Below are positions 1 through 64,000 of a DNA stretch of 64,000 bases, one piece after another. Position numbers and translations under genes: made by a program. Every line of letters begins with the position of its first letter. The stretch's first letter is position 1. This stretch comes from Natrinema salsiterrestre (lineage in GTDB: Archaea; Halobacteriota; Halobacteria; Halobacteriales; Natrialbaceae). The notes under the pieces are model-generated. The model did no database searches, was not told the origin of the DNA, and saw only the letters and a program-made list of their open reading frames with translations. The stretch is from contig NZ_JAMQOT010000001.1 of assembly GCF_029502005.1 (NCBI RefSeq), positions 372,001 through 436,000 on the forward strand, in the 5' to 3' direction.

Positions 1-511
1 TCGCCTGAATGAGATAGAAGACGAACGCCGGGCCGCTCCCGTTGACCGCGGTCGCGATGTCCATCTCCTCTTCGTCGATCTCGGCGAACTCGCCGGCGTC
101 GTCGAGCAGCGCTCGCACCTCGTCGGTGATGCCGTCGGTGGTCACGGCCGCGGCCATGTCACCGGTCTCGGCGGCGAGGTTCGGCATGATCCGGACGACG
201 TTCGCGTCGGTCCGCGATTCGACGTAGTCGGTAGAGACGCCCGCAGCGATAGTGAGCAGCGTCTGCTCGGGCGAGAGATCGAGATCCTCGAGGACCGCGC
301 CGACGATGTCCGGTTTCACCGCGAGGACGACCACGTCGGCGTCGGACGCCTCGGACACGTCCGACGTCGTGCGGTCGACGTAGTCGGCGACCCCCTCGAG
401 GGCGTCGGGATCGAGGTCGCACGCGACTATCGTATGGTTCCCGGACCGCCAGAGGCCCTTGATCAGGGCGCTCCCCATGTTGCCACAACCGATAACGCTC
501 GTCTGTACCAT
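1..511 (-). CDS. proC: Pyrroline-5-carboxylate reductase (C-terminus outside window)
   Basis: Catalyses the last step of proline synthesis, the NAD(P)H reduction of 1-pyrroline-5-carboxylate, in the cytoplasm. The protein opens with a Rossmann motif, VIGCGNMGSALIKG, close to the start, and later shows the VLAVKP segment and the AAVNGSGPAF segment that are characteristic of ProC. The ATG at 511 is the only sensible start, directly before the Rossmann fold. The reading frame runs off the left edge of the window, so about 170 of the usual 250-280 residues are visible and the C-terminal dimerisation helices are missing. No frameshift is seen. Confidence 0.93.
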   Translation of the reverse strand, partial: MVQTSVIGCGNMGSALIKGLWRSGNHTIVACDLDPDALEGVADYVDRTTSDVSEASDADVVVLAVKPDIVGAVLEDLDLSPEQTLLTIAAGVSTDYVESRTDANVVRIMPNLAAETGDMAAAVTTDGITDEVRALLDDAGEFAEIDEEEMDIATAVNGSGPAFVFYLIQA

Positions 512-567
512 CTTGTCTAGGGTGAGGAACCGAGGGAGACATACCAACTTTGGTTTCGATCCCCCAG

Positions 568-1269
568 TCATACCGGGTGGAATCCGAGAAGCACCGAGGA
601 GATCGCCTCGACGATCTCCTCCCAGATCGAAATTCCCGTCAGGATCTCCAACACGGTATCGAGCCCGAAAAAGACGAAGAGTCCCGCGCCGGCGAGGTGG
701 GCCAGTCTGGCGTCGAAGCGGTGAGAGAATCGGTGGAAAAAGTAGGCGTTGGCCGCGCTCACGGGAACGATCGCGAGCATCTCGCCGACCCAGATCGCGG
801 GGTGGGCCCCGTACTGCACCGCGAGCCCGATCGTGACGAGCTGTGTTTTGTCACCGAACTCCCCGACGGCCATCAGGGCGAAGATCGGAACGAACCCGCG
901 GAGGTACGGCGGCACATCGTGGCCGAAGATCGAGACGTCGATCTCGTCGGCCGTCGCCGCGCCGCCGTTGGCCACCGCCGATCGCTCGCTCGTCTCGGGG
1001 GCCGACCTGACGAGCAACGCCGCAAAGAGGAGAAACAACCCCGCCGTGACCGCGTCGAGGTAGACGGGGGGTAACAGGCCCTGGATCGCCGCTCCGAAGA
1101 GGATCTCGAGGGCCGTCCAGCCGGCGAAGGCACTCGCCGCGGCGGCGACCACGATCCGAGGATCGTATCGCGTCGCCAGCCCCGCGATGATGAACTGCAC
1201 CTTCTCGCCGGGGAGCACCGACAGCTGCAGGACGAACGCGGCGACGAGGATCTCGAGCCAGCCAGTCAT
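568..1269 (-). CDS. GDT1/TMEM165 (UPF0016) family membrane transporter
   Basis: A 233-residue polytopic membrane protein with the duplicated architecture of the UPF0016/GDT1 family, whose studied members move Mn2+ or Ca2+ across membranes. Each half of the family normally carries an E-x-G-D-K/R-T/S motif. Here the second half has the full form (GEFGDKTQL), while the first half has a degenerate form (LPGEKVQF), in which Gly-Asp is lost. An acidic loop of about 30 residues separates the halves. It lies 56 bp from proC, on the same strand. Family assignment is firm; the transported ion is inferred only from relatives. Confidence 0.85.
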   Translation of the reverse strand: MTGWLEILVAAFVLQLSVLPGEKVQFIIAGLATRYDPRIVVAAAASAFAGWTALEILFGAAIQGLLPPVYLDAVTAGLFLLFAALLVRSAPETSERSAVANGGAATADEIDVSIFGHDVPPYLRGFVPIFALMAVGEFGDKTQLVTIGLAVQYGAHPAIWVGEMLAIVPVSAANAYFFHRFSHRFDARLAHLAGAGLFVFFGLDTVLEILTGISIWEEIVEAISSVLLGFHPV

Positions 1270-1561
1270 CCGTGAAAGGTGCTGCAGGGATGCTGTCGCA
1301 CAGCGATATTACCGGTCACGTCGAGGTTTAGCCGCGTCTAATGTTTATGTGTTTTCGTCTACCGGATGGGTGTCACGGGCCAAACTACGGATGTATGACC
1401 GATGAGGACGTCGAACGACGGACGATTGGTCGAGTTGGCGTGCCGGTTCGGAATCGCGTTCGAGCCGTCCCCCAATCGCGGGGCGCTCGAGTTGACCGCT
1501 ATCGAATCGGCGGCCGCCTCGGGGAGAGGGACTCGAGACGAATCGCGTTCCCGGTCACCAG

Positions 1562-3163
1562 TCACTCCATCGGGGAGACGTCGGTCACCGTCCCCACGCC
1601 CTTGCTGCGGCCCTCGCGGAAGACGAACTTCTGGCCTTCCTCGACGAGGTACGGGCGGAACTTGAACTCGACGGTGGTCTTGCCGGTGTCGCCCGGCAGC
1701 AGCCGACCGTCTTCGGGGTAGAACGCGGCGGCCTCGCCGATCGTCTCGAGGTGGACGACCGGCTCGTACCCCTCCCCGATTCGGGTGGGGTGGTTGAGCA
1801 CCATGACTTCGGCCTCGAACTCGCGGATCGGTTCGGGGTCGGCGTCGCGGGGGAGCAAGACCATGCCGCGCTCGATCGCGCTCTCCTGAATTCCCTTCAA
1901 CGCGATGCCGACGATCCGGCCCGCCTGGGCCTTGTCGACCCGATGGTAGTGCATCTCGATCGAGCGGACCTCGACCTCCTGAAATCGCCCGTCGGACATC
2001 GGCCCGATCAGGAGTTCGTCGCCGGCCTCGACCTCACCGGCCATCACGGTCCCCGACGCGACCGCGCCGACGCCCGTGACCGAGTAGCTCCGATCGACGT
2101 ACATCCGGAACTCGCCGGTGTCCCGGGAGGTCTTGGGCAGCCGATCGAACAGTTCGTCCAGCGTCTCGAGGCCGTCCATCGTGATCGCACTGGTTTCGAC
2201 GATGGGGACCACCCGCTCGCTGATCTCCTCGACGGCGGCGTCGATGCCGTGACGGGAAACCCGCAACGGTGACTTGTCGACGTCGCGGAGGAGCCGTTCG
2301 ACCTCGCGTTCGACCTCCTCGACGCGCTCCTCGTCGACGGTGTCGGTCTTCGTGATCGCGACGATCGTCGGGAGATCGGTGGCGAGCAGGACGCCGAGGT
2401 GCTCCCGCGTCGTTCGCGTCGGCCCGTCGTCGGCGGCGACGACCAGCAGCCCGTAGTCGAGTTTCTGCCCGACCAGCCCGCGGATCGTCGTTCGGAGCCA
2501 CGGCTCGTGGCCGACGGTGTCGACGAACGAGACGAGCCGATCGGCTTCCTGCACGACCTCCGCCCGGTCGGATTTGCGATTCGGATTCCGGACCCGGACC
2601 GGTCCCTCGTCGTCGAAGCCGTAGACGGCGTAGGACAGATCGGCGGAGAGGCCCCGCTCGACCTCGTGGGGCTGGACGTCGAGGAACGCGCGGGTCGCGC
2701 CGTCCCCGTCGTCGGGCTTGCCCGTCACGAGCGATCCGACGAGCGTACTCTTGCCGTGGTCGACGTGGCCCGCCGTCCCGACGACGACGTGTTCGTCGTC
2801 AGTCTCGAGGACGCCGCCCTCGCGAACCTGCGCGACTCCTACCAGTCCCTCGTTGATCCCCCACGTCTGGACGTCTTCGATATGTGCGTCGGCCTCCTCG
2901 GCCAGCAGGGAGAGAACGTCCATCGTCTCGGAGAAGGTGTCGGGATCGACGCCGGCGAGCCCGCCGTCGTCGGTGACGCCGACGACGTACGTCGCCTCGC
3001 CGTCGCCCGAGAGGAGTCGATGTCGGAGTTGCGCGGCCAGGCTCTCCCGTCGTCCACCCTCGAGGTGGACGTCTCGCGACAATCGTTCCTTGAATTCGAC
3101 GTTGCCACCGTCCTGTTCGCCACGGTCCAGGGCTCGCTCGAGGAGAGCCCGGTCACGGCTCAT
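1562..3163 (-). CDS. GTPBP1-like translational GTPase
   Basis: A 533-residue GTP-binding protein of the elongation-factor superfamily. After an N-terminal region of about 125 residues, the G domain shows G1 GHVDHGKS (about residues 132-139), G3 DTVGHE and G4 TKTD, followed by two beta-barrel domains resembling EF-Tu domains 2 and 3. This layout matches the GTPBP1/GTPBP2-like proteins common in haloarchaea, which are thought to act in translation or RNA surveillance. The ATG at 3163 is preferred over an upstream in-frame start because an AT-rich promoter-like element (TATATTGATATC) lies at about 3201-3213. The C-terminus ends in a short acidic tail. Confidence 0.85.
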   Translation of the reverse strand: MSRDRALLERALDRGEQDGGNVEFKERLSRDVHLEGGRRESLAAQLRHRLLSGDGEATYVVGVTDDGGLAGVDPDTFSETMDVLSLLAEEADAHIEDVQTWGINEGLVGVAQVREGGVLETDDEHVVVGTAGHVDHGKSTLVGSLVTGKPDDGDGATRAFLDVQPHEVERGLSADLSYAVYGFDDEGPVRVRNPNRKSDRAEVVQEADRLVSFVDTVGHEPWLRTTIRGLVGQKLDYGLLVVAADDGPTRTTREHLGVLLATDLPTIVAITKTDTVDEERVEEVEREVERLLRDVDKSPLRVSRHGIDAAVEEISERVVPIVETSAITMDGLETLDELFDRLPKTSRDTGEFRMYVDRSYSVTGVGAVASGTVMAGEVEAGDELLIGPMSDGRFQEVEVRSIEMHYHRVDKAQAGRIVGIALKGIQESAIERGMVLLPRDADPEPIREFEAEVMVLNHPTRIGEGYEPVVHLETIGEAAAFYPEDGRLLPGDTGKTTVEFKFRPYLVEEGQKFVFREGRSKGVGTVTDVSPME

Positions 3164-3390
3164 ACGCGCTGGTAGTTGGGCACATGGCAAAAGCCTTCCC
3201 GTATATTGATATCATGTGTCACGATTCGTCCGTCGTATCGCGGAAAAATACGCCGTTACCCGCTCTTCCGCGTTCCTGAAAAAAGCGGCTCGTCGGCGCG
3301 GTCGCTCGGTTCGGTCTCGAGTTCAGAGCCGACCGTCGACCCGAACGCGCCGGGCTCGCTTTCAAGCCCTTCGAGTCCGTACCCCGAGGT

Positions 3391-3570
3391 ATGAGCGTCA
3401 GTGGCCTCTGTCAGATCTGTGAATCCCGTCCGGCCCAGGAGCAGTGCTCGAACTGCGGGACGCTCGCTTGCGAGGTCCACTTCAAGGAGACCGTGGATCT
3501 CTGTGCCGATTGTGCCTCGCAAGCACAGCCGGGGCCGGGGAACGACGACGTAGAGATCAACCGGTTCTAG
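3391..3570 (+). CDS. Small HIT-type zinc-finger protein
   Basis: A 59-residue protein made almost entirely of cysteine pairs: CQIC, CSNC, then C-x3-H and CADC. This pattern of eight potential ligands resembles the HIT-type or B-box-like treble-clef fingers that bind two zinc ions. The ATG is preceded by an AT-poor leader with CCGAGGT close to the start. It is transcribed divergently from the GTPase gene and is followed 23 bp later by another small gene on the same strand. A protein-protein or RNA interaction role is likely, but nothing in the sequence identifies a partner. Confidence 0.72.
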   Translation: MSVSGLCQICESRPAQEQCSNCGTLACEVHFKETVDLCADCASQAQPGPGNDDVEINRF

Positions 3571-3593
3571 CCGATCCGGGACGGCACAGCCCA

Positions 3594-3890
3594 GTGGAGA
3601 CCGTGACATCGATTCGCGATCTGCTCGGCGACGCACTCGGCATCGGCGAGACGTATCGCCTCCGACTCGAGGAACGCGACGGCCGGCTCGTCGCCGACCA
3701 TCCGTGGGATGCCAGCCCGATGGATATCGCCGTCGTCGAGGGGCTGGATCGACTCGAGGAGCGACCGCCGGCGGAGCCGGTCGCGGTCGAGATCATCGAT
3801 CGGGTGATCGGTGACCGGATCGCCGGACGGGTCGTCGACACCGATCCGACTCGCGCGATGGACGCCGACGATCGCGCGTCGGACCGCTAA
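3594..3890 (+). CDS. Conserved hypothetical protein, acidic, 98 aa
   Basis: A small acidic protein with no motif I recognise. The frame has a GTG at 3594 and another at 3603, and no ATG in a sensible position, so the start is GTG. Codon use (G/C in third position, many GAC/GAG codons) is that of real haloarchaeal genes. It probably forms a two-gene unit with the zinc-finger gene just upstream. Its stop overlaps that of the convergent pyrF gene by 4 bp. Function unknown. Confidence 0.6.
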   Translation: METVTSIRDLLGDALGIGETYRLRLEERDGRLVADHPWDASPMDIAVVEGLDRLEERPPAEPVAVEIIDRVIGDRIAGRVVDTDPTRAMDADDRASDR

Positions 3891-4687
3891 CGTCGATACC
3901 GATTGAGCCGCTTTTTGAGTCGCTTCGCGGCCTGCCCGCTCGCGCTCGCGAACTCCTCGCCGTCGTTTTCACCGGCGAAAATGATTCCGCGCGATGAGTT
4001 GATCAGGCCGACGCCGTCGGCCAGCCCGTGCTCCACGGCCGCCTCGGCGTCACCGCCCTGCGCTCCGATGCCGGGAACGAGGAAGGGGAGATCGGACACC
4101 TGCTCGCGCAGCTCCTCGAGCTCCTCGGGCTGGGTCGCGCCGACGACGAGCCCGACGTTGTCGTTCTCGTTCCAGAGATCCGCCAGCGCCGCGACTCGTT
4201 CGTAGACCGGTTCGCCCGTCTCGAGTTCGAGGTCCTGGATATCGGCTCCGCCCGGGTTCGATGTCCGACAGAGAACGAAGACGCCGGACTCCTCGTCCGC
4301 CAGAAACGGCTGCAGGGAGTCTCGGCCCATATAGGGGTTGACCGTGATCGCGTCGGCCGTCTCGAGCAACTGTGCGTACTGGCGGGTCGTGTTGCCGATG
4401 TCGGCGCGCTTGGCGTCCAGCAGGACCGGGACGTCCTTGCCGTGAGCGTAGGCGATCGTTTCCTCGAGGGCGCGCCAGCCGTCGGGATCCTCGTAGAAGG
4501 CCGCGTTGGGCTTGAAAACGGCGGCGTGTTCGTGGGTCGCGTCGATGATGCGGCGGTTGAACGCCCACCGCGGGAGGTCGTACTCCCGGAGGTGCTCGGG
4601 GAGACGCGACGGGTCTGGATCGAGGCCGACCGAGACCACGCTGTCGACCGTTCGGATGCGGTCGTGCAAGCGGTCGAAGAAGTTCAT
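3887..4687 (-). CDS. pyrF: Orotidine 5'-phosphate decarboxylase
   Basis: Decarboxylates orotidine monophosphate to UMP, the final step of de novo pyrimidine synthesis. The 266-residue TIM-barrel protein contains the catalytic Lys/Asp cluster LLDAKRADIGNT, the phosphate-binding PGIGAQGG segment and the C-terminal SSRGIIFA motif. The length and the substrate loop fit the longer archaeal/bacterial type-2 form. The ATG at 4687 (MNFFDRLHDRI) is chosen because family members start there; the upstream in-frame codons encode an Arg-rich stretch unlike the family. Convergent with the small hypothetical gene, 4-bp overlap. Confidence 0.94.
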   Translation of the reverse strand: MNFFDRLHDRIRTVDSVVSVGLDPDPSRLPEHLREYDLPRWAFNRRIIDATHEHAAVFKPNAAFYEDPDGWRALEETIAYAHGKDVPVLLDAKRADIGNTTRQYAQLLETADAITVNPYMGRDSLQPFLADEESGVFVLCRTSNPGGADIQDLELETGEPVYERVAALADLWNENDNVGLVVGATQPEELEELREQVSDLPFLVPGIGAQGGDAEAAVEHGLADGVGLINSSRGIIFAGENDGEEFASASGQAAKRLKKRLNRYRR

Positions 4688-4903
4688 GCCGGGAGTGACC
4701 TCCCGACGGTCGAAAAGGTTGCTATCTTTACGCAGCGAGAGATCTCGCCGTGTACGGTGAGGAGGACGGGACACCGTCTGCGGAGACGATTCGCCGCCGA
4801 GTCGATCCGTCCGATCGGTCATCGACCGTGAGGGTTGCGAACAGTGGTCGTTCCAAATTCTTTAGACGGCAACTACTTCATTCGGATCGTGATCGGGTAC
4901 CGC

Positions 4904-5164
4904 ATGGGAATTCGACAGGACGCGGTGTCGCTTTCGCGTCGGCTCCGCGAACGGGTCCGGTCGGCGGTCAGGGACTCCGGAGACGGACGGGAAGACCGAA
5001 CGGACCCCGAGGACGACACGGGATCCGCGGTCGAATCGAGCGGCAACCTCTTCCAGTGTTCTCGATGCAGTGCCGTCTACATCGCCGCCGAGAAGCACGT
5101 CTGTCCCCACTGTGAGACCGAAGTAGACCAGGTTCGGTCGACCCTGGCGTGTAACGACCGATAG
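4904..5164 (+). CDS. Zinc-ribbon protein, 86 aa
   Basis: A small protein with a basic N-terminal 25 residues, an acidic linker and a C-terminal zinc ribbon, CSRCSAVYIAAEKHVCPHC, near residues 52-70. The two CxxC knuckles are 13 residues apart, so one zinc ion would be bound. The ATG at 4904 is chosen because the upstream in-frame extension is hydrophobic and lacks conservation-like composition. It is transcribed away from pyrF and has no obvious operon partner. Function unknown; such stand-alone ribbons are frequent in haloarchaea. Confidence 0.68.
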   Translation: MGIRQDAVSLSRRLRERVRSAVRDSGDGREDRTDPEDDTGSAVESSGNLFQCSRCSAVYIAAEKHVCPHCETEVDQVRSTLACNDR

Positions 5165-5209
5165 CCGACCGCTCTCGACCGTCGGTACAATCGTTTCCGA
5201 ACCGGTCGC

Positions 5210-5635
5210 TCACTCGGACGGCTCGAGGACTTCGATCAGGTTCCCCTCGGGATCGCGGAGGAACATGATCGTCGTCCCGCTCTCGGTCGTCCGGGGCTCG
5301 CTGATCGTCGGGACGTCCTCGGGGAGGGCCTCCGCGAACGCCTCGAGATCGGCGACCGAGAGACCGACGTGCGTCGCGCCCGGTTGGTTGAGTCCCGCCG
5401 GGGGAGATCCCCTCGCTTCGGGCTCGTACTCGACGAGTTCGATCCGTGCCCCGTCGGCCTCGAGGTGTGCGAAGTCCGCGCTCGCACCCTCGACGTCGAC
5501 GGCGTCGGCGAAGGCCTCGCCGCCGACGCTGAACCGGTTCGCAACGGCGAGTCCGAGGACGTCCCGGTAGAAGGCGAGCGTCTCCTCGAGATCCGAGACG
5601 GTGATACCGACGTGATGTGCGCTGAGATCTGCCAT
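5210..5635 (-). CDS. VOC-superfamily (glyoxalase/bleomycin-resistance fold) protein
   Basis: A 141-residue single-chain VOC protein with two beta-alpha-beta-beta-beta modules. Metal-ligand positions of the fold are occupied: His in HHVGITVSDLE near the start, Glu in IELVEY, His in THVGLSVADLE, and Glu in NLIEVLEP at the end. This is the set used by glyoxalase I and methylmalonyl-CoA epimerase. The exact reaction cannot be read from the sequence. It is the last gene of a minus-strand series that includes a larger VOC dioxygenase, a hydrolase and a HAD dehalogenase-like protein. Confidence 0.82.
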   Translation of the reverse strand: MADLSAHHVGITVSDLEETLAFYRDVLGLAVANRFSVGGEAFADAVDVEGASADFAHLEADGARIELVEYEPEARGSPPAGLNQPGATHVGLSVADLEAFAEALPEDVPTISEPRTTESGTTIMFLRDPEGNLIEVLEPSE

Positions 5636-5730
5636 CGTCGAGTGGTACGAGCGGGCGGGAAAAACGCTTCCGTCTGTCGGTCGTCCGAACAGGTCGGTTT
5701 CGCGTCGTCACCCCGCTCCTCGTCCGCGAG

Positions 5731-6657
5731 CTACTCCGCCGAGAGGTCGGGCAGTCCCGCTTCGATCTCGCCGCGTCGGTCTTCCAACCACTCGGGGAGG
5801 ACGAGGCGCTCGCCGAGTTCCTCGAGGTCCTCGTCGACCGTGTATCCCGGCTCCTCGGTCGCGAACTCGAAGAGCACGCCGCCGTGTTCGCGGACGTAGA
5901 CGGACTCGAACCACTTCCGATCGATGATCTCGGTCGGCCGGAGCCCCTGTCCGGAGAGGACGTCGCGCCACTCGGACTGCTCGTCCGCAGTCGTCTGGAA
6001 CGCCACGTGATGGACGGTCCCGGCGCCAGGTTGGCCGCGAGGGGCCTGCGGTTCCTCCAGAATGTCGACGACGTAGCCGAGGTCGCCGCTGCTCTCGTAT
6101 CGGCGGCGGCTCCCGTCCTCGTCAGTCTGGCTGTACCCCATCGCCCTCAAAACTTCCTCCGTCGGCCCGGCCGTCGCCAGCGACAGCGTCACGCCGAAGA
6201 AGCCCCGAATCGCGTGCTCATCCGGAACCGACCCTTCGGGCGGGTCGCCGGCGGGCGCATCGGACCGGGCGACGAGCTCGAGCGGGAGTCCGTCGGGGTC
6301 CTCGAACGAAATGACGGTGTCGCCGAACCGCTCGTGTTCTTCGGCGTCGACGCCGGCGTCCGCGAGGCGATCCGTCCAGAACTCGACCGCGTCTTCCGGG
6401 ATCAGGAAGGTGACCGCGCTCGCCTGTCCCGTGCCGACCTGTCCCTGCCGGGCGTCGGGATAGGGGAAGAACGTCATGCTCGTTCCGGGGCTCCCGCCGT
6501 GATCGCCGTAGAACAGGTGATAGACCGAGACGTCGTCCTGATTGACGCTTCGCTTTACCAGCCGAAGGCCGAGCGTCTCGGTGTAGAACTCGAGGTTACG
6601 GCGGGGATCGCTGCCGATGGCGGTCACGTGGTGGATGCCGGGAATGGCTGCTGGCAT
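5731..6657 (-). CDS. Ring-cleaving dioxygenase, MhqO/LinE-like VOC protein
   Basis: A 308-residue tandem VOC protein of the type annotated as extradiol ring-cleaving dioxygenase (MhqO, LinE, PcpA relatives), which open hydroquinones with Fe(II). The metal ligands are visible as His in GIHHVTAI at residue 8-9, His in VHHVAFQT in the C-terminal half, and Glu in VLFEFATE. The start is placed at the ATG at 6657, because upstream codons lie inside a tandem DNA repeat and encode no conserved residues. It is 139 bp downstream of the hydrolase gene and 95 bp upstream of the second VOC gene. Confidence 0.85.
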   Translation of the reverse strand: MPAAIPGIHHVTAIGSDPRRNLEFYTETLGLRLVKRSVNQDDVSVYHLFYGDHGGSPGTSMTFFPYPDARQGQVGTGQASAVTFLIPEDAVEFWTDRLADAGVDAEEHERFGDTVISFEDPDGLPLELVARSDAPAGDPPEGSVPDEHAIRGFFGVTLSLATAGPTEEVLRAMGYSQTDEDGSRRRYESSGDLGYVVDILEEPQAPRGQPGAGTVHHVAFQTTADEQSEWRDVLSGQGLRPTEIIDRKWFESVYVREHGGVLFEFATEEPGYTVDEDLEELGERLVLPEWLEDRRGEIEAGLPDLSAE

Positions 6658-6686
6658 GCGGGAACGTACGGACTTCGGTCGGAATA

Positions 6687-6780
6687 ATCCCGGGGCCGGA
6701 CCCGCAACCGACCCTTCAGTCATCCCGGGGCCGGACCCGCAACCGACCCTTCAGTCATCCCGGGGCCGGACCCGCAGCCG
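6687..6780 (+). repeat. Tandem repeat, 35-bp unit, about 2.7 copies
   Basis: Three consecutive copies begin at 6687, 6722 and 6757, each starting ATCCCGGGGCCGGACCCGCA. The first two are identical over 35 bp and the third, partial copy has one difference. The array fills most of the space between the hydrolase gene and the dioxygenase gene. Each unit contains a potential hairpin around GGGGCC/GGACCC. The unit can be read as MTEGSVAGPAPG on the minus strand, but nothing suggests that it is translated. Confidence 0.9.
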
Positions 6781-6796
6781 CCGACTCGAACGTCGG

Positions 6797-7633
6797 TCAG
6801 CCCCCAGCGAGGAACTCGCGGAGGCGGTCGCCGTAGGCGTCCGGCCGGTCGGCCATGACCCAGTGGTTCGCGTCGTCCAGCCCGACGAGTTCCGTGTCGG
6901 CGATGTCCTCGTCCAGCCGCTCGGCGTAGGAGATCGGCTGGAACTCGTCGTCGGCACCCCACAGCAGGAGCGTTCGGGCCGTAATCTCGCTCGGGTCGAT
7001 CTCGGTCGTGTGACTCGTGTTCGTCCCGATCGCGTTTCGCGAGACCGAAACGACCGCCTCCTCGGAGTCCCAGGGGGCGAGCATCCCCTCGACGAACGCC
7101 TCGTCGGGCTCGCCGGCCAGGGTATCCCGAAAGAGCCCCTCGAGCATCTCCTGCAGATCGTCGGGACTCATCCCATCGATCGTCGACGGCAGCCCGAGGT
7201 CGACGATCGTCTGAATCGGCCACGAGTCGTAACAGACGCCGTTCGAGAGCACGAGCGTCTCGACCGCATCGGGGTTGTGTGCGGCGTAGCGGAGCCCCAC
7301 GCCACCGCCGAGATCGTGTCCGACGAACGTGATCGTCTCGAGCCCCAGTTCCTCGAGCAGGCCGTCGATCATGGCCTCCTGGGCCCGGATCGATCGGTCG
7401 AAGCCGTCGTGCATCGCCGAGTTCCCGTAGCCGACCATATCCGGCGCTATGACCCTGTACTCGTCCGAAAGAGGCGGTGCGACCTCGCGAAAGAGGAACG
7501 ACGACGTCGGAATGCCGTGGCAGAACACCACCGGGTCGCCGTCGCCGTCGTCGTAGTAGGCCACCTCGAGTTCGTGATCGTCCACGGTAACGGTCGTCTT
7601 CTCCTGACCGTCGGACCAGGTTTCGTACTCCAT
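6797..7633 (-). CDS. Alpha/beta hydrolase with Asp nucleophile (dehalogenase/epoxide-hydrolase-like)
   Basis: A 278-residue alpha/beta hydrolase. The oxyanion segment is HGIPTSSFLFR (residues 39-49), the nucleophile elbow is GHDLGGG with Asp107, and the catalytic His is in ANHWVM near residue 258. An Asp nucleophile points to C-halogen or epoxide chemistry through a covalent ester. The two halide-binding residues of haloalkane dehalogenases (Asn after His-Gly and Trp after the Asp) are Ile and Leu here, so true haloalkane dehalogenation is doubtful. The ATG at 7633 begins the conserved part. It sits between the dioxygenase and HTH genes on the same strand. Confidence 0.83.
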   Translation of the reverse strand: MEYETWSDGQEKTTVTVDDHELEVAYYDDGDGDPVVFCHGIPTSSFLFREVAPPLSDEYRVIAPDMVGYGNSAMHDGFDRSIRAQEAMIDGLLEELGLETITFVGHDLGGGVGLRYAAHNPDAVETLVLSNGVCYDSWPIQTIVDLGLPSTIDGMSPDDLQEMLEGLFRDTLAGEPDEAFVEGMLAPWDSEEAVVSVSRNAIGTNTSHTTEIDPSEITARTLLLWGADDEFQPISYAERLDEDIADTELVGLDDANHWVMADRPDAYGDRLREFLAGG

Positions 7634-7734
7634 GCCGTGTCGCGCTGCCACGCCGGTGTCAATAGAGGTTGGCGTCGGTCGGAATTCGGACGTATTCGCG
7701 GCGATCGTCGGTCGGGCGGATCCGACCGATCGGA

Positions 7735-8025
7735 TCACGCCCGCGCGTCTCGAGTCTCCGCCCTCGCAAACAGGTCGTCGTTGAGCGAGTAGACGTGCTG
7801 TCTGGCGTCGGAAAACGAGATCTGCGAGTCGACGAGGTCGTGTTCCTCGAGTCGCTTCAGTGCGTACCGGACCGTTCGGGTGGGGAGCATGGTTTCCGTC
7901 GCGAGCCGTGACTGCGTGAGCGCGCCCTCGTGTGCGAGGACCGTCAGCACGAGTTTGGCGCTCGGCGGCGTGTCGTCGACGGCGTCCGGGGCTGTGTCCG
8001 CGGTGAGAACGACCTGATCACTCAT
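7735..8025 (-). CDS. MarR/TrmB-like winged-helix regulator, 96 aa
   Basis: A small protein with one winged helix: LTQSRLATETMLPTRTVRYALKRLEEHDLVD forms helices 2, 3 and the wing start (about residues 35-66). It has no ligand-binding domain, as in the short haloarchaeal MarR-type proteins. The ATG at 8025 starts MSDQVVLTAD. It lies 101 bp upstream of the hydrolase gene and may regulate the surrounding hydrolase/dioxygenase/HAD genes; this is inferred from position only. Confidence 0.78.
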   Translation of the reverse strand: MSDQVVLTADTAPDAVDDTPPSAKLVLTVLAHEGALTQSRLATETMLPTRTVRYALKRLEEHDLVDSQISFSDARQHVYSLNDDLFARAETRDARA

Positions 8026-8142
8026 GTATCGATTCTCTCGCCACGGATCGGCTTGAATGACTCTCGGCAATGCACGGGCCTCGCACAGCCGCGGCTGAAC
8101 TCGAGCCACAACGGCAGCAGTAGCGGTATCTCGAGGACCGCG

Positions 8143-8826
8143 CTAGACGCCGAGTGCGTCCGCGAGCTCGTGAATCGACTCGACGGTCAGGTCCGGCCGA
8201 CCGGCGACCGGCTCCCACGGCCGCCCCTTCCGGTCGACCCATGTACCCTGCATGCCGGCGTGCTTGGCTCCCGTGACGTCGTACCAGCCGGCGGTGGCGT
8301 GGACGATCTCGTCGATCGGCGTCCCGGTTCTGGCGGCCGCGTGGCGGTAGAGTTCGGCGGCGGGTTTGAACGTCTCCACCTCGTCGGCGCTGATCGAATC
8401 CGCGAGGAGGTCCCCGATGTCGGCGTGGGCGATCATCGACGAGAGCATATCCGGATCGCCGTTCGAGACGACGTAACAGTCGTAGCCGCCTTCTCGGAGT
8501 CGCTCGATCCCGTCGCGGACGTCGTCGAAGACCTCGAGTTCGTGGTAGACCGCCAAGATCTCGTCGCGCTCGTCGGCAGTGACGTCGGCGTCGAACACGT
8601 CCAGCGCGTACCGGAGCGCGTCCCGATTCATTTCATAGAACGGCTGGTAGGCGTCGAGGAAATTCGCGACGAGCGTGTACTCGAGCGAACGGAGCCGCCA
8701 CAGGGTCGACACCGGCTCGGGGTCGTCGACGCGATCCGCGAGGGCCTGCGCGGCCGCATCGACGTCGACGATGGTACTGTAGGAGTCGAACGTGACCGTC
8801 GTGACGCGGTCGGGGTCGAATGGCAT
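8143..8826 (-). CDS. HAD hydrolase resembling L-2-haloacid dehalogenase (type II)
   Basis: A 227-residue HAD-superfamily protein. The nucleophile motif is TFDSYSTIVD with Asp14, and the L-2-haloacid dehalogenase hallmarks WRxRxLEYT, SNGD and the Lys in FKPAAELY follow. The usual S-x-N of motif III is changed (ATAGWYD, Gly where L-DEX has Asn177), which occurs in other type II relatives but weakens a firm substrate claim. The ATG at 8826 starts MPFDPDRVTTV; upstream in-frame codons are not family-like. It is part of the minus-strand run that holds the Asp-nucleophile hydrolase. Confidence 0.85.
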   Translation of the reverse strand: MPFDPDRVTTVTFDSYSTIVDVDAAAQALADRVDDPEPVSTLWRLRSLEYTLVANFLDAYQPFYEMNRDALRYALDVFDADVTADERDEILAVYHELEVFDDVRDGIERLREGGYDCYVVSNGDPDMLSSMIAHADIGDLLADSISADEVETFKPAAELYRHAAARTGTPIDEIVHATAGWYDVTGAKHAGMQGTWVDRKGRPWEPVAGRPDLTVESIHELADALGV

Positions 8827-8989
8827 TCGGTTGGAACGACAGGGCGAGTCGCAATAGTTCTCGGCCGATCGTCTCGAGGAACCGCGGCCTATCATCAAGG
8901 GATGTAGCTGTAAGCACGGAACGAGATACCCGGCTGGCGAGAGCGCAGTGGCTCGCGAAACGAGGACGACCGAATCGGTCGAACGAGGG

Positions 8990-9472
8990 TTACTCGCCGA
9001 ACGGGTCCTCGTAGTCGTTGCGGATGAAGTACCGGACCCAGTTGCCGTAGGTACGGTCGGCGGGGTGGTCCGCGACCTGTTCGAATCGAACTGTTCCCGC
9101 CGCATCGATGACGTACACGCCCGCGATACCGGTGAGGCCGTGACTGGTTTCCTCGGTACCGCTGTACTGGTCGGCGACCTCGCCGTTCGGATCGGCCAGC
9201 AGTTGAATCTCGAGATCGTAGCGGTCGCGCATCTCCGTGACTCGTGCCAGCGGATCGGTCACGACCGGCAGGACGTCGACGTCCTCGTTGAACCAGAGGT
9301 CGTAAGACACCTCGCTGAACGTCTGGAGCTGTTCCGCACAGAAGCTACACCAGTGTCCGCGGTTGACGAGGACGACGGCCGGCCCGTCCTCGAGCCGATC
9401 GGAGAGCGAGATCTCGTCGCCAGCGGTGCTCTGAAGCGTGAAGTCCGGCGCTCGTTCGCCTTCTAATCCCAT
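8990..9472 (-). CDS. Peroxiredoxin/AhpC-TSA-like thioredoxin-fold protein
   Basis: A 160-residue thioredoxin-fold protein with the N-terminal G-x-x-A-P-D-F-T-L motif of peroxiredoxins and a CSFC redox pair after GHW (about residues 40-46). In classical peroxiredoxins this position is T/S-x-x-C with a single peroxidatic Cys; a CxxC here fits the AhpC/TSA-like group reported in many archaea and actinobacteria. The ATG at 9472 is used; a GTG two codons earlier is possible. Probably protects against peroxides or works as a thiol reductase. Confidence 0.82.
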   Translation of the reverse strand: MGLEGERAPDFTLQSTAGDEISLSDRLEDGPAVVLVNRGHWCSFCAEQLQTFSEVSYDLWFNEDVDVLPVVTDPLARVTEMRDRYDLEIQLLADPNGEVADQYSGTEETSHGLTGIAGVYVIDAAGTVRFEQVADHPADRTYGNWVRYFIRNDYEDPFGE

Positions 9473-9554
9473 ACGCACAGGAGGGCCTTCAGTGGGGTAT
9501 GTCTGTGGGCTGCCTGTGGAAGCACGAGCGGGGTGGGGCGTCGCCGGGGGCCGG

Positions 9555-10646
9555 TCACTCCCGGAGGAAATCGCTCGCGAGACCGGGAAAGACCGTCTCT
9601 CCGAAGCGGATGGCGAGGACGACGACGATCGGACCGAGGAACAACCCCCACCAGCCGAAGGCGAGCGTGCCGAGGAAATAGCCCAGCAGGACCGCTCCCA
9701 TATGAATGCCGCTACGCGACGAGAGGAACGCTCGAGCGAAGAAGTCCGGGATCGTGTCGATGACGACGAGGGTAATAGCGAAGAAAGCGATCGGGTGCCA
9801 GAGCGGTTTCGGGGTCGTCAGCGCGACTCCGAGGAGGACCAACCCGTAGGGAACGTAGACGATTTTCATCCCGACCGCCGGGATCAGCGTCCCGATCCCG
9901 ATGAGCAGGGAGAGCAACGCCGGCGTCCAGACGACTGGCCCGTCCGAGGCGACGGCGTTGAGGCCGTAGTAGACGACTGCGGCGGCGCTGGCCGCGACCA
10001 CGATCACCGCCAGATTACTGAGGAAGATCGTCTCGAGGTCGTCGTCGACCGCCTGCGTGTACGAGACGATATCGTCGTCGCGGTCGATGCTCTCGTAGAA
10101 CCACCGTCGGAGCTTCTGATCGTCTCGCAGGAGATAGAAGAGGATAGTGACCATGAGAAAGAACTTCGCGAGGATCGAAGCGGTGATCGCGAGGACCGAC
10201 TGGAGCCGTCCGACGACCCCCGGAACCCCCTGACGGAGCACGCTCGTGACCGACCCGCCGGAGCCGGACGCGATCGCGTCCCGGAGTCGGTCGATGTTGC
10301 CCTCCCTGACCAATCGCAGGTACGGCTGGAAGAGCGATCGATACGCCTCGAGATCGCTCGCGGCGAGGAACTGATCGAGCTCCCTGAGCGCGACGACGAC
10401 CGCGTAGGCGACGACGGCGAGCATCGGGAGGATGACGAACAGGATCGTGGCCGTCGCCGTCACGTTCGGGTGGTCGACGACGCGATCGAGCTGGCGGTAG
10501 AGCGGGCGCGTCGCGTAGTACAGAAAGATCGCGAAGAGGAACGAACCGATGTACCGAAAGAGAGCGAGTCCGATCAACACCGCGAGGACGCCTCCGAGAA
10601 CGACCCAGGCGACGCGCTTCCCGTCCCAGCTGTCGAACACGCTCAT
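9555..10646 (-). CDS. AI-2E family transporter (PerM/TqsA-like permease)
   Basis: A 363-residue integral membrane protein of the AI-2E exporter family. Two hydrophobic segments lie near the N-terminus, a large hydrophilic stretch spans about residues 90-150, and five or six further helices follow, including the family's GxxxPxxG-type region (LIGIGTLIPAVGMKIVYVP) and a final GLFLGPIVV helix. The ATG at 10646 starts MSVFDSWDG; the upstream extension is not membrane-like. Members have been linked to signal export, Na+/H+ antiport or unknown substrates, so the substrate here is open. Confidence 0.85.
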   Translation of the reverse strand: MSVFDSWDGKRVAWVVLGGVLAVLIGLALFRYIGSFLFAIFLYYATRPLYRQLDRVVDHPNVTATATILFVILPMLAVVAYAVVVALRELDQFLAASDLEAYRSLFQPYLRLVREGNIDRLRDAIASGSGGSVTSVLRQGVPGVVGRLQSVLAITASILAKFFLMVTILFYLLRDDQKLRRWFYESIDRDDDIVSYTQAVDDDLETIFLSNLAVIVVAASAAAVVYYGLNAVASDGPVVWTPALLSLLIGIGTLIPAVGMKIVYVPYGLVLLGVALTTPKPLWHPIAFFAITLVVIDTIPDFFARAFLSSRSGIHMGAVLLGYFLGTLAFGWWGLFLGPIVVVLAIRFGETVFPGLASDFLRE

Positions 10647-10768
10647 ACGCAATGTCACAGTCGTGCGCGCCAAAAACGTCCGTTACAGCGAGTGAAACGG
10701 TGATCGATCCGTGACTATCACGCCGGGAAACGGGATCCGGTCGAGACGCCTCCCGACTCGAGCGCGCG

Positions 10769-11569
10769 TCACTCGATCACCGCACGCACCTGCAAATATT
10801 CGACGCGGATCGCGTTGTCGCCGAACCAGTCCTCGAGCGCGGCGACCGCGTCTCGGCGCAGCTCGGCCCGCGCCCCGTCGTCGTCCATCCGCCGGAGGAC
10901 GGGCGAGAGCGGTCCCGATTCCTCGGCGAACTCCCGCCAGAAGTGGTGTGGCGTGGCGTAGCGGAACTCGAGGAGCCGGCGCTGGAAGGACAGGTCGGCG
11001 ACGCCGGCGAACTGGTCCCGAACGAACTCGGGGTCGCCCCACTGCAGGTGCGACCAGGGATCGCTCGGCGATGCCGTCACGTGGTCGGTCAGGACCGTCG
11101 TGAGGTCGCCGACGACGCCGTTGGGCGACCACGCGGTGAAACAGACCCGACCACCGGACGTCGTCACGCGGCGGAGCTCCGTCCCGGCTCGAGTCGAGTC
11201 GGGGGCGAACACGTGGCCGAAGTTCGAGAGGACGACGTCGAACGCGTCGTCGGGAACCGGGAGCGTCTCGGCGTCGCCGATCAGCCAGCCGATGTCGTCG
11301 TATCCCGCGAGCGTCGCGTTTTCCCGGGCGAGCTCGAGCATGTCGTGAGCCAGGTCGAGGCCGACGACCGCCGCACCCGCCCGTCGGGCGGTCAGCGCGG
11401 CGTTGCCCGTCCCGCAGCCGACGTCGAGGACGCGATTGCCCGGATCGATGCCGGCGACGTTGACCAGCCGCGCGATAGCGGGCAGCATGTTCGGGGCCAT
11501 CGCGGGATACCGCCCGGCCGACCAGACGTGTCTCGCGGATCGATCGCTTCCCTCGGTCGGATCCTCCAT
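10769..11569 (-). CDS. Class I SAM-dependent methyltransferase
   Basis: A 266-residue methyltransferase with motif I VLDVGCGTGNAAL near residue 48, an acidic residue after strand 2 (VGLDLAHDMLELA), and motif post-I IGDAETLPVPDDAFD. The C-terminal half (WSHLQWGDPEFV) is typical of UbiE/YcgJ-like enzymes whose acceptors are often quinones or unknown small molecules. The start at 11569 (MEDPTEGSD) is chosen because upstream codons are Arg/Pro-rich and unlike the family. It is divergent from the SDR gene, with 121 bp between them. Confidence 0.85.
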   Translation of the reverse strand: MEDPTEGSDRSARHVWSAGRYPAMAPNMLPAIARLVNVAGIDPGNRVLDVGCGTGNAALTARRAGAAVVGLDLAHDMLELARENATLAGYDDIGWLIGDAETLPVPDDAFDVVLSNFGHVFAPDSTRAGTELRRVTTSGGRVCFTAWSPNGVVGDLTTVLTDHVTASPSDPWSHLQWGDPEFVRDQFAGVADLSFQRRLLEFRYATPHHFWREFAEESGPLSPVLRRMDDDGARAELRRDAVAALEDWFGDNAIRVEYLQVRAVIE

Positions 11570-11690
11570 AGCCGGTCGTCGGTGGCCACGTACAAAAGCG
11601 AACAGCTCCGCTCGACCCCTCATCGATCCCGACAGCGACTGAAGCGGTCCCACGGCCACCGTTTTGTGCCGCGGCTCCGTGTCCCGTGGT

Positions 11691-12392
11691 ATGGCACGAA
11701 CCGCAGTTATCGCCGGCGTCGGTCCCGGCCTCGGCGCATCGCTCGCCCGCAAATTCGTCGACGAGGGCTGTCAGGTCGGGCTGTTCGCCCGGTCGGCGGA
11801 CTACCTCGAGGAACTGGCGGCCGACCTCGGCGACGACGCGCTCGCCGTTCCGACGGACGTCATGGACCCGGACGCGGTCGAGGCGGGATTCGAAGCCGTT
11901 CGCGACGCGTTCGGCCCGGTGGACGTCCTCGTCAATCACGCGAGCGGCGGCTCGTGGAAGGGCGTCCGGGACATCTCTCCGGAGGAGTTCGAGCGCGCGT
12001 GGGAGGTCTCGGCTCACGGTGCGCTCCTGTGCTCGCAGGCGGCCGTCGACGACATGCTCGCCGGGGACGGCGGGACGATTCTCTTCACCGGCGCGACGTC
12101 GGCGGTTCGGGGTCGCGGCGGCGCGATCGGCTTCAGCGCGGCCAAGTTCGGCGTTCGAGGGATGGCGGAATCCATGGCTCGAGAGCTCGGCCCAGAGGGG
12201 ATCCACGTCGCTCACGTGGTGATCGACGGCCAGATCGAGACGCCGCAAGTTCGCGAGTCCCGGCCCGAGCGCGACGAGGCGGAATTCCTCGACCCGGACG
12301 CCGTCGCCGACTCCTACTGGCACCTCGTGACGCAGGATCGGTCCGCGTGGACCCTCGAGCTGGACGTCCGACCCCACGTCGAGGAGTTCTGA
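11691..12392 (+). CDS. Short-chain dehydrogenase/reductase-like protein with Phe for catalytic Tyr
   Basis: A 233-residue SDR-fold protein. The dinucleotide motif is GVGPGLG (residues 9-15) and the structural N-x-A-G motif is altered to VNHASGG. The catalytic YxxxK is FSAAK, with Phe148 and Lys152, so the acid/base Tyr is missing although the Lys is kept. It may be a reductase with displaced chemistry or a non-catalytic binding protein. The start at the ATG at 11691 is immediately before the Rossmann fold. It stands alone, divergent from the methyltransferase and 91 bp ahead of mgsA. Confidence 0.82.
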   Translation: MARTAVIAGVGPGLGASLARKFVDEGCQVGLFARSADYLEELAADLGDDALAVPTDVMDPDAVEAGFEAVRDAFGPVDVLVNHASGGSWKGVRDISPEEFERAWEVSAHGALLCSQAAVDDMLAGDGGTILFTGATSAVRGRGGAIGFSAAKFGVRGMAESMARELGPEGIHVAHVVIDGQIETPQVRESRPERDEAEFLDPDAVADSYWHLVTQDRSAWTLELDVRPHVEEF

Positions 12393-12483
12393 CCGTCGTC
12401 CGGAGCGTCTCAACGGGGCGAGAGGAGCCACGGACGGTCGTCGACAAACGAGGGCTTATCCTGCGGGGCGTCGATGCGTCGGT

Positions 12484-12852
12484 ATGACACGCGTCGCGCT
12501 GATCGCCCACGACGAGAAGAAGCCGGACCTCATCGACTTCGCTCGAGCGCACGAAGACCAGTTGCGGGCGTACGACCTGATCGCGACCGGAACGACCGGA
12601 AAGCGGTTGATCGACGAGGTCGGGCTCGAGATCGAACGCAAGGAATCGGGGCCGCTCGGCGGGGACATGATGATCGGGTCGGAGGTCGCTGAGGGGAAAC
12701 TCGACGGGATCGTCTTCCTCCGGGATCCGCTTCGAGCCCAGCCCCACGAACCCGATATCTCCGCGCTGTTGCGGATCTGCGACGTTCACGACACGGCGCT
12801 CGCGACGAACCTCGCCTCCGCGGAGTTCCTCATCGAGGGACTGGCGGAATAG
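12484..12852 (+). CDS. mgsA: Methylglyoxal synthase
   Basis: Converts dihydroxyacetone phosphate to methylglyoxal and phosphate, a bypass of lower glycolysis. The 122-residue protein has the family's ATGTTGK phosphate-binding segment, GPLGGD with the catalytic Asp, and the HEPDISALLR segment with the active-site His. The C-terminal part (NLASAEFLI) also matches. Length is close to the bacterial enzyme (about 150) but shorter at the C-terminus, as in other haloarchaeal versions. The ATG starts directly at the conserved N-terminus MTRVALIAHDEKK. Confidence 0.94.
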   Translation: MTRVALIAHDEKKPDLIDFARAHEDQLRAYDLIATGTTGKRLIDEVGLEIERKESGPLGGDMMIGSEVAEGKLDGIVFLRDPLRAQPHEPDISALLRICDVHDTALATNLASAEFLIEGLAE

Positions 12853-12974
12853 TCGTCGACTGCCGTCGAGCCGACCACCGCGTCGGGAACGGGGTGCGAA
12901 TCACCGCGTCCGTTTCCGCCGGCGTCTCGGGCCGAAGGGATAGCTTCAACCCGCTCGAGCCCCCTGTCACGCCT

Positions 12975-13634
12975 ATGTTACGGGCGGTCGTCTTCGATCT
13001 CGATTACACGCTCGCCGTTCCGCGACGGGATCGGACGACGATTCTCGAGGAAGCGACGACCACGACGGGTGCGCCGTCGTTCACGCGCGACGCCTATCTC
13101 GAGGCCCACCGCCGGAACCTGACCAGCGAGACGCGCGAGCCGATCTTCGCCGACCTCCTCGAGGGACGGGAGAGCGACGCCGATCCGGCCGCCGTCGCGA
13201 CGGCCTACCGCGAGACGATTTCTGACGCGCTCGAGCCGCTCCCGGGCGTCGAAGCCATGCTCGCGGACCTGCGCGGGGAGTATCGGGTCGGCCTGCTCAC
13301 CAACGGGCCGGTTCGCGCCCAGCGGGACAAACTCGAGACGCTGGGCTGGGAGGACGCCTTCGACGCCGCGCTGGTGACCGGCGAGCTCGAGGCCGGGAAG
13401 CCGGATCCGCGCGCGTTCGAGGCGATCACCGGCGAACTTGGCGTCGACCCCGCCGACGCGGTCTACGTGGGCGACGAAGTCGAAGCCGACGTCCGCGGTG
13501 CGACGGAGACCGGGCTGCGGGCGATTCAGGTGCTGCTCGAGGACGGCCCCGATCCGGATCCGCGGGCCGTCGCCCACGTCGAGCAGCGAGCAATCGCGGC
13601 CGTGCTGCCGGAGATCCTCGACGAACTCGAGTGA
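12975..13634 (+). CDS. HAD-superfamily hydrolase (phosphatase-like)
   Basis: A 219-residue HAD protein of subfamily IA. Motif I is FDLDYTLAV with Asp8 and Asp10, motif II is LLTNG, the Lys of motif III is in GKPDPRAFE, and motif IV is VYVGDEVEADVRGA. DxD in motif I indicates a phosphatase rather than a dehalogenase. The substrate is unknown; relatives include phosphoglycolate phosphatase and pyrimidine nucleotidases. The ATG at 12975 is directly ahead of the first beta strand. Confidence 0.88.
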   Translation: MLRAVVFDLDYTLAVPRRDRTTILEEATTTTGAPSFTRDAYLEAHRRNLTSETREPIFADLLEGRESDADPAAVATAYRETISDALEPLPGVEAMLADLRGEYRVGLLTNGPVRAQRDKLETLGWEDAFDAALVTGELEAGKPDPRAFEAITGELGVDPADAVYVGDEVEADVRGATETGLRAIQVLLEDGPDPDPRAVAHVEQRAIAAVLPEILDELE

Positions 13635-13667
13635 AGAAGTAACAGTTTCCGTTCGTCGGTGGTTGCG

Positions 13668-13673
13668 TTTTTT
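13668..13673 (+). terminator. T-tract terminator after the HAD gene
   Basis: Six consecutive T residues occur 33 bp after the HAD stop codon, in a region otherwise poor in T runs. Archaeal RNA polymerase terminates at such tracts without a hairpin. A second T6 run lies at about 13785-13790, before the convergent sulfatase-fold gene. No larger gene is seen between 13635 and 13879; a GAGCGAAGCGAGC-like palindrome is at about 13747-13760. Confidence 0.4.
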
Positions 13674-13879
13674 GATATTGAATAGGAACGTCGAACCGTT
13701 CCGACGCGCCGTTTAGCTGAATCGTGGCGTAAGCTCCCTTCCTCAGCGAGCGAAGCGAGCAGAGAGGGGATACAGCGCCGCTCGTTTTTTATAACTGATG
13801 GGTGTTGGAGGCGTACACGATGATGTGTCAGCAAAACACTACAGCGCCCCGCCTGCAGAAAGGTAGCAAAGGAAACCGA

Positions 13880-15223
13880 CTATTCGTCGAGATAGCCAAG
13901 CGCGGCCAGATCCTCGCGGAATTCGCGCCGTCCGACGTCTGATGCGACCCGAATAGTTTCGAACTCACGATCCAGCTCGGCCTCTAACCGTTCGCGTTCG
14001 GAATCCGGAATCTCGTCGACGGGAATGATTTCTTCATCGCCATCGACTAAACGAGTCGCGATGCGCTCGCCTCCGCTGTCGATCAGTTTGTATTCCGTTC
14101 CACGGACGCCCTGGAGATCATCTCGGTAATCAGGTGCCTCCGTGTAGATGTAGTCGGAGCCGCCATCGGTGAGTTCGAAGAAGCCCGTCCCGTCCACGAT
14201 CGAGTCTCGCAACAGTCGGAGGGGAACTTGGCCGTCGACCGTTTGCGACGGTCCGTCAGGGTGACGAACGATAAGCGGAACCGCGATGAGCGTGTCCCAC
14301 AACTCGTCTGCGTGTCCGAACTTACCGAATTCCCCAAAGCCTTCGCCGTGATCCCCGGTCACGATGATGAGCGAATTTTCGTACTCGCCCTCCGCACGGA
14401 GATAGTCGATAATACGACCGATCTGGTCGTCTACATGTCGAACAGTGCAGTCGTACACGTACTCCATGTCGGGGATATCTTCGTCCGTTATCTCGTCCTG
14501 GGAATTCCTGGCTTTCTGTGAGAGCTGTTTGATTTTCTTCTTGGAGAACACGCGGCCGTACTGTTGTTGGATGTGCGTTGGCGATAGATACGGGTGGTGA
14601 GTATCCATGTAATGAACCCACAGAAACTGCGGTCCATCCGTCTCGGCCAACCAATCGATCGCTCGATCGGTGATGATTTCACCCCCCTCGTCCCGGTGGA
14701 AAAGGCTCCGTCCAAGATGCTCCATGGATAGCTTATTCGCGCGTAAGGCCGCCTGCATCAGCGGGGTGTCCTCGATCAAATCACGGACGTATAGCCGCCA
14801 CACACCACGATCGTTCTCTTTTCGCGCCTCCGTACTCACGTCGTCGTAGTACTCGAATCCCCGGTCGATATTGTACCGTCGCGCTGTGAAGTTGTTCTGA
14901 CTCAGCCCACCGGTGGAAAACCCGCGGTTCGAGAGTTCCTCTGCGATCGTGAGAGGCGGTGTTCCGGCACTCGGTAAGCCATACTCGTCGAACTCGGAGG
15001 GATACCTTCCCGTGAGCATCGACGGAATGGAGTCTTGTGTCGAAGGGCCCGAAGCGATACCCGGTTGAAACTCGAGGGCGTCTTCCGCCAGTTCGTCTAT
15101 GTTCGGTGTTAATGGCACCCCGTTACGACTCGAGTGGACGCGATCAGCCCGAAGTGAGTCTGCGGAAAGAAGAATAACGTTATCGAGTTCGTCAACTGGT
15201 GGCAATTCGTTCGAGTTACTCAT
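13880..15223 (-). CDS. Sulfatase/alkaline-phosphatase-fold protein with Thr at nucleophile position
   Basis: A 447-residue protein of the sulfatase fold. Metal-binding elements are present: LLSADSLRAD (Asp22) near the start and TGDHGEGFGE with KFGHADELWD in the C-terminal half. The canonical C/S-x-P-x-R activation motif is absent; the aligned segment is GPSTQDSIPSMLTG (residues 59-72), with Thr62 where the formylglycine precursor would be. This resembles phosphoglycerol or phosphoethanolamine transferases that use Thr. Substrate unknown; a surface-polymer role is possible. Codon use is visibly less GC-rich than in flanking genes, which suggests transfer. Confidence 0.8.
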   Translation of the reverse strand: MSNSNELPPVDELDNVILLSADSLRADRVHSSRNGVPLTPNIDELAEDALEFQPGIASGPSTQDSIPSMLTGRYPSEFDEYGLPSAGTPPLTIAEELSNRGFSTGGLSQNNFTARRYNIDRGFEYYDDVSTEARKENDRGVWRLYVRDLIEDTPLMQAALRANKLSMEHLGRSLFHRDEGGEIITDRAIDWLAETDGPQFLWVHYMDTHHPYLSPTHIQQQYGRVFSKKKIKQLSQKARNSQDEITDEDIPDMEYVYDCTVRHVDDQIGRIIDYLRAEGEYENSLIIVTGDHGEGFGEFGKFGHADELWDTLIAVPLIVRHPDGPSQTVDGQVPLRLLRDSIVDGTGFFELTDGGSDYIYTEAPDYRDDLQGVRGTEYKLIDSGGERIATRLVDGDEEIIPVDEIPDSERERLEAELDREFETIRVASDVGRREFREDLAALGYLDE

Positions 15224-15467
15224 AGCGTACGGATTTGCGATAAACTAGTTAGTCTTTTTGTGTTTTGAATAGGGGATCGAACCATCTGAATAGAAGACAT
15301 GAACGGTAGTATACGTACCCGTTCAACAACGATACCCGCGGCGGGACAAGATTTGAGAGAGTTATTGCCATCGACCGATATCATTGAGAGAATTAACGTT
15401 CGCCAATGACGAACCGCGTTTGGCGCGTGCCACCGCTATTGAACCTCTCAACCAGGTGTGTACAGTG

Positions 15468-15860
15468 CTATTCGTCAGCTTTCTCGAGCCGCCGACTCAC
15501 CTGCTGTACCACGTCCGTCGCCTGCTTGACCTCGGCGCCGCTTTCGACGAAAACGAGCGTCTTCGGGGGCGCTGTCGCCTTCGGTCGCATTCGGAGATCC
15601 GTGTCCGATGCCGCCTCGGCCGCCGCGTCCTGGCCCGTCTCGAACTCGAGGTGTGCCCGCTCTTCGTGAATGAAGACGCGAGCGATCCGCTCGTCGTGGC
15701 GAGTCACGTCGTAAGCGCGAGCACCGTCGGCCGTCGGTTCGACGTCGCGATCGGCGTTCGTCACGGCGAAATGTGTGAGTTCACCGTCCTCGCGGCCGTC
15801 GATCTCGCTCGAGAGGAGTTCGGCGATCCGGCGACCGTCGGTGATCCGGTCCTCGACCAT
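15468..15860 (-). CDS. Conserved haloarchaeal protein, 130 aa, unknown function
   Basis: An acidic soluble protein beginning MVEDRITDGRRIAELL. It contains an alpha/beta-looking core (ELTHFAVTNADRDVEPT, RIARVFIHEERAHLEF) and a basic Pro-rich stretch (RMRPKATAPPKT) before the C-terminal helix. I recognise no catalytic motif. The in-frame codons up to 15905 encode MTFNDYYSLAPRPPS, and a start at 15905 cannot be excluded. It is separated by about 120 bp from the DUF2240 gene on the same strand. Confidence 0.65.
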   Translation of the reverse strand: MVEDRITDGRRIAELLSSEIDGREDGELTHFAVTNADRDVEPTADGARAYDVTRHDERIARVFIHEERAHLEFETGQDAAAEAASDTDLRMRPKATAPPKTLVFVESGAEVKQATDVVQQVSRRLEKADE

Positions 15861-15980
15861 GCTCGGTGGTCGGGGTGCGAGACTATAGTAGTCGTTGAAA
15901 GTCATTGCACTCCCGGTCGCGAATCAGCGGCCAACACGAACGGTGCTGGCCGCTCGAGTGCGAGCGGTGCGTAAATCGTT

Positions 15981-16451
15981 TCAACGACTACTAGAACCGT
16001 CTTCGGTGTCGAGCACGGCCGAGCGGGCGATCGGAACGAGGTCCTCGACGTCGACTCCCCGCCGGCGGGCGTAGACCACTGCAGCGGCCTCGATGGTCAG
16101 GCCGAGTTCCTGCTGGAGCGTGTTGATCGCGCCGACGGCCTCGTGTTTCTCCATCCCCTCGGCGACCAGCGAATCGAGGACCCGTTCGAACGCGGACCGT
16201 TCCTGCAGGAGGTCCTCGTCGGGGACGAACTCCTCGGGGACCGTCACCTCCGAGGGGTCGAACGCGACCGCGAGCCCGTCGTCCTCGCGCTCGAGGAGTC
16301 CCTCCTGCGTGGCGATGTCGATCAGCCGTTTGGCCTGATCGGGGGAGAACCAGTCCCGGTCGAGCGAGAGGGCGACGACAAACTCGTTTTCCTTGAGGTG
16401 GCGGGTCCCGTTCTGGATGAACGGGGCGGCGACCGCGACGCGAAGGCTCAT
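15981..16451 (-). CDS. DUF2240 family protein
   Basis: A 156-residue archaeal protein of the DUF2240 family. The N-terminal half looks like a winged helix (ENEFVVALSLDRDWFSPDQAKRLIDIATQEGLLE), with a basic first helix, and the C-terminal part is an alpha-helical segment ending in the conserved ARRRGVDVEDLVP. A nucleic-acid-binding role is plausible from the fold-like pattern but unproven. The ATG at 16451 begins MSLRVAVAAPF, the usual family start. Confidence 0.83.
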   Translation of the reverse strand: MSLRVAVAAPFIQNGTRHLKENEFVVALSLDRDWFSPDQAKRLIDIATQEGLLEREDDGLAVAFDPSEVTVPEEFVPDEDLLQERSAFERVLDSLVAEGMEKHEAVGAINTLQQELGLTIEAAAVVYARRRGVDVEDLVPIARSAVLDTEDGSSSR

Positions 16452-16525
16452 CGGAGACGACTTCCTCGAGCGGTGAAAAAACGATGGCGGTTCCGGACGG
16501 TGCGGTCGGGGCGGTCGGCCGGCGA

Positions 16526-17167
16526 TCAGTCGGAGGCGCGACCGCCGCCGTCGCCGTTTCGGTCGGCCCGGGACGGCGGCGGGAACTCGGCGGCGCTGGG
16601 CTCCGGCGTCTCGGGGAGGACACAGCGGTCGGGTTCGCGGTTGACGTGGCGGTACTGGTCCGGCGCGTTCGCGAGCGGGTGGGCGGGGTTTTGATCGCTG
16701 TCGATACGGGCGGCCCGCACCTCGTCGAACCCGTTGAGACGGGCCCGGATCCCGCGCCAGTGATACCGCGTCGCGGTCGGGACGGAGACGGGCCGCGGCG
16801 ACTTCCCGTCGGGATGGCGCGTCGCGAGGATGGCACTGTTGACGTTGCTGGCGAGCGTGTCGTGGTCGATGAGGACGCCGACGGAGGCGTCTCGCGGCGC
16901 TCGCGCGGCGAGGACGTCCAGGCCGAGGTGGAGCGCCCGATACTCGGCGACGTTGTTGTCCGGCGGCGTGTCCGCGGTCGCGACGCGTGCGACGCGGGTG
17001 CCGTCGCGCGTTTCGATGACGGCGCCCAGCCCACCGCCCGGTCCCCGGAAGGACCCGTCGGTAGCGACGTAGAAGTCACGATGATGGGTCCGCGGGGGAT
17101 GGGCGATGTGCGGCGTGGGCGACTCGTCGAACAAATCCCGCAGTGCGGGCCGGCCGTGAGCGGCCAT
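16526..17167 (-). CDS. rnhA: RNase HI-family protein
   Basis: A 213-residue protein with an RNase H-like core: FYVATDGSFRGPGGGLGAVI supplies the first catalytic Asp, NNVAEYRALHLGLDVL the Glu and VLIDHDTLASN the next Asp. A short N-terminal segment and a disordered, acidic C-terminal tail of about 60 residues flank the domain. It would remove RNA from RNA-DNA hybrids. The ATG at 17167 (MAAHGRPALRD) is preferred over an upstream in-frame start because the intervening residues are not conserved in type. The 75-bp space to the DUF2240 gene suggests co-transcription. Confidence 0.82.
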   Translation of the reverse strand: MAAHGRPALRDLFDESPTPHIAHPPRTHHRDFYVATDGSFRGPGGGLGAVIETRDGTRVARVATADTPPDNNVAEYRALHLGLDVLAARAPRDASVGVLIDHDTLASNVNSAILATRHPDGKSPRPVSVPTATRYHWRGIRARLNGFDEVRAARIDSDQNPAHPLANAPDQYRHVNREPDRCVLPETPEPSAAEFPPPSRADRNGDGGGRASD

Positions 17168-17618
17168 GGAAGGGAGTACGTGATGAAAGGAACTTAAACT
17201 TACGGGCGAAATCACGTGGTGTGAGCGACGGTGCTCAGGGTTCCGAAACCCCGGTAGCTACCCTCGCTCGCTACTCGAGACCGTCTGCGAACGGGCGACT
17301 GGACTCGCCGGCGAGAGGCACTCGCTGGCCTATCACTGCGACGGCGAGGTGAGCGATGCGCGACGCGCCTCGGATGGCCAACCGGAGAGCGGAGCGACCC
17401 GTGCGGCGAGCGGGCGGCCACCCTCGATTCACGGGAACGACGTCGGTATGTCGATGTCCGAAACAGTCTCCAGAACCCATATAAATGCCGAAATCGGCCG
17501 AATCGAGCCGTCACAGACCTCGTCGCCGAGGTGCTCGAAATCGCTCTCGAACCGAGGGCGAACGGGACCCAATCTGTGTTGGCAGCAGGTGTAATACCAC
17601 CGGGTGCTTGCAGAAAGT
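17168..17618. other. Intergenic region without a convincing gene
   Basis: About 450 bp between divergent genes. Open frames here are Arg/Ser-rich and read as shadows. The right side has an archaeal TATA-like element, CATATAAATG at about 17478-17487, which could drive the downstream HTH gene with a leader of roughly 110 nt. Parts of the left side (GAGAGCGGAGCGACCCGTG) resemble a short block in the hairpin-rich repeat near 58.66 kb, but the match is too brief to call. Confidence 0.5.
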
Positions 17619-17984
17619 ATGAACCAGACGAACGCCGGTCGGATGGAAGCAGCCTGTTCCCTTCTCGCCGAGTCCGAGCGACGCTTTCTGCTCTACCAGC
17701 TCGCGGACGACCGGACCGCGAACCTCGAGGACCTGATCAGCCAGGTCGCGGCCTGGGAGCTCGACGCCCGTGCCGAGACGATCGACAAGGAGGTCAGACA
17801 GCGCGTGTACGTCTCCCTGGTCCACAACCACTTGCCCCGACTCGCCGATTACGACATCATCGAGTACGACCTGCGCAGCGGCGATATCGTCCTCGCCGAC
17901 GGGTTCGAGGATATCAGGCCCCTCCTCGAGCAGTTCAGGCAGACCGAAGAGAAACCCGAGATCCGCGAGCGACCCCCGCTCTGA
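17619..17984 (+). CDS. DUF7344-like winged-helix protein, 121 aa
   Basis: A small haloarchaeal HTH protein. The pattern LLAESERRFLLYQLADDRTANLEDLISQVAAWE followed by VYVSLVHNHLPRLADYDIIEYD is that of the winged-helix family usually labelled DUF7344, in which helix 3 and the wing end in a hydrophobic YD. The ATG at 17619 fits the usual N-terminal length. No target can be read off. A second member of the family lies at 40.0-40.4 kb. Confidence 0.8.
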   Translation: MNQTNAGRMEAACSLLAESERRFLLYQLADDRTANLEDLISQVAAWELDARAETIDKEVRQRVYVSLVHNHLPRLADYDIIEYDLRSGDIVLADGFEDIRPLLEQFRQTEEKPEIRERPPL

Positions 17985-18135
17985 GACGGCCGGACGAGCG
18001 AGACCGGAACCGACTCCCCGGCGACCGATTTTTCGACTGCGAGGATCGAGGCGACTGCCGACTCCGGACACGGCCGTCGGTGCGGACGCCGTTTCGAATC
18101 GAAATTCATACGGAATCTCTCGGTGGACAGCCACT

Positions 18136-19062
18136 GTGACCCGCTATCGGAATCTCGCCCTCTTCCTGACGCTCGCAACGCTGTGGGGCTCGGCATTCGT
18201 CGCGATTAGCGCCGGACTGTCCCACATCCCGCCGGTGCTGTTCGCAGCCCTGCGCTACGATATTGCCGGCGTCCTGATGTTCGGCTACGCAGTCTACGCC
18301 GTCGATCACTGGCGGCCCCGCGGGCAGGCCGAATGGACGCAGGTCGCCGTCGGTGCCGTGCTCTTAATCGCGGCCTACCACGCCTTCCTGTTCGTCGGAC
18401 AGCAACACACGACGGCGGCGGCAGCGGCGATTCTGGTCAGCCTCTCGCCCGTGTTGAGCAGCGGGTTCGCGCGGCTGCTGGTTCCCTCCGACGCGCTCTC
18501 GCCGGTCGGCGTCGTCGGCGTCTTCGTCGGCCTCCTCGGGGTCGCCGTTATCGTCCAGCCCGATCCCTCGAACCTGCTGACTACCGACGCCGTCGCGAAG
18601 GGATTCGTCTTCTGTGCGACGGCGGCGTTCGCGCTGGGGAGCGTCCTCACGCGCCGACTCGACGCCTCGCTGCCGATCGAGACGATGGAAGCCTGGTCGA
18701 TGCTCGGCGGCGCGCTCGTGATGCACCTCGTGAGCCTCGCACTCGGGGAGCCGCTCGAGCCGGCCGCGTGGACCGCTCCCGAGGCGATCGGCGCGCTCGC
18801 CTACCTGTCGCTGGGCGCGAGCGCCGTCGGATTCCTCATCTACTTCGACCTGCTCGATCGGCTGGGGGCCGTCGAGATCAACATGGTGTCGTACGTCGCA
18901 CCCGTCGTCACCGCGGTGGTCGGCTGGCTCTACCTCCGCGAGACAGTCGATACGGCGACGCTTGCGGGCTTCGGCCTCATCGCGGTCGGCTTCCTCCTCG
19001 TGAAGCGGCGGGCGATCCGACAGGAGTTCGGGCACGTCCGGTCGCGGAGCTCGAGCGACTGA
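18136..19062 (+). CDS. EamA/DMT-family transporter
   Basis: A 308-residue membrane protein with ten hydrophobic segments arranged as two EamA repeats. The first begins NLALFLTLATLWGSAFVAIS and the second SVLTRRLDA through AFVVSYV-type helices to GFGLIAVGFLLV. Such proteins export amino acids or other metabolites. The frame has no ATG at the expected place; GTG at 18136 gives VTRYRNLALF with an appropriate start before helix 1. The much longer open frame upstream overlaps the HTH gene in another phase and is not used. Confidence 0.86.
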   Translation: MTRYRNLALFLTLATLWGSAFVAISAGLSHIPPVLFAALRYDIAGVLMFGYAVYAVDHWRPRGQAEWTQVAVGAVLLIAAYHAFLFVGQQHTTAAAAAILVSLSPVLSSGFARLLVPSDALSPVGVVGVFVGLLGVAVIVQPDPSNLLTTDAVAKGFVFCATAAFALGSVLTRRLDASLPIETMEAWSMLGGALVMHLVSLALGEPLEPAAWTAPEAIGALAYLSLGASAVGFLIYFDLLDRLGAVEINMVSYVAPVVTAVVGWLYLRETVDTATLAGFGLIAVGFLLVKRRAIRQEFGHVRSRSSSD

Positions 19063-19065
19063 GCC

Positions 19066-19341
19066 TCACTGGCGGTGTGCGTGGCCGACGTACAACGCGA
19101 GGAGGTGGCCGGCGATCAGGACGACGAACGCGGTCGCCTCGAGCGAGGAGGACAGCCCAGTCGCGAGCACCGGCGGATACAGGATCGGGAGCGCGATCGC
19201 CGTCCAGAACCCCGCCGCCCGGATCGGAGTCGCGAGACCCGGTGCCGTGCGCTCGAGGATGCCGTGTTCGTCGTCGGAGCGGTCGCTCGAGGGGCTCGAG
19301 TCGGCGGACCTGCGGTCGGGGAGGGAGGGAGGGTTCGCCAT
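19066..19341 (-). CDS. Small membrane protein, 91 aa
   Basis: The first 40 residues are hydrophilic and acidic, and the rest forms two transmembrane helices (AAGFWTAIALPILYPPVLA and ATAFVVLIAGHLLALYVG) ending in a His-rich tail. I do not recognise a family. It is convergent with the EamA gene, with 3 bp between their stops. Codon use supports a real gene. Confidence 0.65.
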   Translation of the reverse strand: MANPPSLPDRRSADSSPSSDRSDDEHGILERTAPGLATPIRAAGFWTAIALPILYPPVLATGLSSSLEATAFVVLIAGHLLALYVGHAHRQ

Positions 19342-19508
19342 GGAAGCGCCCGGACGTAGTCACTCTCGGTTCCGAGCCCGCAAATATCGAGTCGACCGTT
19401 TCCAACGATTCGATCGAATTCACCGGAATCGGTCCGATGAAGGGCTGATTGAGGTGCGAAAACGGTTAGTCGATTGAGACAAATGAGCGGCTGCCGACTG
19501 CGGACGGA

Positions 19509-19649
19509 CTACGCGATCCGCTCGCCGTTCTCGTCGACCGCCACCTCGCAGTCGTCACAGAGCCACCAGCCGATCAGCGGATCGCGGAGCGGGAGCGCTG
19601 CACCGCAGTCGGGACAGCGCTTCGGGTCATCGGCTCGAGGCTCGCACAT
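19509..19649 (-). CDS. Small zinc-ribbon protein, 46 aa
   Basis: A 46-residue protein with two knuckles, CPDCG and CDDC, separated by WW-containing hydrophobic residues. One zinc ion would be held. Its ATG shares the A of the stop codon of the gene upstream (TGATG at 19648-19652), so the two are translated in a coupled manner. Function unknown. The arrangement of the knuckles (CPxCG, then CxxC) is that of the many haloarchaeal micro zinc-finger proteins. Confidence 0.7.
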   Translation of the reverse strand: MCEPRADDPKRCPDCGAALPLRDPLIGWWLCDDCEVAVDENGERIA

Positions 19650-19840
19650 CAGTCCCCCGTCTCCGGCCCGCGGTCCTCGCGGTCCCGCGTGAGCAGGACC
19701 GGATTCACCGAGCAGCCACAGGGGTAGGCAGTACCCCTGTATAGCCTGCTCGAGGTGACGATACTGACGGGCTCGCCGCAGTTCGGACAGTCGGGACGCG
19801 ACGACAGGCGGTCCGCGACCGGGTCGCCGTCGTCAGGCAT
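19649..19840 (-). CDS. Small zinc-ribbon protein, 63 aa
   Basis: A 63-residue protein with CPNCG and, 20 residues on, CGC, which gives up to four Cys ligands in an unusual C-x2-C...C-x-C order. The stretch YRGTAYPCGCSVNPVLL is hydrophobic and may pack on the ribbon. Its stop overlaps the start of the 46-residue zinc ribbon by 1 nt. The pair probably forms one functional unit, but there is no clue to its partner. Confidence 0.68.
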   Translation of the reverse strand: MPDDGDPVADRLSSRPDCPNCGEPVSIVTSSRLYRGTAYPCGCSVNPVLLTRDREDRGPETGD

Positions 19841-19913
19841 GGGGATCGCGCCTCGAGGTCGGCATCTGCGTCGGGGTCGGTTGTGTCTGGCGGTTCGGCC
19901 GTCGTGCGGGACG

Positions 19914-19920
19914 TTTATAT
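19914..19920 (+). promoter_or_regulatory. TATA-box-like element
   Basis: TTTATAT lies 22-28 bp before the ATG at 19942, the spacing expected between an archaeal TATA box and a leaderless start. It is the strongest TATA-like word in the 600-bp space between the zinc-ribbon pair and the decarboxylase gene. Confidence 0.5.
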
Positions 19921-19941
19921 CCCGGTAGAATGTACGGAATC

Positions 19942-20136
19942 ATGGCTTCGAATCCCTGTGTGGGATCTGGAAGCCAGTCTCGGGTGTGGCAGCACCCGGG
20001 GCGTTTACGCACGCCCCCTGTTGGAGACGTGGCCTCCGAATTAATCGTCATCGCGTTGTTACTTATACCTATTGTTTTCGGTAGTGGATTTATTCCTCCG
20101 GATCGTTCGAGCGGCCGGATCGAGCCCGTGTTTTGA
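19942..20136 (+). other. Transcribed stem-loop-rich stretch with small hydrophobic ORF (64 aa)
   Basis: The DNA just after the TATA element can fold into consecutive stem-loops: TGGCTTC/GAAGCCA with an inner ATCCC/GGGAT (19943-19976), CGGGTG/CACCCG (19981-19998) and GGGGCG/CGCCCC (19998-20017), followed by GGAG/CTCC (20023-20037), which covers a GTG at 20029. The same strand is open from the ATG at 19942, or from that GTG, to a stop at 20136. The C-terminal half would be one membrane helix, ELIVIALLLIPIVFG. It may be a leaderless small protein, or a structured leader plus a 35-residue peptide. Confidence 0.42.
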
Positions 20137-20210
20137 CCGACTCGATGTGCTGGCGAATGGGTGTGAATGTACCTGCGGAGTGGTCGCACGGAAATTAGCG
20201 CCCTACTCAT

Positions 20211-20397
20211 GCTGGCAACAATGAATCGCCACGCCCTCCCCAGCCGATTTCTACTCACGGACGCGAAGCGTCCGTTCGTATGGTTCGCGGGACCTTCGGT
20301 CCCGCGCTAACGCTCACGCCTATCGGCGTTCGCTCATCCCTCGCGCAATTTCGTTCCGCGGTTCGCCGTCGGCGAACCGCGACATAGCGCGCGCCAC
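20211..20397 (+). repeat. Hairpin-rich intergenic repeat, copy A (187 bp)
   Basis: The left end GCTGGCAAC, the internal block ACGCCCTCCCCAGCCGA and the right end CGCGCCAC are shared with two other copies near 58.6-59.0 kb. The body of copy A holds three near-perfect hairpins with 3-nt loops: ACGGACGC/GCGTCCGT (20257-20275), CGCGGGACC/GGTCCCGCG (20286-20306) and CGCGGTTCGCC/GGCGAACCGCG (20357-20381). No open frame fits, and no target-site duplication or terminal inverted repeat is visible. Confidence 0.75.
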
Positions 20398-20469
20398 TGT
20401 GACCCGACTCCGCCTTGACACGACCGAAAGCGTCCAGAATAGAGGATGGAGAATGCCGGTATTACTCGG

Positions 20470-21249
20470 TCACCCTTCGAGCCCGGAGCCGGCCCCGGTC
20501 TCGAGATCGAACCCACTACCAAGCCCACCACCGGACTCGAGCACCACGGTCTCCCCGGCGGTCATCGAATCGCCCCGTTCGACGGCGATATCGTCGATAT
20601 CCACAGCGGGCGGGAAGAGCAGGTCGACGCGGCTGCCGAAGGCGATGTGGCCGATGCGCTCGCCGCGCTCGAGGTCGTCGCCGCGCTCGGCGTAGGGGTG
20701 GATGCGGCGGGCGAACGCGCCGGCGATCAGCGTGACCTCGGCGTCGGACTCCGGTTCGTCGGGGTGGGCGGTCGGGCCGTCTGCTGCGGTCGGCTCGTCG
20801 CCGTCCGCGATCGGTTCCTCGCGGTCGTCCCCGATCGTCGCCGCCTCGTCGGCGGCGGGCAGGTTCGGGGAGTCGGTCTCGAGGCGGACGTGGACGCGCT
20901 CGTTTCGATCGGACTCCTTCGAGAAGGCGGGGCGGTTCGCCCCGGAGACGTGCTCGACGTCGGTGACGCGACCCTCGAAGGGCGCGCGGACGACGTGGAC
21001 GTGCCAGACGTTCATGAAGACGCCCAGCCGGACGCGATCGCCCTCCTCCCGGAGGACGGAGACGTTTCCGTCGGCCGGCGAGACGACGCCGGTCGGCGGC
21101 GGGGTTCGTTCGGGGTCGCGGAAGAAGGCGAGGGTCCCGACGCCGGCCGCGAGCGCGATGAGACTCGCCGTGACGCTGACGAACACGGCGAACGGGGCAG
21201 CGAGCAGGGGAAGAATGGCGTACTTCCAGGCCCCCGGCGCGAAGTTCAT
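20470..21249 (-). CDS. asd: Phosphatidylserine/archaetidylserine decarboxylase-like protein
   Basis: A 259-residue member of the PSD family, which forms its pyruvoyl cofactor by self-cleavage. The cleavage site is seen as HIAFGSRVDLLFP in the C-terminal third (Gly-Ser). The conserved SPADG, GVFMNVWHVHVVR and HPYA segments are in order, and two N-terminal hydrophobic segments anchor it to the membrane. A Glu/Asp-rich insertion of about 50 residues (around residues 130-180) separates the core halves. In haloarchaea this form makes archaetidylethanolamine-type lipid and is linked with archaeosortase protein processing; no archaeosortase gene is in the window. Confidence 0.87.
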   Translation of the reverse strand: MNFAPGAWKYAILPLLAAPFAVFVSVTASLIALAAGVGTLAFFRDPERTPPPTGVVSPADGNVSVLREEGDRVRLGVFMNVWHVHVVRAPFEGRVTDVEHVSGANRPAFSKESDRNERVHVRLETDSPNLPAADEAATIGDDREEPIADGDEPTAADGPTAHPDEPESDAEVTLIAGAFARRIHPYAERGDDLERGERIGHIAFGSRVDLLFPPAVDIDDIAVERGDSMTAGETVVLESGGGLGSGFDLETGAGSGLEG

Positions 21250-21303
21250 AGGGGCAGTAACGAGACCGAATCGTATGGCCGTTACGGATCGATATCGACT
21301 CCG

Positions 21304-23331
21304 CTACCGCGAACCAGCGGCCGGAATCGTGAACGTGAACGTCGTGCCCTCGCCGGGTTCGGAGTCGACCCGGATGCGGCCGCCGTGGCGCTCGACGATG
21401 CGCCGACAGATCGCGAGCCCGATTCCGGTCCCGTCGTACTCCTCGCGGCTGTGCAGGCGCTGAAACACCTGGAAGACCCGATCCTGATCGTCGGGGTCGA
21501 TGCCGATGCCGTCGTCCGCGACCGAAATCTCCCATTCCCCGCCCGTCCGCTCGGCGGCGACGCGGATCCGCGGCGACTCGTCGCCGCTGTACTCGATCGC
21601 GTTGGAGAGCAGGTTCTGGAACAACTGGCGCAGTTGGCTCGCGTCGCCCCGGACCTCTGGCAACGGTTCCACCGCGATCTCGGCGTCGGATCGGTCGATC
21701 ATCACCTGGAGATCCGTCAGGACGTCCTCGAGGGCGGCGTCGAGGTCGACGAGTTCGAAGGGGTCGCCCTGCGAGTCGATCCGGGAGAACTCGAGCAGGC
21801 CGTCGATCATCTCGCGCATCCGCTCGGCGCCGTCGACGGCGTAGTCGATGAACTCGCGGCCGTCCGCGTCGAGGTCGTCCGCGTAGCGGTCTTCGATCAG
21901 TTGCAGGTAGCTCGAAACCATCCGCAGGGGCTCCTGCAGGTCGTGGGAGGCGGCGTAGGCGAACTGCTCGAGCCGCTCGTTCGAGGCCTCGAGCTCGGCG
22001 ACCGTTTCGTTGAGCCGGCGTTCGTACCCCTGCCGTTCGATCGCGGTCGCGAGGATCGTCGCGACGCTCTCGAGGAAGTCGACGTCGTGGTCGGCGAACT
22101 CCCGCGGCCGGGTGTCGTAGACGTCGAGGACGCCCCACGGATCAGTCGCCGGTCCGATAGTGACGGTGATCCCGCTCCGGACGTCGGGATCGTCCACCAG
22201 CGACGGTCCGTCGAACCGATCGTCGGACTCGAAGTCCTCGATCACGACGGGGTCGTCGCCCGCCAGCGTAGCAGCGGCGATCGAGTCAGTCACGGATGCG
22301 GTCGCCCCGTCCGGGATGTCGAGACCGGAACCGGCTCGAAGCCGGAGCGCCTCCCGGTCGGGGGCCGCCGCCTCGTGTTCGAAGACGGCCGCGTGCTCCG
22401 CGTCGAGCGCGGCCGCGACGAGATCGGACGCCTTCCCCAGCAACTCGTCGATATCGGTACTCTCGAGGGCGTGGCGGCCGAGGTAGGAGACCGATTCGAG
22501 CTGCACGACCTTCTCCGTGAGGGTTCGTTCGGCCTCCTTTCGCGGGGAGATATCCCGGAAGAGGCCGACGAAGTAGCGGTCGCCGTCGTACGTGAAGTCG
22601 TTCAGCGAGACGCCGAGCGGAACCTCGTGCCCGTCGGTGTGCTGGCCCGGGAGTTCGACGTAGGTCCAGTTGATGTGTCGCTCGCCGGTCTCGAGGTACC
22701 GCTGGAGCGCCGAGAGGTGGGTCTGGCGCAGGCGCTCCGGAATGATCTCGACCTTGCTCGAGCCGACGAGTTCGTCCGGGTCGTAGCCGAGGATGCGCTC
22801 GACGGCGGGATTGGCGTACTGAACGTCGCTGTTCGTATCGAGGACGATGATGCCGTCCGGGAGCGCGTCGGCGAGCGCCTCGAAGGTCCGGCCGTACGTG
22901 ATATCCGACTCGGACCCCACCGCCGACCGGGTCGTCACGTCTCGACGGCGGACGATACCGGTGATCGACGGCCCCCCGTCGGTGTCGTCCCGGGACCGTC
23001 GCTCGAGGTGGACGGTACAGGGGACGCTGTCAGTCTTCGTCCGGACCGAGACCGGTTCCGACGTCGGCGAGTCCCGCTCGACGTTCCGGAGAAGCGACCC
23101 GAGTGTCGCGTCGTCGAACAGCGCGTCGAGCGACCGCTCGCGGAGGTCGGCCGGGGCGTACCCCGTCAACTGGGCGAACGCGTCGTTGGCCGCGACGATC
23201 GACCCGGCCCCCGTCGCTCGAAAACACGCGACGTCGGCCGCCTCGAGCAGTCCTCCCGTCCCGCAGGGGACCGGACCGGGGGAGTCCCCGTCCTCGGTGG
23301 CGGACGGGTCGGTTGGCGGACCTCGTTTCAT
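21304..23331 (-). CDS. PAS-PAS-GAF sensor histidine kinase
   Basis: A 675-residue soluble histidine kinase without transmembrane helices. The first PAS-like domain covers about residues 30-130, a second PAS with PAC region 145-270, GAF 280-435, and the kinase core 450-675. The phospho-acceptor is His463 in AASHDLQEPLRM; the N box LLSNAIEYSG, G1 ADDGIGIDP, F box VFQVFQRLH and G2 GTGIGLAIC are intact. It would sense a cytoplasmic cue such as redox state or a small ligand. No response regulator gene is adjacent. The ATG at 23331 is supported by the frame and spacing. Confidence 0.92.
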   Translation of the reverse strand: MKRGPPTDPSATEDGDSPGPVPCGTGGLLEAADVACFRATGAGSIVAANDAFAQLTGYAPADLRERSLDALFDDATLGSLLRNVERDSPTSEPVSVRTKTDSVPCTVHLERRSRDDTDGGPSITGIVRRRDVTTRSAVGSESDITYGRTFEALADALPDGIIVLDTNSDVQYANPAVERILGYDPDELVGSSKVEIIPERLRQTHLSALQRYLETGERHINWTYVELPGQHTDGHEVPLGVSLNDFTYDGDRYFVGLFRDISPRKEAERTLTEKVVQLESVSYLGRHALESTDIDELLGKASDLVAAALDAEHAAVFEHEAAAPDREALRLRAGSGLDIPDGATASVTDSIAAATLAGDDPVVIEDFESDDRFDGPSLVDDPDVRSGITVTIGPATDPWGVLDVYDTRPREFADHDVDFLESVATILATAIERQGYERRLNETVAELEASNERLEQFAYAASHDLQEPLRMVSSYLQLIEDRYADDLDADGREFIDYAVDGAERMREMIDGLLEFSRIDSQGDPFELVDLDAALEDVLTDLQVMIDRSDAEIAVEPLPEVRGDASQLRQLFQNLLSNAIEYSGDESPRIRVAAERTGGEWEISVADDGIGIDPDDQDRVFQVFQRLHSREEYDGTGIGLAICRRIVERHGGRIRVDSEPGEGTTFTFTIPAAGSR

Positions 23332-23465
23332 CGTCGTGGCTTCGGTGGTAGCGTAAATAAGGGCTGTGACTGGCCGAGAAGTCCGTTTTCTTGCAATTAG
23401 CCGCTCAAAGGCTTGAGGGACCGGTTCGGAACGTCATCGCCGTTCGCCGACCGCAACCGGTCTCG

Positions 23466-26306
23466 TCAGTCCCAGAACGATTGCGTCCGCGCGTACTCGC
23501 GTTCTTTCGAGAGAATATCCCGGTAGAACTCGTCTTCGTCCTCCCGGAGCTTGTTGATGATCCGGGCGGCGTTGTGCGGACCGACGCCGCGGGCGGCCAT
23601 CGCGATCACGGCCCGCTTGCCGTGGCTCTGGACGAGGCTCGCGGCCCGGAAGGCGCGTTCGGTCATCTCCCGTTGTTCGTCGTCTTTCTCCTGGGCCCTG
23701 ACGGCCCGGACGACCTCGTCGGCCCACGGGTTCAGCGACGCGATCCGGGTCGAGCCGCACTCCGGACACTCCGGCTGGTCGCGGACTCGCTTGACTTTCG
23801 TCTTCACTTTCCACTCCGTGCAGTGCGTACAGCACAGGATGACCCGGTCGTTCTGTATCCGCTCCCGGACCGTCTTGATGACGCTCGCGTCGGCGTTCTC
23901 GGGAGCGAGCAGCTCCTTCCCGCCCGACGACCGACCGCCCAGCCCGACCGGCGTTCGCCCGCGATGGGTCACCAGCTCGAGCGCGCCCGACTGTACCCCC
24001 TCGAGCACCGAACTCGCGCGCTCGATATCGAGGTCCTCGTGGAACACCTCCCGGATCGCTTCCTCGTACATCGGCGTGTCCTCGAGCGCCGACAGCAACC
24101 GGTCGTTCGAGATGCGGCCCGACCCCTGATTCTGCCACCGCTTGAGCGCGCCGAACTTCGCGGAGACCTGCGCGAGCCGGAACGCGAGCGCGTCCGAGCG
24201 CTTGAGCCCGAGTTCGACGATCGCCTCGACGTGGTCGGGATCGGTCTCCTCGAGCACCTCGATCACCTCGCTGGTCGCGATCGAGTTCGGCACCTCGAGT
24301 TCGATCCGGTAGGGATCGGTCTCGAGCCCGACCGACGACCCCGCGCGCTGGCCCAGCAGCGCGGAGAGGATCCGACCGAGCGTCTCGTTCGCCGTGTGGC
24401 CGAAGGGTGCGTTGAGCACGATCGTCCGCCCCTGACGCTCGAGCACCAGCCGATCGGCCGTCGGCATCGGCGACTCGCTGTCGATCTGGTCCTCGAGTTG
24501 CGTGCAGGCCTCGGTCAGCGTGTACTCGTCAGACGGATACCGGTGCGCGAGTTCCCGCCCGACCGCGGCGGCGTCGGCCCCCGTCTCGAGTTGCGGTTCC
24601 GCGACGGCGCGGATCTCGCCGACCTCGCCCGCGACCGCGGCGGGGACGGGGATCTCCTGGCCGATCCACGACGGCACCTCGCCGGCGGGGTCCTCGATCG
24701 GGCTGACTTTGACTCGGGCCTCCTCGTCGTCGATCTCGGCGATCCGCCACATCTCGCCGCGCTGGATGAACACCTCGCCCGGCTGGGCGAAGTTCACGAC
24801 GAACCGTTCGTCCAGGGTCCCGATCTGGCCCCCCGAGGCGATGTCGTGGACCTCGTAGGTCTCCTCGTCGGGGATCATCGAGAGGTTGGCGTAGACGTAC
24901 TGCCAGGTACCGCCGGTGGTCTCGATGCGGTCCTCGCCCTCGTCGAACCACAGGATCCGATTCCGGTCGAGTTCGGAGATGATCTCGCGGATCGTCCCCT
25001 CCGGCACGTTTCGGAACGGGTACGACCGCGTCACGGTCTCGACTGCGTCGTCGACGTACGTATCACCGCGACTCTGGACGATCGCCGGCAACTGATTCGC
25101 GACCACGTCCAGACTGCCCTCGTGGATCGCCGCGGGCTCGACCTCGCCGTCGCGGGCCCGGCGAGCGATCGCCAGCGCCTCGAAGGTGTCGTCGGGACGG
25201 GTCGTCACGATCGTGCCGCTCGAGACCTCGTCCTGCCGGTGGCCCGCGCGACCGATCCGCTGGAGGAGTCGGGTGACCTGTCGGGGACTCTTGTACTGGA
25301 TCACGTGATCGACCTGTCCGACGTCGATCCCGAGCTCCATCGAGGACGTACACAGCAGTCCGTCGATTTCGCCGGCCTTGAACCGGTCCTCGACGTCGAT
25401 CCGGGCCTCCTTCGAGAGCGAGCCGTGGTGGACGCCGATGGGGAGACCGAGTTCCTTGAACCGCGATCCGAGCGCCTCCGCCGTCTGCCGGGTATTGACG
25501 AATATCAGCGTCGATTCGTTTCGTTCTACCAAGTCCCGGATCAGCCGGACGTGACTGGCCGTATCCGCCTCGGTCATGAGTTCGCCGGCCAACCGCTCGT
25601 CTTCGTCCGTGATCTCGGGCTCGCGGACCGTCACGTCGACGTTGCTCCCCACGTCGATCTCCCGGATCTCGCAGGGGCGACCGCCCGTGAGGAACTGCCC
25701 CACCTCCCCGGGATCGCCCACGGTCGCCGAGAGGCCGATCCGCTGGAATCGCCCGGCGAGGTCGTGGAGTCGCTCGAGGCCGATCGCAAGCTGTGCTCCC
25801 CGCTTCGATGCCGCGAGTTCGTGGACCTCGTCGATCACGACGTGAGACACGTCCGCAAGGGCCTCGCGCAGCCGCTCGCCCGTGAGCATCGCTTGGAGGG
25901 TTTCGGGCGTCGTGACCAGCACGTCCGGGGGGTCTTCGGCCTGCTTCCCGCGCTGGTACTGGGTCGTATCGCCGTGGCGGACGTCGACCTCGAGATCGAG
26001 ATAGTCGCCCCACCACTCGAGGCGCTCGCGCATGTCGCGGTTGAGCGCTCGCAGCGGGGTGACGTAGAGCGCGCCGAACCCCTCCGGGGGGCCGTCACCT
26101 GCCACGAGATGGTCGAAGACGGGCAACATCGCCGTCTCGGTCTTGCCGCTCCCGGTGGGCGCGATCACGAGCGTGTTCTCGCCGGCCGACAGCGGCGGAA
26201 TCGCCAGTCGCTGCGGTGCCGTCGGCTGGGAGAACCCGCGTTCGGAGAGCGCGCCTCGAACCGTCGAGCCGAGGTGCGTAAACGCCGCGACGTCCCCGTC
26301 AGTCAT
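23466..26306 (-). CDS. lhr: Lhr-type DEAD/DEAH helicase with C-terminal zinc ribbon
   Basis: A 946-residue superfamily 2 helicase. Motif I is APTGSGKTE (residues 49-57), motif II DEVHEL, motif III LSATVGDP, and the second RecA domain has the motif VI residues QRIGRAGHR. The DEAD/H core is followed by the winged-helix and long domain-4 region of Lhr (Large helicase-related) proteins, which act in DNA repair. The C-terminal part carries a zinc ribbon, CCTHC...CPEC, about 25 residues apart, and ends in a helix-hairpin-helix-like stretch. The closeness of 134 bp to the kinase gene is not evidence of a link. Confidence 0.93.
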   Translation of the reverse strand: MTDGDVAAFTHLGSTVRGALSERGFSQPTAPQRLAIPPLSAGENTLVIAPTGSGKTETAMLPVFDHLVAGDGPPEGFGALYVTPLRALNRDMRERLEWWGDYLDLEVDVRHGDTTQYQRGKQAEDPPDVLVTTPETLQAMLTGERLREALADVSHVVIDEVHELAASKRGAQLAIGLERLHDLAGRFQRIGLSATVGDPGEVGQFLTGGRPCEIREIDVGSNVDVTVREPEITDEDERLAGELMTEADTASHVRLIRDLVERNESTLIFVNTRQTAEALGSRFKELGLPIGVHHGSLSKEARIDVEDRFKAGEIDGLLCTSSMELGIDVGQVDHVIQYKSPRQVTRLLQRIGRAGHRQDEVSSGTIVTTRPDDTFEALAIARRARDGEVEPAAIHEGSLDVVANQLPAIVQSRGDTYVDDAVETVTRSYPFRNVPEGTIREIISELDRNRILWFDEGEDRIETTGGTWQYVYANLSMIPDEETYEVHDIASGGQIGTLDERFVVNFAQPGEVFIQRGEMWRIAEIDDEEARVKVSPIEDPAGEVPSWIGQEIPVPAAVAGEVGEIRAVAEPQLETGADAAAVGRELAHRYPSDEYTLTEACTQLEDQIDSESPMPTADRLVLERQGRTIVLNAPFGHTANETLGRILSALLGQRAGSSVGLETDPYRIELEVPNSIATSEVIEVLEETDPDHVEAIVELGLKRSDALAFRLAQVSAKFGALKRWQNQGSGRISNDRLLSALEDTPMYEEAIREVFHEDLDIERASSVLEGVQSGALELVTHRGRTPVGLGGRSSGGKELLAPENADASVIKTVRERIQNDRVILCCTHCTEWKVKTKVKRVRDQPECPECGSTRIASLNPWADEVVRAVRAQEKDDEQREMTERAFRAASLVQSHGKRAVIAMAARGVGPHNAARIINKLREDEDEFYRDILSKEREYARTQSFWD

Positions 26307-26374
26307 CTGAACGCGCTAGGGACGAACGGCGGATAAGGGCCACGTTTCCGCTGTCTTCGGCGCGGGGGCTCGGC

Positions 26375-26947
26375 TCACTCCTCGGACTCGGCGTCGGTCT
26401 CGTCGTCGGATTCGTCCAGCGTCTCGGTATCGGCGTCGGTGAGGTCCTCCGCGAGGTCTTCGTCGACCGTCATCTCCCCCGGTGCTGGCGGTTCCTCTCG
26501 AACGTCGGGCTCGGTGCGCTCTGCGATCTCGTGGTCCGATCGGTCGTCGGCGTATTCGGCGTTGGGTGCCGCCTCGTCGAGTCCAGTACTCTCGCTTTCG
26601 TCGTCGCCCTCGATCGCGTCGGTGAGGTCCCTGATATCGGTCGGGACGGCACCACCGGTTCGATTCCGAATCGTATCGATCGATCGGTCGTCGGGAACGG
26701 CGTCCGCAGCCAGACTCTGAACGTCGTCGGGAACGATGTCTCCCATTTCGGCCCGAACCTCGTCGACGGACTGGATGGGGACGTCGTCCCGCGGACCGAG
26801 TACTCGCATAACGAGGTAGGTAACCACGAGAACCCCGACTGCCCCGAGGAGGTGTCTGACGAGATGCCACCCGGACGAACCGTCGGCCGCGGATCCCGTT
26901 TCGGACGCCGAACGCGCTCGATCGCCGGCTGGTGTTCGGACTCTCAT
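26375..26947 (-). CDS. Membrane-anchored acidic protein, 190 aa, unknown
   Basis: One hydrophobic helix (HLLGAVGVLVVTYLVMRVLG, near residues 32-51) follows a basic start, and the remaining 140 residues are strongly acidic with repeated Glu/Asp. The layout suggests an anchored protein with a disordered tail, cytoplasmic if the basic start stays inside. It lies just upstream of the helicase gene on the same strand, 68 bp away. I do not recognise a family. Confidence 0.68.
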   Translation of the reverse strand: MRVRTPAGDRARSASETGSAADGSSGWHLVRHLLGAVGVLVVTYLVMRVLGPRDDVPIQSVDEVRAEMGDIVPDDVQSLAADAVPDDRSIDTIRNRTGGAVPTDIRDLTDAIEGDDESESTGLDEAAPNAEYADDRSDHEIAERTEPDVREEPPAPGEMTVDEDLAEDLTDADTETLDESDDETDAESEE

Positions 26948-27074
26948 TGCTAGCCGTACGCGCTCAGGTGGGAAGTGGGTTCGGGGTGCTCAGGCCGGCA
27001 CGAATCGACCGAAACGGTGCCGGAATACGACTCGGTCCGTCTCTCGAGCGGCGGCGACGCTCGCCCGTCGCGCG

Positions 27075-28307
27075 CTAGATCTCGAGGTGTTCGATGCGGG
27101 CGTAGCGGCCGGCTCGCCAGCCGGCGACGATCGCGACGGCGGTTCCGACGACGAGCGCGAGCGCGAACCCGCCGAGATAGACCGCGGGGGTCGTCCGGAG
27201 CAGCCGCTCGAAGCCGAGGACGGACGCCGCGAACCCGTTGAGGGCGAACACGACCGCGGGCGTCGCGGCGAGGCCGACGAGGCCGCCGAGCAGGCCGATG
27301 GCGAGGCCCTGCGAACCGATCGTTCCCGCGAGGAGCGGCCGAGAGAGGCCGATGGCCCGGAGCGCCGCGAGTTGCTCGCGCTGTTGGCGGGCCACGAGCG
27401 CGAACAGGTTCGCGGTCAGGACGACGCCGCCGACGACCGCGAGGCCGACCAGCGTGGCCCCGCTGGCGAGGACGATCGTTCGCTCCTCGATCATCGAGGA
27501 AACCTGTTCGTCGCGGGTTCTGACGTCGTATTCGGGGTACTCCTCGCGCAACTCGCTCGCGACGACGGCCCGATCGGCGTCGTCCGTCACGTCGGCGGTG
27601 ATGAACGTCGCCCGGTCGGTACCCGACGTGCCGGCGACGGCCTGCAGGTCGCCCAGTGGCACCGTCACCGTCGGCGACCCGAGATACTGCGAGTAATAGT
27701 CGGAGATCCCGACGACGGTGAACTCGTGTGTCAGTGCCGTCCGTCTGCTGGCTCCGACGTGGATCGTATCACCGACGGAGACGTTCAGTCCGTCGGCGAC
27801 TCGCGGATCGAGTACGATCTCGTTCATCTCCGGCTCCTCGGGCGGCGGTGTGGCAGCGGTCTCCGCGTCGACCTGGAACCCCCGTCCCTCCCGAAAGTCG
27901 AACCCGTCGTGGGTCTCCTGAACGCCGACTGCGGGCCTGCGTTCCAGGGCCGATTCGTTCGGGCCGACGTAGACGTCGTACATCGCGATCGGGGAGGCGC
28001 TCTGAATGTCGTCCCGCGCGGTGATCGCCGTGGACTTGGCGTGTGCACCCACGATCGGGTTTTCGGTCCCGCTCGCGGCCGGATCGACCGGGTCGCTCGA
28101 GATCCAGATGTCCCGGTCGGCCCTGTCTAATCCCCGTTCTCCCTTCTCGACGACGCCGACGCCGAGACTCGCGAGCACCGTCACCGAGAGCACGGCCAGC
28201 GCGACCGCGAGGACGGTCATCGCGGTTCGGCCGGGCGACCGCCGGAGCTGTGCGACGGCGACGCCGACGACCGCGCGCGTTCGAATCGCGATCTCACGCA
28301 TCGTCAT
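27075..28307 (-). CDS. ABC transporter permease, FtsX/MacB family
   Basis: A 410-residue permease with a transmembrane helix after residue 25 (MTVLAVALAVLSVTVLASLG), an extracytoplasmic domain of about 230 residues and three C-terminal helices (TLVGLAVVGGVVLTANLFALVA and on). This is the FtsX/MacB type IV exporter fold used for lipoproteins, macrolides or mechanotransmission. Its ATG overlaps the stop of the next permease gene by 4 nt (ATGA), and it belongs to a three-gene operon with that permease and an ATPase. Confidence 0.88.
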   Translation of the reverse strand: MTMREIAIRTRAVVGVAVAQLRRSPGRTAMTVLAVALAVLSVTVLASLGVGVVEKGERGLDRADRDIWISSDPVDPAASGTENPIVGAHAKSTAITARDDIQSASPIAMYDVYVGPNESALERRPAVGVQETHDGFDFREGRGFQVDAETAATPPPEEPEMNEIVLDPRVADGLNVSVGDTIHVGASRRTALTHEFTVVGISDYYSQYLGSPTVTVPLGDLQAVAGTSGTDRATFITADVTDDADRAVVASELREEYPEYDVRTRDEQVSSMIEERTIVLASGATLVGLAVVGGVVLTANLFALVARQQREQLAALRAIGLSRPLLAGTIGSQGLAIGLLGGLVGLAATPAVVFALNGFAASVLGFERLLRTTPAVYLGGFALALVVGTAVAIVAGWRAGRYARIEHLEI

Positions 28308-29587
28308 CGGTTCACCTCCTCGAGGACGGACGTTCGCGCGGCGACGGCCAGCGGGTACGGAACGGCGACCAGTCCCGAGAAGAGCGCGACGGCGATCGCG
28401 TACGGCGCGAACAGCGGATGGAAGTGGGCGACCGCTCCCGGGGCGACGGTCCCGCCGGCGATCGTATTGACACCGACGATCCCGACCATCCCGAGGCCGA
28501 TCCCCGCGACCGATCCCACCAGCGTCGTGATCACCGTCGACACTGCGACGACGGCGAGCCGGCTGTAGGTCGGAAAGCCGACCGACTCGAGGACGGCGAG
28601 CATCCGACGGTCCTCGTCGACGGTCATCCCCATGGTCGTCGCGACGAACGACGCACAGATCGTCACGCCGACCAGCAGGGCGAGCACGCTCGTCGCGAAC
28701 GCCAGCCCGTCGTCGAACAGCGACGACGGATCGGTCTCCCCGGCGACCTCGACTGCGGCGGCCGGATACGCATCGGTAGCGGCCGACTGGGCCGCCCGGG
28801 ATTCGCCCCAGACGAGCACCCGATCGGCGAGTTGCCCGTCGTCGGCACCCGACACGGACTGGAGCTCGCTCAGGTGGACGAGCGCGATCGGCGCGTCGGA
28901 GCCGCTCGCCCCCTCGTCCGCGACGGCCGTCACCCGCACCGAGGGAGCGGCGCTACTCGTCCGCCCGCCCGGACCCGTCGAGACCGCGAGCTCGTCGCCC
29001 GGAGACGCACCGAGTCGCTCCGCCGCGGTCGACGAGAGCACGATTTCACCGGTCCGTGGACCGCTGTACGACCCGTTCGCGTAGTGGGGGTCGCCCGACT
29101 CGAGATCGGCCGTCGACAGGCCGGCGACGGTCCGCGACTCGTCGTCCGGAACGACACCGACCAGACGGACGGTTCGGGGCTCGCCGTCCGAGGACTCGAG
29201 CTGTCCCGTCTCGAGCAACACCGGCGACGCGTGTTCGACGCCGTCGTGCGACCGAATCGTCGCGGCCTGATCGTTGGTCGCGCCGAGGCGCGGTCCCTCG
29301 ACTCCGTCGACGGACGAGAGCGTGCCGCCCTCCTCGGGCGTAATACGGACGTCGGCGTCGTCCTGATTCGCTACGCCGCCGCCGGCGAGCGCCAGTGCGA
29401 TCCCCGTCACGACGACCAGCAGCGCGATCGTCAGCGCGACGGCGGCGATCGTCGACGCGATTCGGCTCACCGTCGTTCGCGTCGCTCGCCGCCACCATCT
29501 GGAGAGCGTCAGTCCGACGATGCCCCGCCAGCGCGCCCGTCGGCCCGAACCGACGTCGTCGGGCAGTTCGTCGCCCTCATCTGACAT
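28304..29587 (-). CDS. ABC transporter permease, FtsX/MacB family
   Basis: A 427-residue permease of the same family as its neighbour, with one N-terminal helix near residue 40, a large external domain and three further C-terminal helices. The start is the ATG at 29587 (MSDEGDEL); the first 25 residues are acidic and cytoplasmic. It overlaps the ATPase stop by 11 nt and the next permease by 4 nt, which shows tight coupling. The two permeases probably form a heterodimer. The cargo is unknown. Confidence 0.88.
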   Translation of the reverse strand: MSDEGDELPDDVGSGRRARWRGIVGLTLSRWWRRATRTTVSRIASTIAAVALTIALLVVVTGIALALAGGGVANQDDADVRITPEEGGTLSSVDGVEGPRLGATNDQAATIRSHDGVEHASPVLLETGQLESSDGEPRTVRLVGVVPDDESRTVAGLSTADLESGDPHYANGSYSGPRTGEIVLSSTAAERLGASPGDELAVSTGPGGRTSSAAPSVRVTAVADEGASGSDAPIALVHLSELQSVSGADDGQLADRVLVWGESRAAQSAATDAYPAAAVEVAGETDPSSLFDDGLAFATSVLALLVGVTICASFVATTMGMTVDEDRRMLAVLESVGFPTYSRLAVVAVSTVITTLVGSVAGIGLGMVGIVGVNTIAGGTVAPGAVAHFHPLFAPYAIAVALFSGLVAVPYPLAVAARTSVLEEVNR

Positions 29588-30338
29588 CGTCCACCCGTCC
29601 GTCACACAGCGTGATCACGCGATCCGCGACGTCGAGGGTCGCCTCGTCGTGCGACGCGACCACCACCGCCCGATCGCGTCCGATGTCGGTCAATAACTCG
29701 AGGACCGCCGTCCCGGTCGCCGTGTCGAGCTCGCCCGTCGGCTCGTCGGCGACGATCACGTCCGGGTCCGTCGCCAGCGCCCGTGCGATCGCGACCCGCT
29801 GTCGTTCGCCGCCGCTGAGCTCGCCGGGGCGGTGCGTACTGCGATCCCCGAGGCCGACGTCGTGCAGCAGGTTCGTCGCCCGCTCTCGCCGGTCCGATCG
29901 CGGGAGACCGGACTGGACGAGCGGCAACGCGACGTTCGCACGCGCGGACAGCGACGGCAACAGATGGAACCGCTGGAACACGATTCCGATGTGGTGTCGC
30001 CGCACCCGCGTCCGTTCCGCGTCCGACAGCGCCGCGATGTCGGTCCCTCGCAGTTCGACCCTGCCGGCCGTCGGGACGAGCAGCCCCGCGACCGCGTGTA
30101 ACACCGTCGACTTCCCGCTTCCGCTCGGCCCCTCGAGCCCGACCGTCGTCCCCATCGGGACCTCGATGGAGACGTCTCGAAGCGCGGTCACCGTCCGCTC
30201 GTCGCTCGAGCGGAGTCGGCCGCCGCTCGCTCCGTATTCGTGGGTTACCCCGTCGAGACGAACGGCCGTCGTCGATTCGCGTTCACCCGCCCGATCCCGC
30301 ACCGGCGATCGCGAACCGCGTACTGTGTGGTTGAACAT
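29577..30338 (-). CDS. ABC transporter ATP-binding protein, MacB/LolD-like
   Basis: A 253-residue ATPase. Walker A is GPSGSGKST, the Q-loop VFQRFHLLP, the signature LSGGERQR, Walker B VIVADEPTGELD and the H-loop VVVASHDE. These features and the GEL insertion after Walker B match MacB/LolD-type exporters. The start is placed at the ATG at 30338; the alternative upstream ATG at 30371 adds eleven residues. It is the first gene of the three-gene exporter operon. Confidence 0.88.
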   Translation of the reverse strand: MFNHTVRGSRSPVRDRAGERESTTAVRLDGVTHEYGASGGRLRSSDERTVTALRDVSIEVPMGTTVGLEGPSGSGKSTVLHAVAGLLVPTAGRVELRGTDIAALSDAERTRVRRHHIGIVFQRFHLLPSLSARANVALPLVQSGLPRSDRRERATNLLHDVGLGDRSTHRPGELSGGERQRVAIARALATDPDVIVADEPTGELDTATGTAVLELLTDIGRDRAVVVASHDEATLDVADRVITLCDGRVDDVR

Positions 30339-30836
30339 CCCCAACGGTCTCACTCCGATCGAACGCCACACCGACTCATTGTTTCGACCCGGTTACCCCA
30401 CTCAGACGACTGCTAATCGGTTTCCCGCGATCAGGATCGAACCACAGTCGACGGCGATAGTGTGGAGTCAGCGACTGTCCCTCCCGTCGAACCTCCTTCG
30501 AGCGTTCGAGGGGGCACCGCTACGGTAGGGACGCGTTGTGCGCTGAACCGGCACTGAAACGGGCGCGTACACGTTAGCGACCGATCACGTCGTCTCGCCA
30601 CCGTGTCCGAGTCGGCGACCGGCTCGCCGAATCGGACTCGAGACGAAGACGCCGCTGAGGACCAGCAGTCCTGAAACGCAGCCGTTACTGACCCAAACGA
30701 TTTCCACGGGCACCTCGAAGACGAACAACGAGATGGCGGTACACGCGACCTCGATCGAGCGGATCGAACGGAGGCCGATATCCCGGTCTCCAGAACCGGA
30801 CTCGGCCGCGGCCGACGCCGGCCCGATTTCCCGCCC
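30339..30836. other. Intergenic region, possible small membrane ORF on the minus strand
   Basis: No confident gene in about 500 bp. On the minus strand, a frame ending at 30585 reads VACTAISLFVFEVPVEIV followed by a second hydrophobic stretch, GCVSGLLVLSGVFVSS, but it has no ATG or GTG in a fitting place and its upstream part overlaps the divergent gene. It could be a decayed two-helix membrane protein or a TTG-started one. Confidence 0.35.
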
Positions 30837-31214
30837 ATGAATCCACGCTACGTCGACGCCGCGATCGACCTCGCGTACGGGGTGTTGATCTTCGTCTCTA
30901 TCGTCCTGATCGTGTACGCCGGGACCGAGATCGGCCTCGCGTTCGGGTTCGGCGTATTGGTCTCTTACGCGCTCCACGTCGTCTGGAAGATGGCTCGGTT
31001 CGATCCGGACTGGATGACGACGGCCGTCGAGGAAACGGTCGAAGAGACGGTCGAGCAGACGATCGAGGAAACCGTCAGGAAGCAGGTGGAACCGGTACGA
31101 GAGCACGTGGAAACGGTCGAGAAACGGGTCGACCGACGGCCGCGCGAAGACGAGGTCGAGGAACTCATCGAAGACACCGCCGACGGCGACGCGCACGGTC
31201 GGTCCGATCCCTGA
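30837..31214 (+). CDS. Two-helix membrane protein with coiled-coil tail, 125 aa
   Basis: Two transmembrane helices (AYGVLIFVSIVLIVYAG and GLAFGFGVLVSYALHVVW) are followed from about residue 65 by a Glu/Val/Thr-rich heptad stretch (VEETVEETVEQTIEETV) predicted to form a coiled coil. The charge pattern suggests a cytoplasmic oligomerising tail. The family is not recognised. It is upstream of the phosphate permease by about 150 bp and on the same strand. Confidence 0.72.
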   Translation: MNPRYVDAAIDLAYGVLIFVSIVLIVYAGTEIGLAFGFGVLVSYALHVVWKMARFDPDWMTTAVEETVEETVEQTIEETVRKQVEPVREHVETVEKRVDRRPREDEVEELIEDTADGDAHGRSDP

Positions 31215-31363
31215 ACCGACGTCGCCGAGTCGTGCACCCGTCACGATCGCATTCGCATCGAACAGCCGCTACCGGTTCGCGGAAGCGCCGCGAACGGTTG
31301 TCACGACGATCCGGGGGGCACAGTCTTATGGGCCTCACCATCCTACGTCAGCGAGTAGATAGT

Positions 31364-32542
31364 ATGGTCACGGTGCTGCTTTTCGTCGGCGTCTTCGTCG
31401 CGATCTTCGTCGGGTACAACATCGGCGGCGCCACGACGGGACCGGCGTTCGGCCCCGCGGTCGGTGCCAACGCACTATCCAAGTCGAGCGCTGGGGCACT
31501 GATGACCGTCTTCTTCTTCGTCGGCGCGTGGACGATCGGCCGCCGCGTCGTCGACACGCTCGGGAGGGATCTGGTCGCCGATCCGGGCATCTTCACGCTG
31601 GAAGCCAGTATCGGCGTCCTCTTTTTCATCGGGCTGGCGCTGTTCGTCGGCAACTTCTTCGGGGTTCCGGCATCGACGTCGATGACCGCCGTCGGCGCGA
31701 TTGCGGGACTCGCGCTCGCGGGCGGGGAACTGAACTTGGCCGTGATGGGCGAAATCGCCATCTGGTGGATCGTCGCCCCCTTCATCGGCTTCTGGGTCTC
31801 GCTGATCATCGGCCGGTACTTCTACGCGTTCCTCAACCGGCGGGTCGCGATGGTTCGGAGCGAGGGTCCCCTGATCGAACTCGACCGCTCCGGGCTCGTC
31901 CCGCTGCCCGTTCCGAGTCAGACCACGACCCGGCGCGAACTCGGCGGCGTGGCGACCGTCATCGTGATCGGCTGTGTGATGGCGTTCAGTTCCGGCACCT
32001 CGAACATCGCCAACGCGATCGCCCCGCTGGTCGGTAGCGGCGCGCTCGAGATGAACCCCGCAATCATCATCGGCTGTCTCGCGGTCGGTATCGGGACGTT
32101 CACCATCGCCCGACGCACCCTCGAGACGATGGGAAACGACCTCACCGAGCTCCCACTGACGGCCGCCATCGTCGTCGCGACCGTGAGCGCCACGCTCGTC
32201 ACGTTCCTGTCGTTCATCGGTATTCCAGCGAGCTTCGTCATCATCGCGACGATGTCCATCATCGGCCTCGGATGGGGTCGCGCGACTCGCCCGATCACGG
32301 TCTCGGAAGCCGTGCGCGGCGACGAACGGACACCGGTGTCGGTCGGCGCACTGACCGCCGACGAGGAGGGCGAATCGATTCCGCCGATCGGCGAAGAGAC
32401 CCCCGCCGACATCCCGAGCGCAGCGGATCTGTTCGATCCGGCGACGACCGCTCGAGTCGTCCTGATGCAGAACGTCGTCCCGGTGATCGCGACGGGGGGT
32501 GCGTACCTGACCTTCCGGTTCGTTCCCGTCTTCGGCATCTGA
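31364..32542 (+). CDS. Inorganic phosphate transporter, PiT family
   Basis: A 392-residue permease of the PiT/Pho-4 family, which imports phosphate with Na+ or H+. The duplicated family signature is seen as GYNIGGATTGPAFG near the start and SSGTSNIANAIAPLVG after residue 200. About nine to ten helices surround a hydrophilic loop (residues 170-190). The C-terminal part has an acidic stretch before the last helix. The ATG at 31364 (MVTVLLFVGVF) is chosen over upstream ATG 31328 because it begins the first helix; both are possible. Confidence 0.9.
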   Translation: MVTVLLFVGVFVAIFVGYNIGGATTGPAFGPAVGANALSKSSAGALMTVFFFVGAWTIGRRVVDTLGRDLVADPGIFTLEASIGVLFFIGLALFVGNFFGVPASTSMTAVGAIAGLALAGGELNLAVMGEIAIWWIVAPFIGFWVSLIIGRYFYAFLNRRVAMVRSEGPLIELDRSGLVPLPVPSQTTTRRELGGVATVIVIGCVMAFSSGTSNIANAIAPLVGSGALEMNPAIIIGCLAVGIGTFTIARRTLETMGNDLTELPLTAAIVVATVSATLVTFLSFIGIPASFVIIATMSIIGLGWGRATRPITVSEAVRGDERTPVSVGALTADEEGESIPPIGEETPADIPSAADLFDPATTARVVLMQNVVPVIATGGAYLTFRFVPVFGI

Positions 32543-32723
32543 CCGCGATGGCGAGCGACGAGACACCGCTCGAGATCGGTGCGTGAATGCGAGATCCCAC
32601 GTCCGCTGGACCCTCGTACCCGCAAGATACTCGCGGTAAGTGCGTGTCCGAATGGCCGAAAACAGTGGTCGCAACTCGGATTTCGGAAGGGTTATCCCGC
32701 ATCCGGATCTACGTTCGTTTGTA

Positions 32724-32933
32724 ATGGCACACGGTAAAGTTGATTTCTTCAACGACACAGGCGGCTACGGTTTCATTTCGACTGACGACGGCGATCTCGA
32801 CGACGACGAGGACGTCTTCTTCCACATGGAGGACGTCGGCGGCGAGGATCTGACGGAAGGGACGGAGGTCGAGTTCGATATCGAGTCCTCACCGAAGGGG
32901 CCTCGCGCGGCGAACGTCGTCCGTCAAGAGTAA
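32724..32933 (+). CDS. cspA: Cold-shock domain protein, 69 aa
   Basis: A small OB-fold nucleic-acid-binding protein. RNP1 is GGYGFIST and RNP2 is VFFHMED, as in bacterial CspA. An acidic insert (DDGDLDDDED) sits between them, in line with high-salt adaptation. The ATG at 32724 gives MAHGKVDFFND, the normal start; the upstream in-frame extension is ignored. A T-tract follows the gene. Confidence 0.92.
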   Translation: MAHGKVDFFNDTGGYGFISTDDGDLDDDEDVFFHMEDVGGEDLTEGTEVEFDIESSPKGPRAANVVRQE

Positions 32934-33308
32934 CACATCCGTCGCTCACGGCGACGACTACCGACTTTGTTTTTTACACACCCACGCATCTAGCCGTGCT
33001 GTTCGTATACTCTGCACTCGCTCTTTCGGCCCGAGGGGCTCCCTCCGAAACTCCGAATCCGCGACGGCGAGATGGTCGCCGTTCGAACGAGTTCACCGTG
33101 ATCACCGAATCACGAACGGTCACCCGGTCGACGACGATGGCGGAATGTCTTACGGAGAGCGAGGAGTGTGCGCTCGCGTCGTGCTGTGACGCTGTCTCCA
33201 CATCCCGTTCCTACCGTACGCGACCGTCAACGGTCCGTTCATCCCGTACTCGTTCGAGCACACGATCACGTCGCTCTCCCTCGAATAGCTCGCCGGTCGT
33301 CTGATGCA
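32934..33308. other. Intergenic region with terminator; no gene seen
   Basis: A T-tract, TTTGTTTTTT at 32966-32975, closes the cold-shock gene. The rest is open in several frames, but none has haloarchaeal codon bias or recognisable protein features. Part of it may hold the promoter of an unseen RNA, but nothing supports this. Confidence 0.45.
32966..32975 (+). terminator. T-tract terminator after the cold-shock gene
   Basis: TTTGTTTTTT begins 33 bp after the stop codon of the cold-shock gene. Such a U-rich run is the main archaeal termination signal. Confidence 0.5.
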
Positions 33309-33641
33309 TCATACACCTGTCTGACACACCTCCAGCGATTGATTCAACATCTGAAACTGTGATTGGAACAGGAGTTCCGAAGCGTGTAGAGAGAGGCCAT
33401 CTCCGTCGTGATACTGCCAACCGTTGCACTCGTAGCGACCGAGGTACTCGTCGTCCTCGGGGCCGAGCGCACAGTTTTGGACGTCCACGCCGTCTCCGAG
33501 CGTCACCTCGTCACCCAACCGCCCGAACGATTCGATCAGCGCCTCGCGTGGATCTGCTCGAGTCCACGACTGAGTTTCGTCGTCGCGTTCCTCGAGGAAG
33601 TCGACGGACTCACCGTCGGTAGGCTCCGGGAAGGTGCTCAT
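33309..33641 (-). CDS. Hypothetical acidic protein, 110 aa
   Basis: A soluble protein starting MSTFPEPTDGESVDFLEERDD. It has Trp/Tyr/Cys spots (YECNGWQYHDGDG) and no motif I recognise. The start at 33641 overlaps the stop of a 40-residue zinc-knuckle gene by 4 nt (ATGA), which supports both genes. The longer upstream extension in this frame is the shadow of that small gene. Confidence 0.6.
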   Translation of the reverse strand: MSTFPEPTDGESVDFLEERDDETQSWTRADPREALIESFGRLGDEVTLGDGVDVQNCALGPEDDEYLGRYECNGWQYHDGDGLSLHASELLFQSQFQMLNQSLEVCQTGV

Positions 33642-33760
33642 CGGCCTCGAGACACCTCCTGAACGTCGTGTGGTCCGTTTACACAGACTCGGCGGGGGAT
33701 ACCGCCGGCTGATATCTCGGTGACCATGCGGCCACCGCAGTGAGGACAATGCCGGTTCAC
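33638..33760 (-). CDS. Micro zinc-knuckle protein, 40 aa
   Basis: A 40-residue protein with HCPHCGGRM near the N-terminus and one further Cys (RRVCVNG) 21 residues after the second. The start is GTG at 33760, with GGGGGTGG about eight bases upstream as a possible ribosome-binding site. Its TGA overlaps the ATG of the 110-residue gene. Three Cys and one His could hold one zinc ion. It is too short for routine gene calling. Confidence 0.55.
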   Translation of the reverse strand: MNRHCPHCGGRMVTEISAGGIPRRVCVNGPHDVQEVSRGR

Positions 33761-33922
33761 GCGGCCCACCCCCTATGGATATCTCTGCTACAGAATCCGC
33801 AAGCGGGCGCGGACCGCCGTTTTGTATCGAGTTCCAATCCAAATTTTGCGCCGTCTCAGATCGGGTGAAATCGAAAGACGGCGGTCTATTCAAGGTCAGC
33901 CGTACTTCGACACGAGAAGGAG

Positions 33923-33996
33923 TCCGCCCTCCCCGATTTGAACGGGGGGCAAGTCGATCTACAGTCGACTGCTCTACCAGTCTGAGCTAAGGGCGG
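33923..33996 (-). tRNA. tRNA-Tyr (GTA)
   Basis: A 74-nt cloverleaf on the minus strand. The acceptor stem CCGCCCT/AGGGCGG pairs 7 bp, with discriminator A. The anticodon stem GTCGA/TCGAC encloses CTGTAGA, giving anticodon GUA. The D arm AGCTCAG...GAGC and the T arm CCCCGTTCAAATCGGGG are complete. C1-G72 is the tyrosine identity pair in archaea. There is no intron, and CCA is not encoded. Confidence 0.95.
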
Positions 33997-34121
33997 GCAC
34001 TCAAACGTAGCCGCCGTGGTGCACATAAGGGTTATTATTCGAGACGACACTGACGTGTCAATAACTACGAACGGCAGAATGATTGATAAAGGAGGCGTAA
34101 CAACAACGGGGTAACTCGCCC

Positions 34122-34751
34122 ATGAGCAAGATCACGTTCCGCGCCGACGACGACCTCGTCGAGCAACTCGAGGGGCTCGAGATCTCCAAGAGCGAAGCGA
34201 TGCGCGAGGCGCTTCGCTCCTATCTCGAGGACGGAGATATGGCCCAGAGCGGTGCCTCGGGGTCGGATACGGAACGTGACGACGAGGGCGTGATCGACGA
34301 ACTGGTTCGCGAACGGGTCGACGAGCGGATCGCGACCCGTCTTCGGGAGCTCGGACTCGACGGTGCGCGCTCGCGTGCGCACGGCTCGAGCCCGGCGCGC
34401 GATCCACAGGACGTCAACGTCACGATCTCGCTCGAGGGGGCGACGACCCAGTCGGAGGAACAGGTTCGGGTCGACAGCGGTCACGCGCGTGAGACAAGTG
34501 ACGGACACCAGGGGCCGAGACAGTCGCAGGGACCGGCGGACGCGGCGAGCGAGGGCGGTGTGCAGTGCAACCAGTGTGGCGACCACATGAACGGAGATCA
34601 CGTCTACTGTCCCAACTGCGGCGAGAAGGCGTCACGACGCCTGTTCTGTGACTGCGGCGACGAGATTCGGTCCGACTGGTCGTTCTGTCCGGGCTGTGGT
34701 CGTCGAACGCCCGCAGCAGATGTCCTCGAGTCGAACGGTTCCCAGTACTGA
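34122..34751 (+). CDS. cdrL: CdrL-like ribbon-helix-helix regulator with double zinc ribbon
   Basis: A 209-residue protein. The N-terminal 45 residues form a ribbon-helix-helix DNA-binding domain (ITFRADDDLVEQL...SEAMREALRSYLE). An acidic linker follows, and the C-terminus has two zinc ribbons: CNQCG/CPNCG and CDCG/CPGCG. This is the layout of CdrL, the longer of two cell-division regulators found upstream of ftsZ2 in haloarchaea. Gene order here (cdrL-cdrS-ftsZ2) supports the name. It probably regulates the leader between itself and cdrS. Confidence 0.83.
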   Translation: MSKITFRADDDLVEQLEGLEISKSEAMREALRSYLEDGDMAQSGASGSDTERDDEGVIDELVRERVDERIATRLRELGLDGARSRAHGSSPARDPQDVNVTISLEGATTQSEEQVRVDSGHARETSDGHQGPRQSQGPADAASEGGVQCNQCGDHMNGDHVYCPNCGEKASRRLFCDCGDEIRSDWSFCPGCGRRTPAADVLESNGSQY

Positions 34752-34756
34752 CCAGT

Positions 34757-34928
34757 GTAAGACGAAGACAGTCACGTCCGACGAAAGCTTTATTATCTAT
34801 GCCGGACATCCCACTATTCGCGTAAGACGGATTGTCTTACACCCGTCGACGAGACGGAAAATCGCCCGATGTCGGGCGGTTTCGTCGTAAGACACGCCGC
34901 GTCTGACAGGGGCGCGCCACCGTCTTAC
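34757..34928 (+). promoter_or_regulatory. Inverted GTAAGAC half-site array in the cdrS leader
   Basis: GTAAGAC occurs at 34757, 34822 and 34887; its reverse complement GTCTTAC at 34834 and 34922, and a one-mismatch copy GTCTGAC at 34901. The pair 34822-34840 is a perfect inverted repeat with a 5-bp spacer. A TATA-like TTTATTATCT at 34790-34799 lies about 25 bp before 34822, so a TSS near the first pair would place operators over the start region. Ribbon-helix-helix dimers bind such repeats; CdrS or CdrL are natural candidates. Confidence 0.7.
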
Positions 34929-34947
34929 CCAACGGGGAATACAAACC

Positions 34948-35127
34948 ATGGAGCGTGTGACACTGCGAATCCCGAAACAGCAGATCGAGGAAGTAGAGCA
35001 ACTGGTCGACTCGGGCGAGTTTCCGAACCGGAGCGAAGCGATCCGGTCGGCCGTCCGTGAGATGATCAACGAACAACAGGACGCGCCGAACGAGCAGTCC
35101 GGCAAACGCAACTGGGCCAAGGTGTAA
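34948..35127 (+). CDS. cdrS: CdrS-like ribbon-helix-helix cell-division regulator, 59 aa
   Basis: A 59-residue protein with one ribbon-helix-helix domain: [17 protein letters not shown] (ribbon and helix 1) and [14 protein letters not shown] (helix 2). It is followed 2 bp later by ftsZ2. In Halobacterium and Haloferax, CdrS in this position controls expression of ftsZ2 and cell division. The short Asn/Gln-rich tail is typical. Too short to appear in many automated gene lists. Confidence 0.85.
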
Positions 35128-35129
35128 CA

Positions 35130-36320
35130 ATGCAGGATATCGTTCAGGACGCCTTAGAGAACGCGGAGGAAGAGTCCCGGGACATGGGCGACGTCTCGAT
35201 GGACGACGACGAGTTCGGCGAACCCCGAATCGTCATCGTCGGTTGCGGCGGAGCCGGAAACAACACGATCAACCGGTTGTACAACATCGGCGTCGACGGT
35301 GCCGACACCGTTGCGATCAACACGGACAAGCAACACCTCAAGATGATCGAGGCCGACACGAAGATCCTCGTCGGCAAATCCCTCACCAACGGGCTCGGTG
35401 CCGGCGGCGACCCCTCGATGGGCGAGCGCGCGACCGAGATGGCCCAGGGAACGATCAAAGAGGTCCTCGGCGACGCGGACCTCGTCTTCGTGACCGCCGG
35501 GATGGGCGGTGGCACCGGCACGGGTGCTGCCCCCGTCGTCTCGGAAATCGCGAAAGAACAGGGTGCGATCGTCGTCGGAATGGTCTCGACGCCGTTCAAC
35601 GTCGAGCGCGCCCGCACGGTGAAAGCCGAGGAAGGGCTCGAGAAGCTGCGCGAGCAGGCCGACTCGATCATCGTGCTGGACAACAACCGACTGCTCGATT
35701 ACGTCCCGAATCTGCCGATCGGGAAGGCGTTCTCGGTGATGGACCAGATCATCGCCGAGACCGTCAAGGGGATCTCGGAGACGATCACCCAGCCGTCGCT
35801 GATCAACCTGGACTACGCGGACATGTCCACGATCATGAATCAGGGCGGCGTCGCAGTGATGCTCGTCGGCGAAACCCAGGACACGAACAAGACCGACGAA
35901 GTCGTCAAGGACGCGATGAATCACCCGCTACTCGACGTCGATTACCGCGGTGCGTCGGGCGGGCTCGTCCACATCACCGGCGGACCCGACCTCACGCTGA
36001 AAGAGGCCGAGGGCATCGCCGACAACATCACCGAGCGCCTCGAGGCCTCGGCGAACGTCATCTGGGGCGCCCGGATCCAGGAGAGCTACAAGGGCAAGGT
36101 GCGGGTCATGGCCATCATGACCGGCGTCCAGAGCGCACAGGTGCTCGGACCGACGACCCAGAAGCAGGCCGACAAGTCCCGCCAGAGCATCGAGGGAGTC
36201 AACGACGCCGAGTTCGACGCGAGCAAGAACGTCGAAAACGCGACCCCCGAGTACGGCGCACAGAGCGACGGTGGCCACAACGAGGTCGACAAACAGAACG
36301 GCGTCGACGTGATCCGGTAA
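35130..36320 (+). CDS. ftsZ2: Cell-division tubulin FtsZ2
   Basis: A 396-residue FtsZ. The tubulin signature GGGTGTG is at residues 126-132, the GTP-binding GCGGAGNN at 38-45, the T7-loop NLDYADM in the middle, and an acidic C-terminal tail ([10 protein letters not shown] at the start, [13 protein letters not shown] at the end). In haloarchaea the copy in an operon with cdrS is FtsZ2, which is needed for constriction, while FtsZ1 lies elsewhere. Position decides the number. Spacing of 2 bp to cdrS indicates co-translation. Confidence 0.95.
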
Positions 36321-36579
36321 TCGGATCGCGACGGCGATCGATCGCGGCGCGGACACACTGTTGACACACCGCTGGCGTTTCGATCGGTACCCGCCTGCCG
36401 TCCCGCTTTTCATCGATTCCCGTCGCACGTACCGATAGTCGTCACGCTCTGTTCGCGTCGGACTATCGGAACCCGAAGCGTCGAGACGCGCTACGCCTCA
36501 CCGACGTTTACAGCTGTATACGGCAGACAAACGGTTCAGAATGAGGGAATGTGCTGAGAGAGAGAGCGACGGCACCGAA

Positions 36580-37539
36580 TCAGACCAGCGACTCGAGCAG
36601 CGAGCACTTCCGGCAGACCTCTCGAGTGGTCGTCGACCCGCACTCGACGCACTCCTGAAGGTCGGCCCCGTCGTCGCCGGCGTACTTTTCGGCCGCGATG
36701 TCCGCGAGTTCCTCGTAGCCGGAGAGGATCGAGTGGCGAGTCCCGGGGTGGTTCTCCTCGAGGTCGTAGATGAGCTGCTGGATCTCGCCGCGGTAGGCTT
36801 CGCTCGCGTGGGGGCACTCGGTGATGTGTGCGGGGAGGTCGTCGATGTGAGCGTAGAGGGCGACCTCCTTCTCGGGAACGTCCCGCAGCGGTTTCGCCCG
36901 CGGGACGAACTCGTCTTGCTCCTCGCGCTCGGAAATCGGGCCGAGGCTGGCGTCGAAGTGTTTCGCCATCTGCTCGACGTCGCCCTCGAGGATATTCATC
37001 AGCGCGGTCTGGGCCTCGTCGTCGAGGTTGTGGCCCGTCAGGAGGAGGTCAGCCTCGAGTTCCTCGGCGTATTTCGAGAGGAGATCGCGCCGGAACACGC
37101 CGCAGTAGGCGCAGGCGGCCATGTTCTCGGGGTCGTCCTCGACGACGTCGTCCATCCGGACGCCGAACTCGTCCTCGTAGCTGACGAGTTCGTGGGGGAT
37201 TCCGAGGTCGTCGGTGAGGTCGACGCACGCCTCGACGGATTTGTCGCGATAGCCCTCGATCCCCTCGTGAATCGTCAGTCCGACGAGTTCGATGCGGGGG
37301 TCGTCGTCGAACGTGTCGTGGAGGATCTGCGTGAGGACGACGCTGTCCTTGCCGCCGGAGAGCCCGATCACCCACGTCTGGGGGTTCTCGGGCGTCGCGT
37401 CGTGCGGGACGAGATCGTCCCGTCGGACTCGGCGGCGCACCCGCTTTTCGACCGACTCGCGGAAGTGATCGTCACAGAGGTGTGCCCCGGAGTAGGCGGC
37501 GTGCATGACCGCCTCCTCGTTGCACCGGTTACAGTCCAT
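36580..37539 (-). CDS. ncsA: NcsA-type tRNA 2-thiolation / PP-loop ATPase
   Basis: A 319-residue protein of the TtuA/NcsA family, which adenylates U34 in tRNA before sulfur transfer from a ubiquitin-like SAMP carrier. The PP-loop SGGKDS is at residues 61-66. N-terminal CNRC and C-terminal CVECG...CRKC zinc ribbons are present, and CAYCGVFRRDLL marks the catalytic Cys. The ATG at 37539 begins the first zinc ribbon. It is convergent with ftsZ2, the usual haloarchaeal neighbourhood. Confidence 0.9.
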   Translation of the reverse strand: MDCNRCNEEAVMHAAYSGAHLCDDHFRESVEKRVRRRVRRDDLVPHDATPENPQTWVIGLSGGKDSVVLTQILHDTFDDDPRIELVGLTIHEGIEGYRDKSVEACVDLTDDLGIPHELVSYEDEFGVRMDDVVEDDPENMAACAYCGVFRRDLLSKYAEELEADLLLTGHNLDDEAQTALMNILEGDVEQMAKHFDASLGPISEREEQDEFVPRAKPLRDVPEKEVALYAHIDDLPAHITECPHASEAYRGEIQQLIYDLEENHPGTRHSILSGYEELADIAAEKYAGDDGADLQECVECGSTTTREVCRKCSLLESLV

Positions 37540-37695
37540 TAGCGGATGGATTGCCGTCGGACGCGTATGTCCGTTTCGTCTCCACAGCAGTTCCGCCCGC
37601 GAGACCACGTTCCCCCGCTCGAGGTCGATCTCTCGGAGGCGACGACAAATCGTGTCAGTCGAAACGTATTACGGCTGGCCGCGAGATGCCGAGGT

Positions 37696-38394
37696 ATGGT
37701 GATCTACGAGCGAACGCCGTCGGCGGACTATCGGCACATCGACGAGTTCGACGGCGGGTTCGGTTGGCTCGCCCATCCCGACGAAGCCGGGCTACGGGCG
37801 AGTCACGCACTCCGCGGCGACGAGGGTGGCGTCTGGCTGTTCGACCCGCTCGAAGCCCCGGGAATCGACGACGAGATCGAAGCGCTCGGCGAGGTCGCCG
37901 GCGTGGTCGTCTGTTCGGCATACCACGCTCGCGACGCCGATCGGTTCGCTCGTCGGTTCGACGTTCCCGTCTCCGTCCCGACGTGGCTCGAGCGGGTCCC
38001 CGAGCGGATCGACGCGCCGCTGGAGCGGTTCGAGGGTGGACTCGCGGATTCGGGGTTTCGCGTCCGCGAAGTGAGCCCGGTCCCGGGCTGGTCCGAAGCG
38101 ATCGCGTACCGACGGTCCGATGGCACGCTATACGTGCCGGATCTCCTCGGGACCGCGCCGCCGTATCTCGCCGGCGACGAACGGCTCGCGGTGTACCTGT
38201 TGCTTCGGCCGGTCGTTCCGACGGGCGTCTTCGAGGGGATCGCGCCCGAACGGATTCTCCTCGGTCACGGAACCGGTATTTTCACCGACGCTGCGAGCGT
38301 CCTCGGCGAGGCGCTCGCGACTGCACGACCTGGATTCCCGCGCGCCCTGCTCGAGGGCGGTTCCCAACTACGCGCACTGCTCGACGCGCTCTGA
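37696..38394 (+). CDS. Degenerate metallo-beta-lactamase-fold-like hypothetical protein
   Basis: A 232-residue soluble acidic protein. The order of strands (VWLFDPLEAPGIDDEI, VAGVVVCSAYHARDA, LYVPDLLGTAPPY, ILLGHGTGIF) mimics the MBL fold, but the HxHxDH motif is replaced by AYHARDADRF, so metal binding is unlikely to be normal. Function unknown; it may be a non-catalytic relative. The ATG at 37696 is preceded by GAGG. Assignment to the fold is inferred. Confidence 0.62.
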   Translation: MVIYERTPSADYRHIDEFDGGFGWLAHPDEAGLRASHALRGDEGGVWLFDPLEAPGIDDEIEALGEVAGVVVCSAYHARDADRFARRFDVPVSVPTWLERVPERIDAPLERFEGGLADSGFRVREVSPVPGWSEAIAYRRSDGTLYVPDLLGTAPPYLAGDERLAVYLLLRPVVPTGVFEGIAPERILLGHGTGIFTDAASVLGEALATARPGFPRALLEGGSQLRALLDAL

Positions 38395-38426
38395 GCGGGT
38401 CGCCGTCGATGCGACGGCGAACGGAT

Positions 38427-39146
38427 TCAGGCGGGGATCGGTTTTCGCTCTTCGACGGCGTCGGATCCGTCCTCGAGCGCGGCGAGCAGGAGGTCGACGT
38501 AGCGGTCGCGTCCGGGAGCGGAGAACAGTTCGTGGCCGCCGTTGTAGAGGACGACGTGTTCGGCGGGGACTCGTTCGCCGATCGGCCGCAGGCTGACGAC
38601 GGGATCGCGAAGCGAGCAGAAGACGACCGCGTCGTGGTCGATCGTCAGCAGCTCCGACTGTGCGCGGCGGGTTTCCCGGACGAACGCGGGCGAGATCCAC
38701 GACGGCGTCGTCTCGATCTGGTGGTCGGTCGCCCGCTCGCCCAGCGCCTCCCGATCGAGGTCGCCGATCGGGAGACACGGGAACGAGGTCGGGAGTTTCG
38801 ACACCGCCTCGAGAACCGGCTCCGGGAAGCCCTCGCCGTAGCCCCACCACGGACTCAGGTAGACGTGGTTGTCCGCACCGTCGAGTGCCTGTGCGACGAG
38901 GGAGCCCGCGCTGTGGCCCAGCAGCTGGTACGCCTCGAGGTCGCGGACGTACTCGGCGACCGGCTCGAGCCAGTCGGCTTTGAAATCGTCGATGTTCGTG
39001 GGGAGTTCGAACGCGTGAACGCGGTAGCCGGCCTCGGTCAACTGCCCGATGAGCCAGCTCACGTTCTCGTGGGTCCAGCGGTTGCCCCACCCCATGACGA
39101 AGACGAGTTCCTCGTCACCGTCGTCGTTGAAGATCCGGTGTCGCAT
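38427..39146 (-). CDS. Alpha/beta hydrolase (Ser nucleophile)
   Basis: A 239-residue alpha/beta hydrolase. The nucleophile elbow is LLGHSAGSL with Ser near residue 79, the acid is probably Asp in CSLRDPVVS, and the His in YNGGHELF. Esterase or lipase-like activity is likely; the substrate is unknown. It is convergent with the MBL-like gene, 32 bp apart. Confidence 0.82.
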   Translation of the reverse strand: MRHRIFNDDGDEELVFVMGWGNRWTHENVSWLIGQLTEAGYRVHAFELPTNIDDFKADWLEPVAEYVRDLEAYQLLGHSAGSLVAQALDGADNHVYLSPWWGYGEGFPEPVLEAVSKLPTSFPCLPIGDLDREALGERATDHQIETTPSWISPAFVRETRRAQSELLTIDHDAVVFCSLRDPVVSLRPIGERVPAEHVVLYNGGHELFSAPGRDRYVDLLLAALEDGSDAVEERKPIPA

Positions 39147-39327
39147 GGGATTCGGTTCACCGCGAACTACTAAAAAACCTGATCTCTAGACGCGACGATC
39201 GAGACGATCGCGGCTACGAGACGGCAGGTCACGGACCCGGACCGGTCGCTCACGCGCCGGGCTGCCGTCGGAACACACACGCGGCCCAACTGAAAGCGAT
39301 TTGCACGTCGAGGTCCAACGGCGACCA

Positions 39328-40026
39328 ATGAGTGGATTTGACCGCAGTGACGCGGTCGACCGCCTCGAGGAGATCGTCGACACAGTCGCGAACGAGCGGA
39401 TGCCGGTGCCCGTCCGCGAGGTCTGGGCCTTCGGCGACGTCGCGCTCGGGCTCGACCCCGTCGAGCGACTGGACGTCTACGTGACGAAGGACATTCTGCT
39501 GCGCGACGACAGCGAGCCCGCGTCCGCGAGTACCGCACCTGGCGAGTCGGACCCGCGGGATCCCGAAACCGAATTCCGCGAGTCGCACGGGATCGAAGGC
39601 GTCGGGAAATCCGTTCGAGCGGACTGGGCTCGCGACCATCCCGACTACCTTCGGGCCAACGCGAACGGCCACGCCGCGCCCGAGCAGTGTCTCGCCGCCC
39701 ACCTCCTCGCGGACGACGAACCGATCCACCTCGAGGTCTGTAACGCGCCGTTCGAGGACAACGTCACCCAGCGGTTGCGCGGCGCGCAACTGCGGGACGA
39801 CTACACCCAGTTGCTCGATCCGCGAGGGGTCTGCCTCCGGGCCGAGGGAACGAGAAGCGACGAGGCGTTCCGGAAGCTCCGCGAGGGCGAACTGGCGCTG
39901 CCGACGCTGTCCGCCGCCCTCGAGATGCTCGGACTGGACGACGACGAGGCCGAGACGGCGGCCCGGGAACTCCACGCGTGGCGAGAACAGCAAGACGGTG
40001 CGACGGTTCGCGGCGATATAGTCTAA
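39328..40026 (+). CDS. Conserved haloarchaeal protein, DUF7095-like, 232 aa
   Basis: A soluble acidic protein that I place with a haloarchaeal family of unknown function. The N-terminal part (VREVWAFGDVALGLDPVERLDVYVTKDILL) resembles nucleotidyltransferase-like strand order without its catalytic residues. Its middle has AAPEQCLAAHLLADDEP. No catalytic motif is seen. The family name is from memory and should be checked. Confidence 0.66.
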   Translation: MSGFDRSDAVDRLEEIVDTVANERMPVPVREVWAFGDVALGLDPVERLDVYVTKDILLRDDSEPASASTAPGESDPRDPETEFRESHGIEGVGKSVRADWARDHPDYLRANANGHAAPEQCLAAHLLADDEPIHLEVCNAPFEDNVTQRLRGAQLRDDYTQLLDPRGVCLRAEGTRSDEAFRKLREGELALPTLSAALEMLGLDDDEAETAARELHAWREQQDGATVRGDIV

Positions 40027-40039
40027 CCCGACTGGGGGT

Positions 40040-40411
40040 TCAACCGTCGACCCGGCTATCGCGTAGATCCGCGACCGTTTCCCGAAGCCGATCCAGCTGA
40101 GCCGCGATCGTCTCGCGGTCGGCGCGAACGACGCCGCGTTCTCGGTCGTACTCGACCAATCCGGCGTCCTCGAGTTTCGGCAGGTGGACGTGGCGCAGTT
40201 CCGTCGCGACGGTCCGCCGGTCGGGATCGTCCGACGTCCCCTCCCGCGTTCGATCCACGATGTAGTCGGCGATCTCCACGTGGTCGAGCTGCACCGCGTC
40301 CGTTCGCATCGCGTACCGACAGACAGATCGGCGGTACGGGTCGCTCAACGCGGCGAACGCTCGCCCGATCGGAGTCGGTTCTTCTGCCGCCGTCCCGTCC
40401 TGGTAGTTCAT
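40040..40411 (-). CDS. DUF7344-like winged-helix protein, 123 aa
   Basis: A small HTH protein: FAALSDPYRRSVCRYAMRTDAVQLDHVEIADYI followed by ELRHVHLPKLEDAGLVEYD, the pattern of the DUF7344 group also seen at 17.6 kb. It ends in a heptad-rich helix (IAAQLDRLRETVADL), which may dimerise. The stop lies 13 bp from that of the convergent gene at 39.3-40.0 kb. Probable transcription factor; target unknown. Confidence 0.82.
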   Translation of the reverse strand: MNYQDGTAAEEPTPIGRAFAALSDPYRRSVCRYAMRTDAVQLDHVEIADYIVDRTREGTSDDPDRRTVATELRHVHLPKLEDAGLVEYDRERGVVRADRETIAAQLDRLRETVADLRDSRVDG

Positions 40412-40539
40412 CGTTCACCAATGGAGGACCGCATCGGATAGGTGCGGCGCGGCAGTATTCACGCTGTTTTTAAGCATCCTTCGTGAGGGTCCGGCCGAAA
40501 CGGGGAAACCTTCCGACCTCCTACGAGCGATATCTCCCG

Positions 40540-41214
40540 ATGCTGCTCGCTACGCTCTTGGTCGATTATCCGATTCTCCGCGAGACCTTGTCGAACGCTC
40601 CCGGCGTGACTCTCACGTGGGAACAGTCGGACCTCACTGGCGACGGCGACCACCGAATGCTCGTCTGGGTCGACGGCAGTGACGACGAGATAGCGGCCTT
40701 CGAAGCGGGTCTCGATGTAGACCCGACCGTCGCCGAGTCGCTGCAGGAAATCGCGTTCGGCGACCGCTGGCTCTACCAACTCGAGTTGACGTCCGCGGGC
40801 AAGGCGACGAGCGTCTACCCGACCGTAATCAAGGAGGGTGGCGTCTTACAGGAGGTGACCGCGACAGACGAGGGGTGGTTCTTTCGCGTCGCGTTCCCCA
40901 GCAACGAGGCGCTCGAGCGGTTCCACGCGTTCTTTCTCGAACGCGACCTCGAGGTCGACGTCCGGAAGCTACGCGATACACGCGAGACCGCCGACAGCGG
41001 TGACACCCGCTCGCAGTTCGGGGTGACGAACCGGCAGCGCGAGGCCCTCGTCGCCGCGGTCGACGCGGGCTATCTCGACATTCCCCAGTCCTGTTCACTG
41101 GCCGAACTCGGCGAGCGACTCGACATCTCCCAGAACGCGGCGTCGGAGCGGTTCCGTCGCGGCGTCAGAACGCTCATCGAGAACACGGTGTATTCGGACG
41201 ATCGGTCGCTGTAG
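40540..41214 (+). CDS. Bacterioopsin-activator-type (HTH-10) regulator
   Basis: A 224-residue regulator. A sensor-like N-terminal domain spans about residues 1-145 and the C-terminal HTH-10 domain starts at VTNRQREALVAAVDAGYLDIPQSCSL (about 160) and continues LAELGERLDISQNAASERFRRGVRTLI. The LTxRQxExL pattern is the Bat family hallmark. The ATG at 40540 is preferred to the upstream GTG at 40483, which adds basic residues not typical of the family. Confidence 0.86.
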   Translation: MLLATLLVDYPILRETLSNAPGVTLTWEQSDLTGDGDHRMLVWVDGSDDEIAAFEAGLDVDPTVAESLQEIAFGDRWLYQLELTSAGKATSVYPTVIKEGGVLQEVTATDEGWFFRVAFPSNEALERFHAFFLERDLEVDVRKLRDTRETADSGDTRSQFGVTNRQREALVAAVDAGYLDIPQSCSLAELGERLDISQNAASERFRRGVRTLIENTVYSDDRSL

Positions 41215-41253
41215 ATCCGGCGGGTCAGACCTCGGGCCGGTCGGCCGCCGAGT

Positions 41254-42255
41254 TCACTCCTCGGATGCGGTGCCGGGAATCGAGATCGGCTCCGAGGGCC
41301 TTGTAACGAGCCACGCCGGGACGACTCGCGTGAGGACGACCATGCCGGTCAGTTCCACGAGCGTCTGCGTGACGACCACTGCCGGTGCGAGTTCGTAGCC
41401 CGCCGGCAGTGCGAGCGCGAGCGGAAGCACGACCAGCGAGTTCCGCGTGACGGACGTAAAGACGAGCGCGCGGCTTTCACCGACGTCCATCCGGAGGATC
41501 CGGGCCCCGACCCGCCCGAGCAGCGGCATGACGACGAGGAACGCGACGTATACCGGGACGACGGACGCGATCTGTCCGATCGAGTCCTGAACGCGCGGGA
41601 ACTGCGAGGCGATCACGACCAGCAGGGTCGCGGCCATCATCGGGACCGGCAGCCACCCCATCGCCGACTGCCATCGGCGGGCGGTCCCCGACCGCGTCGC
41701 ACCCAGTTCGGTGAGCCACGCGAGCGTCAGCGGCAGGACGATGAGGGTGAGGAACGCCTCGAGGAACGGCTCGGGGTCGACGACGGACGCGATCTGACTC
41801 CCCATGAACAGCCAGAGGTAGACCGGCAGGAGGAGCAACTGCAGGATCAAGAGCGCTGGCGTCGCGGCAGTGATCTGCTCGGCGTCCCCGTCAGCGAGGT
41901 CGGTAAACGGGATCACGTAGTCGATACACGGCGTCAGCAACACCATGAACGCGCCGACGAGGAGCACCGGCTCCCGCGGGAGGAACCGGGTGAGTCCGTA
42001 GACGACGACCGGGACGACGAGGAAGTTCATCCCGAGTGCGCCGGCCATGAACCGACCGTTCGTGAAGGCCTCGCGAAATCGGACGAACGGAATCTCGAGG
42101 AAAGTCACGTACAGCAGTACCGCCAGGACGGGAGTGATGAGTCGCTCGAAGAGCGGCGCAGTGGCCGGTTTCCCCGCACCGATGCCGACGGCGAGGGCGA
42201 CCGCGACCGCATACATGGCGACCTGGTGGCGTTGTATCCACTCCTTCGAGCGCAT
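41254..42255 (-). CDS. Arsenite permease ACR3 / bile-acid:Na+ symporter-like transporter
   Basis: A 333-residue protein with about ten transmembrane helices of the BASS superfamily. The segment LLTPCIDYVIPFTDLADGD after helix 4 corresponds to the ACR3 region with the conserved Cys, and SVTRNSLVVLPLALALP matches the second signature. Members export arsenite or import organic anions. No arsR or arsC gene is adjacent, so the arsenic role is only inferred. The ATG at 42255 starts MRSKEWIQRHQ. Confidence 0.82.
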   Translation of the reverse strand: MRSKEWIQRHQVAMYAVAVALAVGIGAGKPATAPLFERLITPVLAVLLYVTFLEIPFVRFREAFTNGRFMAGALGMNFLVVPVVVYGLTRFLPREPVLLVGAFMVLLTPCIDYVIPFTDLADGDAEQITAATPALLILQLLLLPVYLWLFMGSQIASVVDPEPFLEAFLTLIVLPLTLAWLTELGATRSGTARRWQSAMGWLPVPMMAATLLVVIASQFPRVQDSIGQIASVVPVYVAFLVVMPLLGRVGARILRMDVGESRALVFTSVTRNSLVVLPLALALPAGYELAPAVVVTQTLVELTGMVVLTRVVPAWLVTRPSEPISIPGTASEE

Positions 42256-42400
42256 TATCCGAGTATCGGCCCGAGATCCTAAATCAGCCGCGGTCTCACA
42301 CGGATTCGAACGACGGCGCGGGCGACGCGTAGCGAAGAGTGTCAGACGGCCGTTCGCTGTCGGAGCCGCGGGCGACACTTCCTGGGTCAGGGTCGACGGA

Positions 42401-43189
42401 TCAGGAGATATCGATCCGTTGGAACCACAACTGAGCCGCGACGAGGAAGCTGACGGTCATGGCCAGGAGGATTCCCGCGCCGACGAGGTCGTAGCTCCCG
42501 TCGATGAGGACCGCGTTGGGATCGTAGTAGCGCATCGGCGCGATCGCGCCGATCGCCTCGGCGTCGGTCCCGGTCAGTAACGATTCGGAGAGGAACAGTG
42601 CAAACGTGACGCCCAGCGCGACGCGCTGGGCGATCGCCGCTCGATCGAAGATAACGGACGCGAACAGGCCGATCCCGGCGCAGGCGAAGAGATACGGGAT
42701 CGAAAGCAGGTGGACCGCGAGCACGTCCGCGGCCCCAATGGGGTGGCCGATCAGGCGAGCGCCGACGTAGACGACGATCGGCGGCAGGAGGTTCGCTCCG
42801 ACGATCGGGACCGCCATCGCGGCGAATCGCTCGCCGACCACTCGCGATCGGGAGATCGGCATCGCGAGCACCACGTCCATCCGCCCGCGGTCGACGTCGT
42901 CGGCGATCGTCCCCGCCGTGGCGTAGGCCAGATAGAGGCCGAGCAGGATGATCCACCCGAACGTGTAGAGTTCGAACGAGAGGAATCCGCCGAGACTCGC
43001 CATCGTCCGCACGCCCATCACCTGCAGGATCGGTTCCGGATAGGCCGCGAGCAACTGATCGAGATCGACCTCCGCCTCGAACGAGGGATAGACCCAGATG
43101 ACCATCGCGGCGAGCAGAGACAGGCCGATCGAGAGGTAGATGCTGCCGCGAATCCGGCGGCGGCCGTCGTACCGCGTCAGCTCAAACAT
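42401..43189 (-). CDS. ABC-2 type transporter permease
   Basis: A 262-residue membrane protein with six helices, in the ABC-2 pattern: an N-terminal helix SIYLSIGLSLLAAMVIWVY after a basic start, an extended loop, then helices ending IVGAGILLAMTVSFLVAAQLWF. The start at 43189 (MFELTRYDGRRR) overlaps the stop of the ATPase gene by 8 nt. The long in-frame extension beyond it is Val/Arg-rich and overlaps the ATPase. Cargo unknown. Confidence 0.88.
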   Translation of the reverse strand: MFELTRYDGRRRIRGSIYLSIGLSLLAAMVIWVYPSFEAEVDLDQLLAAYPEPILQVMGVRTMASLGGFLSFELYTFGWIILLGLYLAYATAGTIADDVDRGRMDVVLAMPISRSRVVGERFAAMAVPIVGANLLPPIVVYVGARLIGHPIGAADVLAVHLLSIPYLFACAGIGLFASVIFDRAAIAQRVALGVTFALFLSESLLTGTDAEAIGAIAPMRYYDPNAVLIDGSYDLVGAGILLAMTVSFLVAAQLWFQRIDIS

Positions 43190-44195
43190 CGTTCTCACCG
43201 CCCTTACCGCTCGAACCACTCTCACCACTCGCATCAGTACCAGCGGCCACGCGGTCGTCCCCGTCCGAGCCAACGTCGCCCCCATCGTCACCGTAAAACC
43301 GCATGAATACGTCCTCGAGCGGCGCTTCCTCGATCGAGAGATCCAATACCCGGGACTCCCGGAGCCGGTCGAGCAAGACGTTGACGTCGCCGGTGAACGT
43401 AAACGCCCGTTCGCTCCCCCGAGGGACGTCGTCCGTCTCCGAGTTCGGACCGGCGGCCGTCTCGAGGTCGTGAACCCCGTCGATCTCGAGGGCCGCCGGC
43501 GGGATCGGCTCCGCGGTGCGCAGGCGAACGAGCTTGCCGCTCCTGTCCAGCAGCGACTCGACGGGTTCGACCGCGACCAGTCGTCCGTTCCGGATGATAC
43601 CGACCCGGTCGCAGAGTCGACGCACCTCGCTCAGGATGTGCGAGGAGAAAAATACCGTCAGGCCCCGCTCCCGTTCGGCCCGGACGAACTCGTTGAACCG
43701 CTGTTGCAACAGCGGGTCGAGGCCGCTGGTCGGCTCGTCCAGGATCACCAGGTCGGGATCGTGCATAAAGGTCGTCACGAGCCCCAGCTTCTGGACGTTT
43801 CCGCGCGAATACTCGCGGATCTCGCGATCCAGCGGCGGGTCGAACAGCTCGAGCAACTCCGCGCTGCGCTCGTCGCCTTTGATCGACGCGTGCAACTCGA
43901 GGACCGCTCGTCCGGTCGCCGTCTCGTCGAACGCCGGGCTGTCGGGGAGGTAGCCGAGCCGGCGCTTGACCGTGAGAAGTTGCTCCTCGTCGGTGACGTC
44001 GTGGCCCAGCAGGCGCGCCGTTCCGGCAGTCGGCGAGAGCAATCCGAGCAGCGTGCGGATCGTCGTCGTCTTCCCCGCCCCGTTGGGCCCGAGGTACCCG
44101 AAGATCTCCCCGCGCTCGACGTCGAACGTGACGTCGTCGTTGGCGAGCACCTCGCCGTAGTCTTTCGTCAATCCCTCGAGTTCGATCGCGGCCAT
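43182..44195 (-). CDS. ABC-2 type transporter ATP-binding protein
   Basis: A 337-residue ATPase. Walker A GPNGAGKTT, Q-loop GYLPD, signature YSRGNVQKL (an ABC-2-type variant of LSGGQ), Walker B LVILDEPTSGLD, and H-loop FFSSHI. The C-terminal tail of about 100 residues (regulatory domain and Gly/Ser/Asp-rich end) is typical of haloarchaeal members. First gene of a two-gene exporter operon. Confidence 0.9.
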   Translation of the reverse strand: MAAIELEGLTKDYGEVLANDDVTFDVERGEIFGYLGPNGAGKTTTIRTLLGLLSPTAGTARLLGHDVTDEEQLLTVKRRLGYLPDSPAFDETATGRAVLELHASIKGDERSAELLELFDPPLDREIREYSRGNVQKLGLVTTFMHDPDLVILDEPTSGLDPLLQQRFNEFVRAERERGLTVFFSSHILSEVRRLCDRVGIIRNGRLVAVEPVESLLDRSGKLVRLRTAEPIPPAALEIDGVHDLETAAGPNSETDDVPRGSERAFTFTGDVNVLLDRLRESRVLDLSIEEAPLEDVFMRFYGDDGGDVGSDGDDRVAAGTDASGESGSSGKGGENDV

Positions 44196-44297
44196 ACGGT
44201 CGTTTCACCGGGATACCATATCGATGTAGTGGTCCCCCTCGAAGACGAGGGAGACCGAGATGGAAAATAAGCGGGCGGGACCGTCGTCCGCTCTCAC

Positions 44298-45032
44298 TCA
44301 CCCGAGCATGACGCCCATCATCTGCTCGGCGACGTACTCGCCGTCGATCTTGTAGTGGGCTTGCCGGATCGCTTCGGTCTCCCAGCGATGCTCTTCGAGG
44401 AACCGAACGGCGTCCTGATTCGTCGCGGGAAGGCTCTGATACACTTTCTCGTAGCCGTTGGACGATGCCCACTCGAGACCGCGTTCCATGAGGTGACTGC
44501 CGATCCCGTGGCCGCGGTACGCCTCGAGCACGCCGATCGTGAGTTCGGCGGTGTGCGCGAGTTTCTCGTAGTTCGGAGCCCGGAGCTGGACCCAGCCGAC
44601 GACGTCGTCGTCGACGGTCGCGACGAAGAAGATTCGGGATTCGATGTCGTTGTGCCGGAAGACCACCTCCTCGTGGTCCAGCAGGTCGACGACGGTCTCC
44701 GCGACGAGATAGTCGTTCTGCTCGGCGACGTTGCGCATGACGCCGACGAGTCCCCTGAGGTCGCCCTGTTCGGCCGGTCGAATGGCGAACGTGAGATCGT
44801 CGGTCGTGTAGTTCGTTTCGATGCCAGTATCGATCGCGATCCGGAGGTGCCCGTCTCCTTCGTCGAGGAACTCCTCCTCTATGAGGGAATCGATCGTTTC
44901 ACGGAGCCTGCTCGGTTCGAGCGCGAACTCCGTCTGAAGTTCCTCGGGGGTGGCGGTCCCGTTGCGCTCGACGTACTCGTAGATCGCTTCCTGTTCTCGC
45001 GTCTCGAACTGGAGTTTTTCGAGGACTTGCAT
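44298..45032 (-). CDS. N-terminal winged-helix fused to GNAT acetyltransferase
   Basis: A 244-residue two-domain protein. Residues 1-75 form an HTH-like module (FETREQEAIYEYVERNGTATPEELQTEF), and residues 80-244 a GNAT domain with the acetyl-CoA pyrophosphate loop YRGHGIGSHLM and the C-terminal YQSLPATNQDAVRFLEEHRW. The fusion suggests a regulator that senses or acetylates something. It is preceded on the left by the ABC operon and faces the same strand. The acceptor is not known. Confidence 0.83.
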   Translation of the reverse strand: MQVLEKLQFETREQEAIYEYVERNGTATPEELQTEFALEPSRLRETIDSLIEEEFLDEGDGHLRIAIDTGIETNYTTDDLTFAIRPAEQGDLRGLVGVMRNVAEQNDYLVAETVVDLLDHEEVVFRHNDIESRIFFVATVDDDVVGWVQLRAPNYEKLAHTAELTIGVLEAYRGHGIGSHLMERGLEWASSNGYEKVYQSLPATNQDAVRFLEEHRWETEAIRQAHYKIDGEYVAEQMMGVMLG

Positions 45033-45375
45033 GCTAGATATAGTTCTCCGCCATCGTACTTAGATATTGACATGTGTTAGCATATACCACACTTTTTGGT
45101 TCGAGGGAGTTTTCAGGCACCAAAATGCGACTGCGTCCTCGTCCGCGTTCGCGGACCCAATACGTGGGTCGACGTTGCGATTCAGCAGAGCGCTCCGAAC
45201 GACGTTCGGGGCTCGGGTTTCCCGAACCGTTCCGTTCGAGATATCGAATTGTCCGGTGAATCGACGGGATACGCTTATTCCTCCTTGTGTGGTAGACACA
45301 TTCATACCATCCACCCCACTGACGGCTCGTGAATCGAACGGCGGCAACGGCCCACACGAGACGCTCGCACGACAT
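45033..45375. other. Intergenic region, no gene seen
   Basis: About 340 bp between divergent genes. The left side is AT-rich (AGATATAG, GATATTGAC near 45036-45072), consistent with the promoter of the GNAT gene. Frames inside it lack haloarchaeal codon bias; one minus-strand frame of 81 residues has no recognisable feature. Confidence 0.45.
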
Positions 45376-45777
45376 ATGACGACCACAACCCACTGGGCGG
45401 ATCGATACCTGCAGCGGAAGCTGAACGCGACCTCGTCCGACTACGAGGAAGCTGCGACGCTCGGATACGAACCCGAAGCCAGCGAGTACATGGACGGCCT
45501 GTCGACCTTCGACCTCTCACACCTGTCCCGCGAGCGCCGCCTCGAGTACCTCGAGGCAACCGTCCGCGCCCTCGTCGAGGCGATGGAGAGCGGGAACGGC
45601 GTCGCCGACCGCCACTGCGGAATTCGGCGCGCCGTCGCCTACAGCGACGACGAACCGATCGTCGGCCTGATCGACGGCTTCGGCGAGGTGGTCAGCCTCG
45701 ATCGGGAAACGGCGGCACTCCTCGCGTTCGCCTACCACCTCGAGCCGGAGCCGTCGGACGCGGATACCGACGACTGA
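45376..45777 (+). CDS. Hypothetical acidic protein, 133 aa
   Basis: A soluble protein beginning MTTTTHWADRYLQRKLNATS. A helical core (HLSRERRLEYLEATVRALVEAME) is followed by a Cys/His spot (DRHCGIRRAV) and a strand-rich part (IVGLIDGFGEVVSLDRET). I do not recognise a family. It is divergent from the GNAT gene and convergent with the ferredoxin cassette. Confidence 0.66.
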   Translation: MTTTTHWADRYLQRKLNATSSDYEEAATLGYEPEASEYMDGLSTFDLSHLSRERRLEYLEATVRALVEAMESGNGVADRHCGIRRAVAYSDDEPIVGLIDGFGEVVSLDRETAALLAFAYHLEPEPSDADTDD

Positions 45778-45858
45778 ACAGACCCACGATCGACGGTTCG
45801 ACTCGAAGGACGGACCGGTTCCTCGAGTACCGCGAGTCGAAACCGAGACGCAGCCCGC

Positions 45859-46167
45859 CTAGAAGGCATCGAGCCCGAGCAGTTCGTTCTGGATCCGTTC
45901 GCCGACCCGGATCTCGCTGTCCGCTCGCGGGTACGAACAACACAGCAGGACGTAACCGTCGGCCGCCTGGTCGGCGGAGAGCGCCGTCCCCTCGCTGCCG
46001 TCGAGTTCACCGTCGAGCAACTCCCCGGCACACGACGTACACATCCCGTTTCGACAGGAGTGGGGGAGGTCGAGACCGGCGCGCTCGGCGGCCTCGAGGA
46101 CGTACTCGTCGGGAGCGACGTCGACTGTTTCCGTCCCGTCCTCGAAGTGAAACGTGACCTCGTACAT
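45859..46167 (-). CDS. 2Fe-2S plant-type ferredoxin
   Basis: A 102-residue ferredoxin. The cluster ligands are Cys38, Cys43, Cys46 and Cys76 in C-x4-C-x2-C-x29-C spacing (SCRNGMCTSC, then LLCC). The fold starts with VTFHFEDGTETVDV. It passes electrons to a partner oxidase or reductase. It follows the 95-residue gene with no spacing (TAG then ATG), which makes it the last gene of a three-gene cassette led by the R2lox-like protein; it is therefore the likely electron donor. Confidence 0.92.
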   Translation of the reverse strand: MYEVTFHFEDGTETVDVAPDEYVLEAAERAGLDLPHSCRNGMCTSCAGELLDGELDGSEGTALSADQAADGYVLLCCSYPRADSEIRVGERIQNELLGLDAF

Positions 46168-46455
46168 CTAGAGTCGCTGGCGGAGCTTGTACAGCTCAAG
46201 CGCCTCCAGACGCGGATCGCCCGTACCGACTTCGTCGTGCTCGAGGCTGGCACCGCTGACGCTCTCGTTGAACGACGTACTGACGCCGTCGTCGTCGAAC
46301 GTCGAGTCCATGATGTAGGCGACGTTCTCCCGGACCTCCTCGAAAGGCTGATCGAGTTCGTCGGCCGCGTCTGCGATCGCCTCGATCACCTCGTCCTCCG
46401 AGGCGGTAAACGCCGCGCCCCGGGACAGTTCGTTCAGATCGGGATCGTCAGTCAC
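46168..46455 (-). CDS. Small acidic protein of the R2lox-ferredoxin cassette, 95 aa
   Basis: A 95-residue helical, acidic protein with no motif I recognise; the middle reads EEVIEAIADAADELDQPFEEVREN and the end LEALELYKLRQRL. The start is the GTG at 46455, which overlaps the R2lox stop by 8 nt and has GGAGGTG six bases upstream; a GTG at 46464 is the alternative. Coupling on both sides suggests a subunit or chaperone for the oxidase. Confidence 0.72.
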   Translation of the reverse strand: MTDDPDLNELSRGAAFTASEDEVIEAIADAADELDQPFEEVRENVAYIMDSTFDDDGVSTSFNESVSGASLEHDEVGTGDPRLEALELYKLRQRL

Positions 46456-47494
46456 GGTCCCCACCTCCGTCGGCGGCGACGCCGCGTTGGCGCTCGTAGC
46501 GCTCCCGGTACTCCCGGAGCTCCGCGTCGATGTCCGTCTCGAGACACTCCCGATGGCGGTCGGCGACGATGCCGATGATCCTGTGGTGGTCGACGTCGAG
46601 GTCGAGCGTCTCGTTGAACTGCCCGTCGATGAGACGGCCGACGCGCATCAGGAGGTCGTCGAACTCGATCTCGAGGGGGTCGTCGACGGCGTCGGTGAAC
46701 ATGTATCCGAAGTCCGCGACCGATCCCACGTTCTCGTAGAGGACGTCCACGATCGCCTGACTGACGCCCTGAAAATCCGGTTCGCCGGCTCGTTCCTTCT
46801 CGATCAGTTCGCTCAGGGCCTCGACGCCGTGCGTGATGTGGCGTCCCTCGTCGGTGCTGATGAATTTGAAACCGTGATTCAACAGGGGCAGCGGCGCGTT
46901 CCGCGACAGTTTGTTGATCGAATAAAAGCCGCCCCGGGCGAGGAGCCCCTCCACGATCATGTGGTACACCGTCAGCGCCTTCGCGATGTCGACGGGATCC
47001 TGCGAGTGGGCCGCCCTGGCGGTCAGCTGGCCCTGCCGATCGTACACCTCGCCCAGTCCGGTCGCCTGCACGATCGGGATCCGGGCACCGCCGCGTTTCG
47101 GGTTCTGTTCGGCGAACGTGTCCCGTTCGCCCATCACCTCGTGCATGTACACGTCGAGGAACTGCGTGTGCTTGTGCTCGGTCAGCGTAAACATCGTCAT
47201 GTACATCTCCATCTCCTCGTTGTCGTCGAAACACGGTGCCCCCATGATGCGCTGGAGATGATGACTCGCGTCCTCGCCGACCGCGAACTCCCCGTCGAGA
47301 AAGCCCGAGAGCAGATAACGGAGCTGCGTCCGTTCGCCGGGCTCGAGCGACGCCCAGATCTCGCGATCCTCCTCGAAGCCGACCTCCTCGAACAGCTTCT
47401 CGACGTTCCAGGTACCGAGCTCGACCCCCTTCTGGAAGAGGTCGTACCACTTGCTCGTCGTGTCGATCCGTTCCGCCTGAAATCCGTTCGTCAT
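46448..47494 (-). CDS. R2-like ligand-binding oxidase (R2lox) candidate
   Basis: A 348-residue ferritin-like dimetal protein commonly annotated as ribonucleotide reductase small subunit. Metal ligands: Glu69, Glu106, His109, Glu182, Glu216, His219. The R2lox cross-link residues are conserved: Val72 (E-x-x-V from Glu69) and Tyr177 (Y-x4-E to Glu182). The radical Tyr of class Ia R2 (four after the first His) is Leu113. No nrdA is near. R2lox binds a long-chain fatty acid and is an oxidase; here it is followed by a small gene and a ferredoxin. The start at 47494 (MTNGFQAERID) fits the family. Confidence 0.82.
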   Translation of the reverse strand: MTNGFQAERIDTTSKWYDLFQKGVELGTWNVEKLFEEVGFEEDREIWASLEPGERTQLRYLLSGFLDGEFAVGEDASHHLQRIMGAPCFDDNEEMEMYMTMFTLTEHKHTQFLDVYMHEVMGERDTFAEQNPKRGGARIPIVQATGLGEVYDRQGQLTARAAHSQDPVDIAKALTVYHMIVEGLLARGGFYSINKLSRNAPLPLLNHGFKFISTDEGRHITHGVEALSELIEKERAGEPDFQGVSQAIVDVLYENVGSVADFGYMFTDAVDDPLEIEFDDLLMRVGRLIDGQFNETLDLDVDHHRIIGIVADRHRECLETDIDAELREYRERYERQRGVAADGGGDRD

Positions 47495-47741
47495 GATACC
47501 TCGTGAGATACCACTGATTCGGGCGTGTTGACAATGAGCGTACCTTCTCGGATGACCGGCCCTTGAAGTCGATCGATCACGGTCACGGAACGGTTTGGCC
47601 GGCCGGGATTCGGACGCCCTCCGTTTCGTGTGATCGTTGAAACCGACCCGCCATGAACACCCCCGTATAACCGGCAAAATCACAACAGTCGTTCACAATG
47701 ATCACAGTCGTATATCGGGTGCCGACGCCCGACCATCACAC

Positions 47742-48470
47742 ATGAGCACGCAACGACTCCGGCCGATCGAACAGTACTTTCCGACACAGCCGTGGCTCGA
47801 GGCGTACCGGGACGCGATCAACGCGGACGACGACTACGCGGACGAATCCGCCGGATGGGGGGTGGAGTTCGACGGCTCGTTCGTCTTCCAGATCGAGAAC
47901 GTTCCGCTCGAGACCAATACCGTCGGCGATCTGCCGCCGGAGATCGTCGCAGCGGTCGAAGAGATGCTCGCCGAGCGCTCCGAGGCGGAGATCGAATCCC
48001 TCCTCGCGGACGCACCGACGGACGTCCGCGAGAGCGTCGACTCCCGCAGCGGGCCGCTGGAAGAGCGGGTCACCGAAGAGATCCTGACGACGACGATGGC
48101 GGCTCTCCCGGATCGACTGTGGCCCGAGCTGCGGGCGGAACTGCCCGACCTCCTCGCGGCCCTGATCGCGCAACTCGAGGAGAACGTCGCCGACGGGGAC
48201 ACCGTCTACGCGTATCTGGACCTCTACGACGGTGAGTGTCGGGGCGTGGAAACGGTCACGGAGATCGACGATCTGGAGTACGGGTTTCGGCTCGTCGGGG
48301 ACTACGAGCGGTGGAAGACGCTCGTCCGCGGCGAGGGTGACGTCATCGACATGCTGATGGCCGGCGACTTCGAGATCGACGGCCACATGCAGAAGATCCT
48401 CCAGTACTCCGACGCGGCGGCCCGTCTCGGCGAGATCTCCGGGAACGTCGACTCGCGGTTTCTCTTCTGA
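47742..48470 (+). CDS. SCP-2 sterol-carrier-fold protein
   Basis: A 242-residue lipid-binding-fold protein. The C-terminal SCP2 domain is marked by LVGDYERWKTLVRGEGDVIDMLMAGDFEIDGHMQKIL. The N-terminal part is acidic and helical. It is divergent from the R2lox operon with a 247-bp shared promoter region, which suggests a joint role in lipid oxidation. The ATG at 47742 is preceded by a TATA-like GTATAT at about 47709. Confidence 0.85.
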   Translation: MSTQRLRPIEQYFPTQPWLEAYRDAINADDDYADESAGWGVEFDGSFVFQIENVPLETNTVGDLPPEIVAAVEEMLAERSEAEIESLLADAPTDVRESVDSRSGPLEERVTEEILTTTMAALPDRLWPELRAELPDLLAALIAQLEENVADGDTVYAYLDLYDGECRGVETVTEIDDLEYGFRLVGDYERWKTLVRGEGDVIDMLMAGDFEIDGHMQKILQYSDAAARLGEISGNVDSRFLF

Positions 48471-48601
48471 TCGCCGCCGGAAACCGGGCTATCAGCCACC
48501 GGTCGTCCGTAGTGAGCCGGCGGCGATATCGCTCGAGATCCCGTTCCCGTGGGTCCGGGACCGTCGTCGATCACGGACAGCAACGGCGGTCTCGGACGGC
48601 C

Positions 48602-49219
48602 TCACTGGTCGAGAACGAGTCCGTACACCAGCCCGAGCGTGCCACCGTAAACCGTCCACGCGATAATTTCGACGAGTACCGCGGCCGGGTGGTCGGGGAC
48701 GGCCGCTGGGGTGCTCGCCGTGACTGTCAACCAGATCGGCAGCACGAAGAGGGAAACGACCACACCCACCGCGACCCCGTACGCGTTGCCGAGTCCGACC
48801 ATCGCCGTCGTAAACGCGGACCGTCGAAGCAACGGCACGAGGAGTCGCCGGAGGAGTTCGTGACGACTCGAGAGGTCCATCACTCTCGAGACGAACGCGT
48901 CTGTCGATAGCGAGGCGAGGACGTGAAACGGCAGTGCGACCAGCGTGCCGAGGGCGAACATCGCGAGCCAGCCGCCGTCCAGAGTGGATGTGCCGACGGC
49001 CGCGCCGACTCGCCTGATCGCGTCGGTGTCGTACAACTGGATCAGTAGCGCCGCCTGAAATCCCCCGGCGAGTCCGCCCGCGATGGCGGCTTCGAACCCT
49101 CGGCCGTCGATAGAGCCGATCGTCTCGAAGAGCGGCGCCAGCGCGACCCGATACGGTGGCTCGTCGGAATCCCCGTCGGAACCGACATCGGTGTCGGTGC
49201 TGGCGTCGGGATCTGCCAT
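48602..49219 (-). CDS. Membrane protein, about five helices, 205 aa, unknown
   Basis: A hydrophobic protein after an acidic N-terminal 25 residues. Helices include EAAIAGGLAGGFQAALLIQL, GGWLAMFALGTLVALPFHVLA, TAMVGLGNAYGVAVGVVVSL and VLVEIIAWTVYGGTLGLVYGL. No family recognised. The ATG at 49219 starts MADPDASTDTD. Confidence 0.72.
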   Translation of the reverse strand: MADPDASTDTDVGSDGDSDEPPYRVALAPLFETIGSIDGRGFEAAIAGGLAGGFQAALLIQLYDTDAIRRVGAAVGTSTLDGGWLAMFALGTLVALPFHVLASLSTDAFVSRVMDLSSRHELLRRLLVPLLRRSAFTTAMVGLGNAYGVAVGVVVSLFVLPIWLTVTASTPAAVPDHPAAVLVEIIAWTVYGGTLGLVYGLVLDQ

Positions 49220-49367
49220 CTGATGCCGACGTGTTCTGTGGTGGCATGCCTCAATATTGTTCCGCGTATCCACGGCCATTTATGAGACAGACTGATGTCC
49301 GTCCGATCCCGAGGCCGGGAGACGGCGTCCACCACGGCTCGACTATGATCGCGATCGAATCGACCGC

Positions 49368-50573
49368 TCAGTAGGCGCTCAGCCCGGTCAGTTCCTTGCC
49401 GACGATGAGCTTCTGGATCTCGGTGGTGCCGTCCGGAATCGTCATCACGCGAGCGTCGCGATAGTAGCGCTCCATGCGGTTCTCGAGATCGAGTCCCGCG
49501 GCGCCGAGGACCTGCAGCGCGTCGCCGGTCGCCTCGATCGAGCGCTCGCAGGCGTATCCCTTCGCGAGCGAGGAGAGCAGTCGGGCGTCGGGGTCACCGT
49601 CGACCAGGGCCTCGGCGGCACTGCGAGCGAGACCGCGGGAGGCCTCGATGGCCGCCCGGACGTCGTAGAGTTTCTCCTGGACGAGCTGGTGCTTGCCGAT
49701 CGGCTCCCCGAAGGTCTCGCGGTCCCTCGCGTACTCCAGTGCGTCCTCGAACGCCGCCCGCATGATTCCGACGGCCATGAACGCCATCCCCGTCCGCATG
49801 AACGAGAACGTGACGTTGAGCGGCGTGTGCTCGAGGAACAGCTGGCTGACGCCCTCGGGGAAGGGGACGATCTCGTGGACGTCGTACCCCTCGGCGATGG
49901 CCTCGCTGAAGATTGTCGAGAACCGGTTCCCGACCGGGATCCGGACGTCGTCGAGCACGAGCCGGCCGTTGGGCACGCCCTTCCAGCCGAGCGTGCTCAT
50001 CGGCTCCGTCTCGTACGCGGCGTTCTCGCGGTCGACCAGGAACAGGTCTCGGGCGTCCGCGGATTCGTCGCGTGCGACGACGAGGGCGACGTCGGCGATC
50101 CCCGCGTTCCCCACCCAGACCTTCTCGCCGTCGAGGACGAACTCGTCGCCGTCCCGTCTCGCGACGGTATTCGGATGTGCCGTATCGGAGCCGCCGTCCG
50201 GTTCGGTCACCGCGAGACAGCCGATACAGCGGTTGTCCTCGAGTTTCGGCAGCAGCGCCCGACGCGTCTCCTCGGACGCAAAGCGGACGAACAGCGACGG
50301 AAAGGACATCTGGAGGGCGACGTTCAGGCTCGGCCACACGCGGCTGATCTCCTCCGAGGCGATCGCGAACCGCCAGACGTCGCCGAAGTACCGATCGACG
50401 GTGTCGGGCGTGAAGCCGATCCCGAGATCGGCCAGCTCGTCGAGATAGCCCACCAGCTCGTCGCGCGCCATCGGCCCGTTCCGGTCCCGCTCGTCGACGA
50501 TCGGGTCGATCTCGTCCGCGAGGTACGCCCGGAGATCGTCGCGAAACGCCCGTTGATCGTCCGTCAGGCGCAT
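49368..50573 (-). CDS. Acyl-CoA dehydrogenase family protein
   Basis: A 401-residue FAD-dependent dehydrogenase. The CLAVTEPDGGSDTAH motif and the GEPIGKHQLVQEKL helix are typical, and the C-terminal segment is MTIPDGTTEIQKLIVGKEL. At the position of the usual catalytic Glu (Y-E-G) it has Asp, as in some sub-families with altered specificity. It would oxidise an acyl-CoA and pass electrons to ETF. It lies next to an SCP2 gene, 1 bp away. Confidence 0.9.
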   Translation of the reverse strand: MRLTDDQRAFRDDLRAYLADEIDPIVDERDRNGPMARDELVGYLDELADLGIGFTPDTVDRYFGDVWRFAIASEEISRVWPSLNVALQMSFPSLFVRFASEETRRALLPKLEDNRCIGCLAVTEPDGGSDTAHPNTVARRDGDEFVLDGEKVWVGNAGIADVALVVARDESADARDLFLVDRENAAYETEPMSTLGWKGVPNGRLVLDDVRIPVGNRFSTIFSEAIAEGYDVHEIVPFPEGVSQLFLEHTPLNVTFSFMRTGMAFMAVGIMRAAFEDALEYARDRETFGEPIGKHQLVQEKLYDVRAAIEASRGLARSAAEALVDGDPDARLLSSLAKGYACERSIEATGDALQVLGAAGLDLENRMERYYRDARVMTIPDGTTEIQKLIVGKELTGLSAY

Positions 50574-50574
50574 C

Positions 50575-51147
50575 CTATGCCTCCGCGGACACCTGCTCCG
50601 ACAGCGAGGTCATGATCGGTGCGAGGCGGGTCCCCTTGTGCACCGGCCCGTCCATCTCGTAGCGCTGCCGGATGAACCCCTGAATCGGATCGACGCTCCC
50701 GACGATCAGGCCGACGAGCGTCTCCGCCGGACCGGTGATCTCGAGCATCGCGTCGTCCAGCCGACCCGCACCGCCGCGGATCGTCCGCTCGTCCGCGTCG
50801 ACCTCGAGGTGGCCCGCCATCGGGCAGTCGTCGGCCTCGAAGCTGACGGTGATGTCGTCGTCGATTTCCTCCCGGACCTCGGGCGAGGTCTCGACGAGGA
50901 CGTGCACGCCGGCCCAGAGCAACTCCTGAAACCGGTCGGCTGTGTCGGGATTCGCGGCGACGACGGACGCGATATCCATCGTCGCCATCCGGTCGATCAC
51001 CCGACCGAACGTCTCCGGATGCGCCCGGACGAGGTCCTCGGTTCGACCCGCCAGTTCGTCGAGCAGGTCCGGCAGGTCGTCCTCGAGTTCCGCGTCGGGT
51101 TTCTCGAGCGATGCGTCGAGCCGCCGCACGAGTTCGTCGTCGGTCAT
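50575..51147 (-). CDS. SCP-2 sterol-carrier-fold protein
   Basis: A 190-residue lipid-binding-fold protein. The SCP2 pattern appears as ITGPAETLVGLIVGSVDPIQGFIRQRYEMDGPVHK, preceded by helices and a Gly-rich turn. The start at 51147 (MTDDELVRRLD) is used; the in-frame extension upstream reads TLNGTHHREP and has no support. Its stop and the next gene's ATG are 1 bp apart, so it is coupled to the acyl-CoA dehydrogenase. Confidence 0.82.
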   Translation of the reverse strand: MTDDELVRRLDASLEKPDAELEDDLPDLLDELAGRTEDLVRAHPETFGRVIDRMATMDIASVVAANPDTADRFQELLWAGVHVLVETSPEVREEIDDDITVSFEADDCPMAGHLEVDADERTIRGGAGRLDDAMLEITGPAETLVGLIVGSVDPIQGFIRQRYEMDGPVHKGTRLAPIMTSLSEQVSAEA

Positions 51148-51324
51148 GGTTCTCGGGTCGGGCTCACGGTGGTGAGTCCCGTTGAGAGTCACGACGAGAA
51201 ACTCCTCGAACAGTCTGATCCGTCGGATGCGCGGAGGTTTATAATCCGTCCCGCGAGAGCCGGCGATCCGGTATCACCTCGAGCGATGACGGCGACCGAG
51301 AAGGACTCGGTGCGGACGGTCGAT

Positions 51325-53010
51325 TCAGTCGGGTTCCGCGTCGCTCGTCACGCGCTCGCGAAGCGTCTCCTTGTCGGTCTTTGCCATGTCGGTCACCGGA
51401 ATCGACTCGAGGAAGGTCACCTCGGCTGGCATCGCGTAATCCGGGACTTCGCCCTCGAGGTGATCGACGACGTCGGCCGCAGTGAGGTCGGCGTCGGGTT
51501 CCGGCTCGATGACGACGTGGACCCGTTCGCTCCCGGGTCGCTCCGGATCGGGGACGCCGATCGTCGCGGGTCGTCTGACGCCCTCGAGCCCGTACAGGAC
51601 CTCGTCGACCGTCTCGGAGTACACCTTCAATCCGGAGACGTTGATCATGTGCTTGACGCGGTCGACGACGTAGAACCGTCCTGACGAATCGACTTTCGCG
51701 ACGTCGCCGGTGGCGACGTAGCCTTCTTCGTCGAACGGCTCCGAATCGGCGTCGAGATACCCCTTCATCCGCTGCGGACCGGTTACCAGCAGCTCGCCCT
51801 CGAGTTCCTCCGCTGCAGCCCGCTCGAGGGGTATCTCCGCACCAGTATCCACGTCGCGGAGCGCCACGTCCGTATCCGGAACGGGGACGCCGATAGTCGG
51901 ATGGTCGAAACCGGTCTCAGCCGACGAGCCCGTCAGGAGGTCGTAAACGCCGTGAACGTCGAAGTGAGTGAGCGGGGACATCTCGGAGAGGCCGTACCCC
52001 TGAGAGATGCCGGCGGCCTCGCGCTCGAACGCTGATTTCGTTTCGTTCGCCAGAGGTGCGGAGCCGGCGATGCCGAACACGCCCGCCGGCAGCTCCTCGT
52101 CGGCGAGGTCCACGAACTGGGTCGGAACGCCGAACACGACCAGCGGCTCGTGGGTCTCGATCAGGTCGCTCATTCGAGCCGTGTTCCGTGCATCCGGAAC
52201 GAGCAACACGTCGAGGGCGAGCTCGAGCAGACAGTTCGTGATCGAGTAGCCGTAGGCGTGATACATCGGCAGCGCCATCACCGCCGCCTCGCTCCCGCGT
52301 AGGAGCTCCGCGAGCTGCGACTGGACGGCGACCCCCTGCAGAGCGTTCGCCACGAGGTTTCGGTGCGTCAGCAGACACCCCTTCGGTCGGCCGGTCGTGC
52401 CGCCGGTGAAAAGCACCGTGTGAACGTCGTTCTCGGCGTCGAAATCGACGTCCGGGGGTGCTCGCTCGGTCTCCTCGAGGACCGTCGGTAGCCGCTCGGC
52501 TCCGTCGACGGTCTCGTGATCGCCCGGTGGATTCGCCGAGTAATCGTCCAGCGACGTGAGGATGACATCGCCGATATCGAGGTCAGCCGTGAGCGATCGG
52601 ACGAGTTCGCGGTGCTCGTCGCGGCCGATCAGCACCTCGGGGTCGCTCCGCTCGAGCCGGTCGCGGAGGTCTCCCTCGGCGTCGAGGAAATCGTTCGGGA
52701 CGTGAACGCCGCCGGCCCGCGAGATCGCGTTCGAGGCGACGACGAACTGGACGGACGTCGGCAGGATCGTCGCGACGCGACTCCCCTTCTCGACGCCGCG
52801 CTCGCGCAGCGCCGTCGCCAGTCGGTCGACGTCCGCCAGTACCTCCGGATAGCTGTAGCGCTCCCCGAACTGAACGAGTCCCTGCTCCGGGTACTCGCTC
52901 GCGGCGTCCTCGAGGAATCGGTGGACCGGCTGGTCGGGGTAGGGCTCGAGCGTCTCGGGAATCCCGAACCGGTCGTAGGTCTCCGACCGGAGTGGTTCGT
53001 CTCGGGGCAT
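51325..53010 (-). CDS. AMP-dependent acyl-CoA synthetase/ligase
   Basis: A 561-residue adenylate-forming enzyme. The P-loop is TVLFTGGTTGRPKGCLLTH, the A5 region QGYGLSEMSPLTH, the hinge DVAKVDSSGRFYVVDR, and the catalytic Lys is in AKTDKETLRER near the C-terminus. It activates a carboxylic acid to the CoA thioester. With the neighbouring dehydrogenase and SCP2 genes it forms a fatty-acid or branched-acid catabolic set. The ATG at 53010 starts MPRDEPLRS. Confidence 0.9.
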   Translation of the reverse strand: MPRDEPLRSETYDRFGIPETLEPYPDQPVHRFLEDAASEYPEQGLVQFGERYSYPEVLADVDRLATALRERGVEKGSRVATILPTSVQFVVASNAISRAGGVHVPNDFLDAEGDLRDRLERSDPEVLIGRDEHRELVRSLTADLDIGDVILTSLDDYSANPPGDHETVDGAERLPTVLEETERAPPDVDFDAENDVHTVLFTGGTTGRPKGCLLTHRNLVANALQGVAVQSQLAELLRGSEAAVMALPMYHAYGYSITNCLLELALDVLLVPDARNTARMSDLIETHEPLVVFGVPTQFVDLADEELPAGVFGIAGSAPLANETKSAFEREAAGISQGYGLSEMSPLTHFDVHGVYDLLTGSSAETGFDHPTIGVPVPDTDVALRDVDTGAEIPLERAAAEELEGELLVTGPQRMKGYLDADSEPFDEEGYVATGDVAKVDSSGRFYVVDRVKHMINVSGLKVYSETVDEVLYGLEGVRRPATIGVPDPERPGSERVHVVIEPEPDADLTAADVVDHLEGEVPDYAMPAEVTFLESIPVTDMAKTDKETLRERVTSDAEPD

Positions 53011-53236
53011 TCGTTCTCGATACCGCCCCGCTCCCGGTAAAACGTACTCGCTGGCATACTGGGCCGTTGACAAACGAGATCAGCGATTCGCGTCCGATGT
53101 GGGATCCGCTGTCAGCGGGTCGGGGAGTCGAATTGCGATCGAGAATCGGGGAATTCGCGAAAAGAAACCGCCTGTGCTCCGGCGAGCCACGCTCTTCGTC
53201 GTCCTCGGTCTCGCTCGGCGCACGGACGTCTGACCG

Positions 53237-53520
53237 GACGACGAGGCTGCGCTCGTCACCGGGGCCGGCAGTCGTATCGGGAGCGTTGATTGCGAGATAC
53301 TCGCTGCGGAGGGGCAGAAATCATCGCCCTCGACGTGTCGATCAGCAACGCCGGACTGGTCGACGCTCGCGACACGATCGAGGACTTCGACGACGGGATC
53401 GGGGACCGCGACGTCGCGGTCAACCTGACGGGGACCATCAACGTGACTCGAGCGGTCTACTCCGGCATGAAAGAGCGGGAGTGGGGCCGCATCGTCACCA
53501 TGTCGTCGGTCACCGGGTGA
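53237..53520 (+). pseudogene. Remnant of a short-chain dehydrogenase/reductase gene
   Basis: The first piece (about 53237-53318) reads DDEAALVTGAGSRIG in one frame, the NAD-binding start of an SDR. The frame then shifts, and the rest (from 53320) reads IIALDVS, directly ISNAGLVDARDTIEDF, then AVNLTGTINVTRAV and GRIVTMSSVTG. About 50 residues between the second strand and the N-x-A-G motif are deleted, and a stop at 53518-53520 cuts the protein before the YxxxK site. It is not functional. Confidence 0.72.
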
Positions 53521-53589
53521 CCGGTGTACCCCTCGGATCCGTGAGACGATTTTCACGGCATTCGAGCGTTGTAGGGTGAGAATCAGTGC

Positions 53590-54240
53590 TCACGGAACGA
53601 TCTGTGAGAGTAGCGTCGACTCGATTTTCCGCAGGTGGCCGCCGACCGTCCCCCCGGTACAGCCGAGTTCGTCGCCGATATCGTCGTGCGTCACCGCCCG
53701 CGGCACGTCGTAGTAGCCCATATCGACGGCGGTCTGCAGGATCTCCTGTTGGCGATCGGTGAGCTGAGAGAACAGTCGATCCGTGGCGGGTTCGTAACTC
53801 CCCGTCTTGAGGAGTTTGAGTCGGATCCCGTCCGGAACGTCGGGAATCGCCTCCTGAAAGCTTTGAACGTCGCCGATCACCGTGACGCGTAATCCCCCGC
53901 GCCGCATGAACTCCATCGGCGTATCGAATATGAACTCGAACTTCTTGAGCATACTCAACAGGCTGACGAGCCTGTCGTCGGCCTCGACGTGCATGTAGGC
54001 GTGTATGGCGTCGTCTACTCCCGAGAGCTGGTACTTGTGTACCATCGGGGATTCCTCCAGAATCGACTCGAGAGTGCCCCGGTCGCCCGAGAACTGGTAA
54101 ATCGTGACGATCGATTCGTCGGCGAGGAGATTGACGTTGTGCAGAAGTTCACGGCTGACATCCGGGCGGTTCGCGATCCGCCGATCGACGGGATGAAGTC
54201 CCGCATCATCGGGAATAATGATGCATTTCGCGTATCTCAT
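53590..54240 (-). CDS. Bacterioopsin-activator-type (HTH-10) regulator
   Basis: A 216-residue regulator. The N-terminal sensor-like domain spans about residues 1-150, and the C-terminal HTH-10 domain is LTDRQQEILQTAVDMGYYDVPRAVTHDDIGDELGCTGGTVGGHLRKI. The ATG at 54240 gives MRYAKCIIIPDDAG. An AT-rich segment just upstream, 54270-54325, likely contains its promoter. It may have regulated the decayed SDR gene or the nearby lipid genes; this is a guess from position. Confidence 0.88.
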   Translation of the reverse strand: MRYAKCIIIPDDAGLHPVDRRIANRPDVSRELLHNVNLLADESIVTIYQFSGDRGTLESILEESPMVHKYQLSGVDDAIHAYMHVEADDRLVSLLSMLKKFEFIFDTPMEFMRRGGLRVTVIGDVQSFQEAIPDVPDGIRLKLLKTGSYEPATDRLFSQLTDRQQEILQTAVDMGYYDVPRAVTHDDIGDELGCTGGTVGGHLRKIESTLLSQIVP

Positions 54241-54395
54241 CGTCCGACGACCTCCACAGTGCGAACGTACTCTTTCGTATTGTCTATCATTAATGTTATA
54301 GATATACTACTAATATATTAAAATGGAGCCGGATACAGACGGTGAGTTTCGAGAAGACAGCCGTTCGATAGTGAAATCCCCGTGGACGGCGATAC

Positions 54396-54611
54396 CCGTT
54401 CGATGAGTTCGTACTGACGGGAGAGCGCGACGCCCTGCTCGACCGACGACTCGCTCTTCAGCCCGGCCGCGGACGCGATCCTGAGTAGGGACGGAACGGT
54501 ACGCGAGAGCCACCGCTGGCGTCGCGACGACGGAACGATTCGCTCGTAGTGATCTCCGGACGTCACGGTCGCGAATCCGAAGTCCTCGAGCATCGGTCGA
54601 AGTCGTATAAA
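54396..54611 (-). pseudogene. Possible C-terminal remnant of a methyltransferase-like gene
   Basis: The minus strand reads FIRLRPMLEDFGFATVTSG followed by DHYERIVPSSRRQRWLSRTV and on to LSRQYELIER. This pattern (LE-x-G-F then a basic Trp-containing helix) is like the tail of SAM-dependent methyltransferases. No methyltransferase core precedes it within 300 bp, and the frame after 54396 turns into unlike sequence. The rest of the 54241-54774 space is non-coding and partly very AT-rich (54270-54325). Confidence 0.35.
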
Positions 54612-54774
54612 TGCCCCCGCATACGAGGAGCTAAAATGATTTGAGATCGTGTTGGGTGTGTTCCTGTGACATGCATGATACGACACCGTCTGTGCCGATT
54701 CGAAACGAATACTGGGCAGCGTCCGGGGAAACGATCAGAGACCGCGGAAAGGCGCACTGAGAGAAACTAACACG

Positions 54775-55380
54775 ATGTACGATACGAAGCGGTTAGCGGG
54801 TGGGACTGGTGTGTCACTTTTCGTCGTCGCGTTAGTCGGTGCCGTTATCCTGTCGTCGGGGACCGCGTACGCTGCGCCACTCGCGAGCGGCAACGGATTC
54901 ACCGTCGAGGCCGACGAGATCAGGTCCGACGAGTTCCGCTTTTACCCGAGCGCAGGGGAGAACGATGCGGGGTCGACCCCGGTGATGGTCGCCGAACAGC
55001 GCGGCGTCGAGATCGACGGCCTCCGATTAACGAGAGAACAGGCGGTACCGATGATGGAGGGCACGATGGAGATCTCGTTTACCGCCGACGAGACGGTCGA
55101 GGCCGATCAACAGTATATCAAACTCACCGGCCTGCACGCGGAGAACGCGAAGTTCAACGGCCAGGTGATCAACGCCCAACCACACGAGAATCCCGAACGA
55201 CAGTTCGTCCAGACCGCCGGCGAGAACGCGGATCCCGAAGACGGCTATCTCACCGATATCGAAGGAGAGAGCCCCGGCATGGTGCAAGAAGACGTCGAGA
55301 TCGAGATGGTCTATCTCGCCTCGAACGAGATCAGCCTCCCCGGTCTCAGCGTCGATCTGGACTACAACCCCGACGGGTGA
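54775..55380 (+). CDS. DUF6230 family membrane-anchored protein
   Basis: A 201-residue protein. A basic start and one hydrophobic helix (GVSLFVVALVGAVILSSGTAYA, residues 12-33) form a signal or anchor, followed by a beta-rich extracytoplasmic domain ending in LPGLSVDLDYNPDG. This matches the DUF6230 family, found mainly in actinobacteria and haloarchaea next to DUF6114. Function unknown. It is followed by the DUF6114 gene 6 bp later. Confidence 0.82.
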   Translation: MYDTKRLAGGTGVSLFVVALVGAVILSSGTAYAAPLASGNGFTVEADEIRSDEFRFYPSAGENDAGSTPVMVAEQRGVEIDGLRLTREQAVPMMEGTMEISFTADETVEADQQYIKLTGLHAENAKFNGQVINAQPHENPERQFVQTAGENADPEDGYLTDIEGESPGMVQEDVEIEMVYLASNEISLPGLSVDLDYNPDG

Positions 55381-55386
55381 CTACCG

Positions 55387-55977
55387 ATGGCCACACAAAA
55401 CGGCCAGGACGACGCCGGAAGTCAACCGACCCGATTCGAGAGCCAGTGGGATCAGCTCACCACCGGCTTCGGTACCCGATGGAACCGATTCAACGTCTGG
55501 CGCACCCAGCGTCCGTTCCTGGGCGGCGTCTTGCTCTGTCTGGCCGGGATACTCATCGCCTGGGTACCGATGCAGATCCTCCCCGATCTCCTCTTTATCG
55601 GCGGAGGGATGACGGGCTTTCTCGTGATCGGAACCACCTTCGGCGTGTTCGTCTTCCTCTCCGGGGTATACGCGCTGTACAAGCCGGAACATTCCCGGGA
55701 AGCCGGCGTCGTCGGCGTAGTTCTGTCGATCCTCTCGCTGTTCGGGTCGCTCGGCGGCCTGTTGTTCGGCATGCTGTTCGGCATCATCGGCGGCAACCTC
55801 TGTTTCGCGTGGCGGCCGGACGACGAACGCGACGACGAAGACGACGCGTCGGAACCGGGCAGAGTGGAGACCGTCCGTAGCCGTCTGCTCGAGCAGTTGC
55901 GTGACGTCGCCGGGGCGGTCAGTGGCCGCCTTCGAAACGGCGTCGAGGCCATCACCGGAGGGGAGTCCGATGAGTGA
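55387..55977 (+). CDS. DUF6114 family membrane protein
   Basis: A 196-residue protein with four hydrophobic segments (GGVLLCLAGILIAWVPM, GGGMTGFLVIGTTFGVFVF, VVGVVLSILSLFGSLGGLL and so on) and hydrophilic ends. It is the usual partner of DUF6230. An ATG at 55970 that overlaps its stop opens a frame of only 13 codons (to 56011), which looks like a truncated third gene. The 56012-56273 region after it shows no convincing gene. Confidence 0.82.
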   Translation: MATQNGQDDAGSQPTRFESQWDQLTTGFGTRWNRFNVWRTQRPFLGGVLLCLAGILIAWVPMQILPDLLFIGGGMTGFLVIGTTFGVFVFLSGVYALYKPEHSREAGVVGVVLSILSLFGSLGGLLFGMLFGIIGGNLCFAWRPDDERDDEDDASEPGRVETVRSRLLEQLRDVAGAVSGRLRNGVEAITGGESDE

Positions 55978-56273
55978 GACGGAACCGACCGACGCCGAAC
56001 GAACGGTCTAAGACATGATACGAGTCCGTCGCCACGCTCGCACCGTCGATATCCGCGGTCGACGCACTTCGGACGGCGATGTGTCCCGTGTAACCGTGGT
56101 CGAACGCCGCTCTCTCGAGTGCGTTCGCGGGACCGAATCAGGCGACGAACGCCGAAAATCATCCCCCACCGACTTCGTCCGGAACCCCTCGGAGATCGAC
56201 CGAGGTCTCCAGGCGGTGGGTACGCCCGCCATCGACACCGGGAGTCCGTGTCGGTGGTCGACAGCGCACAGCC

Positions 56274-56735
56274 ATGAGTGATCACGAGGTGATCGACGTC
56301 GACGCGAGGACGCTGTCGACCGATGCGCTCGACACGTGGATCCTTCTCGGAGCGACTGTCGCCGGGGTGCTCGTGAATCTCAACGCGCTGATGGTCCCGC
56401 TGCTCACTCGCATCGGCGGCGGCGTCGTCGCCGGGTTTATCGGCGCGTACGCCGCCAGACGGGTCACGTCCGGCATCGTTCACGCCGTGATCGCGAGCGC
56501 GCTCGTCGGCGCGGTCGCAGGGACGATAACGGCCTTCCTCGGTGCCCTGCTCGGCCTGTACAACGAACCGCCGCTGCTGGTGTTCTCGTCCATCGGCCCG
56601 ATCAGTCCGATGCTGTCGGGACTCGGATTACCGAGTGTCCTCCTGATCGTCCTCGCGTTCTCGCTGTTGACCGCCGTCGACGGTCTCGTCGGCGGAGTCG
56701 TCGGCAGCGTATTGCGTGCCCTCCGTCCGTGGTGA
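56274..56735 (+). CDS. DUF5518-type haloarchaeal membrane protein
   Basis: A 153-residue protein with about four helices (GATVAGVLVNLNALMVPLL, GGVVAGFIGAYAARR, AVIASALVGAVAGTITAFLG, LIVLAFSLLTAVDGLVGG) in the Gly-rich pattern of the DUF5518 family. The ATG at 56274 starts MSDHEVIDVD. Function unknown. Confidence 0.78.
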   Translation: MSDHEVIDVDARTLSTDALDTWILLGATVAGVLVNLNALMVPLLTRIGGGVVAGFIGAYAARRVTSGIVHAVIASALVGAVAGTITAFLGALLGLYNEPPLLVFSSIGPISPMLSGLGLPSVLLIVLAFSLLTAVDGLVGGVVGSVLRALRPW

Positions 56736-56777
56736 CGGAGCGTCTCCGACCGGCGTCTCCGTCGACTCGACGGCGGA

Positions 56778-57575
56778 TCAGTCGACTCGGCCAGCGGTAA
56801 CGAAGAACGGGACCGCTTCCTCGCGGTGGTACTCCCGCGTTTCCATCTGGTCGACGACGGTCCGTCCCATCTCCCGCCACGAACTCCGGAGATCGTCGTA
56901 CTCCGACTCGGACAGCCCGCCCGAGAGCATCGTCTCTCGATCGTCGGTCAGCCCCGCACCGGTCGCTTTGCGGCGGGCCGCGACCAGTGCGAGTTCGCCG
57001 TACGGCGGTTCGATCGTCCGGACGTGATCGTACCGGCGAGTTTCGAGCACCTCGAGCCCGGCGGTCTCGAAGGCGTCCCCGGCGTCGGCGCCGAGCGCGA
57101 CGTCGGTACTCACGCCGTCGAGGTAGGCCCGGCGCGCTCGCCGCTCGAGGGTCCGTTCCGCGTCGACGCTCGAGTCTATCTCGACGGCGGCGTTGTTCGG
57201 TTCGACGGCCGCGACGAGGTCCCTCGAGACGCGAGCGAACTCGGCGAGCGCGGCCGCCGGCTCGGGCAGGTTGATCAGCAGCGCCTGACAGATCACGAGA
57301 TCGAAGGTATCGTCGGGGAAGGGGAGCTGAAACGCATCACTGGCGACGACCGGGACGTGCTCGCCGGCGGCTTCGAGCAGGTCGATATCGGCGTCGCAGC
57401 CGATCACCTCGCCCGGCGACTCGGCCGCGAGGACGCGGCTCAGTTCGCCGGTCCCACAGCCCACGTCGAGAATTCGGTCGCGAGAGTCGAGGGCCAGCGG
57501 CTCGAGCGCGTCGCGGGAGTCGCCCCACATCCCCTCGCGGGTCCGACTGAGGTAGGATTCGGAGAACTCGCGCAC
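56778..57575 (-). CDS. Class I SAM-dependent methyltransferase, GTG start
   Basis: A 265-residue methyltransferase. Motif I is ILDVGCGTGELSRVLA, motif post-I FPDDTFDLVICQALLINLP, and a C-terminal extension of about 100 residues follows. The only start consistent with the TATA-like element at 57600-57605 and with the family length is GTG at 57575 (VREFSESYLS); the ATG at 57530 (MWGDSRD) is the alternative. Upstream in-frame codons overlap the nfo gene. Confidence 0.8.
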   Translation of the reverse strand: MREFSESYLSRTREGMWGDSRDALEPLALDSRDRILDVGCGTGELSRVLAAESPGEVIGCDADIDLLEAAGEHVPVVASDAFQLPFPDDTFDLVICQALLINLPEPAAALAEFARVSRDLVAAVEPNNAAVEIDSSVDAERTLERRARRAYLDGVSTDVALGADAGDAFETAGLEVLETRRYDHVRTIEPPYGELALVAARRKATGAGLTDDRETMLSGGLSESEYDDLRSSWREMGRTVVDQMETREYHREEAVPFFVTAGRVD

Positions 57576-57599
57576 GGAGCCCGGTAGCGGCGTCTCGAG

Positions 57600-57605
57600 T
57601 AAAAA
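57600..57605 (-). promoter_or_regulatory. TATA-like element of the leaderless methyltransferase gene
   Basis: TTTTTA on the minus strand lies 25-30 bp before the GTG at 57575, the archaeal TATA-to-TSS distance. A transcript starting at or near the GTG would be leaderless. Confidence 0.45.
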
Positions 57606-57639
57606 CGGGTCGGTTTCTCGACCCGAGACGTCCGCAGCG

Positions 57640-58512
57640 TTAGCCGTCGTCCCGCAGCTCCGTGACTTTCTGGATGTTCCAGGCGAAGCCGCGGCCGTCC
57701 TCCGTGGGCGTCTCGAGGGCGAAGGGCAGGTCACGCAGGTCGGGATGGTTGACGATCGCCTGCATGCCGTCCTCGCCGATGTAGCCCTCGCCGATGTGGG
57801 CGTGTTCGTCCTTGTGAGTGCCGACGTCGTGCTTCGAGTCGTTGAGGTGGATGTACTCGAGGTACTCGAGGCCGACTTCGTCGTCGAAGCGACCGACGGT
57901 CTCGTCGACCGCCTCGGGCGTCGTGAGGTCGTTGCCCGCGACGAGCGTGTGCGCGGTGTCGATACAGATGCCGATGTCCGTGTCCGTGCGGTCGATGATC
58001 CCGGCGAGGTGTTCGAACTCGCCGCCGAGTTTCGTGCCGCTGCCGGCGTCCGACTCGATGAGGATCCGCACGTCGTCGGGAACCTCGAGGTCGTCGATGA
58101 GGCTCGCGGCGTTGTCGAGGCCGCCTTCGACGCCGGCGCCGGTATGGGCGCCGAGGTGGACGTTTACGTACGGAATCCCGAGCCGTTCCGCGGCGTCGAG
58201 TTCGGCTTGCATGCTCTCTTTGGACTTCCGTCGGAGGTCGTCCTTGGGCGTACAGAGGTTCACGAGGTAGGCGGAGTGGATCACCCACGGCCCCTCGAGT
58301 CGCTCGTCGCTCTCCGCTCGAAAGCCCTCCGCGGCCTCGTCGCTGATCTCGGGCTGTGCCCAGACCTGCGGCGAGGTGGTGAACACCTGTCCGCAGTTCC
58401 CGCCGAACGCGGTTTGCCGGTGGACCGCGTTACGGATGTCGTCGTACGGCGGTGTTTCCTCGTCGGACGAGACGCGCGAACCGGAGATCGAAACGTGTGC
58501 GCCGACCTTCAT
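57640..58512 (-). CDS. nfo: Endonuclease IV (deoxyribonuclease IV)
   Basis: A 290-residue family-2 AP endonuclease. It cuts abasic sites in DNA with three zinc ions in a TIM barrel. Metal-ligand residues are found in VHLGAHTG (His), LIESDAG (Glu), [12 protein letters not shown] (Asp, His), [22 protein letters not shown] (His, Asp, His) and FALETP (Glu). The ATG at 58512 begins [12 protein letters not shown]. Confidence 0.94.
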
Positions 58513-58594
58513 GGCCACTCGTCAGTACCGGTTCGTGATAGGTACTTCGGAGCGACCCGCGTTCGCATAGTACGGTTGTCTCGTATGCGATGCG

Positions 58595-58782
58595 GTGGCG
58601 CGCGCCGTGCTGCGGTGAATGCGAGGCGCGACGGGTAGGAGCGCCTCGAGAGAGGAACGGGGAGCGAAGCGACCCGTGAGTCGACGAGTGAACCGCAGCG
58701 CGAACTCGTGCGAGGGGCGAGCGAGCGACCGCGGGAGCGAGCGAGTCGGCTGGGGAGGGAGCGGCTACTCCCTGTTGCCAGC
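58595..58782 (-). repeat. Hairpin-rich intergenic repeat, copy B (188 bp)
   Basis: On the minus strand it starts GCTGGCAAC at 58782, has CTCCCTCCCCAGCCGACTCG in the conserved block and ends CGCGCGCCAC at 58595. Its length is within 1 bp of copy A. The body is full of CGCTCGCTTCGCTC-like hairpins, including ACGGG/CCCGT and GAGGCGC/GCGCCTC stems. It is head-to-head with copy C, 58 bp apart. Confidence 0.72.
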
Positions 58783-58840
58783 AAGAACGGAAGCCGACCG
58801 TATCCGTCAAACCGTCAGTGAGACAATCGGGACATCTACC

Positions 58841-58958
58841 GCTGGCAACGAGGAAAACCACGCCCTCCCCAGCCGACTCGGTCGCTTCGCTCCCTCGTCC
58901 CTCGCGCGCGTTCGAGCGACGGTCCGTCTGCGACGAACCGTCGCTCAGCACGCGCCAC
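58841..58958 (+). repeat. Hairpin-rich intergenic repeat, copy C (118 bp)
   Basis: It starts GCTGGCAACGAGG, has CACGCCCTCCCCAGCCGA 18 bp on and ends ACGCGCCAC. One hairpin with a 10-bp stem, GAGCGACGGT/ACCGTCGCTC, sits at 58914-58946, at the same place as the longest hairpin of copy A. It appears to be an internally shortened version. The rest of the nfo-lplA space (58513-59008) shows no gene. Confidence 0.7.
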
Positions 58959-59008
58959 CGCAGTGGACACTCGAACGGGTACGAGCCGACGGGAATCGGT
59001 CGACCAAG

Positions 59009-59845
59009 TCACTGTTCGCCCGCCTCGAGTACCTCCCGATCCTGAACCCACGCGTCGGTGGCGAACTTCCGGTCGACGAGGGCGCGAGCGGCCTCGAGTT
59101 CGCCGTCCCGCCACGTCGATTCCCGGGCGTCCGACCAATCTCGAAGCGCTCCCGCGATCGTCTCGACCGCCTCCTCGCGGTCGATCCCCGCCTCGTCGCG
59201 GATGCTGGTCACTCGATCGACGAAGGTCGACTCGTCGATGTCCGCGTCGAAAACGCCGGCGTGTTTCCGGGGCTCGAGGGCGTAACTGATCGACCCGTGC
59301 TGGATGACGACGTCCCGCTGTCGGTACTGCGCGTTGCCGCTGATTTTCTTGGCCTCGTCGCCCGCAGTCGCGGGCGCGACGATGTCGTGGGCCGGGTTGA
59401 TGTCCCGCAGATAGCACGAGGGCTGGTAGATCGCGCCCTGCTCGGCCGACGCGAAAGCGGCGTCGACGCCCAGCCGGTCGAACGCCTCGAGGATCGGCTC
59501 GCAGAACAGCTCGTAACAGCCCATCAGGTCCCCCGGGACCTCGTCGGCCGGGGCGACGATGGTGTAGGAAATGTCGGCGTAGCGGTCGTGATAGATCCCG
59601 CCGCCGCCGGTCTGCCGCCGGGTAACGTCGATCCCCTCCCGTTCGCAAAACTCCCAGTCGACGGTATCGGCGTCCTGTCGATACCCCAGCGAGAGCGTGC
59701 TCGGCTCCCACGAGTACGTACGGACGGTTCGAACGTCGTCCTCGAGCGCCGTTCGCGCGGCGACTTCCTCGAGTGCCATCTGCGTCGCTCCGTCGCGGGG
59801 CTCGTCCCGGATCAGCCGCCAGTCCCGATCGGCGAGGTCGCTCAT
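59009..59845 (-). CDS. lplA: Lipoate-protein ligase A family protein
   Basis: A 278-residue enzyme of the biotin/lipoate A/B ligase family. The lipoyl-binding RRQTGGGGIYHD motif is at about residue 76 and the catalytic Lys in KKISGNAQYRQRDVVIQHG. It attaches lipoate or octanoate to E2 or GcvH proteins. The separate small accessory domain of some archaeal two-part ligases is not found next to it. The ATG at 59845 begins MSDLADRDWRLI. Confidence 0.88.
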   Translation of the reverse strand: MSDLADRDWRLIRDEPRDGATQMALEEVAARTALEDDVRTVRTYSWEPSTLSLGYRQDADTVDWEFCEREGIDVTRRQTGGGGIYHDRYADISYTIVAPADEVPGDLMGCYELFCEPILEAFDRLGVDAAFASAEQGAIYQPSCYLRDINPAHDIVAPATAGDEAKKISGNAQYRQRDVVIQHGSISYALEPRKHAGVFDADIDESTFVDRVTSIRDEAGIDREEAVETIAGALRDWSDARESTWRDGELEAARALVDRKFATDAWVQDREVLEAGEQ

Positions 59846-60027
59846 ACGCGGACGGACAGCGGCGAGCGAGTTATGGGTTCCGACGGGACGGCTCTCGGGC
59901 GGTCTTCGGTCAGTTCAGCGAAGCGACGACGTTCGTGATCGCCGACCGACCATCGCGGTCAGTGTTTACAAATGAATCACACAACCTTCCGAATATTATT
60001 TTCGTTGCGATGGTGTTGTAATAACAG

Positions 60028-60549
60028 ATGAACGTTCGATCACTGGAATCGCGAGCGGACGTTCGAGGGATCATCAGGGCGCACGGTTTGGCGTGGCGTA
60101 ATGCCTACGACGGACTGCTCCCGGCGGAGGTGTTGCAGGCCCGATCCGTCGATCCGAGCGACGACGAGATCGATAAGTGGGTCGAGAGGCTTCGCGAGAA
60201 CTCGGACGGAGTGCTGGTCGCGGTCGATACCAGCGACACCGTTCGCGGGTTCGCGGACGTCCGATGGGGGTCGTCCGCGACCAAGGCGTTCGTGGGACCG
60301 AACGAGGGCGAGCTGAAAGCGATATACGTCGCCCCGGACCGCTGGGGACGCGGAATCGGAACCGCGCTTCTCGAGGCCGGCATCGAGGCGCTCCCGGATT
60401 CGATCGAACGGCTCCGACTCGAGGTCCTGGCCGACAACGACGTCGGGAAGCGGTTTTACGAGGCTCGAGGCTTCGAGAAGACGGACACCAGCAGCTACGA
60501 CCTCGGTGGCGATTCCTACCCGACTCGTGTTTACACGCTGGAGATCTGA
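60028..60549 (+). CDS. GNAT N-acetyltransferase
   Basis: A 173-residue GNAT protein. The acetyl-CoA loop is VAPDRWGRGIGTALLEAG and the fold ends VLADNDVGKRFYEARGFE. It resembles RimI-type or small-molecule acetyltransferases. The substrate is unknown. An AT-rich leader (ATTATTTTC) lies 25-30 bp before the ATG at 60028. Confidence 0.87.
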   Translation: MNVRSLESRADVRGIIRAHGLAWRNAYDGLLPAEVLQARSVDPSDDEIDKWVERLRENSDGVLVAVDTSDTVRGFADVRWGSSATKAFVGPNEGELKAIYVAPDRWGRGIGTALLEAGIEALPDSIERLRLEVLADNDVGKRFYEARGFEKTDTSSYDLGGDSYPTRVYTLEI

Positions 60550-60678
60550 GCGGATCCGATTCGAGCCGCGGTGGGGCGCTCCGCTCGTCGCTCCAACGAG
60601 CGCTCACGGCGATTTCAACAGTTCCATCGCGTAATTCGCAGGTTCCGTGGCGTTTCCGTCGGCCATCGTCGTGTATCG

Positions 60679-60948
60679 CTATCGTCGGACCGTCATCGGC
60701 TGTTCCGCCCGAACGAACGGGTCGGAATCGGCGTTCGCCGCCAGTGCGATACCACCACGGTCCGTCCGAGTGACGGTCCACGGCGGAAGCGTCGGGATAC
60801 CGTAGTCCGCCGGGTCGTTGTACTGCGCCGCGATAACCCACGTCCGGGCCAGCATACGAGATCCACTTTGTTCCGTTGACGATGGATTCGACTGGATCGA
60901 CGTCGGCTCGGTGTCCGCCTCGCGCGAACGGGATCCTTCGTCGTGCAT
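60679..60948 (-). CDS. Hypothetical protein, 89 aa, linked to the binding-protein operon
   Basis: A small soluble protein beginning MHDEGSRSREADTEPTS. The C-terminal half (ARTWVIAAQYNDPADYGIP, then ALAANADSDPFVRAEQPM) has a regular mix of strands and Pro but no known motif. Its ATG is 2 bp past the stop of the first binding protein, so it is translated with that operon. Codon use supports it. Confidence 0.6.
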   Translation of the reverse strand: MHDEGSRSREADTEPTSIQSNPSSTEQSGSRMLARTWVIAAQYNDPADYGIPTLPPWTVTRTDRGGIALAANADSDPFVRAEQPMTVRR

Positions 60949-60950
60949 CC

Positions 60951-62135
60951 TCAGAAGTCCCCGTTGATGATGTCCGCAACCCGCTGGCGGTCGAACAGCT
61001 GTTCGTCCGCTGCAATCTCGGGGTACGGGCCGCCGTCGGACGTGGGCCATCCGCCGAACTGCTCGGGGTAGAACTGCTTTGCACTCATCTCGAGCTGGAA
61101 GAGGTTCAGAATCGGGCCCTGATAGCGTGCGCCCTGCGGGAAGACGCGATCGTCTCTCACCGCGGTGATCTCCGAGGCGACGCCGTGGGACTCGAGCGTC
61201 GACCGGAGATCGGTCATACTCACGTCCGGCTGCATCCCGCCGAGGAACAGGATCACGTCCGGATCGGCCTCGAGTAGCGCTTCGAAATCGATGGTCGAGC
61301 CGGATTCGAACGAACTCCCGAACGGATTCCGGGGTCGTAGCGGACGGGTATGTGCCGTCAGGAACCCCGGATTGTCCACCGTGTACGCCCACATCTGTTT
61401 TTCGACGTCGCCGGCCGTGATCATCGCCACGGAGGGGCGCTCGTCCTCCGGCGGGAGGCTGCTCTCGATCGTCGCGATGATATCGGCGTGGATGCTGGCC
61501 AGGGCGTCGTACCGCTCCTCCTCCCGGAACACTTGTGCGACCTTCTCGAACTGCTCCCACAGGCTGTAATACTCGTACTCGCCGCTCCACTCGCCGGTCG
61601 GCTTCTGGTGTCTATCACTCAACGAATTCCCGAACCACGGCGCGACGTTCTCGTTGACTTCTTCGATGTCGTCCGTGTCCCACTGGTCGAGTTGGACCAC
61701 CCACGCGGGGTCGGCCAAGTGGACGTCGCTGTCGAGTTCGTAGAGTTGCTCCTTGCTGGGCTCCCACGATGCGTATACGTCCGACCAGTCCACGGAGACG
61801 CCGGGAAGCCGTTCGGTGAACTGGCTCCACGTCGCGTCGTAGTACGCCGGACCGTTGAGCGCGGTGACGTCGTCACCGCGGCCGAGTGCGAACGCCATGC
61901 CGGCGTGATGTGAGAGCCGTGTGAAGATGCGCTCGGGAACCTCGTCGAACTCGACGGTACCGACCGGCGACATCGTCACCGTCTCGGTCTCGTCGTTCGT
62001 CGACTCTGGAGTCGATCGCGAGTCGGACTGGCCCGCACATCCCGCCAGTAGTCCCCCGCCGACGACCGCCCCACCGTATTTCACGTACTCGCGCCGCGTT
62101 GGTGCCTCGGTTGTGTTGGGATCGTTATCACTCAT
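60951..62135 (-). CDS. Iron-siderophore-type ABC substrate-binding lipoprotein (paralog 1)
   Basis: A 394-residue exported binding protein. The signal has a twin-arginine motif, TRREYVKYGG, and a lipobox, LLAGC, so it is a Tat lipoprotein. The mature part has two lobes typical of the FepB/BtuF class (VPERIFTRLSHHAG, then ALLEADPDVILFLGG). Its end, FDRQRVADIINGD, is shared with the next two genes. It binds Fe3+-siderophore or haem-like cargo. The permease and ATPase genes are not in the window. Confidence 0.87.
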   Translation of the reverse strand: MSDNDPNTTEAPTRREYVKYGGAVVGGGLLAGCAGQSDSRSTPESTNDETETVTMSPVGTVEFDEVPERIFTRLSHHAGMAFALGRGDDVTALNGPAYYDATWSQFTERLPGVSVDWSDVYASWEPSKEQLYELDSDVHLADPAWVVQLDQWDTDDIEEVNENVAPWFGNSLSDRHQKPTGEWSGEYEYYSLWEQFEKVAQVFREEERYDALASIHADIIATIESSLPPEDERPSVAMITAGDVEKQMWAYTVDNPGFLTAHTRPLRPRNPFGSSFESGSTIDFEALLEADPDVILFLGGMQPDVSMTDLRSTLESHGVASEITAVRDDRVFPQGARYQGPILNLFQLEMSAKQFYPEQFGGWPTSDGGPYPEIAADEQLFDRQRVADIINGDF

Positions 62136-62137
62136 GG

Positions 62138-63298
62138 TCAGTGATCTCCGTTGATGATGTCTGCAACGCGCTGTCGGTCGAACAATTCGTCGTCGTCGGT
62201 CACGTCGCCGAACGTGTCCGGATAGATCTGTTTTGCCGCCCGTTCGGTCAGGAAGAGGTTGTGAATCGGACCTTGACGGAGATACCCACCTCGGTAAACG
62301 CGGCCGTTCTGCACGGCCGTCAGTTCACTCCCGATGGGATGATCCCGCATATAGGCGAGAACGGTGTCGCGGAACTCCGAGGCAGACTTCCCTTCGTGGC
62401 CACGGATCAGGAGAACGTCCGGATCGATTTCGAGGAGGTTCTCGTAGTCGAGTTCGGTCCGGTTTTCGGTGCTGAGGTTCTCGATGCTGGTTCCGGCGAG
62501 CGCATCGCCAACGCCGAGATCGTTCCACTGTTTCTTGCTCGTCCCCTTGTCGGTGAGCCGGTACGGCGAAAACGTCTCCGGCTCATCGGTTCCCTCGTAC
62601 GTGAGGAATACGCTCGGCCGATCGTCCGCAGGCGGCATCCGGGATTGAATGTTCGCAACGAATTCGTCGTGGAGTTGTTTGAAAGCCTCGTAGCGTTCCC
62701 GCTCTTGGAACACCTCAGCCATCGTTTCGAACGCCTGATAGAGGCTGTAATACCGATAATCGTGCCAGCTGTCCGACCGCCTGAAGATCATGTTCCCGAG
62801 GAACGGTGCGACGTTCTCGCTGATCTCTTCGATATCCGACCGGCTCCAATCGAACCAGTTGCTCAGCATCCCGGTATCGATGACGTGGACGTCACTGTCC
62901 ATCTCGTAGAACAGTTCCTTGGACATCTCGGCCTCGACCAAGTCGTTCGACGCGATGCGCTCGCGATCGAGGCTCACTCCCGGTAACTCGTCGTAGACGT
63001 CCGTGTAGTACTCACCAGCCTGACCGATACCGACCATCCCCTCAGCGCGTCCCAATGCGACACCCATATCGGCGTAATCGCCACCGTACGGAACCCACGT
63101 CTCCGGAACCGACTCGAATGTCACTTCGCCCATCGGTTCCATCGAGACCGAATACGATCCTGCTGTGGCTGACTCTTCGCTCGAGTCCGGTTCCTCGAGT
63201 TCCGTACAGCCGCCGAGCAGGCCGCCGGCCGCGACTGCGCCGCCGTACTTGATCGTCTGCCTGCGCGTCGGTCCTGTCGTGGTGTCGTTGTCGCTCAT
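62138..63298 (-). CDS. Iron-siderophore-type ABC substrate-binding lipoprotein (paralog 2)
   Basis: A 386-residue paralog with the same architecture: Tat motif TRRQTIKYGG, lipobox LLGGC, and lobe-2 segment NLLEIDPDVLLIRGHEG. It ends with FDRQRVADIINGD like its neighbours. The ATG at 63298 overlaps the stop of paralog 3 (ATGA), and its own stop is 2 bp from the ATG of paralog 1. Sequence between the conserved parts differs, so ligand range probably differs. Confidence 0.87.
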   Translation of the reverse strand: MSDNDTTTGPTRRQTIKYGGAVAAGGLLGGCTELEEPDSSEESATAGSYSVSMEPMGEVTFESVPETWVPYGGDYADMGVALGRAEGMVGIGQAGEYYTDVYDELPGVSLDRERIASNDLVEAEMSKELFYEMDSDVHVIDTGMLSNWFDWSRSDIEEISENVAPFLGNMIFRRSDSWHDYRYYSLYQAFETMAEVFQERERYEAFKQLHDEFVANIQSRMPPADDRPSVFLTYEGTDEPETFSPYRLTDKGTSKKQWNDLGVGDALAGTSIENLSTENRTELDYENLLEIDPDVLLIRGHEGKSASEFRDTVLAYMRDHPIGSELTAVQNGRVYRGGYLRQGPIHNLFLTERAAKQIYPDTFGDVTDDDELFDRQRVADIINGDH

Positions 63299-64000
63299 GG
63301 TGAGAGGTCTCCGTTGATGATGTCCGCAACACGCTGGCGGTCGAACAGCGTGAGTGACTCGTCGGCCAGCGTCTCTATTCCGCTCCACTCGCCGAATTCC
63401 CCGGGGTAGAACTGTCTTGCAGCTGCCTCGGTCTGGAAGAGGTTACCGATCGGTCCTTGGTAGGAACCCCCGCCACGGTAGAGCCGATCATTTTGTACGG
63501 CCGAGAGTTGGCTACCGATCGGATCCTCACGCATGGTTTCCAACCGGGACTCGAACTCCTCGCCCGATACGTGCGTGAAGCCGTACTGGAACACGATCGC
63601 ATCGGGGTCGACCTCGAGTAGCTGTTCGTAATCCCACTCGCCCCAGCTCTTTTCGAGGTGGTCGTCGAAGGCCCCGCGCATCTCGAGATCGCGGTACTGT
63701 TTGTGGTTGTTCCCCTCCTGAACCGGGTAGACGTAGAACGACCCGTTCTCGAAGTCAGAGTTGACTGACACCAACCCGACCGTCGGCCGTTCCTCTGTCG
63801 GTGGCAGCGACTCGTCGATGGCCTGCTGTGCGTCCTCGTGGACCGACGCGATCGCCTCGTACCGGTCGCCCTCGTCGAACGCGTCCGCGACGATCTCGAA
63901 GGCCTCGTACAGCGAATAGTACCGGTAGTCGTGCCACTCGTCGCCGCGTCGGCGGCTGTAGTTGCCGAGGAACGGCCCGACGTTCGCTGCGACCTCTTCG
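63295..64000 (-). CDS. Iron-siderophore-type ABC substrate-binding protein (paralog 3, N-terminus outside window)
   Basis: The C-terminal 234 residues of a third paralog. The frame is open from the window edge (VAANVGPFLGNYSRRRGDE) through LLEVDPDAIVFQYG to the common ending FDRQRVADIINGD and four final residues. It is the first-translated of the three visible genes on this strand, coupled by ATGA to paralog 2. Confidence 0.85.
   Translation of the reverse strand, partial: EEVAANVGPFLGNYSRRRGDEWHDYRYYSLYEAFEIVADAFDEGDRYEAIASVHEDAQQAIDESLPPTEERPTVGLVSVNSDFENGSFYVYPVQEGNNHKQYRDLEMRGAFDDHLEKSWGEWDYEQLLEVDPDAIVFQYGFTHVSGEEFESRLETMREDPIGSQLSAVQNDRLYRGGGSYQGPIGNLFQTEAAARQFYPGEFGEWSGIETLADESLTLFDRQRVADIINGDLSP

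Follow-up and report, generated by a model that had tools for sequence, protein, structure and literature searches.

A haloarchaeal R2lox-type gene conserved with a ferredoxin gene and a new small partner protein, next to SCP2-like and acyl-CoA genes

The stretch of Natrinema salsiterrestre DNA analysed here measures 64,000 nucleotides (contig NZ_JAMQOT010000001.1, positions 372,001 to 436,000) and is called the window. Three genes on the reverse strand and one on the forward strand lie at the positions given in the preliminary description of this DNA. The reverse-strand genes encode an R2lox-type di-metal carboxylate oxidase (46448..47494, 348 aa, ATG start), a cysteine-free partner protein of 95 residues (46168..46455, GTG start), and a plant-type 2Fe-2S ferredoxin (45859..46167, 102 aa). 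The open frame of the small gene begins at a GTG in position 46464, which would give 98 aa, but most orthologs have their ATG start where the GTG at 46455 falls in the alignment, and this GTG gives 95 aa. With the latter start, the 8-nt overlap with the R2lox gene and the 95 residues formerly reported hold; the gap to the ferredoxin gene is 0 nt, as also reported. On the opposite side of the R2lox gene an intergenic region of 247 bp (47495..47741) separates it from a divergent forward-strand gene for an SCP2-like lipid-binding protein of 242 aa (47742..48470).

All the genes that follow are on the reverse strand. They encode a 225-aa protein of unassigned function (48602..49279), which weakly matches DUF4235 and is a neighbour conserved only among Natrialbaceae, an acyl-CoA dehydrogenase (49368..50573), a second SCP2-like protein of 205 aa (50575..51192) linked both to the dehydrogenase and to the cassette, an AMP-binding acyl-CoA synthetase (51325..53073), and an HVO_0513_N/HTH_10 transcription regulator (53590..54240) located 6 kb from the cassette. 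The dehydrogenase, the 205-aa protein, the synthetase and the regulator had been overlooked in the preliminary description.

Judged by its residues, the product of the 46448-47494 gene is of the R2lox type. The metal ligands are E69, E106, H109, E182, E216 and H219, the first one being a Glu. The R2lox spacings E-x-x-V (69/72) and Y-x4-E (177/182) are found as originally noticed. In the phmmer alignment to G. kaustophilus (Gk) R2lox, E69 pairs with E69, and V72 and Y177 fall on the residues forming the cross-link, V72 and Y162. Every complete member of the clade to which the window protein belongs has the six ligands, V72 and Y177 unchanged. Position 113 features Leu, as already stated, is occupied by Phe in most other R2lox proteins, and corresponds to the radical Tyr of E. 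coli NrdB and NrdF. The ligand-channel positions G68 and A171 of the Gk protein, the latter with a documented channel role (PMC4118035), correspond to G68 and A186. A186 is conserved in the clade; G68 is kept in most members, and replaced by Leu in one sub-clade. R2lox structures, including those from acidocaldarius (6QRZ/7QBK) and S. erythraea (7QBP), have in common with the window protein the six ligands, the Val/Tyr pair and the equivalents of Gly68 and Ala171. A Tyr lining the Gk ligand cavity, Y175, is changed to F190 in the window protein, to Ala or Ser in Halocatena, and is a Tyr in genus g52. This Tyr is a conserved R2lox feature, not a family-defining one, and is a proposed participant in substrate oxidation.

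Known R2lox proteins are the best match of the window protein in both sequence and fold. In phmmer searches against solved structures, R2lox entries ranked at the top (6qk1/4hr0, E ~1e-15), and R2 subunits far lower. Five NCBIfam R2lox models score above any R2 model, all under their curated cut-offs; the best one, NF006200, gives 104 bits against a cut-off of 194, which is a naming threshold for individual equivalogs, and the other R2lox paralogs of the same genome also stay under these cut-offs. Structure prediction, suggested from the start as a check, points the same way: the AlphaFold model, built on 13 sequences, is of moderate quality (pLDDT 67, pTM 0.72), and Foldseek ranks R2lox structures first with R2c behind. 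In a tree of 48 sequences built with FastTree, with few outgroups and with E. coli NrdB and NrdF as root, the window clade is monophyletic inside R2lox (support 0.99 for the clade, 0.89 for the R2lox split). The window protein shares 21-28% identity with the remaining R2lox sequences of the alignment.

Genes of this kind are usually annotated as beta subunits of class I ribonucleotide reductase (RNR), and the window protein does pass PF00268 (43.8 versus 33.6 bits). This reading is rejected, its probability being close to nil, on account of the missing radical Tyr, the missing R1 partner and the placement within R2lox in the tree. Moreover, Glu and Val are found where NrdB and NrdF have Asp and Gln, and R2lox outscores R2 in sequence and fold comparisons. 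No class I nrdA/R1 gene was found in the genome. The single large RNR subunit is the adenosylcobalamin (B12-dependent, class II) enzyme NrdJ (TIGR02504, 721 versus 400 bits), hence there is no R1 for the window protein to work with, and nrdA is not the constant companion which would have told against the R2lox assignment.

The 95-residue protein has no match in Pfam, NCBIfam or PDB. AlphaFold gave a model of low confidence (pLDDT 64), with which a fold search found nothing. The conserved core ends with the motif DPRLEA. One divergent member touches DUF7553 under the cut-off, and this was discounted as evidence. Iron-sulfur and metallochaperone roles were rejected, since the protein contains neither cysteine nor any conserved histidine. 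The small protein defines a new family, never apart from one R2lox clade in the genomes searched.

Profiles of the small protein and of the R2lox clade match the same 28 of 391 Halobacteria genomes. Two more matches of the small-protein profile (E 0.006-0.008) are at chance level. That two sets of 28 genomes coincide by chance is not realistic. Pooling all searches gave 39 distinct copies, spread over 35 genomes. In all 39, R2lox is immediately followed by the small gene; the ferredoxin gene is next in line in 36, where it abuts the small gene or is at most a few tens of bases away. Each of the 35 genomes has at least one complete trio, and no ortholog devoid of both the small gene and the ferredoxin gene was found among the 39 copies. 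The gene order given in the preliminary description thus recurs in haloarchaea, and the R2lox-small-ferredoxin cassette is real. Orthologs of the R2lox clade are patchily distributed, being found in 16 of the 125 genomes of the family. Named genera hosting them are Natrinema, Natrialba, Haloglomus, Halocatena and Actinarchaeum. The Actinarchaeum halophilum genome sits in the GTDB genus group of Halocatena; it was discarded as a deep outgroup for this reason, and extends the range of the clade less than its name suggests. A phylum sample revealed nothing new beyond Halobacteria, and the plasmid search a single member, in Natronococcus sp. AD-5.

The constant linkage of the small gene (39/39) strongly supports the earlier proposal that its product may be a subunit of the oxidase. 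Linkage (36/39) likewise strongly supports the ferredoxin as the probable electron donor, a proposal weakened by the three copies lacking it (L098, L100 and L106). These are second copies, residing in genomes G168, G191 and G337, and no electron carrier was found adjoining them. They would fit a scheme in which R2lox and the small protein function on their own, and in which the ferredoxin works for general metabolism or for a lipid enzyme encoded nearby, its gene being linked only through co-regulation. Such a scheme looks improbable, as the ferredoxin gene keeps close to the small gene in the remaining 36 copies, is present in at least one copy in every genome, and stays with R2lox and the small gene at loci in which the lipid genes vary.

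The cysteines of the ferredoxin are spaced as C38-x4-C43-x2-C46-x29-C76. The protein passes TIGR02008 (94.6 versus 81.15 bits), and fails both the haloarchaeal ferredoxin model (57 versus 150 bits) and the YfaE model NF007985 (29.7 versus 75 bits). Ferredoxins of the close clade share a C-terminal Q-x2-LLGLD tail, which may serve for docking. The cassette encodes no ferredoxin reductase of its own.

In E. coli, nrdB is followed with a 1-nt overlap by yfaE, and thus an R2-fold di-metal gene directly precedes a 2Fe-2S ferredoxin gene, as in the window. Because the layout is the same, the strongest competing explanation is that ferredoxin and small protein are assembly or repair factors of the cofactor, acting as YfaE does and outside the catalytic cycle. 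The electrons would be used for metal loading, formation of the cross-link, or rescue of an oxidised R2lox centre. YfaE is presented as a ferredoxin for maintenance of the diferric-tyrosyl radical in the title of a reference quoted in PMC8463856. A maintenance role would also agree with the weak YfaE match just mentioned, and with structural papers on R2lox, in which the chemistry shown is the cross-linking of the protein itself. We nonetheless consider it unlikely. The ferredoxin is under the YfaE cut-off and fits best the plant type, other R2lox lineages manage without such partners, and lipid and CoA genes dominate the neighbourhood. NrdB, for its part, is a true RNR subunit working with NrdA, and no third small protein is found there.

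The SCP2-like protein encoded at 47742..48470 scores 17.2 bits against Pfam SCP2 (PF02036), the gathering cut-off being 21.3. The profile of its family, however, matches the SCP2 of T. thermophilus (2cx7, E 1e-10), and one ortholog (L097) passes the Pfam model with 35.5 bits. SCP2-like genes are found within ~2.5 kb of 32 of the 39 R2lox copies. Most relatives carry another SCP2-like gene, ~38-40% identical, co-directional with R2lox and located just upstream of it; this gene, not noted before, is missing in the species of the window, where the 247-bp gap is found instead. The sub-clade featuring Leu at position 68 also lacks the SCP2L neighbour, and the two changes count as a single evolutionary event.

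The acyl-CoA genes accompany the cassette in various arrangements. In genus g52 the order is R2lox-small-fdx-SCP2L-SCP2(205 aa)-acyl-CoA dehydrogenase, all in one direction. In G337 the SCP2(205)-acyl-CoA dehydrogenase pair is directly upstream, in the order SCP2-ACAD-R2lox-small, and in f8 the pair is divergent. Acyl-CoA dehydrogenases found beside cassettes in these differing arrangements are 54-87% identical to the window enzyme (49368-50573), whose best full-length paralog in the same genome is only 32% identical. In seven Natrialbaceae loci the ferredoxin gene is immediately followed by genes for an aldehyde dehydrogenase and a Zn-alcohol dehydrogenase, and some Halocatena/Actinarchaeum loci carry a CoA-transferase III. 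Full-length SCP2L (E <= 1e-75) is found in 28 of 391 genomes, 26 of which have the cassette, and the acyl-CoA dehydrogenase ortholog in 26 of 292, 17 of which have it. The idea that SCP2 delivers the lipid, put forward in the preliminary description, is favoured by a linkage recurring in different gene arrangements, and is tempered by the two SCP2L-bearing genomes without a cassette; SCP2 may be regarded as a plausible carrier.

A relative of the HVO_0513_N/HTH_10 regulator is encoded divergently from R2lox in genus g52. Together with the regulator 6 kb away in the window, it might hint at a redox or oxygen sensor, in which R2lox and ferredoxin report the state of O2 or lipid to the regulator. 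We think this very unlikely: in most loci the regulator gene is no direct neighbour, and both the conserved ligand-channel residues and the metabolic gene set favour catalysis.

No annotated ferredoxin was found beside R2lox on haloarchaeal, mycobacterial, Streptomyces and Geobacillus plasmids. R2lox genes on these plasmids are often near genes for acyl-CoA synthetases, acyl-CoA dehydrogenases or alcohol/aldehyde dehydrogenases, and downstream of a mycobacterial one are a gene with a weak SCP2 match (18.8 versus 21.3 bits) and one for a fatty acid-CoA ligase. Hence, the link to lipids is general, and the ferredoxin and the obligate small partner mark the window clade among the R2lox genes examined; it also follows that a dedicated ferredoxin is not a general need of R2lox proteins.

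The oxidation carried out by R2lox involves two electrons, and a fatty acid is bound close to the Mn/Fe site; the physiological function of the enzyme is described as unknown (PMC6060897, PMC4118035). No electron donor was found named in these two papers. GkR2loxI was reported in 2024 to hydroxylate alkanes, in crude lysate and with NADH present; the thioredoxin or ferredoxin systems of the host were suggested as helpers (PMC10867098). That a di-metal monooxygenase has a dedicated small iron-sulfur donor encoded beside it is a known pattern, and such donors are proposed as electron source (PMC10401708). An R2lox-ferredoxin-SCP2 operon was not found described in the literature searched, which included few subscription papers, in line with the earlier belief that the cassette was undescribed. 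The oxygenase itself is of an established type, of which the three-gene unit, with the family of the small protein, is a new variation.

From the sequence, it is about an even bet that the locus encodes a multicomponent oxygenase built around R2lox, with a long-chain lipid, a fatty acid, an acyl-CoA or a hydrocarbon as substrate. A more specific reading, to which we assign a probability of roughly 0.4, is a class of haloarchaeal multicomponent R2lox monooxygenases or desaturases not described before. They would consist of R2lox, an obligate subunit of a new family and a ferredoxin of their own, and SCP2 would bring in the substrate, which would be a long-chain acyl, isoprenoid or hydrocarbon compound. 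The electron transfer, the complex, the substrate, the product and the cross-link are predictions in both readings. R2lox would bind a Mn/Fe or Fe/Fe pair. The Tyr177-Val72 ether link would be made once, at the first oxygen activation, leaving a resting M(III)Fe(III) centre, which would need two external electrons per turnover; the dedicated ferredoxin would be their natural source. By re-reducing the centre, the ferredoxin would make turnover of R2lox possible, in the form of a two-electron hydroxylation or desaturation. The small protein may dock on R2lox as an obligate adaptor or coupling subunit, gating the access of substrate or ferredoxin. The SCP2-like protein or proteins would hand the lipid over to R2lox, and acyl-CoA synthetase and dehydrogenase, or in some clades ADH/ALDH or CoA-transferase, may activate the substrate or degrade the product.

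A ferredoxin-fed hydroxylase or desaturase is favoured because of the need for electrons after cross-linking, and by analogy to di-metal monooxygenases with iron-sulfur neighbours. Counting against it are the three second copies without ferredoxin, the cavity Tyr, which the window clade has exchanged for Phe, Ala or Ser, the lack of a ferredoxin reductase in the cassette, the SCP2L and acyl-CoA dehydrogenase orthologs in genomes without cassettes, and the lack of an adjacent ferredoxin in other R2lox lineages. The combination of a di-metal oxygenase, an iron-sulfur carrier and a small non-redox protein recalls bacterial multicomponent di-iron monooxygenases, such as sMMO. In these, hydroxylase family and quaternary structure are different. 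The window oxygenase has PF00268 as the sole domain found, the BMM hydroxylase domain being absent, and no gene for an FAD reductase, or any other reductase, is present in the cassette. No relation of the window small protein to a solved structure was found. Plant stearoyl-ACP desaturase, a ferritin-like di-metal enzyme that oxidises lipids, receives its electrons from a 2Fe-2S ferredoxin of the plant type. It belongs to another subfamily, lacks the cross-link pair, and is encoded separately from its ferredoxin; in this comparison, 2xz1 is the rank-50 fold match of the window R2lox model. AibH2-like Mn/Fe monooxygenases of the amidohydrolase fold are also encoded alongside a dedicated small iron-sulfur protein, but the fold is unrelated, and the partner is a Rieske protein rather than a plant-type ferredoxin (PMC10401708).

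The conserved pairing suggests a possible electron supply and possible substrates for the R2lox family. If the more specific reading is true, the physiological electron donor and the substrate class of an R2lox would be identified. The natural operon makes questions on R2lox, such as the reductant of the cofactor, turnover and substrate, testable in archaea.

Three further R2lox paralogs reside in the N. salsiterrestre genome, at about 609600 and 23300 in C11 (L112 and L113, respectively) and about 126000 in C25 (L114), and the Val/Tyr cross-link pair is kept in all three. The L114 gene shares an operon-like run with genes for a CoA-transferase III, an acyl-CoA synthetase and an acyl-CoA dehydrogenase; enoyl-CoA hydratase and 3-hydroxyacyl-CoA dehydrogenase genes lie immediately upstream. 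Second cassette copies in two relatives (L098 in G168, L100 in G191) are R2lox-small protein pairs without ferredoxin, feature Leu at ligand-channel position 68, and neighbour CobN-like, chelatase-like and cobalt-transporter-like genes.

The window encodes an HVO_0513_N/HTH_10 regulator (53590-54240, minus strand) on the upstream side of its acyl-CoA synthetase gene. In genus g52, relatives of this regulator are encoded divergently from R2lox, and the window protein may therefore control the cassette.

R2lox-like genes were found also on plasmids. In Haloferax mediterranei pHME505 one heads a cluster (L122, 5929-11551) encoding an acyl carrier protein, a beta-ketoacyl synthase, a holo-ACP synthase, a malonyltransferase and FabG, an ACP-type fatty acid or polyketide cluster, unusual in an archaeon. 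The R2lox-like protein of a Streptomyces plasmid (L121, 4851-5840), encoded in biosynthetic-looking surroundings, retains the metal ligands but neither cross-link residue, with Gly in place of the Val and Phe in place of the Tyr. In Mycobacterium intracellulare plasmid pMyong1, the product of the hypothetical gene following R2lox (L123, 6059-6469) weakly matches the SCP2 family (PF02036, 18.8 bits), hinting that an SCP2 link to R2lox extends beyond archaea.
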